Source: a virus. Taken from it: a stretch of DNA of 37,651 nucleotides. Position 1 is the stretch's first letter; every line of letters begins with the position of its first letter. The notes under the pieces were generated by a model. The model did not search any database. It worked only from the letters and a program-made list of their open reading frames with translations, and was not told where the DNA came from. Both the position numbers and the translations under genes were made by a program. Positions 1 to 37,651 of the stretch are shown here, in pieces. The stretch spans positions 1 through 37,651 of IMG/VR virus record IMGVR_UViG_3300020109_000057. The stretch is one strand, 5' to 3'.

Positions 1-2
1 CT

Positions 3-833
3 GCTTATTATTTAGATCCTAACTCTACAACATCATTAAGAACGGTAGGTAGCTGGAGAAGTGATTCTGCCGCTTGGGATGGAGAATTTGCTGGTAAAAT
101 ACAATATCATGGGAATCACTGGTATTTACAAGCGGCTGGTTCTTGGATATTTAGAAATTCTGGAGGAACCAATGTTGTAGAAATAGATAACAACGGCCAG
201 TTGCAAATAAGAAATAGTGAACCTACAATTACTTTTAGAGATACGAATCATAGAACAGGTTTTATACATGTTAATGCAAATATTTTTTATATATTAACAG
301 GAACAACTGATGTCGGATATGGAAACTGGGGTCAAGTCGCTAATAGCAGATGGCCTCTTGAAATAAATTTATCGAATAACAATGCGACATTTGGTGGAGA
401 CGTAAATGCAATCAGCTTTAGCGCTCCTATATTCTATGATAGTAATGATACTAGTTTTTATGTTGATCCTGCAAGCACTTCCAGATTAAATTTATTAAGA
501 ACAAGAAATACATTTGGTGAGCGCGTAACTGTCACTTCATCATCTTCCACAACAATTGATACTCAATACAATCTTACAGAATTAACACTATCTTCAAACA
601 TAACTACTTTAACATTATCAAATATTCAAGCTAGTACGATAGTCCATATGTGGACAATAGTCACTGTAGGAAATGGTACTGCTTATTCAATAACATGGCC
701 AGCCGCTATTAAATGGCCTGGGGGTGTAGCTCCTACCTATACTAGCACAAACGCTAAACGAGATATATATCAATTTCTTACATATGATGGAGGTACAAAT
801 ATATATGGAATAGTTGTCGGTCAAAATTTATAA
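3..833 (+). CDS. Tail fibre protein, C-terminal part (truncated by window edge)
   Basis: This is an open frame running in from the left edge with no start in the window. A TTG at 201 is only an internal codon, because the frame is open and fibre-like upstream of it. Two copies of a phage fibre repeat are visible: AYYLDPNSTTSLRTV at the very start and YDSNDTSFYVDPASTSRLN near base 440. Such Y-D-x-N-x-T-x-x-Y-x-D-P repeats are common in beta-rich trimeric fibres of environmental phages. The C-terminus (WPAAIKWPGG, then YQFLTYDGGTNIYG) resembles the usual tip of these fibres. It is the first of a plus-strand group of fibre genes, and the next gene starts 16 bases later. Adhesin function is inferred from family resemblance; the receptor is unknown. 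Confidence 0.8.
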   Translation, partial: AYYLDPNSTTSLRTVGSWRSDSAAWDGEFAGKIQYHGNHWYLQAAGSWIFRNSGGTNVVEIDNNGQLQIRNSEPTITFRDTNHRTGFIHVNANIFYILTGTTDVGYGNWGQVANSRWPLEINLSNNNATFGGDVNAISFSAPIFYDSNDTSFYVDPASTSRLNLLRTRNTFGERVTVTSSSSTTIDTQYNLTELTLSSNITTLTLSNIQASTIVHMWTIVTVGNGTAYSITWPAAIKWPGGVAPTYTSTNAKRDIYQFLTYDGGTNIYGIVVGQNL

Positions 834-849
834 TTAATATATATTTGAT

Positions 850-1785
850 ATGAGATTTCTTGGCCCACATACGCAGCCAACACAAAGAACAGGATTTCCA
901 AACTGCTATTTTTCATTTGGAGATCCCACAAACACCAGTGTTGGTGTTGGATACAACAGAACTCTGGCTTTTTCAAATGACACGGAATCAAGTAGAACAG
1001 CTTTCACATCGGGTTTAAGAATTACCCAAGGTGCTGCGGGTTTTAGTTCTACAAATATCTACCTCATAAATGGTTATCAATCGGGGTTAAATACTACTAA
1101 AAACACAGTGCTTGCAGCTAGTGATAGTACAGCCGTGTTATCTACCACTTTTAGTGTTGAAAGAAGAGGTCCAGCTTATCCACTACCACATTTTCAACGA
1201 TCCCGTATCTATTTCATCAGTGGATATAGTGATTCTTTGGGATATAGAACAGATACCACTTATATTTCAACAGCCACAGATACAGCCACAAATACCACAG
1301 CTCTGACAGCAGCAAGACACGTTGCTGCACTGATGTATAATAATTTTACTTGTTACATAAGTGGAGGATACACCACAGGAGATAATTATACAAATACGAT
1401 ATTTAAATATGTTTTAACAACTGACACATCATCCACACCATCAATAACCGAAACTAACGCCAGCTTCCAAGGTTTTGGTCTTTCAAACACAATTTTTGGA
1501 ATAAGAGCTGGCGGTTTCGCAGGATCAAGCTTCAACAACATAAAAATAACCTATGCCACTGAGGCATATGCCAGCATAGCCAATGGCCCAGAGGCTTTTC
1601 TTCAAGTACTTCAGGGAGTGTCATCCACCACATCCTCGATTGGATATCTGTGGACAGGATACAGAAATTTTACACTAAACAGACTTTTGCACAAATATAC
1701 GCATGCAGCTGACAGTTGGTCTAACAGTAGTTATACCACAGCTGATACAAGTAATGGATGGATTACGTCTACAGGTGGTGTATAA
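850..1785 (+). CDS. Kelch-like beta-propeller tail fibre/adhesin
   Basis: The 311-aa protein is Ser/Thr/Asn-rich and has no Cys cluster or membrane segment. It contains a loose repeat of about 50 residues in which a strand ending in a Gly-Tyr or Gly-Gly-Tyr turn recurs: IYLINGYQSG, IYFISGYSDS, CYISGGYTTG, IGYLWTGYRN. Each is followed by a T/S-rich strand and sometimes by an A-A-R-H or E-R-R segment. This spacing resembles kelch blades. Kelch-like propellers occur in phage fibres as carbohydrate- or protein-binding heads, so a receptor-binding role next to the preceding fibre is plausible but inferred. Codon use is richer in C (ACA, ACC, GCC) than in the tail-tip genes, which may indicate separate acquisition. 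It ends with tandem TAA stops. No Shine-Dalgarno sequence precedes the ATG. Confidence 0.6.
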   Translation: MRFLGPHTQPTQRTGFPNCYFSFGDPTNTSVGVGYNRTLAFSNDTESSRTAFTSGLRITQGAAGFSSTNIYLINGYQSGLNTTKNTVLAASDSTAVLSTTFSVERRGPAYPLPHFQRSRIYFISGYSDSLGYRTDTTYISTATDTATNTTALTAARHVAALMYNNFTCYISGGYTTGDNYTNTIFKYVLTTDTSSTPSITETNASFQGFGLSNTIFGIRAGGFAGSSFNNIKITYATEAYASIANGPEAFLQVLQGVSSTTSSIGYLWTGYRNFTLNRLLHKYTHAADSWSNSSYTTADTSNGWITSTGGV

Positions 1786-1795
1786 TAATTACCTT

Positions 1796-2395
1796 ATGAA
1801 TAACATATTAGACATAAAATTAAAAGAATTCTCAGATAAGTTCGACCTTGCACAAATAGATTTTTCCAAATACTGGGGAGGCCGAACGTTGTTCCAACTG
1901 GAAAAATTCGTGATGAACGAACATGATAAGCCTGAACGACAATTTCTACAGCTAATGATGGAGCTTAAGTCAATCAGAGACGGATTCATAGGCGACTGTT
2001 TTGAGGCTGAAAAACTAAAAATACAGATTCAAAGATTGCTAGCCACCAATGATGAACTTGATACCCTAGAGGCAATTAGAAAACAATATCTTCTAAGACA
2101 ACTTGAGGAAAATTCAAAATTCAGAGAACGCGAAATTATGCATATTGTTAAATTAATGAAGTCACTTCCAAAGATTTATACATATGAAGAAATTGAAGAA
2201 GCTGAATGTGCTTACTGGGAAAAAAGACTAACTCGTCAAGCTTTTGAAGATATGTTATGCGTACAAACAGGTATCAATCAAGGAAATATTAGATCAAATA
2301 TTCAAGCGAATACTTCGATGGCTGCGCCATTTTTAGATTTCAAAGAAAAATCTATAAATAGCCTAATTAATTCTACAACACATTATATTAAGTAA
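1796..2395 (+). CDS. Helical protein in the fibre cluster, unknown function
   Basis: This is a 199-aa protein. The frame is open back to 1703, but the upstream part overlaps the preceding fibre gene and reads as out-of-frame sequence. The ATG at 1796, 10 bases after the fibre stop, is therefore preferred. It is charged and predicted helical, with a likely coiled-coil stretch (EAEKLKIQIQRLLATNDELD and following, about residues 67-115) and an acidic patch containing YTYEEIEEAECAYWEKR. There is no signal peptide or membrane segment. I do not recognise the family. Its place between fibre genes and a tail-assembly-chaperone-like gene suggests a fibre-assembly helper or a small structural component. 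This rests on position only. Confidence 0.6.
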   Translation: MNNILDIKLKEFSDKFDLAQIDFSKYWGGRTLFQLEKFVMNEHDKPERQFLQLMMELKSIRDGFIGDCFEAEKLKIQIQRLLATNDELDTLEAIRKQYLLRQLEENSKFREREIMHIVKLMKSLPKIYTYEEIEEAECAYWEKRLTRQAFEDMLCVQTGINQGNIRSNIQANTSMAAPFLDFKEKSINSLINSTTHYIK

Positions 2396-2396
2396 T

Positions 2397-2933
2397 ATGC
2401 AAAAAAAATATATTCATGTTATAAACAATGAGAAGAAATCTAATCCTAGTATTTTGCCAGAAACATATAAAAATATAACAAATTTTCATTTGTTATCTGA
2501 TGATCAGATATCTGACTTGTCTTGGTCTGGTAATAATGGTGAAGGTTGGTGGCTAGTAGAAAGTGATCCACTACCATCAATTAATTTTAAACAAAAAATA
2601 ATTACCACTTATACTTTGAACGTAGTAAATAAAACATGTCAGGAATCTTATGTCGTCGAAAATTTAATTACAAGTGAACAAGAGGAATTAAATAATAGGG
2701 TTTTAGTGTCACTCAGAACAGTTCGTGACAGATATTTACGCATGACCGATTTTACCCAATTATCAGACTCGCCAATCTCTGATCAGTCAAAGCTTGATTT
2801 TAAGAACTTCAGACAACAGTTAAGAGATATGTTTAATGATAATAATATAGATAATATAAATTGGCCGTTAATACCAACATCAGCACCAAACATCAAGATA
2901 CCCGCATTTCCTAAAATCTCAGATTTTTACTAA
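2397..2933 (+). CDS. Tail-assembly-chaperone-like protein (Phage_tail_APC-type C-terminus)
   Basis: This is a 178-aa protein starting one base after the previous stop, so the two are probably co-translated. The C-terminal third carries the pattern R-x-R-x-L-x-x-T-D-[FW]-T-Q-L-x-D-[SA]-P followed by F-R-Q-x-L-R-D-M (VRDRYLRMTDFTQLSDSP, then FRQQLRDM). It matches the conserved core seen in small phage proteins annotated as tail-fibre or tail-assembly chaperones. The N-terminal part (GWWLVESDPLPS, about residues 50-65) resembles the short beta region that often precedes this core. Such proteins are usually encoded directly after the fibre they help to fold, as here. It ends with tandem TAA stops and has no Shine-Dalgarno sequence. 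Family assignment is from motif memory. Confidence 0.65.
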   Translation: MQKKYIHVINNEKKSNPSILPETYKNITNFHLLSDDQISDLSWSGNNGEGWWLVESDPLPSINFKQKIITTYTLNVVNKTCQESYVVENLITSEQEELNNRVLVSLRTVRDRYLRMTDFTQLSDSPISDQSKLDFKNFRQQLRDMFNDNNIDNINWPLIPTSAPNIKIPAFPKISDFY

Positions 2934-2953
2934 TAAGAAATGTGGAAAATATA

Positions 2954-2977
2954 TTATCTATACTTGAGAATAGATAA
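2954..2977 (+). promoter_or_regulatory. AT-rich hairpin just upstream of the FkbM gene
   Basis: TTATCTAT (2954-2961) and ATAGATAA (2970-2977) are perfect inverted repeats with an 8-base loop. The downstream arm ends 5 bases before the ATG at 2983. There is no T-tract long enough for a terminator. It could hold the 5' end of the methyltransferase mRNA or act as a weak processing site. Role unknown. Confidence 0.4.
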
Positions 2978-2982
2978 TTTAC

Positions 2983-3612
2983 ATGTCTTATTCTTACGAT
3001 TATTATTATCAAGCTTGTTTATTATTGAGGAGTAAAGGATTTTATCCTAAAAATATATTGGATATTGGTGCAAGTGTCTGTCAAACGGCAGACATTATGC
3101 GCGAAATTTGGCCTGTCGCAAATATCTTGTTATTTGAAGGAAACAATGAATGCGAAAAATTATATCAGAAACTAGAATATAAATATCAAATAAAATTACT
3201 TGGCAAGCAGAATGGAATAACTAAATTTTATAAAACAAAATGGAGTCCAATTTGTTCTGGCAATTCTATTTATAAAGAAAATTCTGAAACATACAATGAA
3301 GAAAATCTTATAGTAGAAGAGTTGCCTATTTATAAATTAGATGATTGCATCAAAGATGTTTACGATCTTATAAAAATTGATACTCAAGGCAGTGAGTTAG
3401 ATATCATTGAAGGCGGCATGAATACTTTTAAAAATGCCAAAGTCGTTATTACTGAAGTTTCTTGCGATAATTATAATGAAGGCGGCTGCACTAAAGATCA
3501 AATATTAAAGAAAATGTCTGATCTAAAATTTGATTATATTATGCCTGTTGAAACAGTTGTGAACAACAAGAATGAATTCATTGCCGAAAGTTTATTGTTT
3601 ATCAAACCTTAA
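2983..3612 (+). CDS. FkbM-family SAM-dependent methyltransferase
   Basis: This 209-aa protein has the FkbM/Methyltransf_21 pattern. A SAM-binding motif I is present (NILDIGAS, residues 24-31), then an acidic residue after strand 2 (LLFEGN, Glu52). The diagnostic IKIDTQGSELDIIEGG lies at about residues 130-145, where the family has (I/V)K(I/V)DxxGxE. Family members O-methylate sugars and small molecules. Next to two glycosyltransferases and a sulfotransferase, the likely substrate is a glycan on the virion or the host surface. That target is inference. Length is typical for a compact FkbM domain. Its TAA overlaps the stop of the convergent glycosyltransferase by four bases, with no terminator between them. 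Confidence 0.85.
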   Translation: MSYSYDYYYQACLLLRSKGFYPKNILDIGASVCQTADIMREIWPVANILLFEGNNECEKLYQKLEYKYQIKLLGKQNGITKFYKTKWSPICSGNSIYKENSETYNEENLIVEELPIYKLDDCIKDVYDLIKIDTQGSELDIIEGGMNTFKNAKVVITEVSCDNYNEGGCTKDQILKKMSDLKFDYIMPVETVVNNKNEFIAESLLFIKP

Positions 3613-4571
3613 ACTAATATCTTCTTCCACCATTTTATAACCATCTTTGGGCGAAAGTTCCTTGGCGTAGAATCTTTTGTTGAATAATTTTTAAACATGT
3701 TTATATATTCTTGCATATCAGTGGTAAGATTTTTATTGTTTACTAATTCGGGCAAACTACCTAGTCCATTTATACCAAAAACAAATGAAGTAGTTTTTAA
3801 TATATCAGCCAACACAACGCTTATTCCAAAAGTCTCGGGCATCGTATTTACATAAAACATGCCGCGACATTTTGCCATCAGCTCAACTACTTCTTTGAAT
3901 TTAAGAGTGCCTAAATAATTGACTCCATAATTTTTGTCGCTTATATCTTGAAGTGGATTATCATATCCCGGCAAACATACGTTTAATATATCTGTGTTAC
4001 TGAGTATTTTTTGATCTTTGAGATATTTCCACATAGATAATGTAGAATTATATCCTTTCATTAAACTACTAGCATATATAAAATTTTTCTTATTATCTGG
4101 TATAGAATATTCGTATACCCAATCTGGTATTATGAAATAAATAACGTGTTTGTCCCAGAATTTAGGAAACAAATCGTTTTGAAATTGACTAAGCGTAACT
4201 AATGTCAATTTCTTTTCTTCAAATAGTTTGTAGAATTTCAAATTATGTACGCCATTTAAATCTGTAGCCCATACAAACGCTTTTTTATGAGCAATTTTAG
4301 GAACGTCGCTGTATCTATGAATAATCAGGTTATTGCATTTAAATTTGTATTTATTAGTATAAGTATTTGGCGCATATAATACTCCATTTACAAAAGATTC
4401 TGTATTATAATTATTTAAACATATAACTTTATATCCTTCTTTAACTAATTCTTCAAGAAGTAAAATAGCTTGAAACTCGCTGCCGCCCATGCCTGATTGA
4501 TGCATGGTATTTCCATCGTATGGAGATCCTATGCTATCAAAAAGAATAACGTCTGCATAAATATCCGTCAT
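3609..4571 (-). CDS. GT-B glycosyltransferase (GT4-like)
   Basis: This is a 320-aa protein. The N-terminal half carries a Gly-rich donor/acceptor loop, MGGSEFQAILLLEEL (about residues 28-42), typical of group 1 transferases that begin with GG(S/A)E. The C-terminal half has the nucleotide-sugar segment MPETFGISVVLAD (residues 244-256), where E246 matches the first Glu of the EX7E motif. The second Glu is absent: the expected position, 254, is Leu, although Asp256 is close. GT-B enzymes lacking the second acid are known, so activity remains possible. It would transfer a sugar to an unknown acceptor in the cytoplasm. The start ATG overlaps the stop of the upstream glycosyltransferase (ATGA), so the two are translationally coupled. 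Confidence 0.8.
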   Translation of the reverse strand: MTDIYADVILFDSIGSPYDGNTMHQSGMGGSEFQAILLLEELVKEGYKVICLNNYNTESFVNGVLYAPNTYTNKYKFKCNNLIIHRYSDVPKIAHKKAFVWATDLNGVHNLKFYKLFEEKKLTLVTLSQFQNDLFPKFWDKHVIYFIIPDWVYEYSIPDNKKNFIYASSLMKGYNSTLSMWKYLKDQKILSNTDILNVCLPGYDNPLQDISDKNYGVNYLGTLKFKEVVELMAKCRGMFYVNTMPETFGISVVLADILKTTSFVFGINGLGSLPELVNNKNLTTDMQEYINMFKNYSTKDSTPRNFRPKMVIKWWKKILV

Positions 4572-5332
4572 ACAATAACTTTGAAATCATCATCATTATC
4601 TGCTTTAGAGAAATATTTAGCAATATCAGTTGGTGATTGTGAATCATATGTTTCAGTTTTTCTGAAAGAATTGATCCACTTTCCAACATCTCCAAAAAAC
4701 GTTTTCGTGCCTGTATGTGAGCAGGTTATTTTCGTATCAAGATAAACGCTGTTGCCAAGATTACGCCACTTCTTGCACATATAAATATCTTCACTAATCA
4801 AATCATTATCTTCGCAGACAACTTCAAACACCATTCTCGCATCGCCTTTCTCTGAAGTGTATGGCTTTGAAATATCCCATAATGCATTTATTGCTTTGCG
4901 AGAAATCTTCATAAATCCGCAACCTAATCCTGCAACTTCAAGAATACCATTTTCATCTACATTTAAATTCAATTTAGAATTATCTTTATCAAGAGCTTTA
5001 ACAACATATAATTCTTCGTTATCTGTTTTCTTGCGGTAACTGCCGCCAATTATGTCTTTATCGCTATGAACTAGCTTATAAAAATCTTGAGGGTTCCAAC
5101 CAATATCACCATCAATAAAAAATAAAATATCTATATTATTATCATGCGCGGCTTTAAATAAATCATTTCGCGCACGTTGTATTAGCGAGTCGTAACAGAT
5201 AAACAATGGATAAACGTCTATATTATTTTTTTCTGCTGTAGATAAAGTATTTAAAAGCGAGTCAATATAATAAACATCAAGTTTGCCGTCGTATGATGGA
5301 GTTCCAATTAATACTTTTGTTTTTTCAGCCAT
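4568..5332 (-). CDS. GT-A glycosyltransferase (GT2-like)
   Basis: This 254-aa protein begins with a Rossmann-like strand (KVLIGTPSYDG) and has the segment SLIQRARNDLF followed by LFFIDGDIGW. D74-G-D76 is the metal-binding DXD motif of GT-A enzymes. It closely resembles short phage and bacterial GT2-type proteins containing R-x-x-x-a-x-x-f and flDsDi-w. A conserved C-terminal acidic stretch (EDNDLISEDIYMCKKW) fits the catalytic-base region. It is coupled to the downstream GT-B gene by a 4-base overlap. The upstream region is unusual: a strong hairpin-plus-T element ends at the start codon, and the only convincing Shine-Dalgarno-like GAGG lies inside its 3' arm. Expression may therefore depend on read-through from the 93-aa gene or on opening of the hairpin. 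Confidence 0.8.
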   Translation of the reverse strand: MAEKTKVLIGTPSYDGKLDVYYIDSLLNTLSTAEKNNIDVYPLFICYDSLIQRARNDLFKAAHDNNIDILFFIDGDIGWNPQDFYKLVHSDKDIIGGSYRKKTDNEELYVVKALDKDNSKLNLNVDENGILEVAGLGCGFMKISRKAINALWDISKPYTSEKGDARMVFEVVCEDNDLISEDIYMCKKWRNLGNSVYLDTKITCSHTGTKTFFGDVGKWINSFRKTETYDSQSPTDIAKYFSKADNDDDFKVIV

Positions 5333-5335
5333 AAA

Positions 5336-5362
5336 ACCTCAAGAACATTACGTCCTTGAGGT
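5336..5362 (-). terminator. Intrinsic terminator of the 93-aa gene, abutting the next start codon
   Basis: Read on the minus strand, an 11-bp stem (ACCTCAAGGAC with GTTCTTGAGGT, one G-U pair, 5-base loop GTAAT) is followed by TTTT and then the ATG at 5332. On the plus strand the inner part mismatches (8-bp stem), so the signal is directional. It ends the monocistronic 93-aa transcript. Its 3' arm also contains the GAGG that could serve as the ribosome site of the glycosyltransferase. Confidence 0.75.
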
Positions 5363-5396
5363 ATTTTACATTGTTTAAATATTATTTCTAGACTTA

Positions 5397-5678
5397 TTAT
5401 CGTGTCAAAGCGGGAGGATATTCTGCCATAACTAGAGCTACAACAGCGGCAGATAGTTGAGCATCTGTCCATTGACCAGCTTGATCATATGTGTCTCCAG
5501 ACCATACTGTGTACCAGTTGTGGGCATATGGAGTTGTTGATATCTTTACCAAACTCTTCACAGTCTTTCCAACTGGATCGTCTGTCGTTTGAAGGATTTC
5601 GATTTGACTGCTGTTAGCAGCTTGTTGAATTTCTACAGCACTTGGTAGATTGATAATAGGAAATACTGGACTGCTCAT
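5397..5678 (-). CDS. 93-aa protein of unknown function in its own transcript
   Basis: This small protein has no signal peptide, membrane segment or Cys. The N-terminal half is polar, with SAVEIQQAANSSQIEIL suggesting a short helix. The middle is aromatic-rich (HNWYTVWSGDTYD), and the Ala-rich helix at the C-terminus (DAQLSAAVVALVMAEYP) looks like a packing surface. I do not recognise it. It has a GTGTAAA box 14 bases upstream and a strong terminator downstream, so it appears to be a stand-alone, probably well-expressed unit. Its base composition is less AT-rich than its neighbours. A minor virion or host-directed protein is possible. No function is claimed. Confidence 0.7.
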   Translation of the reverse strand: MSSPVFPIINLPSAVEIQQAANSSQIEILQTTDDPVGKTVKSLVKISTTPYAHNWYTVWSGDTYDQAGQWTDAQLSAAVVALVMAEYPPALTR

Positions 5679-5692
5679 ATTTTGTATAAACT

Positions 5693-5699
5693 TTTACAC
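5693..5699 (-). promoter_or_regulatory. GTGTAAA box upstream of the 93-aa gene
   Basis: TTTACAC on the plus strand reads GTGTAAA on minus, preceded by CA and followed by AGTTTATACAAAAT and the ATG (14-base gap). It is one of six exact copies found just before start codons in this window and a candidate late-promoter core. Confidence 0.5.
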
Positions 5700-5719
5700 T
5701 GTTTTAATATTTTTAGGAA

Positions 5720-6544
5720 TTAATAATCATAATTAAATGCTTTATAAAACCAAGGAAATTTGTTGTAAATATTATCGCAGTTTTGTTTTCCGAGAATATC
5801 GATATAATCATTTGGAACTGGTTTTATTACTTTTTGAATAGCGTGATCGCCAAAAGGAATATGCATGCGATCATTTTCAAAGGTCTTTTGTTCTACATTA
5901 TTAAAATCGTGTTGATAAAATGGCAACTCTAAAAACTCATATACTCGTTGCATTTCACGTTGCGGATTAGAAGCAAAGTTTTCGAACTTAATAAACAAAC
6001 ATTTTTTGCTCAACTTACGCATCAAAGTATCATACAATACATCCATACTTACAGCAAGTGGTGGAGCTTGTAATAAGAAATAATCTATTCTTTTGTCTAC
6101 AGTAGTGTTCCGAAGTTCATTCCAATTTTGTAGACCGGCATCTATGTTTTGATGTTGTCTCCACTTCTTTTCCATACTAGCTACAACCGCTCTTAAATCA
6201 CGCACCATGACAATTACTTTGGGATCTGGATAATACCAATTTAAAAAGTCATAAGTTACACTCCAACCTCTGCTTTTATCAATTACATACTTTTTATCAG
6301 TAATAGCATTAAAGTATGCAAGCATACCTTCTTTGCAAAGAGCTTTGAATGCTGGCTCTACTACATTGATGTCTTGAGCTTTGAACTCAATGTTGTTTGA
6401 ATAGATATTTCTTGCATTAAGAAATATTTCAATCAATCCACTCGTTGGTGTAGCATAAAAATCAGGATTTTGCGCCAATACATTTTGTAATAATGTTGAA
6501 CCAGCCCGAGGCAACGAACATTGAAAAAATACCTTTTCAACCAT
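5720..6544 (-). CDS. PAPS-dependent sulfotransferase-like protein
   Basis: This is a 274-aa protein when begun at the ATG at 6544. The frame is open to 6589, but the shorter start puts the 5'-phosphosulfate loop PRAGSTLL at residues 12-19, the usual place in Sulfotransfer_1/3 proteins, and avoids overlap with the divergent kinase. A 3'-phosphate-binding segment follows at residues 109-123: KVIVMVRDLRAVVAS, with Arg115 and Ser123 in the positions of the family's R...S. Trp residues and a C-terminal helix are also typical. The enzyme would move sulfate from PAPS to a hydroxyl group, most likely on a sugar or a tyrosyl side chain. The adjacent glycosyltransferases favour a glycan. The adjacent APS-kinase-like gene could supply PAPS. 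Confidence 0.85.
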   Translation of the reverse strand: MVEKVFFQCSLPRAGSTLLQNVLAQNPDFYATPTSGLIEIFLNARNIYSNNIEFKAQDINVVEPAFKALCKEGMLAYFNAITDKKYVIDKSRGWSVTYDFLNWYYPDPKVIVMVRDLRAVVASMEKKWRQHQNIDAGLQNWNELRNTTVDKRIDYFLLQAPPLAVSMDVLYDTLMRKLSKKCLFIKFENFASNPQREMQRVYEFLELPFYQHDFNNVEQKTFENDRMHIPFGDHAIQKVIKPVPNDYIDILGKQNCDNIYNKFPWFYKAFNYDY

Positions 6545-6554
6545 ACCATATATT

Positions 6555-7010
6555 ATGCCAGATAATTCGTTTTTAAAGATACTTATCATGGGATTGCCAG
6601 GATCTGGAAAAACAACATTAGCGGCAGATTTATATCATTTATTAAATGTAAATTACCAATGTTATTGGCTGAATGCTGATGATATAAGACAAAGATTTAA
6701 TGATTGGGATTTTTCAAATTTAGGTAGAAAACGTCAGGCTAAACGCATGAAAGATCTTGCTAATTTATATGGTCAATACAATGATATTATTATATGTGAT
6801 TTTATCTGTCCGTTAGAAAAAACTAGACAAGATTTTAATGCTGATTATACTGTTTTTGTGAACACTATTGATATGTCAAAATATGATGATACAAACAAAA
6901 TTTTTGAAAAACCTGTAAATTTTAATTTTGAGGTGAAGATAAAGAATAGCAGATATTATTCTAAAATCATATATAACGAATTAGTTCATAAACTTAATAA
7001 AAAAGTGTAA
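6555..7010 (+). CDS. Adenylylsulfate (APS) kinase-like P-loop protein
   Basis: This is a 151-aa kinase. Walker A is GLPGSGKTT (residues 13-21). NADDIR (40-45) replaces the GDNIR-type motif of CysC. WDFSNLGRKRQAKRM (51-65) matches the family's GFS-x-x-R-x-x-N-x-x-R helix, and FICPLEKTR (83-91) matches F-I-S-P-x-x-x-x-R. After FVNT it is shorter than E. coli CysC (about 200 aa), lacking most of the substrate-loop region, so it is a compact member. CysC phosphorylates APS to PAPS, the sulfate donor used by sulfotransferases such as the divergent neighbour. The two start codons face each other with only 10 bases between them, suggesting paired acquisition. Another small-molecule or nucleotide kinase activity is possible. 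Confidence 0.75.
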   Translation: MPDNSFLKILIMGLPGSGKTTLAADLYHLLNVNYQCYWLNADDIRQRFNDWDFSNLGRKRQAKRMKDLANLYGQYNDIIICDFICPLEKTRQDFNADYTVFVNTIDMSKYDDTNKIFEKPVNFNFEVKIKNSRYYSKIIYNELVHKLNKKV

Positions 7011-7011
7011 A
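7005..7011 (+). promoter_or_regulatory. GTGTAAA box upstream of the 170-aa gene
   Basis: GTGTAAA overlaps the stop of the APS-kinase-like gene (its last codons are GTG TAA). It is followed by GTATATAT and the ATG at 7020, a gap of 8 bases. There is no Shine-Dalgarno sequence. Its spacing is close to that of the boxes at 12705, 35725 and 10890. Confidence 0.5.
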
Positions 7012-7019
7012 GTATATAT

Positions 7020-7532
7020 ATGGTCGCTTATAGTGTGCATGATTTAGCTGATGAAATTTTCGCAAATGAATTTGAGTATGATAGTGGTTATGCTCAATTT
7101 TATTATATTTCAGGATGGTTGGCAAACAATGTTGGTATGTTAAATACAAAAATTTATACTCAATATTGTGTCGAAAGTGGTAAGTTTTTGCCAACTGGAA
7201 CTTTTCAACAAGAAGAAAGAGCTATATACAAACAAATGTATTTATACGAGTTTTATACTAAAAAGACTCGTCAAGTATTACGAGGAGTTGATTCTGCTGT
7301 AGACTTTGTTACTTTACGCGAAGGTGATACATCTATTACTCGCACAAATAAAAATGAACTTGCAAAAACTTATCGAGGTTTAGCTAATGATGCGCGAGAT
7401 GAAATGGAGAAATTGGTAAGCAGTTATAATATTTATCGCGCTGCTCCTGTGCAAGTGGCTGGCGAAGATGGTTCGCCAATATTTACTGGATCAGGTTATT
7501 TTTATTATCCATATGGATATGGAAATCCATAA
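7020..7532 (+). CDS. Probable head-tail connector or neck-region protein
   Basis: This 170-aa protein is helical in the first two thirds. Aromatic-rich stretches (YAQFYYISGWLANN) lead into a helix with MYLYEFYTKKTRQVLRG, then LREGDTSITRTNKNELAKTYRGLANDARDEMEKLVSSYN. The C-terminus is Gly/Tyr-rich (YFYYPYGYGNP). I associate the helical LREGD...K-x-Y-R-G-L-A-x-D-A pattern with small structural proteins next to connector and tail tube genes in related uncultured phages, but cannot name a family. It is preceded by a GTGTAAA box and followed 3 bases later by a strong terminator, so it is either monocistronic or the end of the kinase transcript. It converges with the tail tube operon. Confidence 0.5.
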   Translation: MVAYSVHDLADEIFANEFEYDSGYAQFYYISGWLANNVGMLNTKIYTQYCVESGKFLPTGTFQQEERAIYKQMYLYEFYTKKTRQVLRGVDSAVDFVTLREGDTSITRTNKNELAKTYRGLANDARDEMEKLVSSYNIYRAAPVQVAGEDGSPIFTGSGYFYYPYGYGNP

Positions 7533-7535
7533 ATA

Positions 7536-7567
7536 AAAAAACCCCAGTCTTTCGACTGGGGTTTTTT
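7536..7567. terminator. Bidirectional intrinsic terminator between convergent units
   Basis: CCCCAGTC (7542-7549), loop TTTC, GACTGGGG (7554-7561), flanked by A6 on the left and T6 on the right. The 8-bp GC-rich stem with symmetric A/T tracts works for both the plus gene ending at 7532 and the minus tail tube gene ending at 7579. Confidence 0.95.
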
Positions 7568-7578
7568 ATTTGTAATTA

Positions 7579-8913
7579 TTAACCTAGTTTACCAGTTCCA
7601 AGCTTATAGAAGCCAGAAGTGATAGAATCTAAATAGTTTTGATAACTACCAGACATAAACAATCCAGCAGTAGTATCATTTGCACCACCAATTTGAACTG
7701 TATAAGTTAGATCTACAGTTTGATTATCTCCAAGATTTTCAGAATATGTTTCTGATTGTAGAATAGCTTCTTTAATTAGATAGTTAATTTTTTGAGTGCC
7801 ATTGCTATCTTTCAATGTGATTGATAGATCGTTCTTTTGAGAAACAAGAGCGTCAAATAGATTCTTATCTTGTAGCTCAGAAACAATTGCACTAACTGTT
7901 ACATCCATATTAATAGGAACATCAACAACTCTTGCGAATCCGAATGTATTGCCAAGACGTTGTAGAATTGTTCTGCTCAACGGTAAAGTGAAATTAAATG
8001 ATTGAATATGAGCGGTAGAAAGATTTGTCAGACCGCGACTAGTTCCAAGAGAAAGAACAATATCACCAGGACGCAATGCGCTAATAGAACTTACTCCAGT
8101 TGTAAATCCAGTGAAATTAACACCAGCAGCTGTAGTATATGGCGCTCCAGTAAATGCTCTACTATGATCTAGTTTATAAGCTTTTGCTACGTCAGTTAGT
8201 TTTGTTGCAGGTTGGGCAAATAAATCAATTGCTGGACTATTTCCGGTTATTGTAACAATTGTAGCACCTACTGGACTAGAAGGTATGCTGGCAGCAACTG
8301 TAATTGGAGTTTCACTAGCATCAGATTTGATATTGAAAGCTTCGACTGTTACACTTGCAGTTGGAATAGCTCCTACACTAGCTTCAAAACTATATTCACT
8401 TATAAATCCGTTTCCGATACCAACTATTGTTGAACTTGGTGTTAGAGTTCCGCCAACTACGTCTTCGCCTTCATCTACAGTAAGAATATAATAGTTATTA
8501 CCTTGAAGATCTGCTAATAAACCAGAAATAGCTTGTGCGCCATTAGCAAGATTAGTATCAGTTACGCCAGTTATATTGAATCCCATCAATCTTTCATTGT
8601 ATCCATCAGTTACATAATAACTGAAATCAAGTCCAACTGTTGGAGCTTCCATGACAATTGAGTCAATACGAGCAAGTTTACCAAATTCATTGATATCTTG
8701 TCTATTGATTGTAAAATTGAAATTACAACTTTGAATACGATCAAGTTTTTTCAGAAGTGAAATACCTGAACCTAATGATCCAGTATCTGTTGGTAAAAAT
8801 GGCGTTGCTGTTGGGCCAGATCCTTCTGCTGTAACTCCACTTACTTGTACTCCAGTAGAGCTAGGAGCGATAAATAAAGCTTGACTTTGATATATTACAC
8901 GATTTCTTGCCAT
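7579..8913 (-). CDS. Major tail tube protein with duplicated tube domain
   Basis: This is a 444-aa beta-rich protein. Two related segments occur: IQSCNFNFTINRQDINEFGK onward (residues 60-112) and IQSFNFTLPLSRTILQRLGN onward (303-353), each followed by a P-[TI] strand (MEAPTVGLDFSYY and VDVPINMDVTVSA). In the first half SFEASVGAIPTASVTVEAF (175-193) is the kind of strand that lines tube rings. T5 pb6 (464 aa) has two fused tube domains and forms trimeric rings, and this protein has similar size and duplication. Homology to pb6 itself is not claimed. As the probable last gene of the minus-strand neck operon with a strong terminator, it should be abundant. A weaker box (CTGTAAAA) lies about 30 bases upstream. 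A head-decoration role is less likely. Confidence 0.75.
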   Translation of the reverse strand: MARNRVIYQSQALFIAPSSTGVQVSGVTAEGSGPTATPFLPTDTGSLGSGISLLKKLDRIQSCNFNFTINRQDINEFGKLARIDSIVMEAPTVGLDFSYYVTDGYNERLMGFNITGVTDTNLANGAQAISGLLADLQGNNYYILTVDEGEDVVGGTLTPSSTIVGIGNGFISEYSFEASVGAIPTASVTVEAFNIKSDASETPITVAASIPSSPVGATIVTITGNSPAIDLFAQPATKLTDVAKAYKLDHSRAFTGAPYTTAAGVNFTGFTTGVSSISALRPGDIVLSLGTSRGLTNLSTAHIQSFNFTLPLSRTILQRLGNTFGFARVVDVPINMDVTVSAIVSELQDKNLFDALVSQKNDLSITLKDSNGTQKINYLIKEAILQSETYSENLGDNQTVDLTYTVQIGGANDTTAGLFMSGSYQNYLDSITSGFYKLGTGKLG

Positions 8914-8973
8914 ATGATTTTATTGTTATAAATGTTATAATTTTTTACAGTGATTATTTTGTTTTGGGAAATT

Positions 8974-9834
8974 TTATAATCTTGGATAACGATAAGTTTT
9001 TATTTCAAAGTCCAAGAATCCTATATGTAATGTTGGATTTAATTCTCTGAGAACATTATCTCGTATTTTAGAGCTTTCAACATAAGAAATAAATAGTTTT
9101 TGTGATTCATATTGCGAGCTTAAATTTTGATAGTTATAACCAGTAGGATAAACGCCTGTTTTTATTTCGTTAAATTCTCCTAATGGATGACCTGTCATTG
9201 GAATAAGGCTAAAAACTTCATTATATGAGTCGCCAAATACACTTAATACACCATCTAATTGATATAAATTTTCACAAAAAGCTACAACTTTTATTATACA
9301 TTTAGTTTCATCTTCACCACCAAAAGCAAATGCTGTATTATTTGCTGTTTCCATTGAAGCAAAAATACATGGTGTTACTGGATTATATGGAGGAATGTAA
9401 TTTTCACTTACTGTGAATCTACTATTTGTAACATATTTATTTTCAATTATTAATTTATCTTCTGGTTGATCAGTGACATAACTATTAATTTCTTTTACGC
9501 AATATGTACCTGTAATGTTTAATCCAGTTGAAACGCCGCTATTAAAAATAACTCGCCCATTATCAAAGTCAAACATCATTCCGCTTGTGCCTGTTGGTAC
9601 AAAAGATCCATTAATTGTTAGACCGGTTGGAATTGTTGCGCCAGTTATATTTTTATCATATACCCATTGTTTATATGGTGAACCATAAACTACTTTGTTT
9701 CCACCAAGTCTAGCATCACTATAATTATAAAGTTTTGTTGTGTAAGTTTTATGTGCATCACCTTTTTTCATTAAATAGTTGTCAAACCATAAAAAGAAAC
9801 TGTTGACTAAATTATGAGAAAATGCTGGTTTCAT
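8974..9834 (-). CDS. Neck/tail-completion-type structural protein
   Basis: This 286-aa beta-rich protein has an N-terminal helix (AFSHNLVNSFFLWFDNYLMK), Gly/Thr-rich strands (GATIPTGLTINGSFVPTG) and a conserved-looking C-terminal part (QKLFISYVESSKIRDNVLRE, then HIGFLDFEIKTYRYPRL). No catalytic motif, signal peptide or membrane segment is seen. Its ATG overlaps the stop of the 196-aa gene, and it lies between neck-type genes and the tail tube gene, where a tail terminator or completion protein is usual in siphoviruses. The assignment rests on gene order. I do not recognise the family. Confidence 0.55.
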   Translation of the reverse strand: MKPAFSHNLVNSFFLWFDNYLMKKGDAHKTYTTKLYNYSDARLGGNKVVYGSPYKQWVYDKNITGATIPTGLTINGSFVPTGTSGMMFDFDNGRVIFNSGVSTGLNITGTYCVKEINSYVTDQPEDKLIIENKYVTNSRFTVSENYIPPYNPVTPCIFASMETANNTAFAFGGEDETKCIIKVVAFCENLYQLDGVLSVFGDSYNEVFSLIPMTGHPLGEFNEIKTGVYPTGYNYQNLSSQYESQKLFISYVESSKIRDNVLRELNPTLHIGFLDFEIKTYRYPRL

Positions 9835-10421
9835 ATTTTTAAATTATTTAAACTTTGTAATTCTTTTGCAAATCTGTTTATAAAATCTGATATATATCTA
9901 GTGTTTTTAAATGATGCGCCGATTCTTACTTGATTAGTCGAACTTTGTACACCGAATCCAGATCGACTATTTTTTTTCTTTTTCAAATAATATCCTAATC
10001 CTGAAATTCCCGTTTCAATGCCTCTGGCCCAGCTTCTGCCCAATGCCCAAGGCATGGGAGTTACGTTGAATATTTGAGCCGCAGTTGGTATATCGAATAT
10101 AACTGTGCTTTCAACACCGTTTGAGCTATAAATTATTCTATAATTAGATTTTTCTAACAAGTCTTCTATTGGTTTGATTGGATCGCTTCCTTCATTAAAT
10201 CCTATAAAAGAATATAAATTTGTTATTCCATTTAACGTTCCAGATAAATTAGTAGCAGAAATGCCGCCTTTTATTTCTTGCGTTATTGGATGATTCGCAA
10301 ATTCTTGTATGTATTTTTGTTTTATTTTTCCAAATTGCTGTTCTATAGAAGATTTTACTATTTTTTGATATTCGTTATCTTTTTGCAATTGTCGGAACAT
10401 GTCGATCCATTTTGGATTCAT
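9831..10421 (-). CDS. Neck protein, HK97-gp10 position (family uncertain)
   Basis: This 196-aa protein starts 6 bases after the stop of the 151-aa gene and ends in a 4-base overlap with the next. The N-terminus is helical and charged. The middle has EFANHPITQEIKGGISATN and LSGTLNGITNLYSFIGF, and the C-terminal half contains PMPWALGRSWARGIETGISG followed by a Lys run. The PMPWALG-RSWARGIE-GISGLGYYL region looks like a conserved loop of a ring-forming neck protein. Between a head-closure-type gene and tail genes, this is where siphoviruses encode the HK97-gp10/tail-completion protein. The function is inferred from order and size. Confidence 0.5.
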   Translation of the reverse strand: MNPKWIDMFRQLQKDNEYQKIVKSSIEQQFGKIKQKYIQEFANHPITQEIKGGISATNLSGTLNGITNLYSFIGFNEGSDPIKPIEDLLEKSNYRIIYSSNGVESTVIFDIPTAAQIFNVTPMPWALGRSWARGIETGISGLGYYLKKKKNSRSGFGVQSSTNQVRIGASFKNTRYISDFINRFAKELQSLNNLKI

Positions 10422-10426
10422 ATAAT

Positions 10427-10882
10427 TTAGGAATCAGGTTTTAAATAAAGAGTATAATATTTATTATCGAATAGACCATGCGGTCTAAATGTCGAATTTA
10501 AAACATATCTTTTGCCATCAATATCAAATCGACGACCATCTTTGATATAATCATAATCTTCTGATTTAATTTTAATTCTTACAGTGCCAACTACTGCTTC
10601 AAGCTTAATTTGAGATGCCAAATTCGTTTCGCTCCAATATTTTTTATTAATATCATCATTATAATGTATTCTAGCTTTAAATGTTCTATAAACTGGTGTA
10701 TTTATATATGAAGTAGTTTGATTAGCCGTATTATATAATGGATTAAAATTAGGGTCTGTAATTATCACAACTTGAGAAGCCTCTTTAAATACAGTTATTT
10801 CGCTAGCAAAAGTCTCATGAACATCATCAATAACTGCATTAAGAGCAGTTCTTTCTGAAGCTGATATAAGATTCGTAGCCAT
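10427..10882 (-). CDS. Head-closure/adaptor-type neck protein
   Basis: This 151-aa protein is the first gene of the minus-strand neck/tube operon. An N-terminal helix (SERTALNAVIDDVHETFA) is followed by strands with VVIITDPNFNPLY and a C-terminal KIKSEDYDYIKDGRRFDIDG, then VLNSTFRPHGLFDNKYYTLYL. The last segment resembles the beta-barrel of small head-closure proteins, in which D-G-x-x-[FY]-x-[IV]-x-G-x-x-[YW] recurs. There is no catalytic motif. It is driven from a GTGTAAA box exactly 7 bases upstream of the ATG, back to back with the plus-strand unit starting at 10938. Confidence in the exact neck role is modest. Confidence 0.5.
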   Translation of the reverse strand: MATNLISASERTALNAVIDDVHETFASEITVFKEASQVVIITDPNFNPLYNTANQTTSYINTPVYRTFKARIHYNDDINKKYWSETNLASQIKLEAVVGTVRIKIKSEDYDYIKDGRRFDIDGKRYVLNSTFRPHGLFDNKYYTLYLKPDS

Positions 10883-10889
10883 ATATAAG

Positions 10890-10896
10890 TTTACAC
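10890..10896 (-). promoter_or_regulatory. GTGTAAA box of the neck/tail-tube operon
   Basis: TTTACAC on plus reads GTGTAAA on minus, then CTTATAT and the ATG at 10882. The gap is 7 bases and there is no Shine-Dalgarno sequence. Together with the TATAAATA at 10926 it forms a divergent promoter pair in a 55-base intergenic space. Confidence 0.55.
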
Positions 10897-10925
10897 TGGT
10901 TGAAAAACTATAGAATATATATTAG

Positions 10926-10933
10926 TATAAATA
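10926..10933 (+). promoter_or_regulatory. TATAAATA box, T4-late-promoter-like
   Basis: TATAAATA, the T4 late promoter consensus, ends four bases before the ATG at 10938. The TAAA core lies 6 bases from the ATG, nearly the same geometry as the GTGTAAA boxes. There is no Shine-Dalgarno sequence. It would drive the chaperone/tape-measure unit. Confidence 0.5.
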
Positions 10934-10937
10934 AATT

Positions 10938-11717
10938 ATGTCAAAGTCCCTATATAGTTTCAATATTCTCAAGATCGCTGATGTAGAAGAAGATAAGACT
11001 GAAACGATAACAAATGAGCAAGGCGAGCAAGTCACGCGCACATACAAGGAAAAAGTTAAAAAACAAATTCCTGTAGAGATTAATATTTTATTGCCAAATA
11101 GAAAACAAATGCAAGAAGCAGATATGGAATTTAGCATAGAAATGAGTAAGTGCATAAGAAATGGCATTTTAACGAAAGCAATGTTATTAAATAAATATAG
11201 CGATACTGGTGGTTTGATTAGCGATACAGATGCTAAAACAATGGTTTCTGCCGCATCAGAAATCGGAGATTTGCAAAGTCGATTAACTATATTAAATCTA
11301 AAACCTGAATCTGAACGCGATGAAGATTATAATCAAAAAATTGAAAAAGTTACTTCAGAAATTCTTCAGAGGCGTAAAACGTTGATCGAAAAAGAAACCA
11401 GTTACATGACTCTTTTTAATCATACTGCTGATATCAAAGCGCAGAACAGAGCTATTCTATGGTATGTTCTTAATCTTACTCAGTTTAAAGATAATAGTAA
11501 GAAAAATGCTGAATTTGAATGGCTGTTTCCCGGTAAGAATTTTGAGACCAAAGAGGCGGCAATGTTTGAGTATGAAGAAAATAAGAACGAAATATATGAA
11601 AAGTGCTATAGTAAACTAGCTAGTATTATTAGCTATTGGTTCTTTACAAGCAACACCGAAAAGGAAGAATTCGATAGAATTATTGGAGAAATAGATGGAA
11701 CAATCCCAACAGAGTAA
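10938..11717 (+). CDS. Tail assembly chaperone, first of pair (gpG position)
   Basis: This 259-aa, highly charged, mostly helical protein lies immediately before the second chaperone-type gene and the tape measure gene. The N-terminus is a small beta region (LYSFNILKIADVEEDKTETI, then VTRTYKEKVKKQIPVEINILLPNRKQ) that reads like a tail-assembly chaperone head domain. It is followed by long helices (about residues 110-155) and a C-terminal helical part with SIISYWFFTSNTEKEEFDRI. In siphoviruses the pair of genes before the tape measure usually encodes chaperones that coat it. That is the basis for the call, as sequence similarity to lambda G is not visible. The promoter-like TATAAATA lies just upstream. 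Confidence 0.6.
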   Translation: MSKSLYSFNILKIADVEEDKTETITNEQGEQVTRTYKEKVKKQIPVEINILLPNRKQMQEADMEFSIEMSKCIRNGILTKAMLLNKYSDTGGLISDTDAKTMVSAASEIGDLQSRLTILNLKPESERDEDYNQKIEKVTSEILQRRKTLIEKETSYMTLFNHTADIKAQNRAILWYVLNLTQFKDNSKKNAEFEWLFPGKNFETKEAAMFEYEENKNEIYEKCYSKLASIISYWFFTSNTEKEEFDRIIGEIDGTIPTE

Positions 11718-12690
11718 ATACAAAAAAGCTTTTAGGGATATAAAAAATGGATTCTCTGAGATTAAAGTTTTAGAGAATCTTTTTTATTTAAAACATTTGT
11801 CTTTGGAAGATCAAGTCGATATTGATCAAATATACGATCATTATTTTGAAGAAGCTAAGAATCGCGGCGTTCCAACAAATGATGAAACATTAAAACGTCT
11901 TATAGATGAAAAACAATGGACAAAAAGCCAAGAATCTTTGATTAAACAAGAAGAAGATATAATAGATAATTTTCATAAACAAAAAAAATCATTGTATCTT
12001 AAATCAGAAATAATGAGAGTAAATGCTGATATAGAATCAGCGCAAAAACGATTAAACGATTTAAAAAATACGCGAGCATCTTTTTTTCAACGTACTGCTG
12101 AAAGTTATGCCGAAGAACGTGTTAATGATTATTATATTCTCAAATGTTTACATAAAGATAAACAATTGTCCAATCCAGCTTATTTAGAAGAAGAGTTCGA
12201 CGATATTGATGCTGAAACGTTAAGCACAATTATAAAACAATACGCTGAAATATACAAAAATATAAACGACAATACTATTCAACATTTAGTTTTGCAAGAT
12301 TTTTTTAATTTATATATGCCATTTGCTGAAAATCCAAGTGAATTTTTTGGAAAATCAGTATGCGAGCTTACTTATAATCAGGTAAAATTACTAATTTATG
12401 CAAGATTTTTTAAGAACGTTTTTCAGCAAAATGACAAAATGCCTCAAGAAATTAAAAATGATCCTGATAAAATCATAGATTATGTTAACGCTAACGAAAA
12501 TGCCAAAAAAGTAATCGAAAATAAAAACAATAAAGAAAATCAAGCTTCTTCCATTGTTGGCGCAACGTCAGAAGATCTTGAATATGTAGGATTAAAAGCA
12601 AAAGGTCAAAAAACATTATCTTTATCAGAAGAAGCTAAAAAGAAAGGTGGTTCGTTAAGTATGGAGGATATGATGAAAATATTTGGATAA
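11695..12690 (+). CDS. Tail assembly chaperone, second of pair (gpT position)
   Basis: This is a 331-aa helical, coiled-coil-rich protein. Long heptad-like stretches are visible at about residues 75-130 (SQESLIKQEEDIIDNFHKQK, then SAQKRLNDLKNTRASFF). The C-terminus is polar and basic, ending MEDMMKIFG. Its ATG lies within the end of the preceding gene (23-base overlap, relative frame +1), directly preceded by an in-frame TAG. It is therefore most likely made by coupled re-initiation rather than as a frameshift fusion; no classical slippery heptamer is seen in the overlap. Its place before the tape measure supports a tape-binding chaperone role, which is inferred. Confidence 0.6.
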   Translation: MEQSQQSKYKKAFRDIKNGFSEIKVLENLFYLKHLSLEDQVDIDQIYDHYFEEAKNRGVPTNDETLKRLIDEKQWTKSQESLIKQEEDIIDNFHKQKKSLYLKSEIMRVNADIESAQKRLNDLKNTRASFFQRTAESYAEERVNDYYILKCLHKDKQLSNPAYLEEEFDDIDAETLSTIIKQYAEIYKNINDNTIQHLVLQDFFNLYMPFAENPSEFFGKSVCELTYNQVKLLIYARFFKNVFQQNDKMPQEIKNDPDKIIDYVNANENAKKVIENKNNKENQASSIVGATSEDLEYVGLKAKGQKTLSLSEEAKKKGGSLSMEDMMKIFG

Positions 12691-12704
12691 TCATAAAAAA
12701 TAGT

Positions 12705-12711
12705 GTGTAAA
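12705..12711 (+). promoter_or_regulatory. GTGTAAA box upstream of the tape measure gene
   Basis: GTGTAAA followed by TAAAGAT and the ATG at 12719, a 7-base gap. It gives the tape measure gene its own candidate late promoter. The box plus the next bases also reads TGTAAATA, one base from TATAAATA. Confidence 0.55.
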
Positions 12712-12718
12712 TAAAGAT

Positions 12719-15700
12719 ATGTCAGTACAAATCAATGTCGCGGCGAATCAAGCAGCATTAGTAGCTTCTATTCAAGCTGGTGTACAAGCATATAATCAAA
12801 GATTTGCGCAGAATAATCCAATAAATCTTCAAATTAATGCCAGAGCTTTTTCTCAACCATTAGGAAGAATAACTGGAGATGTTAAAGATTTTGAAGCGGC
12901 ATTGGCGGCTTCTAATGCTCGCGTTATTGCATTCGGTGCATCTACTGCTGTTCTTGGTGGTGTTATTCGTAGTTTCAAAGAATTAGCTAGTGTAACCATT
13001 GATGTTGAAAAAAATCTTGCTGATATTAATCGTGTATTCGGATTAAGTACAAGTCAGTTACAAAAATTCAGCACAGAATTATTCAACGTAAGTAAACAAA
13101 CGGCTTCATCATTTGATGATGCTAGTAAAGCCGCTCTTGAGTTTTCTCGTCAAGGTTTAAAAGCTGAAGAAACCTTACAAAGAACAAAAGACGCTCTTAC
13201 ATTAACAAGATTAGCTGGAATAGGAACAGCAAATGCTGTTGATGCTTTAACTTCTACTGTAAACGGTTTTGCTGCAACTGGAATTACTACAACTCAGATT
13301 TTAAATAAACTTGTTGCTGTTGAACAAGACTTTGCTGTTGGTGCTGGTGATCTTGCTGAAGCGTTGTCTCGTACAGGTCAAGCAGCACAAGAAGCTGGTG
13401 TTAGCTTAGATCAATTGAACGCATTAGTAACAGCTGCTCAACAAAGTACAGCTAGAGGCGGTGCAGTAATTGGTAACGCATTAAAAACAATTTTTACTCG
13501 TTTACAACGTACAGATACTCTTGATCAGTTAGAAGCATTCAATATCTCTGTTAGAGATGTACAGGGAAATATTTTACCAGCAGTTACTATTCTTGAAAAC
13601 TTTGCTGGCGCATATAAAAATTTAGCTGACGCACAAAGAGCGCAATTGTCTGAACAAGTTGCCGGTGTTTATCAAGTCAACATTCTTAAAGCAATTGTCA
13701 ATGATTTAAATCAATCTCAAGGAGTATATGCTGGCGCATTACAACGTGGCGCAAGCGCAACAAATGAAGCAGAAATTGCAACAGCTAAATTAAATAAAAC
13801 ACTTGACGCATTATTAAGTCAAACAGCAACATCTGCTCAACAATTAGCCAATAATATTGGTAAAGTTACTTTTGAACCTTTGGCAAGATACGGCACAGAA
13901 CAATTGAAGTCTCTTGTCGAGAGCATGAATGAAATTCTTGAAGGCGAAGGCATCGGTTCAACATTTGCAAATGGTTTATTGAAAGGTATCAGAAATGTGA
14001 TAGCTGGTCCCGGTGCTATTGCTGCTTTCTTTACGCTTTTTAAATTAATACAAAACTCTTTTTCATTTCTTAGTCAAGCTTTACCTCAGATTGCTGGTAT
14101 TACGACAGAAACACAAAATAGAAAAAATATTGAATCGGCTATTTTGCAAATTATGGCGCAACAAGGAACTGTTGCGCAAGCTCTTGATGGATTAACTGGA
14201 AATCAAGTAGCACAAGCGAACTTGTTGCTGCAAACAGCAAGAGCGCAAACTGCTGAATATCAACGACAAGTAACATTAGCAAAACAATTAGCTCCTCAAT
14301 TGTCTGGTCAAGGAGTTAAAGTAGCTGGTTCTCGCGGATTACAAGTTACTCGCGCTGGCGGTTACGTTCCCACTGCGACAAAATTAGCAGAAGTAGTTGG
14401 CGCAAAAGCTGGTGGCTATAGTCCCGGCAGAGTAGTTCCTTCGCCGGTTGGTGGAGTAATGAATACCGCTGAAGATGTAAAATATGTTCCCGGTTTCGCT
14501 CAACCTTTTATTAATCCTCCTGCTAATTCCAAGGCAGGTCGCGCACACAGACAAAAATCAATAAATAGAACAGGTGTTGATCCATATATGTTTAGAGGAT
14601 TTATTCCTAATTTTGGATTGACATCTACTGGAACAGAAACATCTAAAGAATGGTCTGATCGAGTTAAAATCAGAAATAATCCACTTGTTACTAGTAAAAC
14701 TAATGTTGGTCCAAAATTTTTTGATTTTTTTGTAGCAGACATAAATAAAAAACAACTTAACATAAGTATTGATGCGATTAGAAAAGAAGCGCGAGATGTA
14801 GTCAAAGAAATATATTTAAAAAAACAAAATAGAACAGGCGAATTATCTGGACTTGCTTATCAACCAGAAAAATTGCAAGCTTTTGTAAATAAATATGAAG
14901 ATCAAGTTGATCCTACGGGTTTAGCAAGAACAGAGACTGGTTTAAAAAATATAAACAAAACAAGTGGATATTCTTATGCAATAAATCAAGTTCAAGGATT
15001 ATTAGGAGAAGCAGAAGCTTATAAAGAATTAAAAGATCATGGATATAAACCAACAAGCGGTAATCAATATTTTGATTTTAAGACTGATGATGGAAGATTC
15101 GCTGAAGTAAGAACCAGAAAAGCAGTTTCAATTAAAGATATTTTGGATAAAGCTATTTTACAACATTTATCAACAATAACAGGAACGTATAATAATACTA
15201 AAAATGATCGTATTTTTACAGGTAATTATGATTTAATTACTCCAACTGGAACTGCTTTTAATGCTTCCGGTTTTATTCCTAATTTTGCTGTTCCAATGAC
15301 TACTGCAAGCATCCCTTGGTTCAAAAAATATTCTAGTAAATATAAAAATGTTGCTGGTGATACAGATGTTTTCAAGATGGGGGATTTTCCTACTTATGGA
15401 AGAGGTTTAAATCACGAATATGCAAAAAAGGGAAATTCCGCTATGCTATCTTACTTGCATGAAGATTTTGTAAGATCTGCATTGAATATAGCTTTAGGTT
15501 CAAAAAAAGTAATAAGACCAGCAGAAGTTGGATTCAAAAATAAACCCGTAAGCGATATATCAAATGAGAATGATTTTGATTTATTATATAAACTTGCTGA
15601 TGGTTCATATAGTATGATTGAATTGAAGCAAGATTTTAAAAATATTTCTGGATCTGTTATTGGATTCATGAATAAAAAACTTGAAAATCTCAAAAAAGAA

Positions 15701-18700
15701 AATCCAGAATTAGCTAAAAAAGTTAGCTCAATGATTGCTATATCAAATAGACCAAAATTTATTGATCCTACTGGTAAAAATCCTGGTGCAAATTTCAGTG
15801 AATTTGAAATGGCTGTTGCATCAATTGTTAAAGATAAATATTCGAATGTTGATTCAACAATAAGCGCAAAACTCACAAAAGTTACTGATGGTTTATTAAG
15901 AAGATACGAAGCTAAGAAAAATACCACATATGGTGGTTTTATACCTAATTTTGCTTCACCTATAATGAAGGGTTATGCTTTTCAAGATGGTAGAATATAT
16001 AATGCTTTATACCATTCAGATGCTTGGGATGAAATTGAAGGTTCTACTAAAGGCGCAATAAAATATGCTATTCATAATAATAAATTATTATTACAAACTA
16101 GACAACCAATATCGGATACTTTAAAACGAGCATTTATATCAAAAGGTGTGCCTGAATCAGCTTTTTCTCCAGTTGAAGATGTAGCAGGTACTATGGCGGG
16201 TACAAATATTGCTGAAACAGAAAAGATGATAAATAATTTAGACCTCGTTGATATTGGAGGTGGTTATAAAGCTCAATTAAGAAAGGGAATTTATACAGCA
16301 ATTTATAATCTAAAAAATCAATCTTATGCTCCATTTGGCGGCGTAAGCCCAAAAGAATTACAAATGTATGGAGGTATTGAAAACTTTCTTAAGCGTGAAT
16401 TAAAGTTGGGAAGAGCTAAATCAGATTTTTCTCTTAATTCTTCAAAAGGTTTTATTCCTAATTTTGGTGTTGATCGAAACTATGTATTAGAAACTTTAGG
16501 AAGAATAAAGGAAGGCACAAGCGGTTTTTCTAAACTAGAGATAGAAGAATTCCTTAAAAAATTTGGCGCAGAATCATCAGTTCCTGATAAGATTTTTTCT
16601 AAAAACTCAATAATATCTACTGGAGAAATAATGGGAAAAAAACTTCCCAAATCAGTCATTGATTATATCAAAGGTAAATCTGTAAAAGAATTGAATGATT
16701 GGTTACAGAATCCAATTAAAAGAGCAATGTTTGATGGAATATTTGGTTTTAATTTCAGCAATTTTATAGGCAAAAATTCTAGATTTACAGATAGTAAAGG
16801 TTTTATTCCTAATTTTAACTATAATGATGGTGCATTGGATAAAATGACCACAGAATTAGGAAAAAGAGGAGCAATATCATCAGATCTAATACAATTCGTA
16901 ATCGATTTAAAAAATGAAAGATATGCAACGGGAGAAGATAAATTTCATCGCGAAATTGTAGCCAAACACTTTGGAGAAAACTTAACTCATGAAGAGTTAT
17001 TACACCCTAAATATGCAAATACTTATTTGAAAGGCAGTTATGATAAAAATAGTGGAAAAATTATATTTTATAAATCATTTCTGCAATCAATATTGCCGGA
17101 TAATCTTTTTGAAAACAAGCATCCATATATAAGAACAGTAAAAAATGAATTAAAATCAAGATTTGCTAATCGACAAAAAAACCGCCCAGTTATACCAAAA
17201 ACATTTTCTGCTTATAGAACATTTCACGAACAACATCCTGGACCTTTCCCTGTAAATGATTTTAATAAAGGTTTTATTCCTAATTTTGCATATAAACAAG
17301 CAGTAATGAGTTTAGAAGAAAACATGAGTGGCAATAAAGCCATATTTGATACTAAACCTTTTCCTCATATTAGAAACAGCAGTCAGCCAACATTTAGTTC
17401 CGCGATTGCCGATCATGGTGGATTAGCAAATGCGATGAGCGATTCAATGAGAGGACAGAAAGCTGCGGGGTTGATGAGTAAAGGGTTTGTGCCTAATTTC
17501 GGAAAAAAAGGAAAAAGTAGAAAAAGGAGAGGATCCTCTGCAGCTAGTTCTTCTGTGCCTCCAACAGGACCAGCATCAAATCCATCTCCTCCAACACCAG
17601 CATTTAGTAATGACGATATAGACCGAGCTATTTCTGATTTTATAAATGCAGTTCAAGCAGCAGAAGAAAATTTAAGCTTTTTTGAATCTGCGTTTGGAAG
17701 AAATAAATTGATAAAATCAGAAATGTTAAAATTAGAAAACGCTTTAAAAGCAGGTGGTCTTTCTGGCGCTGAATTGAGTAAGGCGATGACTGCTGCCAGT
17801 AATCAGATAAAGCAACAACAAGGTAAGTTTGCAAAAGGTTTATCATCTGCTAGCACAGCTATATCTATTGCTGGACCAATGATTGCTGGATTTGTAGAAC
17901 AAGCCGTTTTTGGTAATAAAAAACGTACAGAAATGACATCTGGTGAACGTCAAGGTCAAGCCCTTATAAGCACTGGATTGAGTGCTGTAACAACTGGCGC
18001 GGGTATTGGTGCAGCTTTTGGTCCTCAAGGAGCATTGATAGGTGGTGCTATTGGAGGTTTGGTTGGTTTAGTTAGCGCAATAGATGCAGCTAGTTTATCG
18101 TTATCTGAATTAGCGGAAATTGATCAAGAATTTTTAAAAAAACAACAAGCTAATTCTCAAGCTGCTTCTGGTTATGTTGATAGTCAGAAAAAATTAAATG
18201 ATTTAATAGCTAGTGGAGCTTCAAGTAAAGATATTGAAGATGCAACTAGAAATTTAGCACTTAGTTTTAATGAAATTAAAGATGTTAATCTAGCTCAAAT
18301 TTTTGCTAGCACTGGCGGTAATGTAAATAAACTACAAGATGAACTGAAGAAATATAATGATCAATTGAGTAGAACAGCAGCCGGTAAATCTGCTTTGAGT
18401 AATTTACAACAAGGCGGTGGATTTTTTGCTACAACTTTTGCGGGTGGAAAAACAACTGCTGAATTAGGTGTTAAAGAACCTTCAGAGGTGGCTGCTGAGT
18501 TATTCAAATCATCTTCGCTATTTAAAGATCCGCAAGTGATTGAACTTATGAAAGCTGGCACTAATGAAGATTTAATTGCAAGTGTAAAAAGATTCAAAAG
18601 TAGCAGAGTAAAACTCAATGTTCCAGGTCTCAGAGAGAATGCCGCTCAAATAGCTATTGCTCAACAAAATTTTGCTAAAAAATTTACTGATGAATTATTT

Positions 18701-21700
18701 CCAGATCTAAAAGAGAATGATTTTGCAAGATATCAGCAAGAAGTTCAAAGAGCAGTAGATTTACTATTCGGTAAAAGTGGAGAAGCAATCGGAAGAGGTC
18801 TTGAAAAAATGGGTAAATTAGAGGCTTCTAACAATGCTATTCAAAAAGTTAGAAACGCCGCTTTACAAGGATTTGCTGAAATTTTTGGAAAAATAGAAAA
18901 TTCTATCAAAACTTTATCATTGCAAGCGGCAATAGCTTTAGAAAAAGATTCACAAATTAACAGGGTAAATTCGGCAATAAATGAATTTACTACTAATTTT
19001 TCTGAATCGATTGAAAGTTTTGTAATGAATTCTTTACCAGAAGGTCCAAAAAAATTAGGCTTTACTCAATTTGCCGCACAAAGAAAATATGATGATGCTA
19101 TTGCAAAACAGCAAATTTCTGCTGAAAATTTCAGATTGAGTCAACAAAAAGAACGAAATGATTTTCAAAAAACAAGAGAAGAAAATATAACAAAATTATT
19201 TAAAGAAGTAAGCTTGCAATCCGAACAGTCTGCTAAATTTTATCAATCAGATATATATGATAAAGTAAAATCGGGAGATTTGTCAGGTTTATCAAGTGAC
19301 GAAGTAAGTAGAGCTTTGACGGGAAAATTAATTGAACGAACTAAAACATCAGGATTAACAGCTGAAAGTCAAGCAGTAAGTTTAAGAAGAGGTTTAAAAG
19401 AAAAAAATATTGATCTTTCAAACTTTGATTTTTCAGATAAAGATAAAGTTGGTAGCTTAATCGAAACTGTAGGCGCAGTTCAAAATGAAATAGCTGCTAC
19501 AGGTGGAGCAGGGAGCGATCAAACTTATTTAAAAAGAATAGTCGCTAAATTTCAAAATTCTTTAAGTGATCTTTACAACACTCAAGAATTTTTTACAAAT
19601 AAAGCTAAGAAACAAGAATATGATGCAGCTATTGAGTTGGCTAGATTAGAAGGAGATCAGTTCAATCAGAGAATGATTAATGCTGAAAAATTATTTCAAG
19701 TAAATCAAATTTTAGAAAAAGCTCAATTAGAAGCAACAAAAACTTTATCAGTAGAAAGAGCTAAAGTAGATAATGCAAATTTCATGCGCATGGAAAGCAT
19801 GAAAAACATGTCCGCAAGTATAGCTAATAATTTAGATGTAAGTAAGGCCGAAGGAACAAGAGACATAAATCGCCTTAAAAGAACTTTACAAGATCCTGCT
19901 AAAGTTGCTGGTCTCGGTGTATCAGAAAGATCCGAAAGACAGTTTAAAATACAAGAACAAATATTGAAAAAAGAAAGAGCTATGGAAGATGCAAACATAA
20001 ATGCTGAAATTCAACAAAGAATGTTGGAATTAGCCGCTGAACGTGAAAATACAACAGCTTTATATAATTTATCAGAAGTCATTGAAAGATTTGCGGCAAA
20101 AACTTTGTTAGATGATTTAGGTGGAGAAGAGGTTTTTAAAGAAATGCAAAATAATCCTTATATAGGAAAAAGCAAGGACGAATTAGACGTTATGATTACG
20201 AGCGGATCTTATATGCAGCAAGAAGTAAATCCTGGTGTTAACGTTTTAGAGCAAATACGAAAAGCTCAATCTTATTCTCCAGAACAATTAACTAAATTCG
20301 AAGCGTATAAAAGAACTCAAGCATCTATTGCTGCTTATAGATCAGGCAACACTTCAACAGCTACAGTAGACGCTTTTGCTGATAGAATGTCTAAGGCAAA
20401 TTTTAATAAGATGGACAGAGATAAACAAATGGCATTCTTAACAGAAGAGCGACAGAAAGCTGATGAAGCAGGAGCAATAGCATTATCAAATACTATTAGT
20501 CGTTTTCAAGAACAGATTAAATTAAGAAAAGAAGCTCTAGATATTAGCAGAGCCGATGTAAATGAACAAGTAGAATTCGATAAAAAAATTATTAGAACCA
20601 ATAATTCTTTTGCAGGAAGATTTAAAACTAGTTTTCGTAACCTTAAATACGAAGGAGAAGAAATTTTATTAAAACTAGGTGGAGATCTGCCAAGAATGTT
20701 TGCTGATGGTCTTGTAAATGGCATAAAAGCAGCAATAAGAGAAAGCGATAATTTAGGTGAAGCTTTAATGGGTATAGCTGGTAACTTTTTAGATGCTATA
20801 AGTACCGCTATGATGCAATCGGCGGTTTATTCAATGTTGGGATCGATGGGATTCAATATGGCTGGTGCCGCTGGATCAGTGCCAGTTAAAACTCAAAAAG
20901 GTGGAGTGATTCGCGCTCAATCTGGTATGTATATTTCTGGAACAGGTTCTGGAGATAAATATCCAGCATTACTTGAGAACGGCGAATATGTATTGAATAG
21001 AAAAGCAGTAATGGCTATGGGTGGCCCAAGCGAATTAGATAAATTGAATTTTTCAATGGCTCCTCGTTTTGCTTCTGGAGGTTCTTTTGCAACAGAGTTG
21101 ACTGATTTAAAATCTATGGAAGAAGGTATGACAACTTTTGGTTTAGAAAATAGTAAGTTATACAATGAATTAAGAGATGAACAAAGAGCTAAACAAGCAG
21201 AAAAAAGACGCAAAGCCGCTGAAAGAAGAAAAATGATTGCTGGTATTGTGGGGTCAATAGTTGGAATGGCGGCTTCATTTGGGCTAATGAAAGCTGCTGG
21301 TAAATTTAATACTGATACTGGTATGGGCGGAAGTGCCGCGCCAAAAGGCCCTGGAGTTGATAAACCTGATTATTTAGGATATGGAGTTGGATCTTCTAGA
21401 AATACATCTCTAGCTATAGGAACAGGAGGTCAAACAGGAGGATTATTTACTGGTAAAAGTTTTCAAAAAAGCAGTAACTCATCATCGTATGGTTCTCGTT
21501 TATCAGACATAATTCCAGCTTATGCAGAAGGTGGATTATATAGCTCACCAATTATTAAAAAATATGGTGTTGGTATGCAAAATGGAGGAATGTACGGTGG
21601 TTCTTCTAACAATTCTAATACAGTAAATAATAACAATGCAACTAATTCATTCAATTTTAATACAACAGTAAATAGAGACGGTACTATACAAATGGGAGCA

Positions 21701-21838
21701 GATTCAACAAGTTATAAACAACAAGATGTAGAATTATCTAATAATTTGAATTCTAAAGTATATGAAACAGTATTAGATGTGATAAAACAACAACAAAGAT
21801 TTGGCGGCGTATTAGCTGGAACTCGTAGACCTGTTTAA
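12719..21838 (+). CDS. Tape measure protein carrying an internal module array
   Basis: This 3039-aa protein sets tail length and leaves with the DNA during infection. Residues about 95-400 are a typical tape-measure core (PhageMin_Tail/TP901 type: KNLADINRVFGLSTSQLQKF, then RGGAVIGNALKTIFTRLQRT). Glycine-rich hydrophobic segments that could cross membranes lie at about 428-450, 1705-1730, 1760-1789, 2680-2713 and 2839-2859. The C-terminus has the common GG-x-x-x-x-x-G...PALLENGEYVLNRKA signature (about 2730-2770). Between residues 627 and 1594 seven GF(I/V)PNF motifs separate six modules, two of them PD-(D/E)XK nuclease-like. A basic KKGKSRKRRG patch and a Pro/Ser linker follow the last motif, then long coiled coils. 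The stop and the next ATG share one base (TAATG). The core role is secure; the delivered-effector role is inferred. Confidence 0.95.
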   Translation: MSVQINVAANQAALVASIQAGVQAYNQRFAQNNPINLQINARAFSQPLGRITGDVKDFEAALAASNARVIAFGASTAVLGGVIRSFKELASVTIDVEKNLADINRVFGLSTSQLQKFSTELFNVSKQTASSFDDASKAALEFSRQGLKAEETLQRTKDALTLTRLAGIGTANAVDALTSTVNGFAATGITTTQILNKLVAVEQDFAVGAGDLAEALSRTGQAAQEAGVSLDQLNALVTAAQQSTARGGAVIGNALKTIFTRLQRTDTLDQLEAFNISVRDVQGNILPAVTILENFAGAYKNLADAQRAQLSEQVAGVYQVNILKAIVNDLNQSQGVYAGALQRGASATNEAEIATAKLNKTLDALLSQTATSAQQLANNIGKVTFEPLARYGTEQLKSLVESMNEILEGEGIGSTFANGLLKGIRNVIAGPGAIAAFFTLFKLIQNSFSFLSQALPQIAGITTETQNRKNIESAILQIMAQQGTVAQALDGLTGNQVAQANLLLQTARAQTAEYQRQVTLAKQLAPQLSGQGVKVAGSRGLQVTRAGGYVPTATKLAEVVGAKAGGYSPGRVVPSPVGGVMNTAEDVKYVPGFAQPFINPPANSKAGRAHRQKSINRTGVDPYMFRGFIPNFGLTSTGTETSKEWSDRVKIRNNPLVTSKTNVGPKFFDFFVADINKKQLNISIDAIRKEARDVVKEIYLKKQNRTGELSGLAYQPEKLQAFVNKYEDQVDPTGLARTETGLKNINKTSGYSYAINQVQGLLGEAEAYKELKDHGYKPTSGNQYFDFKTDDGRFAEVRTRKAVSIKDILDKAILQHLSTITGTYNNTKNDRIFTGNYDLITPTGTAFNASGFIPNFAVPMTTASIPWFKKYSSKYKNVAGDTDVFKMGDFPTYGRGLNHEYAKKGNSAMLSYLHEDFVRSALNIALGSKKVIRPAEVGFKNKPVSDISNENDFDLLYKLADGSYSMIELKQDFKNISGSVIGFMNKKLENLKKENPELAKKVSSMIAISNRPKFIDPTGKNPGANFSEFEMAVASIVKDKYSNVDSTISAKLTKVTDGLLRRYEAKKNTTYGGFIPNFASPIMKGYAFQDGRIYNALYHSDAWDEIEGSTKGAIKYAIHNNKLLLQTRQPISDTLKRAFISKGVPESAFSPVEDVAGTMAGTNIAETEKMINNLDLVDIGGGYKAQLRKGIYTAIYNLKNQSYAPFGGVSPKELQMYGGIENFLKRELKLGRAKSDFSLNSSKGFIPNFGVDRNYVLETLGRIKEGTSGFSKLEIEEFLKKFGAESSVPDKIFSKNSIISTGEIMGKKLPKSVIDYIKGKSVKELNDWLQNPIKRAMFDGIFGFNFSNFIGKNSRFTDSKGFIPNFNYNDGALDKMTTELGKRGAISSDLIQFVIDLKNERYATGEDKFHREIVAKHFGENLTHEELLHPKYANTYLKGSYDKNSGKIIFYKSFLQSILPDNLFENKHPYIRTVKNELKSRFANRQKNRPVIPKTFSAYRTFHEQHPGPFPVNDFNKGFIPNFAYKQAVMSLEENMSGNKAIFDTKPFPHIRNSSQPTFSSAIADHGGLANAMSDSMRGQKAAGLMSKGFVPNFGKKGKSRKRRGSSAASSSVPPTGPASNPSPPTPAFSNDDIDRAISDFINAVQAAEENLSFFESAFGRNKLIKSEMLKLENALKAGGLSGAELSKAMTAASNQIKQQQGKFAKGLSSASTAISIAGPMIAGFVEQAVFGNKKRTEMTSGERQGQALISTGLSAVTTGAGIGAAFGPQGALIGGAIGGLVGLVSAIDAASLSLSELAEIDQEFLKKQQANSQAASGYVDSQKKLNDLIASGASSKDIEDATRNLALSFNEIKDVNLAQIFASTGGNVNKLQDELKKYNDQLSRTAAGKSALSNLQQGGGFFATTFAGGKTTAELGVKEPSEVAAELFKSSSLFKDPQVIELMKAGTNEDLIASVKRFKSSRVKLNVPGLRENAAQIAIAQQNFAKKFTDELFPDLKENDFARYQQEVQRAVDLLFGKSGEAIGRGLEKMGKLEASNNAIQKVRNAALQGFAEIFGKIENSIKTLSLQAAIALEKDSQINRVNSAINEFTTNFSESIESFVMNSLPEGPKKLGFTQFAAQRKYDDAIAKQQISAENFRLSQQKERNDFQKTREENITKLFKEVSLQSEQSAKFYQSDIYDKVKSGDLSGLSSDEVSRALTGKLIERTKTSGLTAESQAVSLRRGLKEKNIDLSNFDFSDKDKVGSLIETVGAVQNEIAATGGAGSDQTYLKRIVAKFQNSLSDLYNTQEFFTNKAKKQEYDAAIELARLEGDQFNQRMINAEKLFQVNQILEKAQLEATKTLSVERAKVDNANFMRMESMKNMSASIANNLDVSKAEGTRDINRLKRTLQDPAKVAGLGVSERSERQFKIQEQILKKERAMEDANINAEIQQRMLELAAERENTTALYNLSEVIERFAAKTLLDDLGGEEVFKEMQNNPYIGKSKDELDVMITSGSYMQQEVNPGVNVLEQIRKAQSYSPEQLTKFEAYKRTQASIAAYRSGNTSTATVDAFADRMSKANFNKMDRDKQMAFLTEERQKADEAGAIALSNTISRFQEQIKLRKEALDISRADVNEQVEFDKKIIRTNNSFAGRFKTSFRNLKYEGEEILLKLGGDLPRMFADGLVNGIKAAIRESDNLGEALMGIAGNFLDAISTAMMQSAVYSMLGSMGFNMAGAAGSVPVKTQKGGVIRAQSGMYISGTGSGDKYPALLENGEYVLNRKAVMAMGGPSELDKLNFSMAPRFASGGSFATELTDLKSMEEGMTTFGLENSKLYNELRDEQRAKQAEKRRKAAERRKMIAGIVGSIVGMAASFGLMKAAGKFNTDTGMGGSAAPKGPGVDKPDYLGYGVGSSRNTSLAIGTGGQTGGLFTGKSFQKSSNSSSYGSRLSDIIPAYAEGGLYSSPIIKKYGVGMQNGGMYGGSSNNSNTVNNNNATNSFNFNTTVNRDGTIQMGADSTSYKQQDVELSNNLNSKVYETVLDVIKQQQRFGGVLAGTRRPV
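14615..15268 (+). other. Tape measure module 1: PD-(D/E)XK nuclease-like domain
   Basis: Residues 633-850. The second half carries GLLGEAEAYKELKDHGY (acidic residues at 764/766), then YFDFKTDDGRFAEVRTRK. D786 and E796 followed by V-R798 fit the D...(D/E)-x-K core of the restriction-endonuclease fold, with Arg in place of the usual Lys. A helical lead (about 680-750) precedes it. The fold call is by pattern only. The K-to-R change may alter activity. Confidence 0.5.
15287..15934 (+). other. Tape measure module 2: PD-(D/E)XK nuclease-like domain
   Basis: Residues 857-1072. LHEDFVRSALNIAL (E915) is the first helix acid. NDFDLLYKLADGSYSMIELK gives D954 and E968-L-K970, the complete D-x13-E-x-K arrangement. 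KQDFKN follows. This is the better preserved of the two nuclease-like modules and is not an obvious copy of module 1. A DNA- or RNA-cleaving role after ejection is inferred. Confidence 0.55.
15953..17482 (+). other. Tape measure modules 3-6, no recognised domain
   Basis: Module 3 (residues 1079-1243) begins GYAFQDGRIYNALYHSDAWD and looks like a mixed alpha/beta domain. Module 4 (1250-1360) is short and helical. Module 5 (1367-1517) has KFHREIVAKHF and THEELLHPKYANTYL, with scattered His and Glu but no metal motif I can defend. Module 6 (1524-1588) is short and polar, with PFPHIRNSSQPTFSSAIADH. No function is assigned to any of them. Confidence 0.7.
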
Positions 21839-22788
21839 TGAAAAATTCAACACTAAATTACGAAAATAGATTTTACTTAAATAGTAATGCTATTTCTGGT
21901 ATATTATCTATACAAGGTAATTATTCGATAAATTATGGTCCTATTAATACGATAGGTGTTGGTTATAATAAACAAGTAATGGCAGAAGTTCCAAGTGCTT
22001 CTTTTAGCATAAATAAATATTTATTATACAACGAACCTTTTTTAAGATTCACTGGTGAAAGACCAGATAAACAAGCTCAAAGGTTCGCTGGAAGTATTGA
22101 TTATTTTGGTAAATCTTTTGGATTTAAAACTGGTTGTGTTAATAGTATAAGTTTAGATTGTTCTGTAGGCGAAGTTCCTCAAACTTCTATTGATATACAA
22201 GTTTTTGGTGATATAGGTAAAACTATCTCAGCTTCAGGTAATATAGGCGCTCCTTATATAAGTGTGCCGCAAGTAAAAGATATTATTTTAACATGTAGCG
22301 GCTCACCTACTAATAGAATAACTCAATTTAATTATAATATAAATTGTCCTAAAAAACCAATTTATTTATTGCAACCATCTGGATTTGCTTCTAGTGGGCC
22401 ATCTGGACCTTCTGGTCCTATACCCAATTTTGCATATGTTCCTTATGAAATATTATTAGAATTACCTATTGAAATAGATGCTTCTTTTAATTTAGAAGTA
22501 GATGATTATGAAGCTAAAAAATTATATGATCAATTGAATAATGATAATGATGCTAGTTTTTCTATATCTATAAATGGAACAGTTTTTGAAGATGATTTCT
22601 TATCTGTAGGTAATTCACCTTTAATTGTAAACGACAATGAAGTGCTATTTGTTATCAGAAAAAGTGTTGGAATAAATATGTTCAATCAATCATTTAATGA
22701 TTTTAAACTTGTATCTCAAGAATTTAATTCAAGTGCTGACGACGTTTTAAGTGTAAAACTTAGTTATAAAGGTTATTTAAACAATTAA
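21838..22788 (+). CDS. Tail tube-like distal protein (duplicated tube fold)
   Basis: This 316-aa protein is encoded directly after the tape measure, overlapping it by one base. Local resemblance to the 444-aa tail tube protein is visible in order. SIQGNYSINYGPINTIG (24-40) parallels its IQSCNFNFTINRQDINEFG. DCSVGEVPQTSIDIQVFGDI (107-126) parallels EASVGAIPTASVTVEAFNI. LELPIEIDASFNLEVDD (207-223) parallels VDVPINMDVTVSAIVSE. A final strand with SSADDVLSVKLSY parallels GDNQTVDLTYTV. It therefore probably has the same two-domain tube fold and forms the ring between tube and tip. A linker GPSGPSGPIPNFAY (187-200) is collagen-like and contains a PNF triplet like the tape measure motif. Distal-tail position is inferred from order. 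Confidence 0.6.
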   Translation: MKNSTLNYENRFYLNSNAISGILSIQGNYSINYGPINTIGVGYNKQVMAEVPSASFSINKYLLYNEPFLRFTGERPDKQAQRFAGSIDYFGKSFGFKTGCVNSISLDCSVGEVPQTSIDIQVFGDIGKTISASGNIGAPYISVPQVKDIILTCSGSPTNRITQFNYNINCPKKPIYLLQPSGFASSGPSGPSGPIPNFAYVPYEILLELPIEIDASFNLEVDDYEAKKLYDQLNNDNDASFSISINGTVFEDDFLSVGNSPLIVNDNEVLFVIRKSVGINMFNQSFNDFKLVSQEFNSSADDVLSVKLSYKGYLNN

Positions 22789-22789
22789 T

Positions 22790-24583
22790 ATGGGAGTATC
22801 TCTTTCATCTTTAACAGAAAAACCAAACACAAGTGTTGAGTCGAGTGATATTTTCCTAATATCAAATTCAACCTCCACACAAAATAATAAAATAACCAGA
22901 GATGAATTGTCTCAATCTTTTACAGGCTTTACGGCTCAAACTAACGATGGTTTTACGATTTTTGAATCTGCTGGAGCTATCGGTCTCTCAGTAAGTGGAT
23001 CAAATGGTTTTGTGGGAATAAACGATAGAACTCCAGGAGTTTCATTAGATGTTGTTGATGTTCCAGGCGCAACTTTAGGTTTAGGTCAAATAAGAATTAG
23101 TGGCGCTGCTGCTAGAAAAATTGGAATATCTATTACAGATCCCAGTGTTTATTATCAATTTTCTAAAAAACCAAACGATACAAAATTATATTTAGAATCT
23201 TCAATAAATGCTGGCGCTAGTTTTACTAATTTAATGGCGATTGATCAAAGCGGTAATTTTGCAATTCATGGTACTACTGGAGCTTTAACTAATAAATTTT
23301 TAGTTAGTGGTGAATTTATTGAATTTCAAAATTCAGGAAACGCTTTGGTTTTTGATCCATACAATACAGAAATAAAAACAAGCGCAAACGATGAAACTTT
23401 ATTTTTAAATTTTAATAACATAGGCGATCTTAATTTAGGTAAAAATGCAATATATATAGATAATGATTCAGTTGCTCCTAAAATAGGTATAGGTCATATT
23501 ATTCCTGCTTATACAATGCATGTAAGCGGTACTGTTGCTCAAGTTAGTAGATTTCAAACAAATAAACCAAATACATTTTTAAGTTTAAGAAATGCTACAA
23601 ATATAAATTACTTTGGTCTTTCTGTAAATAAAACATTTATTGGTCCACATCCCGTTTTATCGACTAACAATGCAATCATAGATGCTGTAGGAAATTTTGG
23701 TTTAGGTACTACTGGTCCTCAATTTCAATTAGATGTTGTTACTGATGGAATCTCTGAAAATACTGTAGCATCATTTCAAAGCACAAATATACAAGGAACT
23801 ACTCAAATAGTTATTGCAGCAAATAAAGATGCATCTTTAGATCCGACGCCTACTAGAAATAGTTTACTTACTTTTTCGCGTTATGATGCCGCTATAAACA
23901 CTCCAAAATGGTCAATCGGTAATTTATATAATGATGGCGCATTAGGAATAAATGATAATGATTGTTTTGTTTTTGTGAAAAATGGTTATTTTGGAGCAAG
24001 TCCAGATGTTGTTGCTAAATTGACTAGCGCTGGAAATTTAGATATCGATGGCAGTTATACTACAAATGGAGGTTATTCCAAGGGTAAATTTATTCAAACA
24101 TATCAAACAAGAGTAACTGGTACTGATATTTATTTTAGTCCGATTGTTCCTGATTCTGATTCTATTCCAAGCGGAAATAATTCTGATCATGCTCCATTTA
24201 CTATTACTCCATACGATGGATCTATTGAAAGAATTGCTTTATTTACATCTGATCAAAATGCATTATCAGCCGATTATCGATTTGAAATATCAGTAATCAC
24301 TCCGACATACAACCCAGCAGTTCCAACAAAATTCGTAACTGGATTTTTCGTTAGTCCTCCATCTGATCCAGTATCTTATCCTGTAAGTGGAATAATCGGT
24401 GCGACATATTTTAATACTATAAATCCAAATATTATACAAATAAAAAACAAATCTAATATAAGCGGATCAACAGCATTTTCTTCAGGTCGATTAATTCAAT
24501 ATAGATTGTGTGAAGGAAATGGCACAAAACCAGATTCTGTTGATTTTACAATTATATCTACGATTGCATATACTATAAATTGA
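22790..24583 (+). CDS. Fibre-like minor tail protein with GIG/LDV repeats
   Basis: This 597-aa, beta-rich, Asn/Ser/Thr-rich protein opens with a short head that reads like a fibre attachment region (VSLSSLTEKPNTSVESSDIF). It has the recurring fibre pattern V-G-I-x-x-x-x-P-x-x-x-L-D-V: NGFVGINDRTPGVSLDVVD, PKIGIGHIIPAYTMHVSG and NFGLGTTGPQFQLDVVTDG. Phages use such repeats to build shafts of trimeric fibres. The last 150 residues form a separate beta domain. Its place between two tube-like tip genes is unusual for a long fibre and suggests a tip-attached side fibre. No catalytic motif is seen. The ATG is one base past the previous stop. Confidence 0.65.
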   Translation: MGVSLSSLTEKPNTSVESSDIFLISNSTSTQNNKITRDELSQSFTGFTAQTNDGFTIFESAGAIGLSVSGSNGFVGINDRTPGVSLDVVDVPGATLGLGQIRISGAAARKIGISITDPSVYYQFSKKPNDTKLYLESSINAGASFTNLMAIDQSGNFAIHGTTGALTNKFLVSGEFIEFQNSGNALVFDPYNTEIKTSANDETLFLNFNNIGDLNLGKNAIYIDNDSVAPKIGIGHIIPAYTMHVSGTVAQVSRFQTNKPNTFLSLRNATNINYFGLSVNKTFIGPHPVLSTNNAIIDAVGNFGLGTTGPQFQLDVVTDGISENTVASFQSTNIQGTTQIVIAANKDASLDPTPTRNSLLTFSRYDAAINTPKWSIGNLYNDGALGINDNDCFVFVKNGYFGASPDVVAKLTSAGNLDIDGSYTTNGGYSKGKFIQTYQTRVTGTDIYFSPIVPDSDSIPSGNNSDHAPFTITPYDGSIERIALFTSDQNALSADYRFEISVITPTYNPAVPTKFVTGFFVSPPSDPVSYPVSGIIGATYFNTINPNIIQIKNKSNISGSTAFSSGRLIQYRLCEGNGTKPDSVDFTIISTIAYTIN

Positions 24584-25392
24584 TGAGTAAATTCATTAAA
24601 TATGAGAATTTAGATTTTAGAATAAACAATGATGTTTTTTATTCTACATCAGTAGAAATTTCTTTGCAATCAAGTATAGAGCCAGTTTTATTATCAGATG
24701 GATCTTTATTGCGATACGCTCCTCAAGGAACTGTGGTTGGTAGTTTGAATACAGAATTTTTTTTGACAGGCGCTTTTCCTAATTATTTAAGCCCGACAAC
24801 AGTCTCAGAGTCTCCTATAAACGCTGTGTTTGCTGGAGTAAATATACAAAACTGTTACTTAAAAAGTATATCTTTTCAAGCTTCTCAATTTTCTCCTATT
24901 TCTATAAATGCTGAATTCGAATGGTATGGACAAATAAACGCAGAAGACAGCACTAATGATTTAAAAGCATTTAGAACAAATATAAGAAATAGCGCCTTGG
25001 ATAATATTTCTCATTCAAATAGAACTTATATATCTGATATAACAAATGTCTTTGGATTTTCAGAAATATTCAGTTTTCAATATTCAGAACAATGCAATCG
25101 CGCTCCTTTTTTTAAAAACGATGAGATCGTACCATTCAGAGTAGCAAAAACTAATAAAACAAAAAATGTAACAGTAGATGGTAACTTTTTTAAACAAGTA
25201 AATGTTTGCGATATAGAAGGCAAAGATTCTGTTTGCGAATTATTTTTGAAAGATTATAATAATAATATATTAAATACTTTTTATGTTACTGGTAAAATAG
25301 AATCAAGAGGTTTATCGGCTACTAATAATGGCATTTTACAAAGCAAATTATCTATCATGCAACGTTTAGCGCCACTTAGGAGTACATTATGA
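24583..25392 (+). CDS. Tip-region tail protein, possibly tube-like
   Basis: This 269-aa protein starts from the ATG at 24583, which overlaps the preceding TGA by one base. A TTG one codon earlier also fits but is less likely. The sequence is beta-rich. FLKDYNNNILNTFYVTGKIE followed by SRGLSATNNGILQSKLSIM resembles in layout the last strands of the tail tube protein (LKDSNGTQKINYLIKEAIL, then SETYSENLGDNQTVDLTYT). FGFSEIFSFQYSEQCNRAPF may be a second ring-forming strand. It overlaps the next gene by 4 bases (ATGA), so they are co-translated. It is probably part of the tip ring stack. The tube-fold link is weaker than for the 316-aa protein. Confidence 0.55.
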   Translation: MSKFIKYENLDFRINNDVFYSTSVEISLQSSIEPVLLSDGSLLRYAPQGTVVGSLNTEFFLTGAFPNYLSPTTVSESPINAVFAGVNIQNCYLKSISFQASQFSPISINAEFEWYGQINAEDSTNDLKAFRTNIRNSALDNISHSNRTYISDITNVFGFSEIFSFQYSEQCNRAPFFKNDEIVPFRVAKTNKTKNVTVDGNFFKQVNVCDIEGKDSVCELFLKDYNNNILNTFYVTGKIESRGLSATNNGILQSKLSIMQRLAPLRSTL

Positions 25393-27392
25393 GTAAATTT
25401 TTAGACACTCAATTTTCAGTAACAGGTATAAAAAATTTTGAAACCACCAATTCTTATTTAAAATATGATTTGGTTGATTTTGAATATTATACTGGAGACA
25501 GCGCATCTCCAATAAATTTGTCAGGATTGTTTGCGTGGTTCAATTTAAATGATTTGAATAATTTAGAGTTTGATTCTAGTGGTAAAATTTATAAATGGTA
25601 TAATTCTGCTCCTGGTCATGAGATTGCTCAAGATTTAAATAATACTAGTACAAGTCAATATTATCCTTCTTACAATCAAAATAAAAATTGTATTACTTTT
25701 AAAGCTGATTTAGAAAATTTTGAATTTAATAATTTATTTACTACTGGTAATGGTTTTGTTGGTTTTTTGACTGGAGATCGTTGTTGGTTTGTTGTTTACG
25801 AGTTTGACAATTTAAGGCGAGGCGATTACGGTTATCCAATAAAACCTAATATAGCAAGTATAATTGATACAGATTTATACTCCGCTTCAAGATACCCCAC
25901 AAATTGTGCAAGCAGTGGATTCTTAGGAGTTTCAGGTAATACTAATATATACAAATGGGATTCAAATACTTCTCTTGGCTCTCAGCAATTTATAATCAAT
26001 GCAACAGGAAGCGCAGAAAATAATCCATTAAATGTAAATTCAGCTTTTTCCGCTTCTAAGGTACTAAATAATAAGAATATTGTTTCTATTATAAAAAATG
26101 ATACGACAAATAATTTAAGATTAAGAAATAATGGATACGAATTATTAAACATCAATAGTACAAATCATTTCAATTCTGGATGCAGTGGTTTAATGATAGG
26201 TGCCGCAAATAACAATCATCCTTCTGAAAATGCTTCCTTTAATTATGATAGCTCAGATATTTCTTATTATGAAATATTAGGTTTTGCCAAAGTTCCAACT
26301 GACCATGATATATTAGCCATAGAAAAATATCTTTTTGAAAAACATTTTACAAATGATGATGGTTTATATATTTCAACATCTAATTTTACTGCTTCTGATT
26401 ATCGTTATGCTCCTATAAATATAACAGGATCAGAATATTTAACTAAGAATATAGATTCTATTTTTAATAAAACATATGGTTGTTCTGTTAATTTTAGCAC
26501 CAAATCTCAAAGAATTGAATACGGAGATAATTATGTAATAAATGTTATTCCAAATATTAATAATTTACAATCTCAATTTGATTTATCTTATGATGGATTA
26601 ACAGATAAAGAGGCAAAAGCTTTGATAGGATTTTTTCAAAATACTTTTGAATATACACCAAAAACTATATTGGATTCTTATGAAAATGTAAAAATAGATT
26701 TATTCTATCCTTACACAAATAACGCAAAAATATATTTTTCTGATTTACAGTATAATTCAGTAGAAGCCAATTTAAATAAAATAAATATAAAATGCGTTTC
26801 GAGTTATGATTCTAATTTAAATTATAAAGGTTTTTTCATTACTGGTGAAAATGTGTTAAAACCGTTTGTGGAAAATTCGCGTTATTTTTATAATGATGTT
26901 GTTTATTACGATTCAACTGTGTCTAGTGTAAAAGGATTTTATTGGTTTACTGGATCTAATAATACATTTACAGATCATACTAAAAGCCCAACTGGTGTAA
27001 ATTCTTTATTTACTAGAAAATTTTATTTTAAACCTGACTTGAATTTTGAAATGCCGATGTCTCCAAAGTTTACAAAAACAGAATTTGAAACTTCAGCGGC
27101 GGCTTATGAAAATTACGGTATCAATAAAACTTTATTAGATTTTTCATTTAGTTTTAATAACAGAGACGATAAAGAAGCGTTGGCGATATTAAAATTCCTT
27201 GATTCAAACGCTGGTTTTAAAATTTTTGAAACGACATTGCCAGAACCTTATAATAAATTAATAGATGTTTATTGTCCAGAATGGAATCATACTTATAAAT
27301 TCAAAAACAATCATGATATATCGGTAAAATTTATAGAATTCAAAGGTAAAACAGATTCTGATATATATTTTAATACTCTATTACAATTATGA
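25389..27392 (+). CDS. Minor tail protein: lectin-like domain plus two gpM-like domains
   Basis: This 667-aa protein has three parts. Residues about 45-320 look like a concanavalin-like (LamG-type) domain: GLFAWFNLNDLNNLEFDSSG at the start, and SYYEILGFAKVPTDHDILAI, then EKYLFEKH, at the end, the common close of such domains in tail proteins. Two related tail modules follow. One contains LTDKEAKALIGFFQNTFEYT (about 400-470). The other contains DDKEALAILKFLDSNAGFKI, then IDVYCPEWNHTYKFKN (about 590-660). These match the minor tail M pattern of ea-x-x-i-x-x-F(L/F) followed by v-x-c-x-e-W. In lambda order this is the slot between tape measure and L. A glycan-binding tip role is inferred. It overlaps both neighbours by ATGA. 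Confidence 0.6.
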   Translation: MSKFLDTQFSVTGIKNFETTNSYLKYDLVDFEYYTGDSASPINLSGLFAWFNLNDLNNLEFDSSGKIYKWYNSAPGHEIAQDLNNTSTSQYYPSYNQNKNCITFKADLENFEFNNLFTTGNGFVGFLTGDRCWFVVYEFDNLRRGDYGYPIKPNIASIIDTDLYSASRYPTNCASSGFLGVSGNTNIYKWDSNTSLGSQQFIINATGSAENNPLNVNSAFSASKVLNNKNIVSIIKNDTTNNLRLRNNGYELLNINSTNHFNSGCSGLMIGAANNNHPSENASFNYDSSDISYYEILGFAKVPTDHDILAIEKYLFEKHFTNDDGLYISTSNFTASDYRYAPINITGSEYLTKNIDSIFNKTYGCSVNFSTKSQRIEYGDNYVINVIPNINNLQSQFDLSYDGLTDKEAKALIGFFQNTFEYTPKTILDSYENVKIDLFYPYTNNAKIYFSDLQYNSVEANLNKINIKCVSSYDSNLNYKGFFITGENVLKPFVENSRYFYNDVVYYDSTVSSVKGFYWFTGSNNTFTDHTKSPTGVNSLFTRKFYFKPDLNFEMPMSPKFTKTEFETSAAAYENYGINKTLLDFSFSFNNRDDKEALAILKFLDSNAGFKIFETTLPEPYNKLIDVYCPEWNHTYKFKNNHDISVKFIEFKGKTDSDIYFNTLLQL

Positions 27393-30091
27393 CTTATGTC
27401 AATCTAACTGGGAAAAATATTGGAGAATGTCTTACTGGTTTTGGCATTAATTATCCAATTACTATATTTAATAGTGGTAACTCTGATGTTGCATATCAAT
27501 TTGAAATTGAAAATGATGCCAACAATTTCTTTTCTCTTTCAACTTCAAATCTTCTTTTAAATAATGGTCAGAGTGGAAGTATTGATGTTTTATATTGTCC
27601 ACCACAAACCTCTCCAGCAGGGAATAATGATTGTGACATTATTATATCAAGCGAGTCTATTGAAGACGGAAGTGTAGATCCAAGTGGAAATATAACAATT
27701 GAAATAACAGGATCAAAAATAGTAAACACTACTGGAGGTCATATTAGAAATTTTGTAGCATTGAAGAATTACGACGCTAAAAATGGTCTAAATTATGATT
27801 TTAGATGGTTCGCTCCAACAGGCACAGGAAATTTAAAAAATTATTTTTTTACTGGTTATAGATTAGATATAGCTACAAATACTGATTTTTCGAGCCTTGT
27901 TCATAGAGAAGATATAAGTATAGCTCAAAACACAAATGATAAACCTAGATTTTCTACGTTTTATGGCTACGAAGAAAACGATTTGATTATAAAAAATATA
28001 AATGAATTTAATTATCCAACTACTAATCCTATAAAATTAGATACTGATTACTACGCTCGTTTATATACAAATAGTTGTGGCAATAGTGGTATAAGTATTT
28101 ATGCATCTGGTATTGATACTTTGAATGATACTGTATCAAACGAAGTGTTTGTGGGTTATTCAGGCGCGACAAGACCAAATATAAAATTCAATAAAAAAAC
28201 TTTAGAAGTCATAATTCCACAAAGCGCACAATATGAAAATTTTGATTTATTCAAAAAAATAAAAGAGTATAATAACGGATCTGATAATCTAAGTTTTTAT
28301 TCTGGTATTAATGTTTATTTAAGTGAGGGTTCTCGTTTTTATTCTTCGGCTAGTGATAAATATGCAATAAATTTGCTTGGCCTATTCGAAAATTTTACTG
28401 GTAATAATACAGATGGTACAGTTGTTAATTTATATGTACCTCAAAATGTTTTTATTTTTGGTAATCAAGGAAAAGGTGGTGATATATCTAATATATTGCC
28501 ACCAGCGTCTAGTGATGGTAATGCTTTTTCTTTAGTGGAAATGTTTGATGCGAGTAATTATGCTAAGAGTTCTACTAATGGATTAACAGATAGTCAGCCT
28601 GGTGGAAATGTTTTTGATTTATCTTTAACAACTTTTGCAAATAATTTGTTAAGACAAGATTTGATTTACAACATATACATTCAAAAAAATACTTCTATAG
28701 TATCTGGTGGAGGAGGTAATAAAGCTGGTTTTGCGTGTGTTGGACTTACTAATCAAAAGCAACTCGTTATCGGAACAGGTTCTGACTTAATAGAGAGAAA
28801 GGTGGCTTTTCCAATTGCAGGTGCAAATAATAAAACAAATCCCTATTTTCTTTTAAAAGATCCCAGACGTTTAACTTTGGATAATTTAGCAAAACTTATA
28901 TCACCATCTCCTGAATTTGGAGAAGACGCAGTTGACAATATAGTATTATATGATTTTAAAACAAATCAATATTTTACAAATAAAAATACAATACCGTATA
29001 GTGATAAATATATTAGTTTGAACTCTCAACATAATAACTATACCAGTATTAACTATAAAAGTTTTTCATTGATACAATATACACAAACCATGTTCATCAC
29101 GCTTAATGGTAATCCTCCTTCATTGTGTGGAAAACTTATTAATAAATTATCAAATTCTACTGTAAAATTAAATTTTTATAATGATAATATATCTACAGAT
29201 TATGTATTTAGATTAAATAATGCAGATTTAAATACTGGTCCTGTATCATGGTTAGGTAAAAATAGTGCTGGTGCAACAATAATAACTTTAAACACATCAG
29301 TTGCTGCGCCAGAAATGGTGGCGAATTTCAGATCATTAGGATATAAATCTTTGAAATTGCAATCGGGCCGTTCATTAAAAGGAGAATTTTCTTCAGATAT
29401 TTTTGCAACAGATTTTGATTTATTTATTGTAGGTGCTGTAGAAGGTGCAACTGAAAATACATTTAATCCAAATACCTCTTCATTTTTTAACTGGTATAAG
29501 AATAGCGCTACTGGATATGATAAGATTACAAATATAATATTAGAACTTTTTAGAACAAGTGTTTATAAATCTTTTTCTAAAGAACCGAATGTTTTTACAT
29601 TTTTTTTCCCTTTGTTGTACAATGAAACTTTAAGCTCTGCTACCGCAATAAATTTTTATGACGCAAGAAATGAGACTACTGCTAAAGCTTTACAAGTATC
29701 TAAACAATTAAACTCGTCAATTTTGGGTGGTAGTTATTATCCTTTTATTCTTAATATACAAAGAGAGGGTCAATATTATTCTATATACATAAATGGAAAT
29801 TTAGTTTCTAGTTATTCGTTACCAGTTTTACAAAGTTATTTAACAAATTTAAAGAATACATGTTTTGATTTATCAAATATTCCATTAACTGGCGGCACTT
29901 CAAGTATAAATAATTTATATTTTGATGCTATTTTTTACAATAGAGTTTTATTTAATACTGAAAGAGTTCAAATGCTTAATGCATTGTCAAAAACTTATCT
30001 TAAGCTTTTTAGTGGATATACTGATTCTTCTTTACTATTAAACAACAGAATACAATTGCCTAATAATTTTAATATCGCGGGTAGAATATAA
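27389..30091 (+). CDS. Large modular tip protein: Ig-like/ASH-like, FnIII-like and lectin-like domains
   Basis: This 900-aa protein begins (about 5-105) with an Ig-like, ASH-type domain: PITIFNSGNSDVAYQFEIE, then LLLNNGQSGSIDVLYCPP. About 115-240 is fibronectin-III-like (NYDFRWFAPTG, TDYYARLYTNSC). A Gly-rich middle follows. The last third (about 630-880) is concanavalin-like, with FILNIQREGQYYSIYINGNL and a closing FYNRVLFNTERVQMLNALSK, then TYLKLFSG. No enzyme motif is seen. Multidomain beta proteins of this kind in phage tips bind surface glycans or proteins. Here the gene precedes the L-K-I-J module. Domain names are pattern-based. Confidence 0.55.
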   Translation: MTYVNLTGKNIGECLTGFGINYPITIFNSGNSDVAYQFEIENDANNFFSLSTSNLLLNNGQSGSIDVLYCPPQTSPAGNNDCDIIISSESIEDGSVDPSGNITIEITGSKIVNTTGGHIRNFVALKNYDAKNGLNYDFRWFAPTGTGNLKNYFFTGYRLDIATNTDFSSLVHREDISIAQNTNDKPRFSTFYGYEENDLIIKNINEFNYPTTNPIKLDTDYYARLYTNSCGNSGISIYASGIDTLNDTVSNEVFVGYSGATRPNIKFNKKTLEVIIPQSAQYENFDLFKKIKEYNNGSDNLSFYSGINVYLSEGSRFYSSASDKYAINLLGLFENFTGNNTDGTVVNLYVPQNVFIFGNQGKGGDISNILPPASSDGNAFSLVEMFDASNYAKSSTNGLTDSQPGGNVFDLSLTTFANNLLRQDLIYNIYIQKNTSIVSGGGGNKAGFACVGLTNQKQLVIGTGSDLIERKVAFPIAGANNKTNPYFLLKDPRRLTLDNLAKLISPSPEFGEDAVDNIVLYDFKTNQYFTNKNTIPYSDKYISLNSQHNNYTSINYKSFSLIQYTQTMFITLNGNPPSLCGKLINKLSNSTVKLNFYNDNISTDYVFRLNNADLNTGPVSWLGKNSAGATIITLNTSVAAPEMVANFRSLGYKSLKLQSGRSLKGEFSSDIFATDFDLFIVGAVEGATENTFNPNTSSFFNWYKNSATGYDKITNIILELFRTSVYKSFSKEPNVFTFFFPLLYNETLSSATAINFYDARNETTAKALQVSKQLNSSILGGSYYPFILNIQREGQYYSIYINGNLVSSYSLPVLQSYLTNLKNTCFDLSNIPLTGGTSSINNLYFDAIFYNRVLFNTERVQMLNALSKTYLKLFSGYTDSSLLLNNRIQLPNNFNIAGRI

Positions 30092-30095
30092 TAGT

Positions 30096-31145
30096 ATGAA
30101 TACATTATTCAAATTAAATAATTATGTAGTAATAGATTTGTTTGAAATAGAACTTGAATCAAATGAAGGATATTTAAGATTTCATGGGTCTAAAAATTTT
30201 GATAGAAACATAATATTCCAAAATAAAGAATATATTTTTATTCCGTGTGAATTCAATGATTTTCAAACCACTTCTGATGGTAGACAGGCTAGACCTAGAT
30301 TAAAAGTTGGAAATATAAATAATTATTTTTCTAGAGTTTTACAAGATCGTGGAGATTTGATAGGTAAAAATTTCAATAGAAAAAAAATATTAGCCAAGGA
30401 TTTAGACGCTATAAATTTTACAGATGGTAAAAATCCGTTCGGAACTTCATTTTTTAATACTTATATATCTTTTGATAAATTAATAGTAAATGCTAAATTA
30501 GGTGAAAACTTGAATTTTGTCGAATTAGAGTTGGTAACAAAAGTTGATTTAGAAACTCTGTCTGTTCCAGCAAGAAAAGTTACTAATGATACATGTTCGT
30601 GGAATTATAGATGTTATGGTTGTAACTACGGTAATAACAGAAAATATGAAGGGCCAACAGATATAAATGCAAAAATTTCAGCACCTTCTGGATCAGATCC
30701 TACTTTTAATAAATTCTTAGGAGTACCAGTAGCGGACGAAAATGATAAAGTATTTATACAAAATTATAGCAGTTTTTCAAATAATGGCAACTATGAAATA
30801 TCATCATTAAGATATAAAGGTGAATGGCTATCTACTGTTTCTTATTCAGTAGGTGACTTTGTTTATATAGATGCATTATCCAACACGAACTTAGAATCAG
30901 ATGAATCAATTTTATCACCTTTGATTCAAAATAAAAACTATTTTGTTTGTGTAACTGCGAATTCAAATAAAAATCCTATAAAAAATACTAATGTTTGGAA
31001 GCAAGATAAATGTTCAAAAACGCTTCAAGGTTGTATGCTAAGATTCGGAAACAATACTACAAACGCATTTACAAATGGTAAACCGTTTTTACCTTTTGGC
31101 GCATTTCCAGCAACATTTCCATTCAATAATGATACTAACGTCTGA
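30096..31145 (+). CDS. L: Minor tail protein L family with inserted CBM5/12-like domain
   Basis: This 349-aa protein's C-terminal part has the gpL cysteine signature: C167, C173 and C176 (TCSWNYRCYGCNYG), C285, then C306 and C313 in DKCSKTLQGCMLRFGN, followed by LPFGAFPA. Lambda gpL binds an Fe-S cluster through four Cys in pairs spaced 9 and 7 apart. Here 167/176 and 306/313 keep those spacings, but about 130 residues separate the pairs instead of about 23. The insert contains WLSTVSYSVGDFVYI...YFVCVTANSNKNP...VW, the W-x-x-x-x-x-Y-x-x-G-D-x-V...P...W pattern of CBM5/12 carbohydrate-binding modules. The family call is firm. Cluster binding and glycan binding are inferred. Its end overlaps the K-like gene by 17 bases. 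Confidence 0.85.
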   Translation: MNTLFKLNNYVVIDLFEIELESNEGYLRFHGSKNFDRNIIFQNKEYIFIPCEFNDFQTTSDGRQARPRLKVGNINNYFSRVLQDRGDLIGKNFNRKKILAKDLDAINFTDGKNPFGTSFFNTYISFDKLIVNAKLGENLNFVELELVTKVDLETLSVPARKVTNDTCSWNYRCYGCNYGNNRKYEGPTDINAKISAPSGSDPTFNKFLGVPVADENDKVFIQNYSSFSNNGNYEISSLRYKGEWLSTVSYSVGDFVYIDALSNTNLESDESILSPLIQNKNYFVCVTANSNKNPIKNTNVWKQDKCSKTLQGCMLRFGNNTTNAFTNGKPFLPFGAFPATFPFNNDTNV

Positions 31146-31467
31146 AATACTTGATGAAATTAAAGATTACGCTTTAGAAAATAAAGATATAGAGGTTTGC
31201 GGTTTTGTTGTTAAAAATAATGAACAAATAATATTTAAGCCGATTGCAAATAATCACCCATCAAAAGAATCTTTTTTTCTTGTTTCTCCAAAAGAGTATC
31301 TTGAAATAAAGAATAAGTATGAGATATTATATTTGTTTCATAGTCATCCGATTGGATTTGATTTTTCAGAAATAGATTTAAAATATCAAAAATATCATAA
31401 TATAAATATGTTATTATTTATAGTACCATTGCAAAAGTTTATAGAAAAGCGTGTAAATACAATATGA
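31129..31467 (+). CDS. Tail protein K-like JAMM/MPN metallopeptidase domain, no NlpC/P60
   Basis: This is a 112-aa protein. The frame is open from 31075, but the ATG at 31129 gives a start directly before the first helix (SEILDEIKDYALEN). The JAMM metal site is visible: E22 in IEVCGFV, then H71-S-H73-P, S80 and D83. The spacing HxH-x6-S-xx-D is one residue shorter than the usual x7. Lambda gpK joins this domain to a C-terminal NlpC/P60 cell-wall hydrolase. Here the protein stops after the JAMM domain. It is placed between L and I as in lambda. The deubiquitinase-like fold may process the neighbouring ubiquitin-like I protein. That link is a published idea for this pair of families, not shown here. 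Confidence 0.8.
   Translation: MILTSEILDEIKDYALENKDIEVCGFVVKNNEQIIFKPIANNHPSKESFFLVSPKEYLEIKNKYEILYLFHSHPIGFDFSEIDLKYQKYHNINMLLFIVPLQKFIEKRVNTI
31451..31457 (+). promoter_or_regulatory. GTGTAAA box upstream of the I-like gene
   Basis: GTGTAAA inside the end of the K-like gene, then TACAATATGAT and the ATG at 31469 (11-base gap). Also reads TGTAAATA. There is no Shine-Dalgarno sequence at this start. Confidence 0.4.
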
Positions 31468-31468
31468 T

Positions 31469-32029
31469 ATGGTAAATATTAAATTACATGGAGTTTTTGA
31501 AAGTTTTGTCAAAACAGAATGGTCGTTGAATGTTAAAACAGTTGGAGAAGCTTTTGAAGCTATTGAAGCTAATACTAATAAATTGGTAGGCGCTTTAGGA
31601 ACAATTCAAGAGTATTTAAGTCATTTTATTATATATGTAGATGATAAAATTATGTCTCCTGAATATTTGAATTCTCCAATATTGAAAAAAAATTCTGTGG
31701 TTGAAGTCGTTCCATTGATTTTGGGTGCAGAACTAAGTCTATTTGCAATGTTTATTATTATGTTAATAGCTATGGGAATTCAAATGCTTATCACGCGCTT
31801 GTTAACTCCAAAAGCTCCGAAAGATATTAAAAATAATTCAAGAATGTTTTCTGCTTATGAAAATGTAACCAAAAGAAACGTGGCGGTGCCGATTGGTTAT
31901 GGAAGGTTAAAAATTGGAAGCGTGTTAGTTTCAAATGATTTGATAACAACAAGTTTAGTAAATCAGGGTTCTGGACTTTCAATTCCAATTTTTGGAGGTG
32001 GAGGTCGTGGTGTAAGAGTTGTAAAATAA
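31469..32029 (+). CDS. I: Tail assembly protein I family (ubiquitin-like)
   Basis: This 186-aa protein's residues 1-85 form a beta-grasp, ubiquitin-like domain: VNIKLHGVFESFV, TVGEAFEAIEAN, FIIYVDDKIM, NSVVEVVPLI. A hydrophobic, membrane-like helix follows (LSLFAMFIIMLIAMGIQMLI, about 94-113), then a C-terminal part with AVPIGYGRLKIGSVLVSND and a Gly-rich end (PIFGGGGRG). This is the standard layout of lambda gpI. It lies after the JAMM protein and directly before J, and in lambda it is needed to assemble the tip. It ends 14 bases before the J-like gene. Confidence 0.85.
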   Translation: MVNIKLHGVFESFVKTEWSLNVKTVGEAFEAIEANTNKLVGALGTIQEYLSHFIIYVDDKIMSPEYLNSPILKKNSVVEVVPLILGAELSLFAMFIIMLIAMGIQMLITRLLTPKAPKDIKNNSRMFSAYENVTKRNVAVPIGYGRLKIGSVLVSNDLITTSLVNQGSGLSIPIFGGGGRGVRVVK

Positions 32030-32043
32030 TAATTTATTTTCAT

Positions 32044-35000
32044 ATGAGTTTATCCAGAGAAAACATAGCTAGAATTTCAGAAGGCGGCGGTTTAACTAAC
32101 GAACGTGAAGACTTTGGCTTAAACGTTGGTGGGAATTATGTAAGCACTGAAGTTTCTATACCAACAAATACACAAACAGCTACATCATCTACAACAACCA
32201 GTCAAGCTGCAAAAAGTGATGTATCAATATATTTAAATACAAATAATTCAGCTATAAGTGCAGCTGGATTTGCTGGGGATAGAGCTAGAAATAACACTTT
32301 AGATACAGAAACTTCGTATTACGCTAATGATTTATTGTGCGAAGGTCCAATAGAAGGTTTAGTAGACAGTGATGGTAGTATTTTAAATTATATAAGTGTA
32401 AGTGATACGATTTCAAATAGAGCGTCTTCTTTGTCGTATGGAATATATTATAATGATAGTCCAGTAAGAGATAAAAGAACAAGTTTTTTAAATTTTTCTT
32501 CTGTTAACTTTAATATATCTTTAGGAAATGAAGTTGAAAATACAAATTCTAAGTCAAGCGCAGTTTATAAATACGATTCTAAAATTTATGATTTAGAAAG
32601 AACTCCTAATGATATAGTTTTTAAGAACTATCAATTCGATGAAAAAAATTTTACAGATGGCACTAATGATTCAGTTGAGCGTGGTTTGATAAGCGCTCGT
32701 CTTTTGGCAAGAAATTTTTCTCATTATATAAAAAACAAATACGTTACTAGCGCAACTGTTAATATCAAGGTTGATAATCTTTTTTTTATTGGCGGCAAAG
32801 GTGAAACTTTTAGTAATCATTTACGATTTGTAGTTTGCGTCTCAAACCTAAATAGTGGAATAAGATTTTATTATTTTTTTCAAGGCTATTTTGTTGTAAA
32901 AGGCAGTCCATCAATGATACCTATTGAAATACAGTTTTCTAAAAAAACCGATTCTAAAGCCGCAAATAACGAATATATTATAAATGTTTATAGTGTAGAA
33001 AAAAGATTATCAGTTACTAACGAAAATGAGTCTAATTTCGTAAAAGAGTTCTCTGTTGATAGCGTTATAGAAAGGGTGGATTATTCTTTTTCATATCCAT
33101 ATTCTGTTGTTTGTGAAAATATAATTAGCGCGAAACATTTTTCTTCTGTTCCAGTAAGAAGTTTTGATTGTAAACTTCTAAAAATTAAAGTTCCTGATAT
33201 TTATGACGGTGATATAAGAGAGTATAATGGTGATTGGAGTGGTAATTTTAGTAAAACTTTAAAATGGACAGATGATCCTGCTTGGATTTTTTACGATTTA
33301 TGTTCGAATGCCAGATATGGTTTGGCAAAAAGTTTCATGACTGAAAATGATTTGAATAAATGGGACATGTTGAAAATTTCTAAATTTTGCAATGAATTAG
33401 TTATTACTAACGCTTCGACAAAATATGTAGCAAACTCTTTTGATTATAATAATAACATAAACAATACTGAAACAGATTTTAACACTATTACTTTTACATG
33501 GACTGACACTTTGCAAAAACTTCAGCAAGTTTATCCAGAAAAAAGTTTATTGTTTTTATATGATGTAAAAAACGAATTTAATGAAAATATAAAAATAAAT
33601 TTTAAAAAAATAATACTTTCTACAACTTTAGTCGGTAACAAGGCTAAATTGAAATTATGTAATGATTTCGGAGTTAGAAGTTTTATTGAATCAGATTTAA
33701 ATGGTAAATTTTATAAAGCTTTACAATCTTATGTAGGAGGCAACCCTGCGATATTAAATACTGAAGAAAAAATAAAAGAATACGCTCTCAATTATGTTTC
33801 TCAAAACATAGTTGCTGGAGTTGCGAATGTCAATGAAGGAATATCTCAAAAAGTATCAAAAACTAAAATATTTGATTCATCTTTAAAAATTAAATCAGGA
33901 AAATGTGTAGCTCGTCATCATGGTTATTTTGACTTTCTAGAGCCTCGTTTTTCAGCAAATATATACATAAATGATGTCACTGAAGGTTTGAAAATTCTTT
34001 CTGATATGGCATCAATTTTTAGAGGTGTTTTTTATTTTAGAAATGGTCTTCTTAATTTAACTATCGATGTAAAAAAACCAGTTGTTTATGTTTTCACAAA
34101 TTCAAATGTAAAAGATGGCCTTTTTGATTACGCTTCAGCAAATAAAGAAACTTCTTTTACAGTTGTAAAAGTATCTTATCTTGATAAAACAGATAATTTT
34201 AAAGATAAAATCATATATGTTGAAGACGGTGAGCTTATAAGAAAATATGGTTTGATTGAAAAAGAAATTTTAGGTTTTGGAATTACTTCTAGGTATCAAG
34301 CAGAAAGAATAGGAAAATGGTTTTTAGCCACATCTAAATTAGAGTCTCAAACAGTTTCATTTGCGACGGGAATTGAAGCTACAAATTTAAAAGTAGGAGA
34401 TATAGTAAGAGTAGCCGATAATTTGAAATTTAACGATCAAAAATTTGGAAGAGTAACTTCTTTGGATTTTAATAATAATTATATATATGTTGATAGAGAA
34501 CTTGGAGAAGATATTCTGGGCAAAAAAATAAAATTATTTTCTATAGTAAATGAAGAACCTTTAGAAACAACTTTGACAATTTTTGAATTTAATAATGCAG
34601 AATTAAGATTGAAAGTTTTGCCGAAATCATTTATATCTTGGAATTTAATATCCAAAACATCTTCTACTGATGATGGTTCTGTGGTTTTTGGAGACAGCAG
34701 TGGTAGTGCTAGTTGGACGAGAAAAGCTTACACAAAACAAAGTTATACAGAAAATTGTCAAATATCTTTTAAAATTTTTTATGTTGACGTTCTTTTAGCA
34801 TGTGGCTTAAGTCAAATAAATGATCCTACACTTGATCAAACAGATATCGACTATGGTTTTGAAGTCGATTCAAGTAATAACTTGTATTATAGAGAAGATG
34901 ATACTCAAACTTCATTTGGCAGAACAATTACAAAAGACGATGTTCTAAAAATAACTTTTGATGGCACCAAGATTAAATATTTTTTAAATGATTTATTTTT

Positions 35001-35730
35001 GAGAGAAACAAGTCGTTCGATTGGTAATCCTTTGTATGGAGTTGCGGCATTTAATACACCATATGCGAGAATATACGATGTAGATTTTACACCTTATCCT
35101 GAAATAAATTATGGTAATTTTGCTAATTTAAGATCAGACGCTAATTTTTCAATTAGTTTACGAGAAGACATTAATGATGAAGATCTATACAGAATAATAA
35201 CGATAACAGAGACTTCAATAAATGAATATAATTTATCTTTGATGCGCTTCAGTAATCAAAAATTTGATTTTGTTGACGAAGATTCTTTTATTGATAAAAA
35301 ACAAAATAATAAAAAACAAATAGTGTTTTCAACAGATGATTACATTAGACCAGCTTTGACTGATCTGCAAGTGCAAACAGGTTTAATTTTTTCAAATATG
35401 TCTTATGTTCAAGCTGTATCTACTGATTTTGATTATACATTTTATATAGAAAAAGAAGTTTTCAACACAGATTTTGGCGCTTTGATTTATGAAGCTGTAG
35501 CGCTGAATTTTATACAATACTTTGATTCTTTGTCTAATAATTCTAACGTGTTCGGTTTGTATTGCAACATAATAAAAGATGGCAAAATTTTAAAATTTAA
35601 AGTTTATAAGGATGAGGCCAGTAAAATAACAGTATTTTTAGGAGAAAAAAGGGAAGGTGTTCAAACTTCAATTTCTTTTGATATAGATTTGTATGCTTTT
35701 GATAAAAACATGCGTTTAATAAATGTGTAA
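32044..35730 (+). CDS. J: Host-specificity/central tail-tip protein J family
   Basis: This is a 1228-aa protein. The N-terminal signature of the family is present at residues 92-107 (YYANDLLCEGPIEGLV). Residues about 380-800 carry the central hub features: DDPAWIFYDLCSNARYGLAK, SDMASIFRGVFYFRNGLLNL, then GITSRYQAERIGKWFLATSK and LKVGDIVRVADN. Residues about 870-1000 look like an inserted concanavalin/SPRY-like domain (VVFGDSSGSASWTRKAYTKQ, then DVLKITFDGTKIKYFLND). The C-terminal 200 residues have no recognised fold. gpJ forms the trimeric tip that contacts the receptor. Here fibre functions seem to be moved to the next gene. There is no Shine-Dalgarno sequence; a near-match TTGTAAA is 18 bases upstream. 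Confidence 0.85.
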   Translation: MSLSRENIARISEGGGLTNEREDFGLNVGGNYVSTEVSIPTNTQTATSSTTTSQAAKSDVSIYLNTNNSAISAAGFAGDRARNNTLDTETSYYANDLLCEGPIEGLVDSDGSILNYISVSDTISNRASSLSYGIYYNDSPVRDKRTSFLNFSSVNFNISLGNEVENTNSKSSAVYKYDSKIYDLERTPNDIVFKNYQFDEKNFTDGTNDSVERGLISARLLARNFSHYIKNKYVTSATVNIKVDNLFFIGGKGETFSNHLRFVVCVSNLNSGIRFYYFFQGYFVVKGSPSMIPIEIQFSKKTDSKAANNEYIINVYSVEKRLSVTNENESNFVKEFSVDSVIERVDYSFSYPYSVVCENIISAKHFSSVPVRSFDCKLLKIKVPDIYDGDIREYNGDWSGNFSKTLKWTDDPAWIFYDLCSNARYGLAKSFMTENDLNKWDMLKISKFCNELVITNASTKYVANSFDYNNNINNTETDFNTITFTWTDTLQKLQQVYPEKSLLFLYDVKNEFNENIKINFKKIILSTTLVGNKAKLKLCNDFGVRSFIESDLNGKFYKALQSYVGGNPAILNTEEKIKEYALNYVSQNIVAGVANVNEGISQKVSKTKIFDSSLKIKSGKCVARHHGYFDFLEPRFSANIYINDVTEGLKILSDMASIFRGVFYFRNGLLNLTIDVKKPVVYVFTNSNVKDGLFDYASANKETSFTVVKVSYLDKTDNFKDKIIYVEDGELIRKYGLIEKEILGFGITSRYQAERIGKWFLATSKLESQTVSFATGIEATNLKVGDIVRVADNLKFNDQKFGRVTSLDFNNNYIYVDRELGEDILGKKIKLFSIVNEEPLETTLTIFEFNNAELRLKVLPKSFISWNLISKTSSTDDGSVVFGDSSGSASWTRKAYTKQSYTENCQISFKIFYVDVLLACGLSQINDPTLDQTDIDYGFEVDSSNNLYYREDDTQTSFGRTITKDDVLKITFDGTKIKYFLNDLFLRETSRSIGNPLYGVAAFNTPYARIYDVDFTPYPEINYGNFANLRSDANFSISLREDINDEDLYRIITITETSINEYNLSLMRFSNQKFDFVDEDSFIDKKQNNKKQIVFSTDDYIRPALTDLQVQTGLIFSNMSYVQAVSTDFDYTFYIEKEVFNTDFGALIYEAVALNFIQYFDSLSNNSNVFGLYCNIIKDGKILKFKVYKDEASKITVFLGEKREGVQTSISFDIDLYAFDKNMRLINV

Positions 35731-35731
35731 A
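35725..35731 (+). promoter_or_regulatory. GTGTAAA box upstream of the last fibre gene
   Basis: GTGTAAA overlaps the stop of the J-like gene (GTG TAA), then GAATGTT and the ATG at 35739, a 7-base gap. The layout is almost the same as at 7005. Confidence 0.5.
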
Positions 35732-35738
35732 GAATGTT

Positions 35739-37651
35739 ATGGCGTTTATTTCAGGGCTAGCAAGTATTTATACAGATCCGTTTACGATAAAAAATATAGA
35801 TTTGTCGTTGAATGGTTCTTTTTCTTCTAAAGATACAACTATAAACGCTGATGAGTTTGGTTACGACATTTCAGTGCCATTCATAAGTGGGTTTTTGGCT
35901 CAAAGTCAAATAAATTTAAGTTGGGCAGTGGAAAATCCAAAAAGTAAAAATTTAATTAATGGTTTTGTTAATGATTCTACTTTTTCAGGATTTCAAATAA
36001 ATTTTTATAGTACTGGTAAAAATTTGATTAGTTCCTTGCCTGAGAGTTTTGCTCAAACTAATTATACTATTGATTCTTCTGATTTATTTGATACTTTTGC
36101 TTTAGTAACTGGTTTTGAAAATGTTAGTAATTTAAATCAATTTTTAATAGAAATAATAAGTAAAGATTTAGAAAACAAAACAAGCACTGGCGTAGCTTTG
36201 ATAAATTTTGGTGTTCCTTCGGTTAGCATAAGCGGATACAGCTTAGATACAGCTCTGGCTATTAATTTAGACTATGCAGATTCAAGAATTATAGAATCTT
36301 TAGATGTTTTTGTTACTACTGGCACCAGCTTTAATCCTGATGATGAAAATGATAATTATCTTTTATATAAAAAATATATTTCACCTTCTGTAAATCAAGT
36401 TTTTATAGAAGATTTGAATCAGTTAGGTTCAGATATAAATTTAGATAATGATGTAAGAATTCCTTATTACACTCATTTAATTCCGTATAATTATTTTACT
36501 AGTGGAATTAAAGTGGTTTCATCTGGTATAAAGCCGGGTTCATTTTCTATTTTGGATTTGCCAGAAAAAATTGTTGGTTTAACTGGATATGCTTATTTTG
36601 ATTTTAATAATGTTTCTAAAGATTTAAATTTAAATAGTTTTGTAAAATGGAATTCTGTTTTAGGGCCTCAAGATTGTTCTTTTCATATCTTAGTTGAAGA
36701 AAGCGGAAAAAATAAAACGAAATATGATTATTTTTTAAATAACAGATCTACAGAGAATATAAATGGAATATCTTTTGGAACAGGATCAGGATTAAGTATA
36801 ACTGGTACTGTTTTTAGTAATTATGGTTCATCGGGCATTCAATGGTCTGGACACACTTTATATGTTGATAATTTCGGTTCTTTGCCAACAGGATTATATG
36901 ATCAGTATTCTACGGGTATAAATTATATTACTGAAATAAGAATACCATCTGGTTTCACTGATAATAATGAAATATTTTTATGCTATGGGTATTCGGGTAA
37001 TAATTGTTTTAAGTTTTTACCATCTGGTGGTTATTATAGTGGAACGATATATACGGGAACTTACTCTAATTCAAGATTTTTAACAAATACTTCATTAAAT
37101 AATACAGGATTAACTTATTTAGGTGAATATAATACTGGTATTTGCATAGCAAAAAGAATAACTGGATTTGCGGATTTTACATATTCTACAATTGATCCTA
37201 GCTTTATATTTCCAATTAACGAAGGAAATGATTATTTTGTCAAAGTTCGCGCAATTAATAGTGATGAAGTTGTTTCAGAGTTTTCTGATTTGGTTTTTAT
37301 ATCTTCGGGGTATATTGATAATATAATTAATCTCTCTCCGTTAAGTGGTAAAAAAGTTATTGATGGATCTGGTGTTAGTGGATATATACCAGTATTTTCT
37401 GATTCTGACACTTTAACTACAGGAACATTATATTATAGCGGTAGTAATAATATTGTTTTTACTGAATTGCCGACAACTACAAATACTGAAGAATTATTTA
37501 AGTTAGTAATTGAAGATAACATAATAAAAAAACAATTAGATACTGGTAGTAATGATGGAACTGCGTTAATAGATGAGTTTACTCAAAACAATCATGGATT
37601 TGCTGTTGGAGACGTTCTTAGATATGATGGAACTACTTGGTTCAAAGCTCG
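35739..37651 (+). CDS. Tail fibre/tip-attached protein, N-terminal part (truncated by window edge)
   Basis: The open frame begins MAFISGLASIYTDPF and continues without a stop for 637 codons to the window edge. An ATG at 35734 is in another frame that stops within nine codons, so 35739 is the start. It is beta-rich with repeated Ser/Gly turns (FISGFLAQSQINLSW, TGYAYFDFNNVSK, YSTGINYITEIRIPSG). A segment with YFVKVRAINSDEVVSEFSD looks fibronectin-III-like. The last visible part, NNHGFAVGDVLRYDGTTWFKA, matches the H-G-F-x-x-G-D-V-L-R-Y-D-G-x-x-W pattern common in phage fibre proteins. Directly after J, this is the usual place for a fibre attached to the tip. Receptor and full length are unknown. 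Confidence 0.7.
   Translation, partial: MAFISGLASIYTDPFTIKNIDLSLNGSFSSKDTTINADEFGYDISVPFISGFLAQSQINLSWAVENPKSKNLINGFVNDSTFSGFQINFYSTGKNLISSLPESFAQTNYTIDSSDLFDTFALVTGFENVSNLNQFLIEIISKDLENKTSTGVALINFGVPSVSISGYSLDTALAINLDYADSRIIESLDVFVTTGTSFNPDDENDNYLLYKKYISPSVNQVFIEDLNQLGSDINLDNDVRIPYYTHLIPYNYFTSGIKVVSSGIKPGSFSILDLPEKIVGLTGYAYFDFNNVSKDLNLNSFVKWNSVLGPQDCSFHILVEESGKNKTKYDYFLNNRSTENINGISFGTGSGLSITGTVFSNYGSSGIQWSGHTLYVDNFGSLPTGLYDQYSTGINYITEIRIPSGFTDNNEIFLCYGYSGNNCFKFLPSGGYYSGTIYTGTYSNSRFLTNTSLNNTGLTYLGEYNTGICIAKRITGFADFTYSTIDPSFIFPINEGNDYFVKVRAINSDEVVSEFSDLVFISSGYIDNIINLSPLSGKKVIDGSGVSGYIPVFSDSDTLTTGTLYYSGSNNIVFTELPTTTNTEELFKLVIEDNIIKKQLDTGSNDGTALIDEFTQNNHGFAVGDVLRYDGTTWFKA

Follow-up and report, generated by a model that had tools for sequence, protein, structure and literature searches.

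A sulfotransferase and kinase gene pair among phage tail genes

The window, that is, the whole stretch of DNA analysed here, is a viral record of 37,651 bases that is likely a fragment. It carries a gene encoding a PAPS-type sulfotransferase and a gene encoding an APS-kinase-like protein (hereafter the transferase and the kinase), which are arranged head to head with 10 bp separating their start codons and belong to a block of six genes. The block and its borders comprise the following features.

2397-2933, plus strand: phage tail assembly chaperone (Phage_tail_APC, PF16778, 5.8e-10; PHROG tail fibre assembly), left border
2983-3612, plus strand: FkbM-family methyltransferase, 209 aa (Methyltransf_21, 1.5e-10; NCBIfam fkbM_fam, 8.1e-12; over the cut-offs)
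3609-4571, minus strand: glycosyltransferase-like protein, 320 aa, GT-B-like by sequence motifs only; moves with the cassette
4568-5332, minus strand: glycosyltransferase-like protein, 254 aa (phrog_1574, unknown function, 6.7e-26)
5397-5678, minus strand: small protein, 93 aa, of a widespread phage family (no Pfam or PHROG match); moves with the cassette
5720-6544, minus strand: PAPS-type sulfotransferase, 274 aa (Sulfotransfer_3, PF13469, 4.4e-19)
6545-6554: gap of 10 bp between the divergent start codons (direct reading)
6555-7010, plus strand: APS-kinase-like protein, 151 aa, with ~18 lid residues deleted (PF01583, 6.7e-14)
7020-7532, plus strand: flanking gene, right border, present in full and empty sites; anchor for 41 clade loci

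The original prediction had placed both reading frames at these coordinates, with starts 10 bases apart, and direct reading agrees. The transferase start at 6544 is borne out by its relatives, which begin with M(V/P)(E/K)K, and their starts give no support to a longer reading frame beginning at 6589. Fourteen other contigs show the identical divergent arrangement, again with 10 bp between the starts, and therefore the adjacency of the two genes is not due to chance. No Shine-Dalgarno sequence precedes either gene of the pair, and it is also absent before 23 of the 26 genes of the window; together with a GC content of 31%, this would fit a Bacteroidota-like host.

The pair had also been described as lying inside a virion-structure region, beside two glycosyltransferases and an FkbM methyltransferase. 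Indeed, tail genes flank it on both sides and the FkbM assignment stands. The glycosyltransferases are less firmly identified: the 254-aa protein has weak matches to the glycosyltransferase families phrog_12406 (7e-4) and phrog_34859 (3e-3) and stays under the cut-off for Pfam GT2/Anp1, and the 320-aa protein matches no family in Pfam, PHROG or NCBIfam. The 93-aa gene was considered as a cassette-specific acceptor and rejected, since the family occurs in many phages and no sulfotransferase was present at 35 of 40 loci of distant homologues, fetched with up to 5 kb on each side.

Two further features of the window were noticed. Six starts (5678 on the minus strand, 7020, 10882 on the minus strand, 12719, 31469 and 35739) are preceded by the heptamer GTGTAAA at a distance of 7-14 bases; the window holds 12 copies against 6.7 expected, a number reached by 4 of 100 shuffles, and GTGTAA precedes the 7020 gene in full and empty sites alike. 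In addition, a tape-measure-like protein (12719-21838, 3039 aa) displays seven GF(I/V)PNF motifs, at residues 627, 851, 1073, 1244, 1361, 1518 and 1589.

The sulfotransferase

The transferase matches both Sulfotransfer_3 (70 bits against a cut-off of 27) and Sulfotransfer_1 (1.3e-13) above the curated cut-offs, and its best PHROG is phrog_27463, of unknown function (1.7e-40). The two PAPS-binding signatures attributed to it at first reading are present: the 5' PAPS loop reads PRAGST and the 3' phosphate loop reads VRDLRAVVASM. Furthermore, residues R13, G15, T17, R115 and S123 do not vary among 38 relatives from phages and bacteria.

The AF2 model of the protein is confident (pLDDT 93.7). Its nearest folds (VIA) are those of tyrosylprotein sulfotransferases (TPSTs; Z 19.3-20.0, rmsd 3.6-4.1 over 243-247 residues), followed by curacin and olefin-synthase sulfotransferases (Z 15.5-15.7); TPST1 and TPST2 are also the sole solved relatives detected by sequence. 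In the sequence alignment, Lys90 corresponds to the catalytic lysine of TPST, whereas the catalytic glutamate (E99 of TPST2) is not conserved, its GEET stretch being aligned with PTSG. The transferase looks like a working PAPS sulfotransferase, but it cannot be filed as a TPST.

One related contig (L019) carries two copies of the transferase gene, at 3940-5540 and 6001-8960, each followed by a glycosyltransferase-like gene of the type found at 4568 in the window.

The APS-kinase-like protein and its trimmed lid

The kinase scores 52.6 bits with Pfam APS_kinase (curated cut-off 21.1), the match covering residues 9-96 only, and does not reach the cut-off of the apsK equivalog TIGR00455 (47.4 against 138.7 bits). 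The structure prediction that had been proposed as a check gives a confident AF2 model (pLDDT 94.3) whose fold matches APS kinases before all others. Indeed, APS kinases, alone or as domains of larger proteins, make up all matches listed by Foldseek and the top 30 found by VIA (Z 16.5-19.2), the next being a gluconate kinase (15.7). A profile of 34 kinase relatives run against the PDB likewise ranks APS kinases first (3.5e-18) and nicotinamide riboside kinase far lower (1.4e-3); the possibility that the protein is the nicotinamide riboside kinase of a NadR-like pair was rejected on these profile and fold rankings.

The original prediction that the kinase carries the CysC motifs holds for the N-terminal part, which displays the P-loop (Walker A), D..R, FS..GR and P....R. 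Residues D42, R45, F53 and R58 align with D63, R66, F75 and R80 of the Penicillium chrysogenum enzyme (1d6j), and the position of N83 is occupied by Gln; four of the five APS-site residues are therefore kept. The prediction fails for the C-terminal part: the segment RDxKGLYkkA...FTGI..PYE (RDxKGLY...FTGI.xPYE in motif form), which forms a lid over bound APS, is not intact. Compared with the full-length APS kinase of a Bacteroidetes MAG, the kinase reads KYDDTNKIFE...KP at this position and is shorter by ~18 residues. This deletion and the signature [YF].DTN..F..P are common to the whole family of window-type kinases.

Sequence and model together predict that the kinase is an enzyme of the APS-kinase fold with a trimmed lid. 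Owing to the lid deletion, APS is no more than its likely substrate.

Joint presence and absence of the two genes

In order to compare related phages, 41 loci of the same clade were collected with the gene at 7020-7532 as an anchor. Both genes are found in 15 of them and neither in 24, of which 19 have at least 1.3 kb of room upstream; the remaining two carry the kinase at a contig edge that leaves no room for the transferase. Among these 41 loci, none with room carries the transferase or the kinase alone. Co-occurrence in relatives, another check that had been proposed, thus shows the pair to be a unit.

Furthermore, the block made of the FkbM methyltransferase, the two glycosyltransferase-like proteins, the small protein, the transferase and the kinase is absent as a unit in the relatives with an empty site. 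In L373, L393, L399, L374, L365 and L372, the chaperone gene is followed after ~40 bp by the 7020 gene. In L376, L377 and L378, the 3' end of the kinase gene (IANEIVRKMNKKV-stop) persists at the empty site, just upstream of the 7020 homologue, and looks like the scar of a loss of the cassette. The site can also hold other genes, as read from the sequence: other glycosyltransferases in L379 and L381, and other tail fibres in L387, L388, L391 and L392.

Beyond the clade, APS_kinase was found in 17 of 23 transferase-bearing records versus 3 of 27 control records anchored on uvsX (Fisher p 7.6e-6, a value that overstates the difference, the contigs being related and the controls shorter on average), and Sulfotransfer_3 in none of the 27 controls. 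No kinase adjoins the transferase in six cassettes (L013, L015, L017, L019, L020 and L021), although L019 and L020 have one in another part of their records.

The shared 10 bp layout, the joint presence and absence, the enrichment in APS_kinase and the other pairings described below all indicate that the transferase and kinase genes are coupled.

Other partners of the transferase and of the kinase

Pairing of the two gene families is not restricted to the divergent arrangement. In L100, L101 and L105, a window-type kinase gene overlaps by 8 bp the gene of a transferase 26% identical to that of the window. Moreover, ~26 loci harbour operons in which a transferase gene is followed by a second type of kinase gene (KIN2) and a nucleotidyltransferase gene; in most, the transferase and kinase genes are separated by 8 bp or less (228-963 bp in a minority) and those of the kinase and the nucleotidyltransferase share 4 bp. 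Such packed operons, whose nucleotidyltransferase is a 130-150-aa HxGH protein, were seen in L147-L205 (for example L150 and L166) and in L040. A 292-aa glycosyltransferase-like gene without Pfam family is found in 45 of 60 of the packed-operon loci and a DUF2061 gene in 29 of 60.

Eighty loci anchored on the kinase give a broader picture of its family. A nucleotidyltransferase adjoins the kinase or is fused to it in 47 of them, a transferase lies within 8 kb in 12, and none of the 80 has both within 8 kb. The fusion of a window-type kinase with an HxGH nucleotidyltransferase (phrog_10255) accounts for 30 of the 80 loci (L060, L065, L073, L074, L079, L081 and others), none of which has a sulfotransferase within 8 kb. 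The closest solved structures to the nucleotidyltransferase profile are NMN adenylyltransferases, and the fusion could be a miniature bifunctional enzyme that makes a donor. Because the isolate-phage relatives occur as fusions with a nucleotidyltransferase, in phages devoid of the transferase family, the kinase family also serves uses beyond the window-type transferase. Conversely, the transferase presumably can live on host PAPS, since three cyanophage genomes carry it without a kinase.

DUF2061 is found fused to kinases of both kinds. Its partner in a Bacteroidetes MAG (L219:9350-10246) is a full-length APS kinase, encoded near a transferase 42% identical to that of the window, and its partners in two phage contigs (L085:6276-6890 and L086:2207-2827) are lid-trimmed, window-type kinases. 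In L166, it is encoded by a separate gene. From these sequences, DUF2061 appears to tie the full-length and window-type kinases together.

A putative sulfation cassette and its acceptor

The pair probably forms the sulfating half of a decoration cassette of six genes, which is gained and lost as a whole among the tail genes of a lambda-like tailed phage; the kinase would make PAPS, the transferase would use it, and the likeliest acceptor would be a tail component. According to this model, the kinase would phosphorylate host-made APS to PAPS, using ATP, and the transferase would pass the sulfate from PAPS to the acceptor. The two glycosyltransferase-like proteins and the FkbM methyltransferase would most likely build and methylate a glycan, with the sulfate placed on it or near it, and the likeliest acceptor would be a component of the tail or of the tail fibres. 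The original prediction that the kinase makes the donor of the transferase withstands both conditions that had been set to refute it, since the predicted fold of the kinase matches APS kinases first and the two genes co-occur as a unit; the lid deletion leaves APS as a likely substrate.

The cassette directly follows the gene of the tail-fibre assembly chaperone, and this location favours the tail over the capsid as target. Because of it, a tail component would be the likeliest acceptor, and the presence of FkbM and glycosyltransferase-like genes beside the pair makes a glycan the more likely carrier of the decoration.

The same enzymes might instead act on the lipopolysaccharide, capsule or exopolysaccharide of the host surface, sulfating it for instance to keep competing phages out, a possibility that deserves attention even if it lies on the unlikely side. 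Modification of host surface glycans is known from temperate as well as lytic phages, and the bacterial relatives of the transferase adjoin glycosyltransferase-like and FkbM genes in Bacteroidetes MAGs. However, the phage cassette lies within a block of tail genes, where it is exchanged together with tail-fibre genes; this favours a virion target without being decisive.

It seems doubtful that the transferase sulfates a tyrosine of a virion or host protein, as a TPST does, rather than a sugar. The TPST fold is the nearest by a clear margin (Z 19.3-20.0 versus 15.7) and TPST1/2 are the only solved structures that sequence searches recover, but the replacement of GEET by PTSG speaks against this activity and the glycosyltransferase-like and methyltransferase neighbours suggest a glycan.

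The donor and its origin

A more elaborate scheme, in which phages would possess a self-contained sulfation system, is conceivable and rather unlikely. The lid-trimmed APS kinase, often in operon or fused with a ~130-residue HxGH nucleotidyltransferase replacing ATP sulfurylase, would feed a TPST-fold sulfotransferase that decorates tail proteins or glycans of the virion; the version in the window, without the nucleotidyltransferase, would need host APS. In G021 and G022, the nucleotidyltransferase gene has ATP-sulfurylase matches under the threshold, and in G087 and G095 two more lie directly downstream of the kinase gene; the closest solved relatives of the nucleotidyltransferase, however, are NMN adenylyltransferases.

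The CDP-phosphoramidate kinase of Campylobacter capsule synthesis is a homologue of CysC. In the same way, the kinase might act on another nucleotide, and the group that the transferase takes from a 3'-phosphorylated nucleotide might not be sulfate, a scheme that appears quite improbable. It would account for the deletion of the lid that covers APS and for the relatives paired or fused with an NMN-adenylyltransferase-like nucleotidyltransferase, and a 3'-phospho-CDP-phosphoramidate donor is reported (PMC6429109). However, both profile and fold place APS kinases well before other kinases, most of the APS-site residues are kept, window-type kinases share DUF2061 fusions with a full-length APS kinase, and the transferase retains its PAPS loops.

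Finally, it is very improbable that the kinase is an auxiliary metabolic gene of sulfur assimilation providing PAPS for cysteine synthesis, with an incidental sulfotransferase neighbour: phage cysC genes have been interpreted as assimilatory (PMC10914622), but the kinase is gained and lost jointly with the transferase, their tightly packed pairing is repeated in other phages, and PAPS_reduct (PF01507; CysH, CysD) matches none of the 43 records carrying the kinase or the transferase, which are fragments. ATP sulfurylase (PF01747), sought elsewhere in the same 43 fragmentary records, gave no match over the cut-off either. The absence of PAPS reductase from these records argues for sulfation and against cysteine synthesis, and sulfation is favoured over assimilation because both enzymes are missing.

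Significance

The coupling gives the phage sulfotransferase and cysC a joint role in sulfation that can be tested, and suggests that some of the so-called sulfur-metabolism genes of phages really serve sulfate decoration. The position of the cassette by the tail fibres ties sulfation to host recognition, and its role can be tested by comparing close relatives that have the cassette with others that do not. Should virions turn out to be sulfated, this would be an addition to the known chemistry of virion decoration.

Comparison with known systems

Sulfotransferases have been reported from phages, their function being described as unclear (PMC10580990). Those of the cyanophages S-SKS1, S-SCSM1 and S-SRM01 and of marine single-cell virus contigs belong to the same family as the transferase (25-31% identity) and to tailed phages; unlike the window, the three cyanophage genomes yielded no APS-kinase-like gene. 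Auxiliary cysC genes of freshwater phages (PMC10914622) are APS-kinase family genes like the kinase, a likeness that does not establish that the families are the same; whereas they are read there as assimilatory, the kinase of the window is coupled to a sulfotransferase and has no PAPS reductase beside it. In the open-access literature, no publication joining a phage sulfotransferase with cysC or FkbM was found.

The nearest isolate-phage relative of the kinase (~41% identity) is the N-terminal half of the phrog_10255 'kinase' of Stenotrophomonas phages Bhz60, Suzuki and DLP_6, Xanthomonas phage AhaSv and Clavibacter phage 33. It differs by its fusion to an HxGH nucleotidyltransferase domain and by the absence of Sulfotransfer_3 from the two genomes checked (Bhz60 and DLP_6). 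In bacteria, the Bacteroidetes locus L219 resembles the cassette in having a transferase near an APS kinase, but this kinase is full-length with its lid and is encoded on the opposite strand at a distance of 0.5 kb, with one gene intervening.

Among solved structures, TPST1/2 (5wrj, 3ap1) have the fold nearest to the transferase, and their PAPS loops and catalytic Lys align with it, but they are only 17-18% identical and possess the conserved Glu that it does not have. The kinase shares its fold, P-loop and other N-terminal motifs with the APS kinases (CysC, PF01583) of P. chrysogenum (1m7g), Arabidopsis (3uie) and human PAPSS1 (2ofw), and differs from them by its 151-aa length, the loss of ~18 lid residues in the FTGI..PYE region, the Gln at N83 and the [YF].DTN..F..P signature. 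Sulfotransferases and cysC were thus known separately in phages, and what is new here is a coupled cassette with a lid-trimmed kinase.

Follow-up and report, generated by a model that had tools for sequence, protein, structure and literature searches.

A hexapeptide-punctuated array of swappable modules in a phage tape measure protein suggests tail delivery of a changeable enzyme set

Tape measure proteins (TMPs) set tail length, and the gene studied here raises the question of what a row of dissimilar segments, each set off by the same hexapeptide, is doing in the middle of one. The window, by which we mean the whole analysed stretch of 37,651 nucleotides (IMG/VR record IMGVR_UViG_3300020109_000057), belongs to an uncultured virus of bacteria and carries the TMP open reading frame at 12719-21838 on the + strand (3039 aa). 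An earlier note, made from the letters alone, had taken the host protein of the array to be an ordinary TMP, and profile searches bear this out: PF10145 (PhageMin_Tail) matches residues 123-316 in Pfam (E 2.5e-27) and eleven tape-measure PHROGs match the frame (best E 2.5e-46). Of the ten neighbouring frames scanned, two matched minor tail PHROGs and a third central tail fibre J; these three lie downstream of the TMP, and no upstream frame had a tail match. A separate IMG/VR record (L205) is identical to the window over 6,739 shared bases, from within module 2 to beyond the end of the frame, so the array from module 2 onward is not a one-off assembly error; this second copy excludes module 1.

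Table 1 Features of the TMP reading frame, in window coordinates
Feature	Position	Strand	Remarks
N-terminal tape measure part, residues 1-626	12719..14596	+	PF10145, tape-measure PHROGs; constant among relatives
Entry cap, about residues 549-626 (GGYVPTATKLAE..MNTAEDVKYVPGFAQPFINPP..SKAG..H..GVDPY)	14363..14596	+	conserved block in A1; boundaries approximate
Motif 1 GFIPNF	14597..14614	+	from residue 627
Module 1, family F10, 218 aa, PD-(D/E)XK-like	14615..15268	+	invariant E, FxE; K of ExK is R here
Motif 2 GFIPNF	15269..15286	+	from residue 851
Module 2, family F1, 216 aa, PD-(D/E)XK nuclease signature E...D...ExK	15287..15934	+	invariant residues
Motif 3 GFIPNF	15935..15952	+	from residue 1073
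Module 3, family F9, 165 aa, fold without assignment	15953..16447	+	
Motif 4 GFIPNF	16448..16465	+	from residue 1244
Module 4, family F14, 111 aa, without assignment	16466..16798	+	
Motif 5 GFIPNF	16799..16816	+	from residue 1361
Module 5, family F7, 151 aa, without assignment	16817..17269	+	carries HEELLH
Motif 6 GFIPNF	17270..17287	+	from residue 1518
Exit cap (module 6), family F0, 65 aa	17288..17482	+	final module in 34/40 arrays
Motif 7 GFVPNF	17483..17500	+	from residue 1589
C-terminal tape part, 1445 aa	17501..21835	+	initial residues also vary among close relatives
Glycine zipper and hydrophobic stretch, residues 1760-1799	17996..18115	+	3' of array

The seven hexapeptides noticed at residues 627-1594 were confirmed as six copies of GFIPNF and one of GFVPNF, separating six mutually dissimilar modules (Table 1): the lowest BLASTP E among all module pairs was 1.1, and the six fall into six separate clusters. 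The composition of the TMP predicts 0.00015 chance matches to GF[IV]PNF, and a looser motif, searched in six frames across the whole window, returned the same seven copies only. The motif is conserved at the protein level. Among 211 copies we counted 82 different 18-mers, residue variants included, which ruled out a shared DNA word as the only conserved element. The proline codon CCT is over-used within the motif (142/167 versus 40% elsewhere), an excess left by shared ancestry or by recombination.

Module 6 and the stretch ahead of the first motif behave as fixed caps, which leaves modules 1-5 as the cargo in the window. In other phages, a block of 76-78 aa that resembles the entry cap when compared by eye is enclosed by two copies of the motif (cluster c7, nine members), and two types of exit cap compared with hhalign had no detectable relation. 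The motif borders both caps, and the entry cap itself contains a similar [KR]Y[IVM]PGFA. A glycine zipper follows within 320 residues of the array end in 39/51 TMPs, against 1.0 expected, or in 29 of 39 distinct arrays. Most arrays are bordered by hydrophobic segments, and none was found within the array in any of the 51.

Close relatives differ in what stands between the motifs. The first motif begins at residue 625-632 in all 24 relatives with an intact start, and 29/30 loci have 3-7 motifs, the remaining locus stopping ahead of the array. Relatives with 67-93% identical N-terminal parts (11 aligned) carry different modules in different numbers. After identical arrays were merged (53 to 42) and three loci excluded (L008, cut ahead of the array; L080 and L084, motif absent), the clade comprised 42 distinct arrays and 169 segments in 46 clusters, two of these being spacers 4 and 10 residues long. 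Across pairs with different slot-1 families, mean DNA identity is 0.88 in the N-terminal part, 0.91 in the motif and 0.35 in slot 1 (185 pairs); the values are 0.90, 0.93 and 0.60 where the slot-1 family is the same (29 pairs), 0.83, 0.92 and 0.35 for F1, motif and next module (74 pairs), and 0.33, 0.84 and 0.93 for previous module, motif and F0 (137 pairs), all of these pairs being non-independent and aligned at the motif. Relatives thus exchange modules as wholes, the motif marks the point where similarity breaks, and the array is modular. The proposal of a swappable set is strongly supported by these differences and breakpoints; we also looked for its opposite, the same modules in the same order as one fold in all relatives, and this is not what the relatives show. 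Estimates of dN/dS lie below 1 in module families; with dS close to saturation in many of these, they carry little weight.

As the array sits in the protein that sets tail length, its modules might be spacers that merely tune that length. Among 20 close TMPs, however, arrays of 456-1069 aa are not compensated by C-terminal parts of 1094-1495 aa (Spearman -0.02, p 0.93), and spacers would not keep the catalytic-type residues described below, so we give this explanation scarcely any credence.

What the modules encode was approached through profiles and invariant residues. Among 46 modules scanned against Pfam, chosen as representatives or as enzyme-like, six scored above cut-off. Staphylococcal nuclease PF00565 (gathering score 21) was matched by F4 modules of L081 (38.4 bits) and L083 (29.3 bits); L035 (16.3) and L087 (13.9) fell below that score and L056 had no match, so two of five F4 modules pass. 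GNAT domains were found in L028, L144 and L147, and HIGH_NTase1_ass (HIGH-nucleotidyltransferase) in L131. An E..D..[DE]xK signature is invariant in F1 (15 rows), F2 (7 rows) and c3 (17 rows, with 16-29% identity to the first row), three families among which hhalign detected no relation, and the ART-type residues R, S and E do not vary across the three rows of F15, two of which are 91% alike. In L083, the staphylococcal nuclease shares one chain with a nuclease-signature module of family F2 and with a module that is ART-like. HExxH occurs in 5/319 modules versus 0.2 in shuffles. Matching the nuclease core with a generic regular expression proved too loose (126/212 modules versus 26% of shuffles) and was discarded.

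The window array itself comprises two nuclease-like modules and three without assignment. In the F1 alignment, which covers 15 of 27 family members at 26-89% identity to module 2, E59, D98, K114 and E/D112 are invariant. In F10, E138 and E170 are invariant in five rows, the lysine being arginine in three, the window included; the structural hits for module 1 include arenavirus endonucleases at Z 3.5-4.3, level with unrelated folds. The HEELLH of module 5 is missing from four aligned homologues. Homologue searches with modules 3 and 1 returned 4 and 6 loci, almost all previously in the set. None of the six window modules scored above the Pfam cut-off or matched a PHROG at E <0.01, and the F1 and F15 profiles found no credible chain in the PDB (best E 0.6 and 0.08, to unrelated proteins). 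AlphaFold models had low confidence because the alignments were too shallow: mean pLDDT was 47 for the window array, too poor for the core fold of module 2, and 37 for L083. The structural look-up, made with the window-array model, gave Z of at most 4.5, with an unrelated helical domain ranked top.

The earlier description of the modules as cargo domains finds support in the enzyme families and invariant catalytic-type residues of the arrays, although none of the six window modules passes the Pfam cut-off. Judged from sequence, catalysis by the modules is supported, and the array cargo is rich in predicted DNA nucleases. A diversifying decoy would account for the exchange differently, with domain swaps changing the TMP surface seen by host defences or inner-membrane partners and any enzymatic function incidental. 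The SNIPE defence is described as recognizing TMPs (PMC13190303), and arrays do differ where N-terminal parts are alike. F1, F2 and c3, however, have few invariant positions, and catalytic-type residues take up some of them. A decoy needs no such residues, nor would it call for the recognized enzyme families present in arrays; we regard it as distinctly unlikely. The nuclease-like domains that predominate at slots 1 and 2 across the clade could instead be selfish, homing-type cassettes that cut alleles without them, the motif being a tolerated joint, and nuclease genes have been reported at exchange boundaries between phages (PMC10448857). Against this, the modules are in frame in one chain, enclosed by caps and in tandem with GNAT and other domains. 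Slot 1 undergoes replacement and not gain, and what is conserved at the joint is a peptide, not one DNA word. We accordingly give selfish cassettes little credence.

The row of swappable domains suggests that the tail delivers a changeable enzyme set with the viral DNA, and we think it fairly probable that the array is a punctuated, recombining enzyme cassette, carried in the tail within the TMP and released into the host. The layout runs from a conserved N-terminal part and entry cap through the modules to an exit cap and glycine-zipper membrane segment, with GF[IV]PNF at each joint. Modules would pass down the tail lumen either unfolded or in series; the TMP would insert into the inner membrane before the DNA arrives, and the modules would reach the host cytoplasm, refold and attack host or competitor DNA and proteins. 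The lambda TMP is reported to adjoin the inner-membrane protein ManZ at injection (PMC13190303), and translocation of the type VI secretion DNase effector Tde1 to require a glycine zipper common to TMPs (PMC10240207). More tentatively, a protein may read the motif, either a processing protease or a chaperone or tube of the tail, threading the domains one by one; such a reader would explain why the peptide is kept, and not a length or a DNA word. Two points count against the cassette: several copies of such a TMP would share one tail tube, and the phage DNA would have to be spared by the nucleases.

A structural repeat, in which GFIPNF anchors to the tube interior or a tail chaperone and the site of module action is the envelope or virion assembly, not the cytoplasm, would fit the motif at both caps and its look-alike within the entry cap. 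We rate it as rather unlikely, since no wall-degrading domain appeared in the 46 Pfam module scans, most of which matched nothing, and since the substrates of nucleases, GNAT enzymes and nucleotidyltransferases are cytoplasmic.

In environmental virus data, punctuated arrays are common. Scanning DNA for GFIPNFA gave at least 120 stretches, and the search for further multi-motif TMPs proposed in the earlier note was borne out by at least 100 stretches with two or more motifs in one reading frame (100/120 among the matches listed, 86/100 of them outside the clade of the window). At least 82 distinct arrays lie outside this clade; the first 80 of at least 120 motif loci entered the clustering, where seven duplicates of known arrays were dropped, and all 120 were counted. 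All ten N-terminal parts hand-picked from 60 other motif frames matched TMP PHROGs. The arrays of the window, L071, L082 and L145 and the two typed caps had no tblastn match in 50,697 phage records, these searches being BLAST and not motif scans, so that near records may be missed. The N-terminal part matched 155 phage records, all under 60% identity, and the motif was found in none of eight TMP regions of isolated phages picked from these. With no array match among the phage records and eight motif-free isolate regions, culture collections may be missing these arrays. The entry-cap stretch (103 residues) had two phage-record matches at E 9 and none in plasmids. The exit cap and N-terminal part had no relative among 84,980 prokaryote species genomes, so no host was assigned.

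Phages must disarm the cell ahead of their own gene expression. If the enzyme cassette is real, swappable nucleases and modifying enzymes in a virion protein would form an early-acting arsenal annotated merely as 'tape measure'. A more far-reaching proposal, on which we are closely divided and lean slightly to doubt, is that the TMP of a large set of uncultured tailed phages is an exchangeable magazine, in which a hexapeptide code marks threading, release and recombination, one tail brings in several enzymes that attack the host together with the genome, and cassette swaps re-arm the phage. Cutting at G[FY][IV]PNF gives a rule for harvesting the domains, and the array makes what TMPs bring into the cell a directly testable question.

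We found no description of such an array in the open literature searched; several known systems share parts of it. The TMPs of Sundance and phi3T (both SPbeta YomI type, transglycosylase) and of Staley (peptidoglycan-binding) have an extra internal domain and a related N-terminal part, but theirs is a wall domain with no punctuated array and no G[FYW][IVLMA]PN[FLY]. MuF polymorphic toxins of temperate phages likewise join exchangeable toxin domains to a structural-module protein, as described in PMC5576092; there they are C-terminal extensions in the DNA packaging module, whereas here they are tandem internal modules of a tail protein, and scanning the whole TMP against Pfam, with hits accepted to E 10, returned no MuF model. 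Tde1 resembles the array in pairing a nuclease with a TMP-related glycine zipper for target-cell entry, but is described as a single secretion-system effector (PMC10240207), whereas here the array is part of a virion protein. TMPs were flagged as sequence mosaics by Smug et al. 2023 (PMC10684548), genuine recent mosaicism being unconfirmed in the account given there; the mosaicism seen here is at fixed joints. Also related are the polyvalent proteins (Iyer et al. 2017, PMC5512222), in which GNAT, ART, kinase, peptidase and nucleic-acid enzyme domains share one phage polypeptide that is thought to be injected with DNA. The word 'tape' is absent from the main text of that paper, and here the carrier is a TMP. 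Zincin peptidases are common there; HExxH, taken as their proxy, is confined here to the few modules counted above, and the arrays have fixed caps, a hexapeptide at each joint and exchange between close relatives.

The tape measure protein (TMP) of the window carries six copies of GFIPNF and one of GFVPNF (residues 627, 851, 1073, 1244, 1361, 1518 and 1589), against 0.00015 such hexapeptides expected from composition, and a six-frame search of the whole window with a looser motif found nothing besides these seven. The part before the first motif (N-part) was recognized as TMP by PF10145 and eleven PHROGs, and tail genes lie downstream of the ORF. The six inter-motif segments (modules; 218, 216, 165, 111, 151 and 65 residues) showed no mutual similarity (best E 1.1), confirming the earlier note's description of a seven-motif array of dissimilar segments within a TMP. 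A second contig, L205, matches the window without a single difference over 6,739 bases, from inside module 2 onward.

Elsewhere in the window, ORFs annotated by eye include two that adjoin, overlapping on opposite strands, and are possibly a phage sulfation pair, and a JAB/MPN metalloprotease-like ORF that lies in the tail tip cluster and is a candidate for processing the TMP.

Coordinates of features in the window and of two very large modules in other contigs
Feature	Contig	Position	Strand	Length (residues)	Remark
TMP ORF	window	12719-21838	+	3039	
Start of C-part	window	from 17501			right after last motif
FkbM-type methyltransferase-like ORF and two glycosyltransferase-like ORFs	window	2983-5332			by eye; adjoin tail genes
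Sulfotransferase-like ORF	window	5720-6589	-		by eye
Adenylylsulfate-kinase-like ORF	window	6555-7010	+		by eye (GLPGSGKTT..LNADDIR)
JAB/MPN metalloprotease-like ORF	window	31075-31467	+		by eye
Very large module	L107	4352-6751		800	GHKL-type ATPase match below cut-off
Very large module	L131	4886-6148	-	421	HIGH nucleotidyltransferase match; P-loop by eye

Close relatives combine similar N-parts with other arrays. Used as query against IMG/VR contigs, the N-part retrieved 30 loci, 29 with 3 to 7 motifs and one (L008) that stops short of the array; the first motif fell at residue 625-632 in all 24 loci with an intact start. A second scan with an alignment as query gave 55 loci, about half on the same contigs. 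The resulting set of 53 TMPs, including the window and leaving out L008, L080 and L084, comprised 42 distinct arrays and 169 segments in 46 clusters. Two distinct arrays (L075, L079) consist of one motif without any module; given this and the variation among relatives, modules are exchangeable and sometimes absent. Arrays differed even between contigs of one sample, in three metagenomes: between L044 and L051 (N-parts 95% identical), L052 and L053 (89% over 559 residues) and L029 and L032 (88% over 364 residues).

We located the breakpoints in 29 of these TMPs by taking pairs whose N-part ends are at least 80% identical, aligning them at the motif and averaging DNA identity in 30-base bins. 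Where first modules belonged to different families (185 pairs), identity was 0.87 and 0.88 in the last two bins before the motif, 0.91 at it and 0.35, 0.31 and 0.34 after it. First modules of the same family (29 pairs) gave 0.90, 0.93 at the motif and 0.60. Identity likewise stepped from 0.83 through 0.92 to 0.35 after family F1, that of window module 2 (74 pairs), and in mirror image from 0.33 through 0.84 to 0.93 before F0, the terminal module of the window array (137 pairs). Close relatives differ, too, where the C-part begins after the last motif (0.80, 0.86, 0.49, 0.36; 175 pairs). The pairs in these comparisons are not independent and were picked for different families on one side, and aligning at the motif accounts for some of the identity within it; what is telling is that similarity reaches the motif and stops there. 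At the level of sequence, the comparison demonstrates exchange of whole modules at the motif joints, and the swappability proposed in the earlier note is strongly supported by close relatives with other modules in other numbers. The motif is conserved as a peptide, since 211 copies are encoded by 82 different 18-mers, residue variants included. Among 470 distinct contexts matching G[FYW][IVLMA]PN[FLY], a pattern that itself dictates G, P and N, F (82%) predominated over Y (18%) at position 2 and I (75%) over V (20%) at position 3; position 6 was F in 93%, and A came directly after the motif in 73%.

The earlier note proposed searching TMPs of environmental phages for two or more motifs. An exact DNA pattern for GFIPNFA found at least 120 stretches in IMG/VR, and 100 of the 120 matches listed have two or more motifs in one ORF: 14 are arrays of the close relatives, and the others represent 82 distinct arrays. 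Ten of the 20 single-motif stretches among the matches listed sit in frames of fewer than 250 residues and seem to be chance matches. Among 80 stretches listed, the longest multi-motif contig measures 178 kb (L146), and motif spacings reach 984 residues in one ORF of L154 that is cut at both ends. N-parts matched TMP PHROGs in all ten arrays hand-picked for long N-parts from 60 others (best E 2e-40 to 1.4e-52). A common layout recurs in many arrays: entry cap (cluster c7; 76-78 residues, 9 members), cargo, exit cap (57-78 residues) and C-part. The exit cap is of one of two types, cluster c2 with 29 members and F0, which comes last in 34 of 40 arrays of close relatives; no kinship between the two was detectable. 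The motif was absent from the TMP regions of eight isolated phages retrieved by N-part search as a control (Lysinibacillus LC76P1, Lactococcus 949, Brevibacillus Sundance, Bacillus phi3T and Staley, Xylophilus Lumi, Enterocloster PMBT24 and gut phage Phass-1).

Sequence features support several modules as putative enzymes, nucleases foremost. Pfam scans of 46 modules (the window's six and 40 chosen as representatives or enzymatic-looking, one being part of a module) passed the curated cut-off in six: Staphylococcal nuclease (L081, L083), GNAT acetyltransferase (L028, L144 and, by 0.2 bits, L147) and the C-terminal region of HIGH nucleotidyltransferases (L131); a GHKL-type ATPase match in L107 fell just under it. 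Family F1 (15 of 27 members aligned) has 18 invariant columns, including E59, D98 and K114, and keeps an acidic residue (E or D) at 112; F2 (7 of 9) has ten, including E79, D110, E121 and K123; and c3 (17 of 23, 16-29% identical to the first c3 sequence) has six, four of which correspond to F-E, D and K in that pattern. This E..D..[DE]xK arrangement is the one known from PD-(D/E)XK nucleases; hhalign found no relation among the three families, so one and the same signature turns up in sequences that show no kinship. Family F15 keeps R, S-x-S and E (3 rows), at positions typical of ADP-ribosyltransferases; a PDB search with F1 and F15 profiles found no credible chain. Window module 1 is nuclease-like, but with R in place of K, and its poor model, from a shallow alignment, matched arenavirus cap-snatching endonucleases (Z 3.5-4.3) and FAN1 (Z 2.8-3.0) weakly, below an unrelated focal-adhesion targeting domain (Z 4.5). 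By eye only, modules appeared kinase-like (L083 module 4, L104, L121), HAD-like (L055, L086) or P-loop-bearing (L038, L147). An HExxH metalloprotease signature occurred in 5 of 319 modules (L071, L086, L107, L122, L144) against 0.2 expected in shuffles. Each of the 25 families that offered usable pairs had a median dN/dS under 1 (0.06-0.84; 0.18 for the N-part and 0.15 for F0), with dS near saturation in many.

Across 51 TMPs, near-identical ones included, a 19-residue hydropathy window found hydrophobic segments before the array in 43, after it in 50 and inside it in none. In 39 of 51 the array was followed, at a distance of no more than 320 residues, by a GxxxGxxxGxxxG zipper (1.0 in shuffles; 29 of 39 counting distinct arrays with enough C-part); in one TMP such a zipper lay inside the array. 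Translocation of the T6SS DNase effector Tde1 into target cells is reported to require a glycine zipper common to prophage TMPs (PMC10240207), and ManZ, a protein of the inner membrane, to label the lambda TMP in the course of injection (PMC13190303); with these precedents, the layout makes delivery of modules to the cytoplasm plausible. Array and C-part lengths do not compensate (Spearman -0.02, p 0.93; 20 TMPs), making it unlikely that the array is part of a fixed ruler.

The comparison demonstrates that whole modules are swapped at the motif joints, and we propose that several of them would act as enzymes, mainly nucleases. Being encoded in the same ORF, modules would be present in the virion as parts of the TMP unless processed earlier, from which they may enter the cytoplasm, the motif perhaps being read by a protease, a chaperone or the tube. 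The earlier note also considered a linker; conservation of the motif between unrelated cargo argues against a mere-linker role.

Smug et al. (PMC10684548) report mosaic signals in TMPs, in which genuine recent cases could not be confirmed. Within the open-licence literature searched, we found no description of motif strings or of TMPs with enzyme or toxin domains. Polyvalent proteins (PMC5512222) have domains of the same kinds as the TMP arrays, in an account whose main text never mentions tape; here the carrier is the TMP. As the literature searched gave no description, we regard the array as polyvalent-type cargo in what appears to be a new carrier, the TMP, with a new punctuation, the motif.
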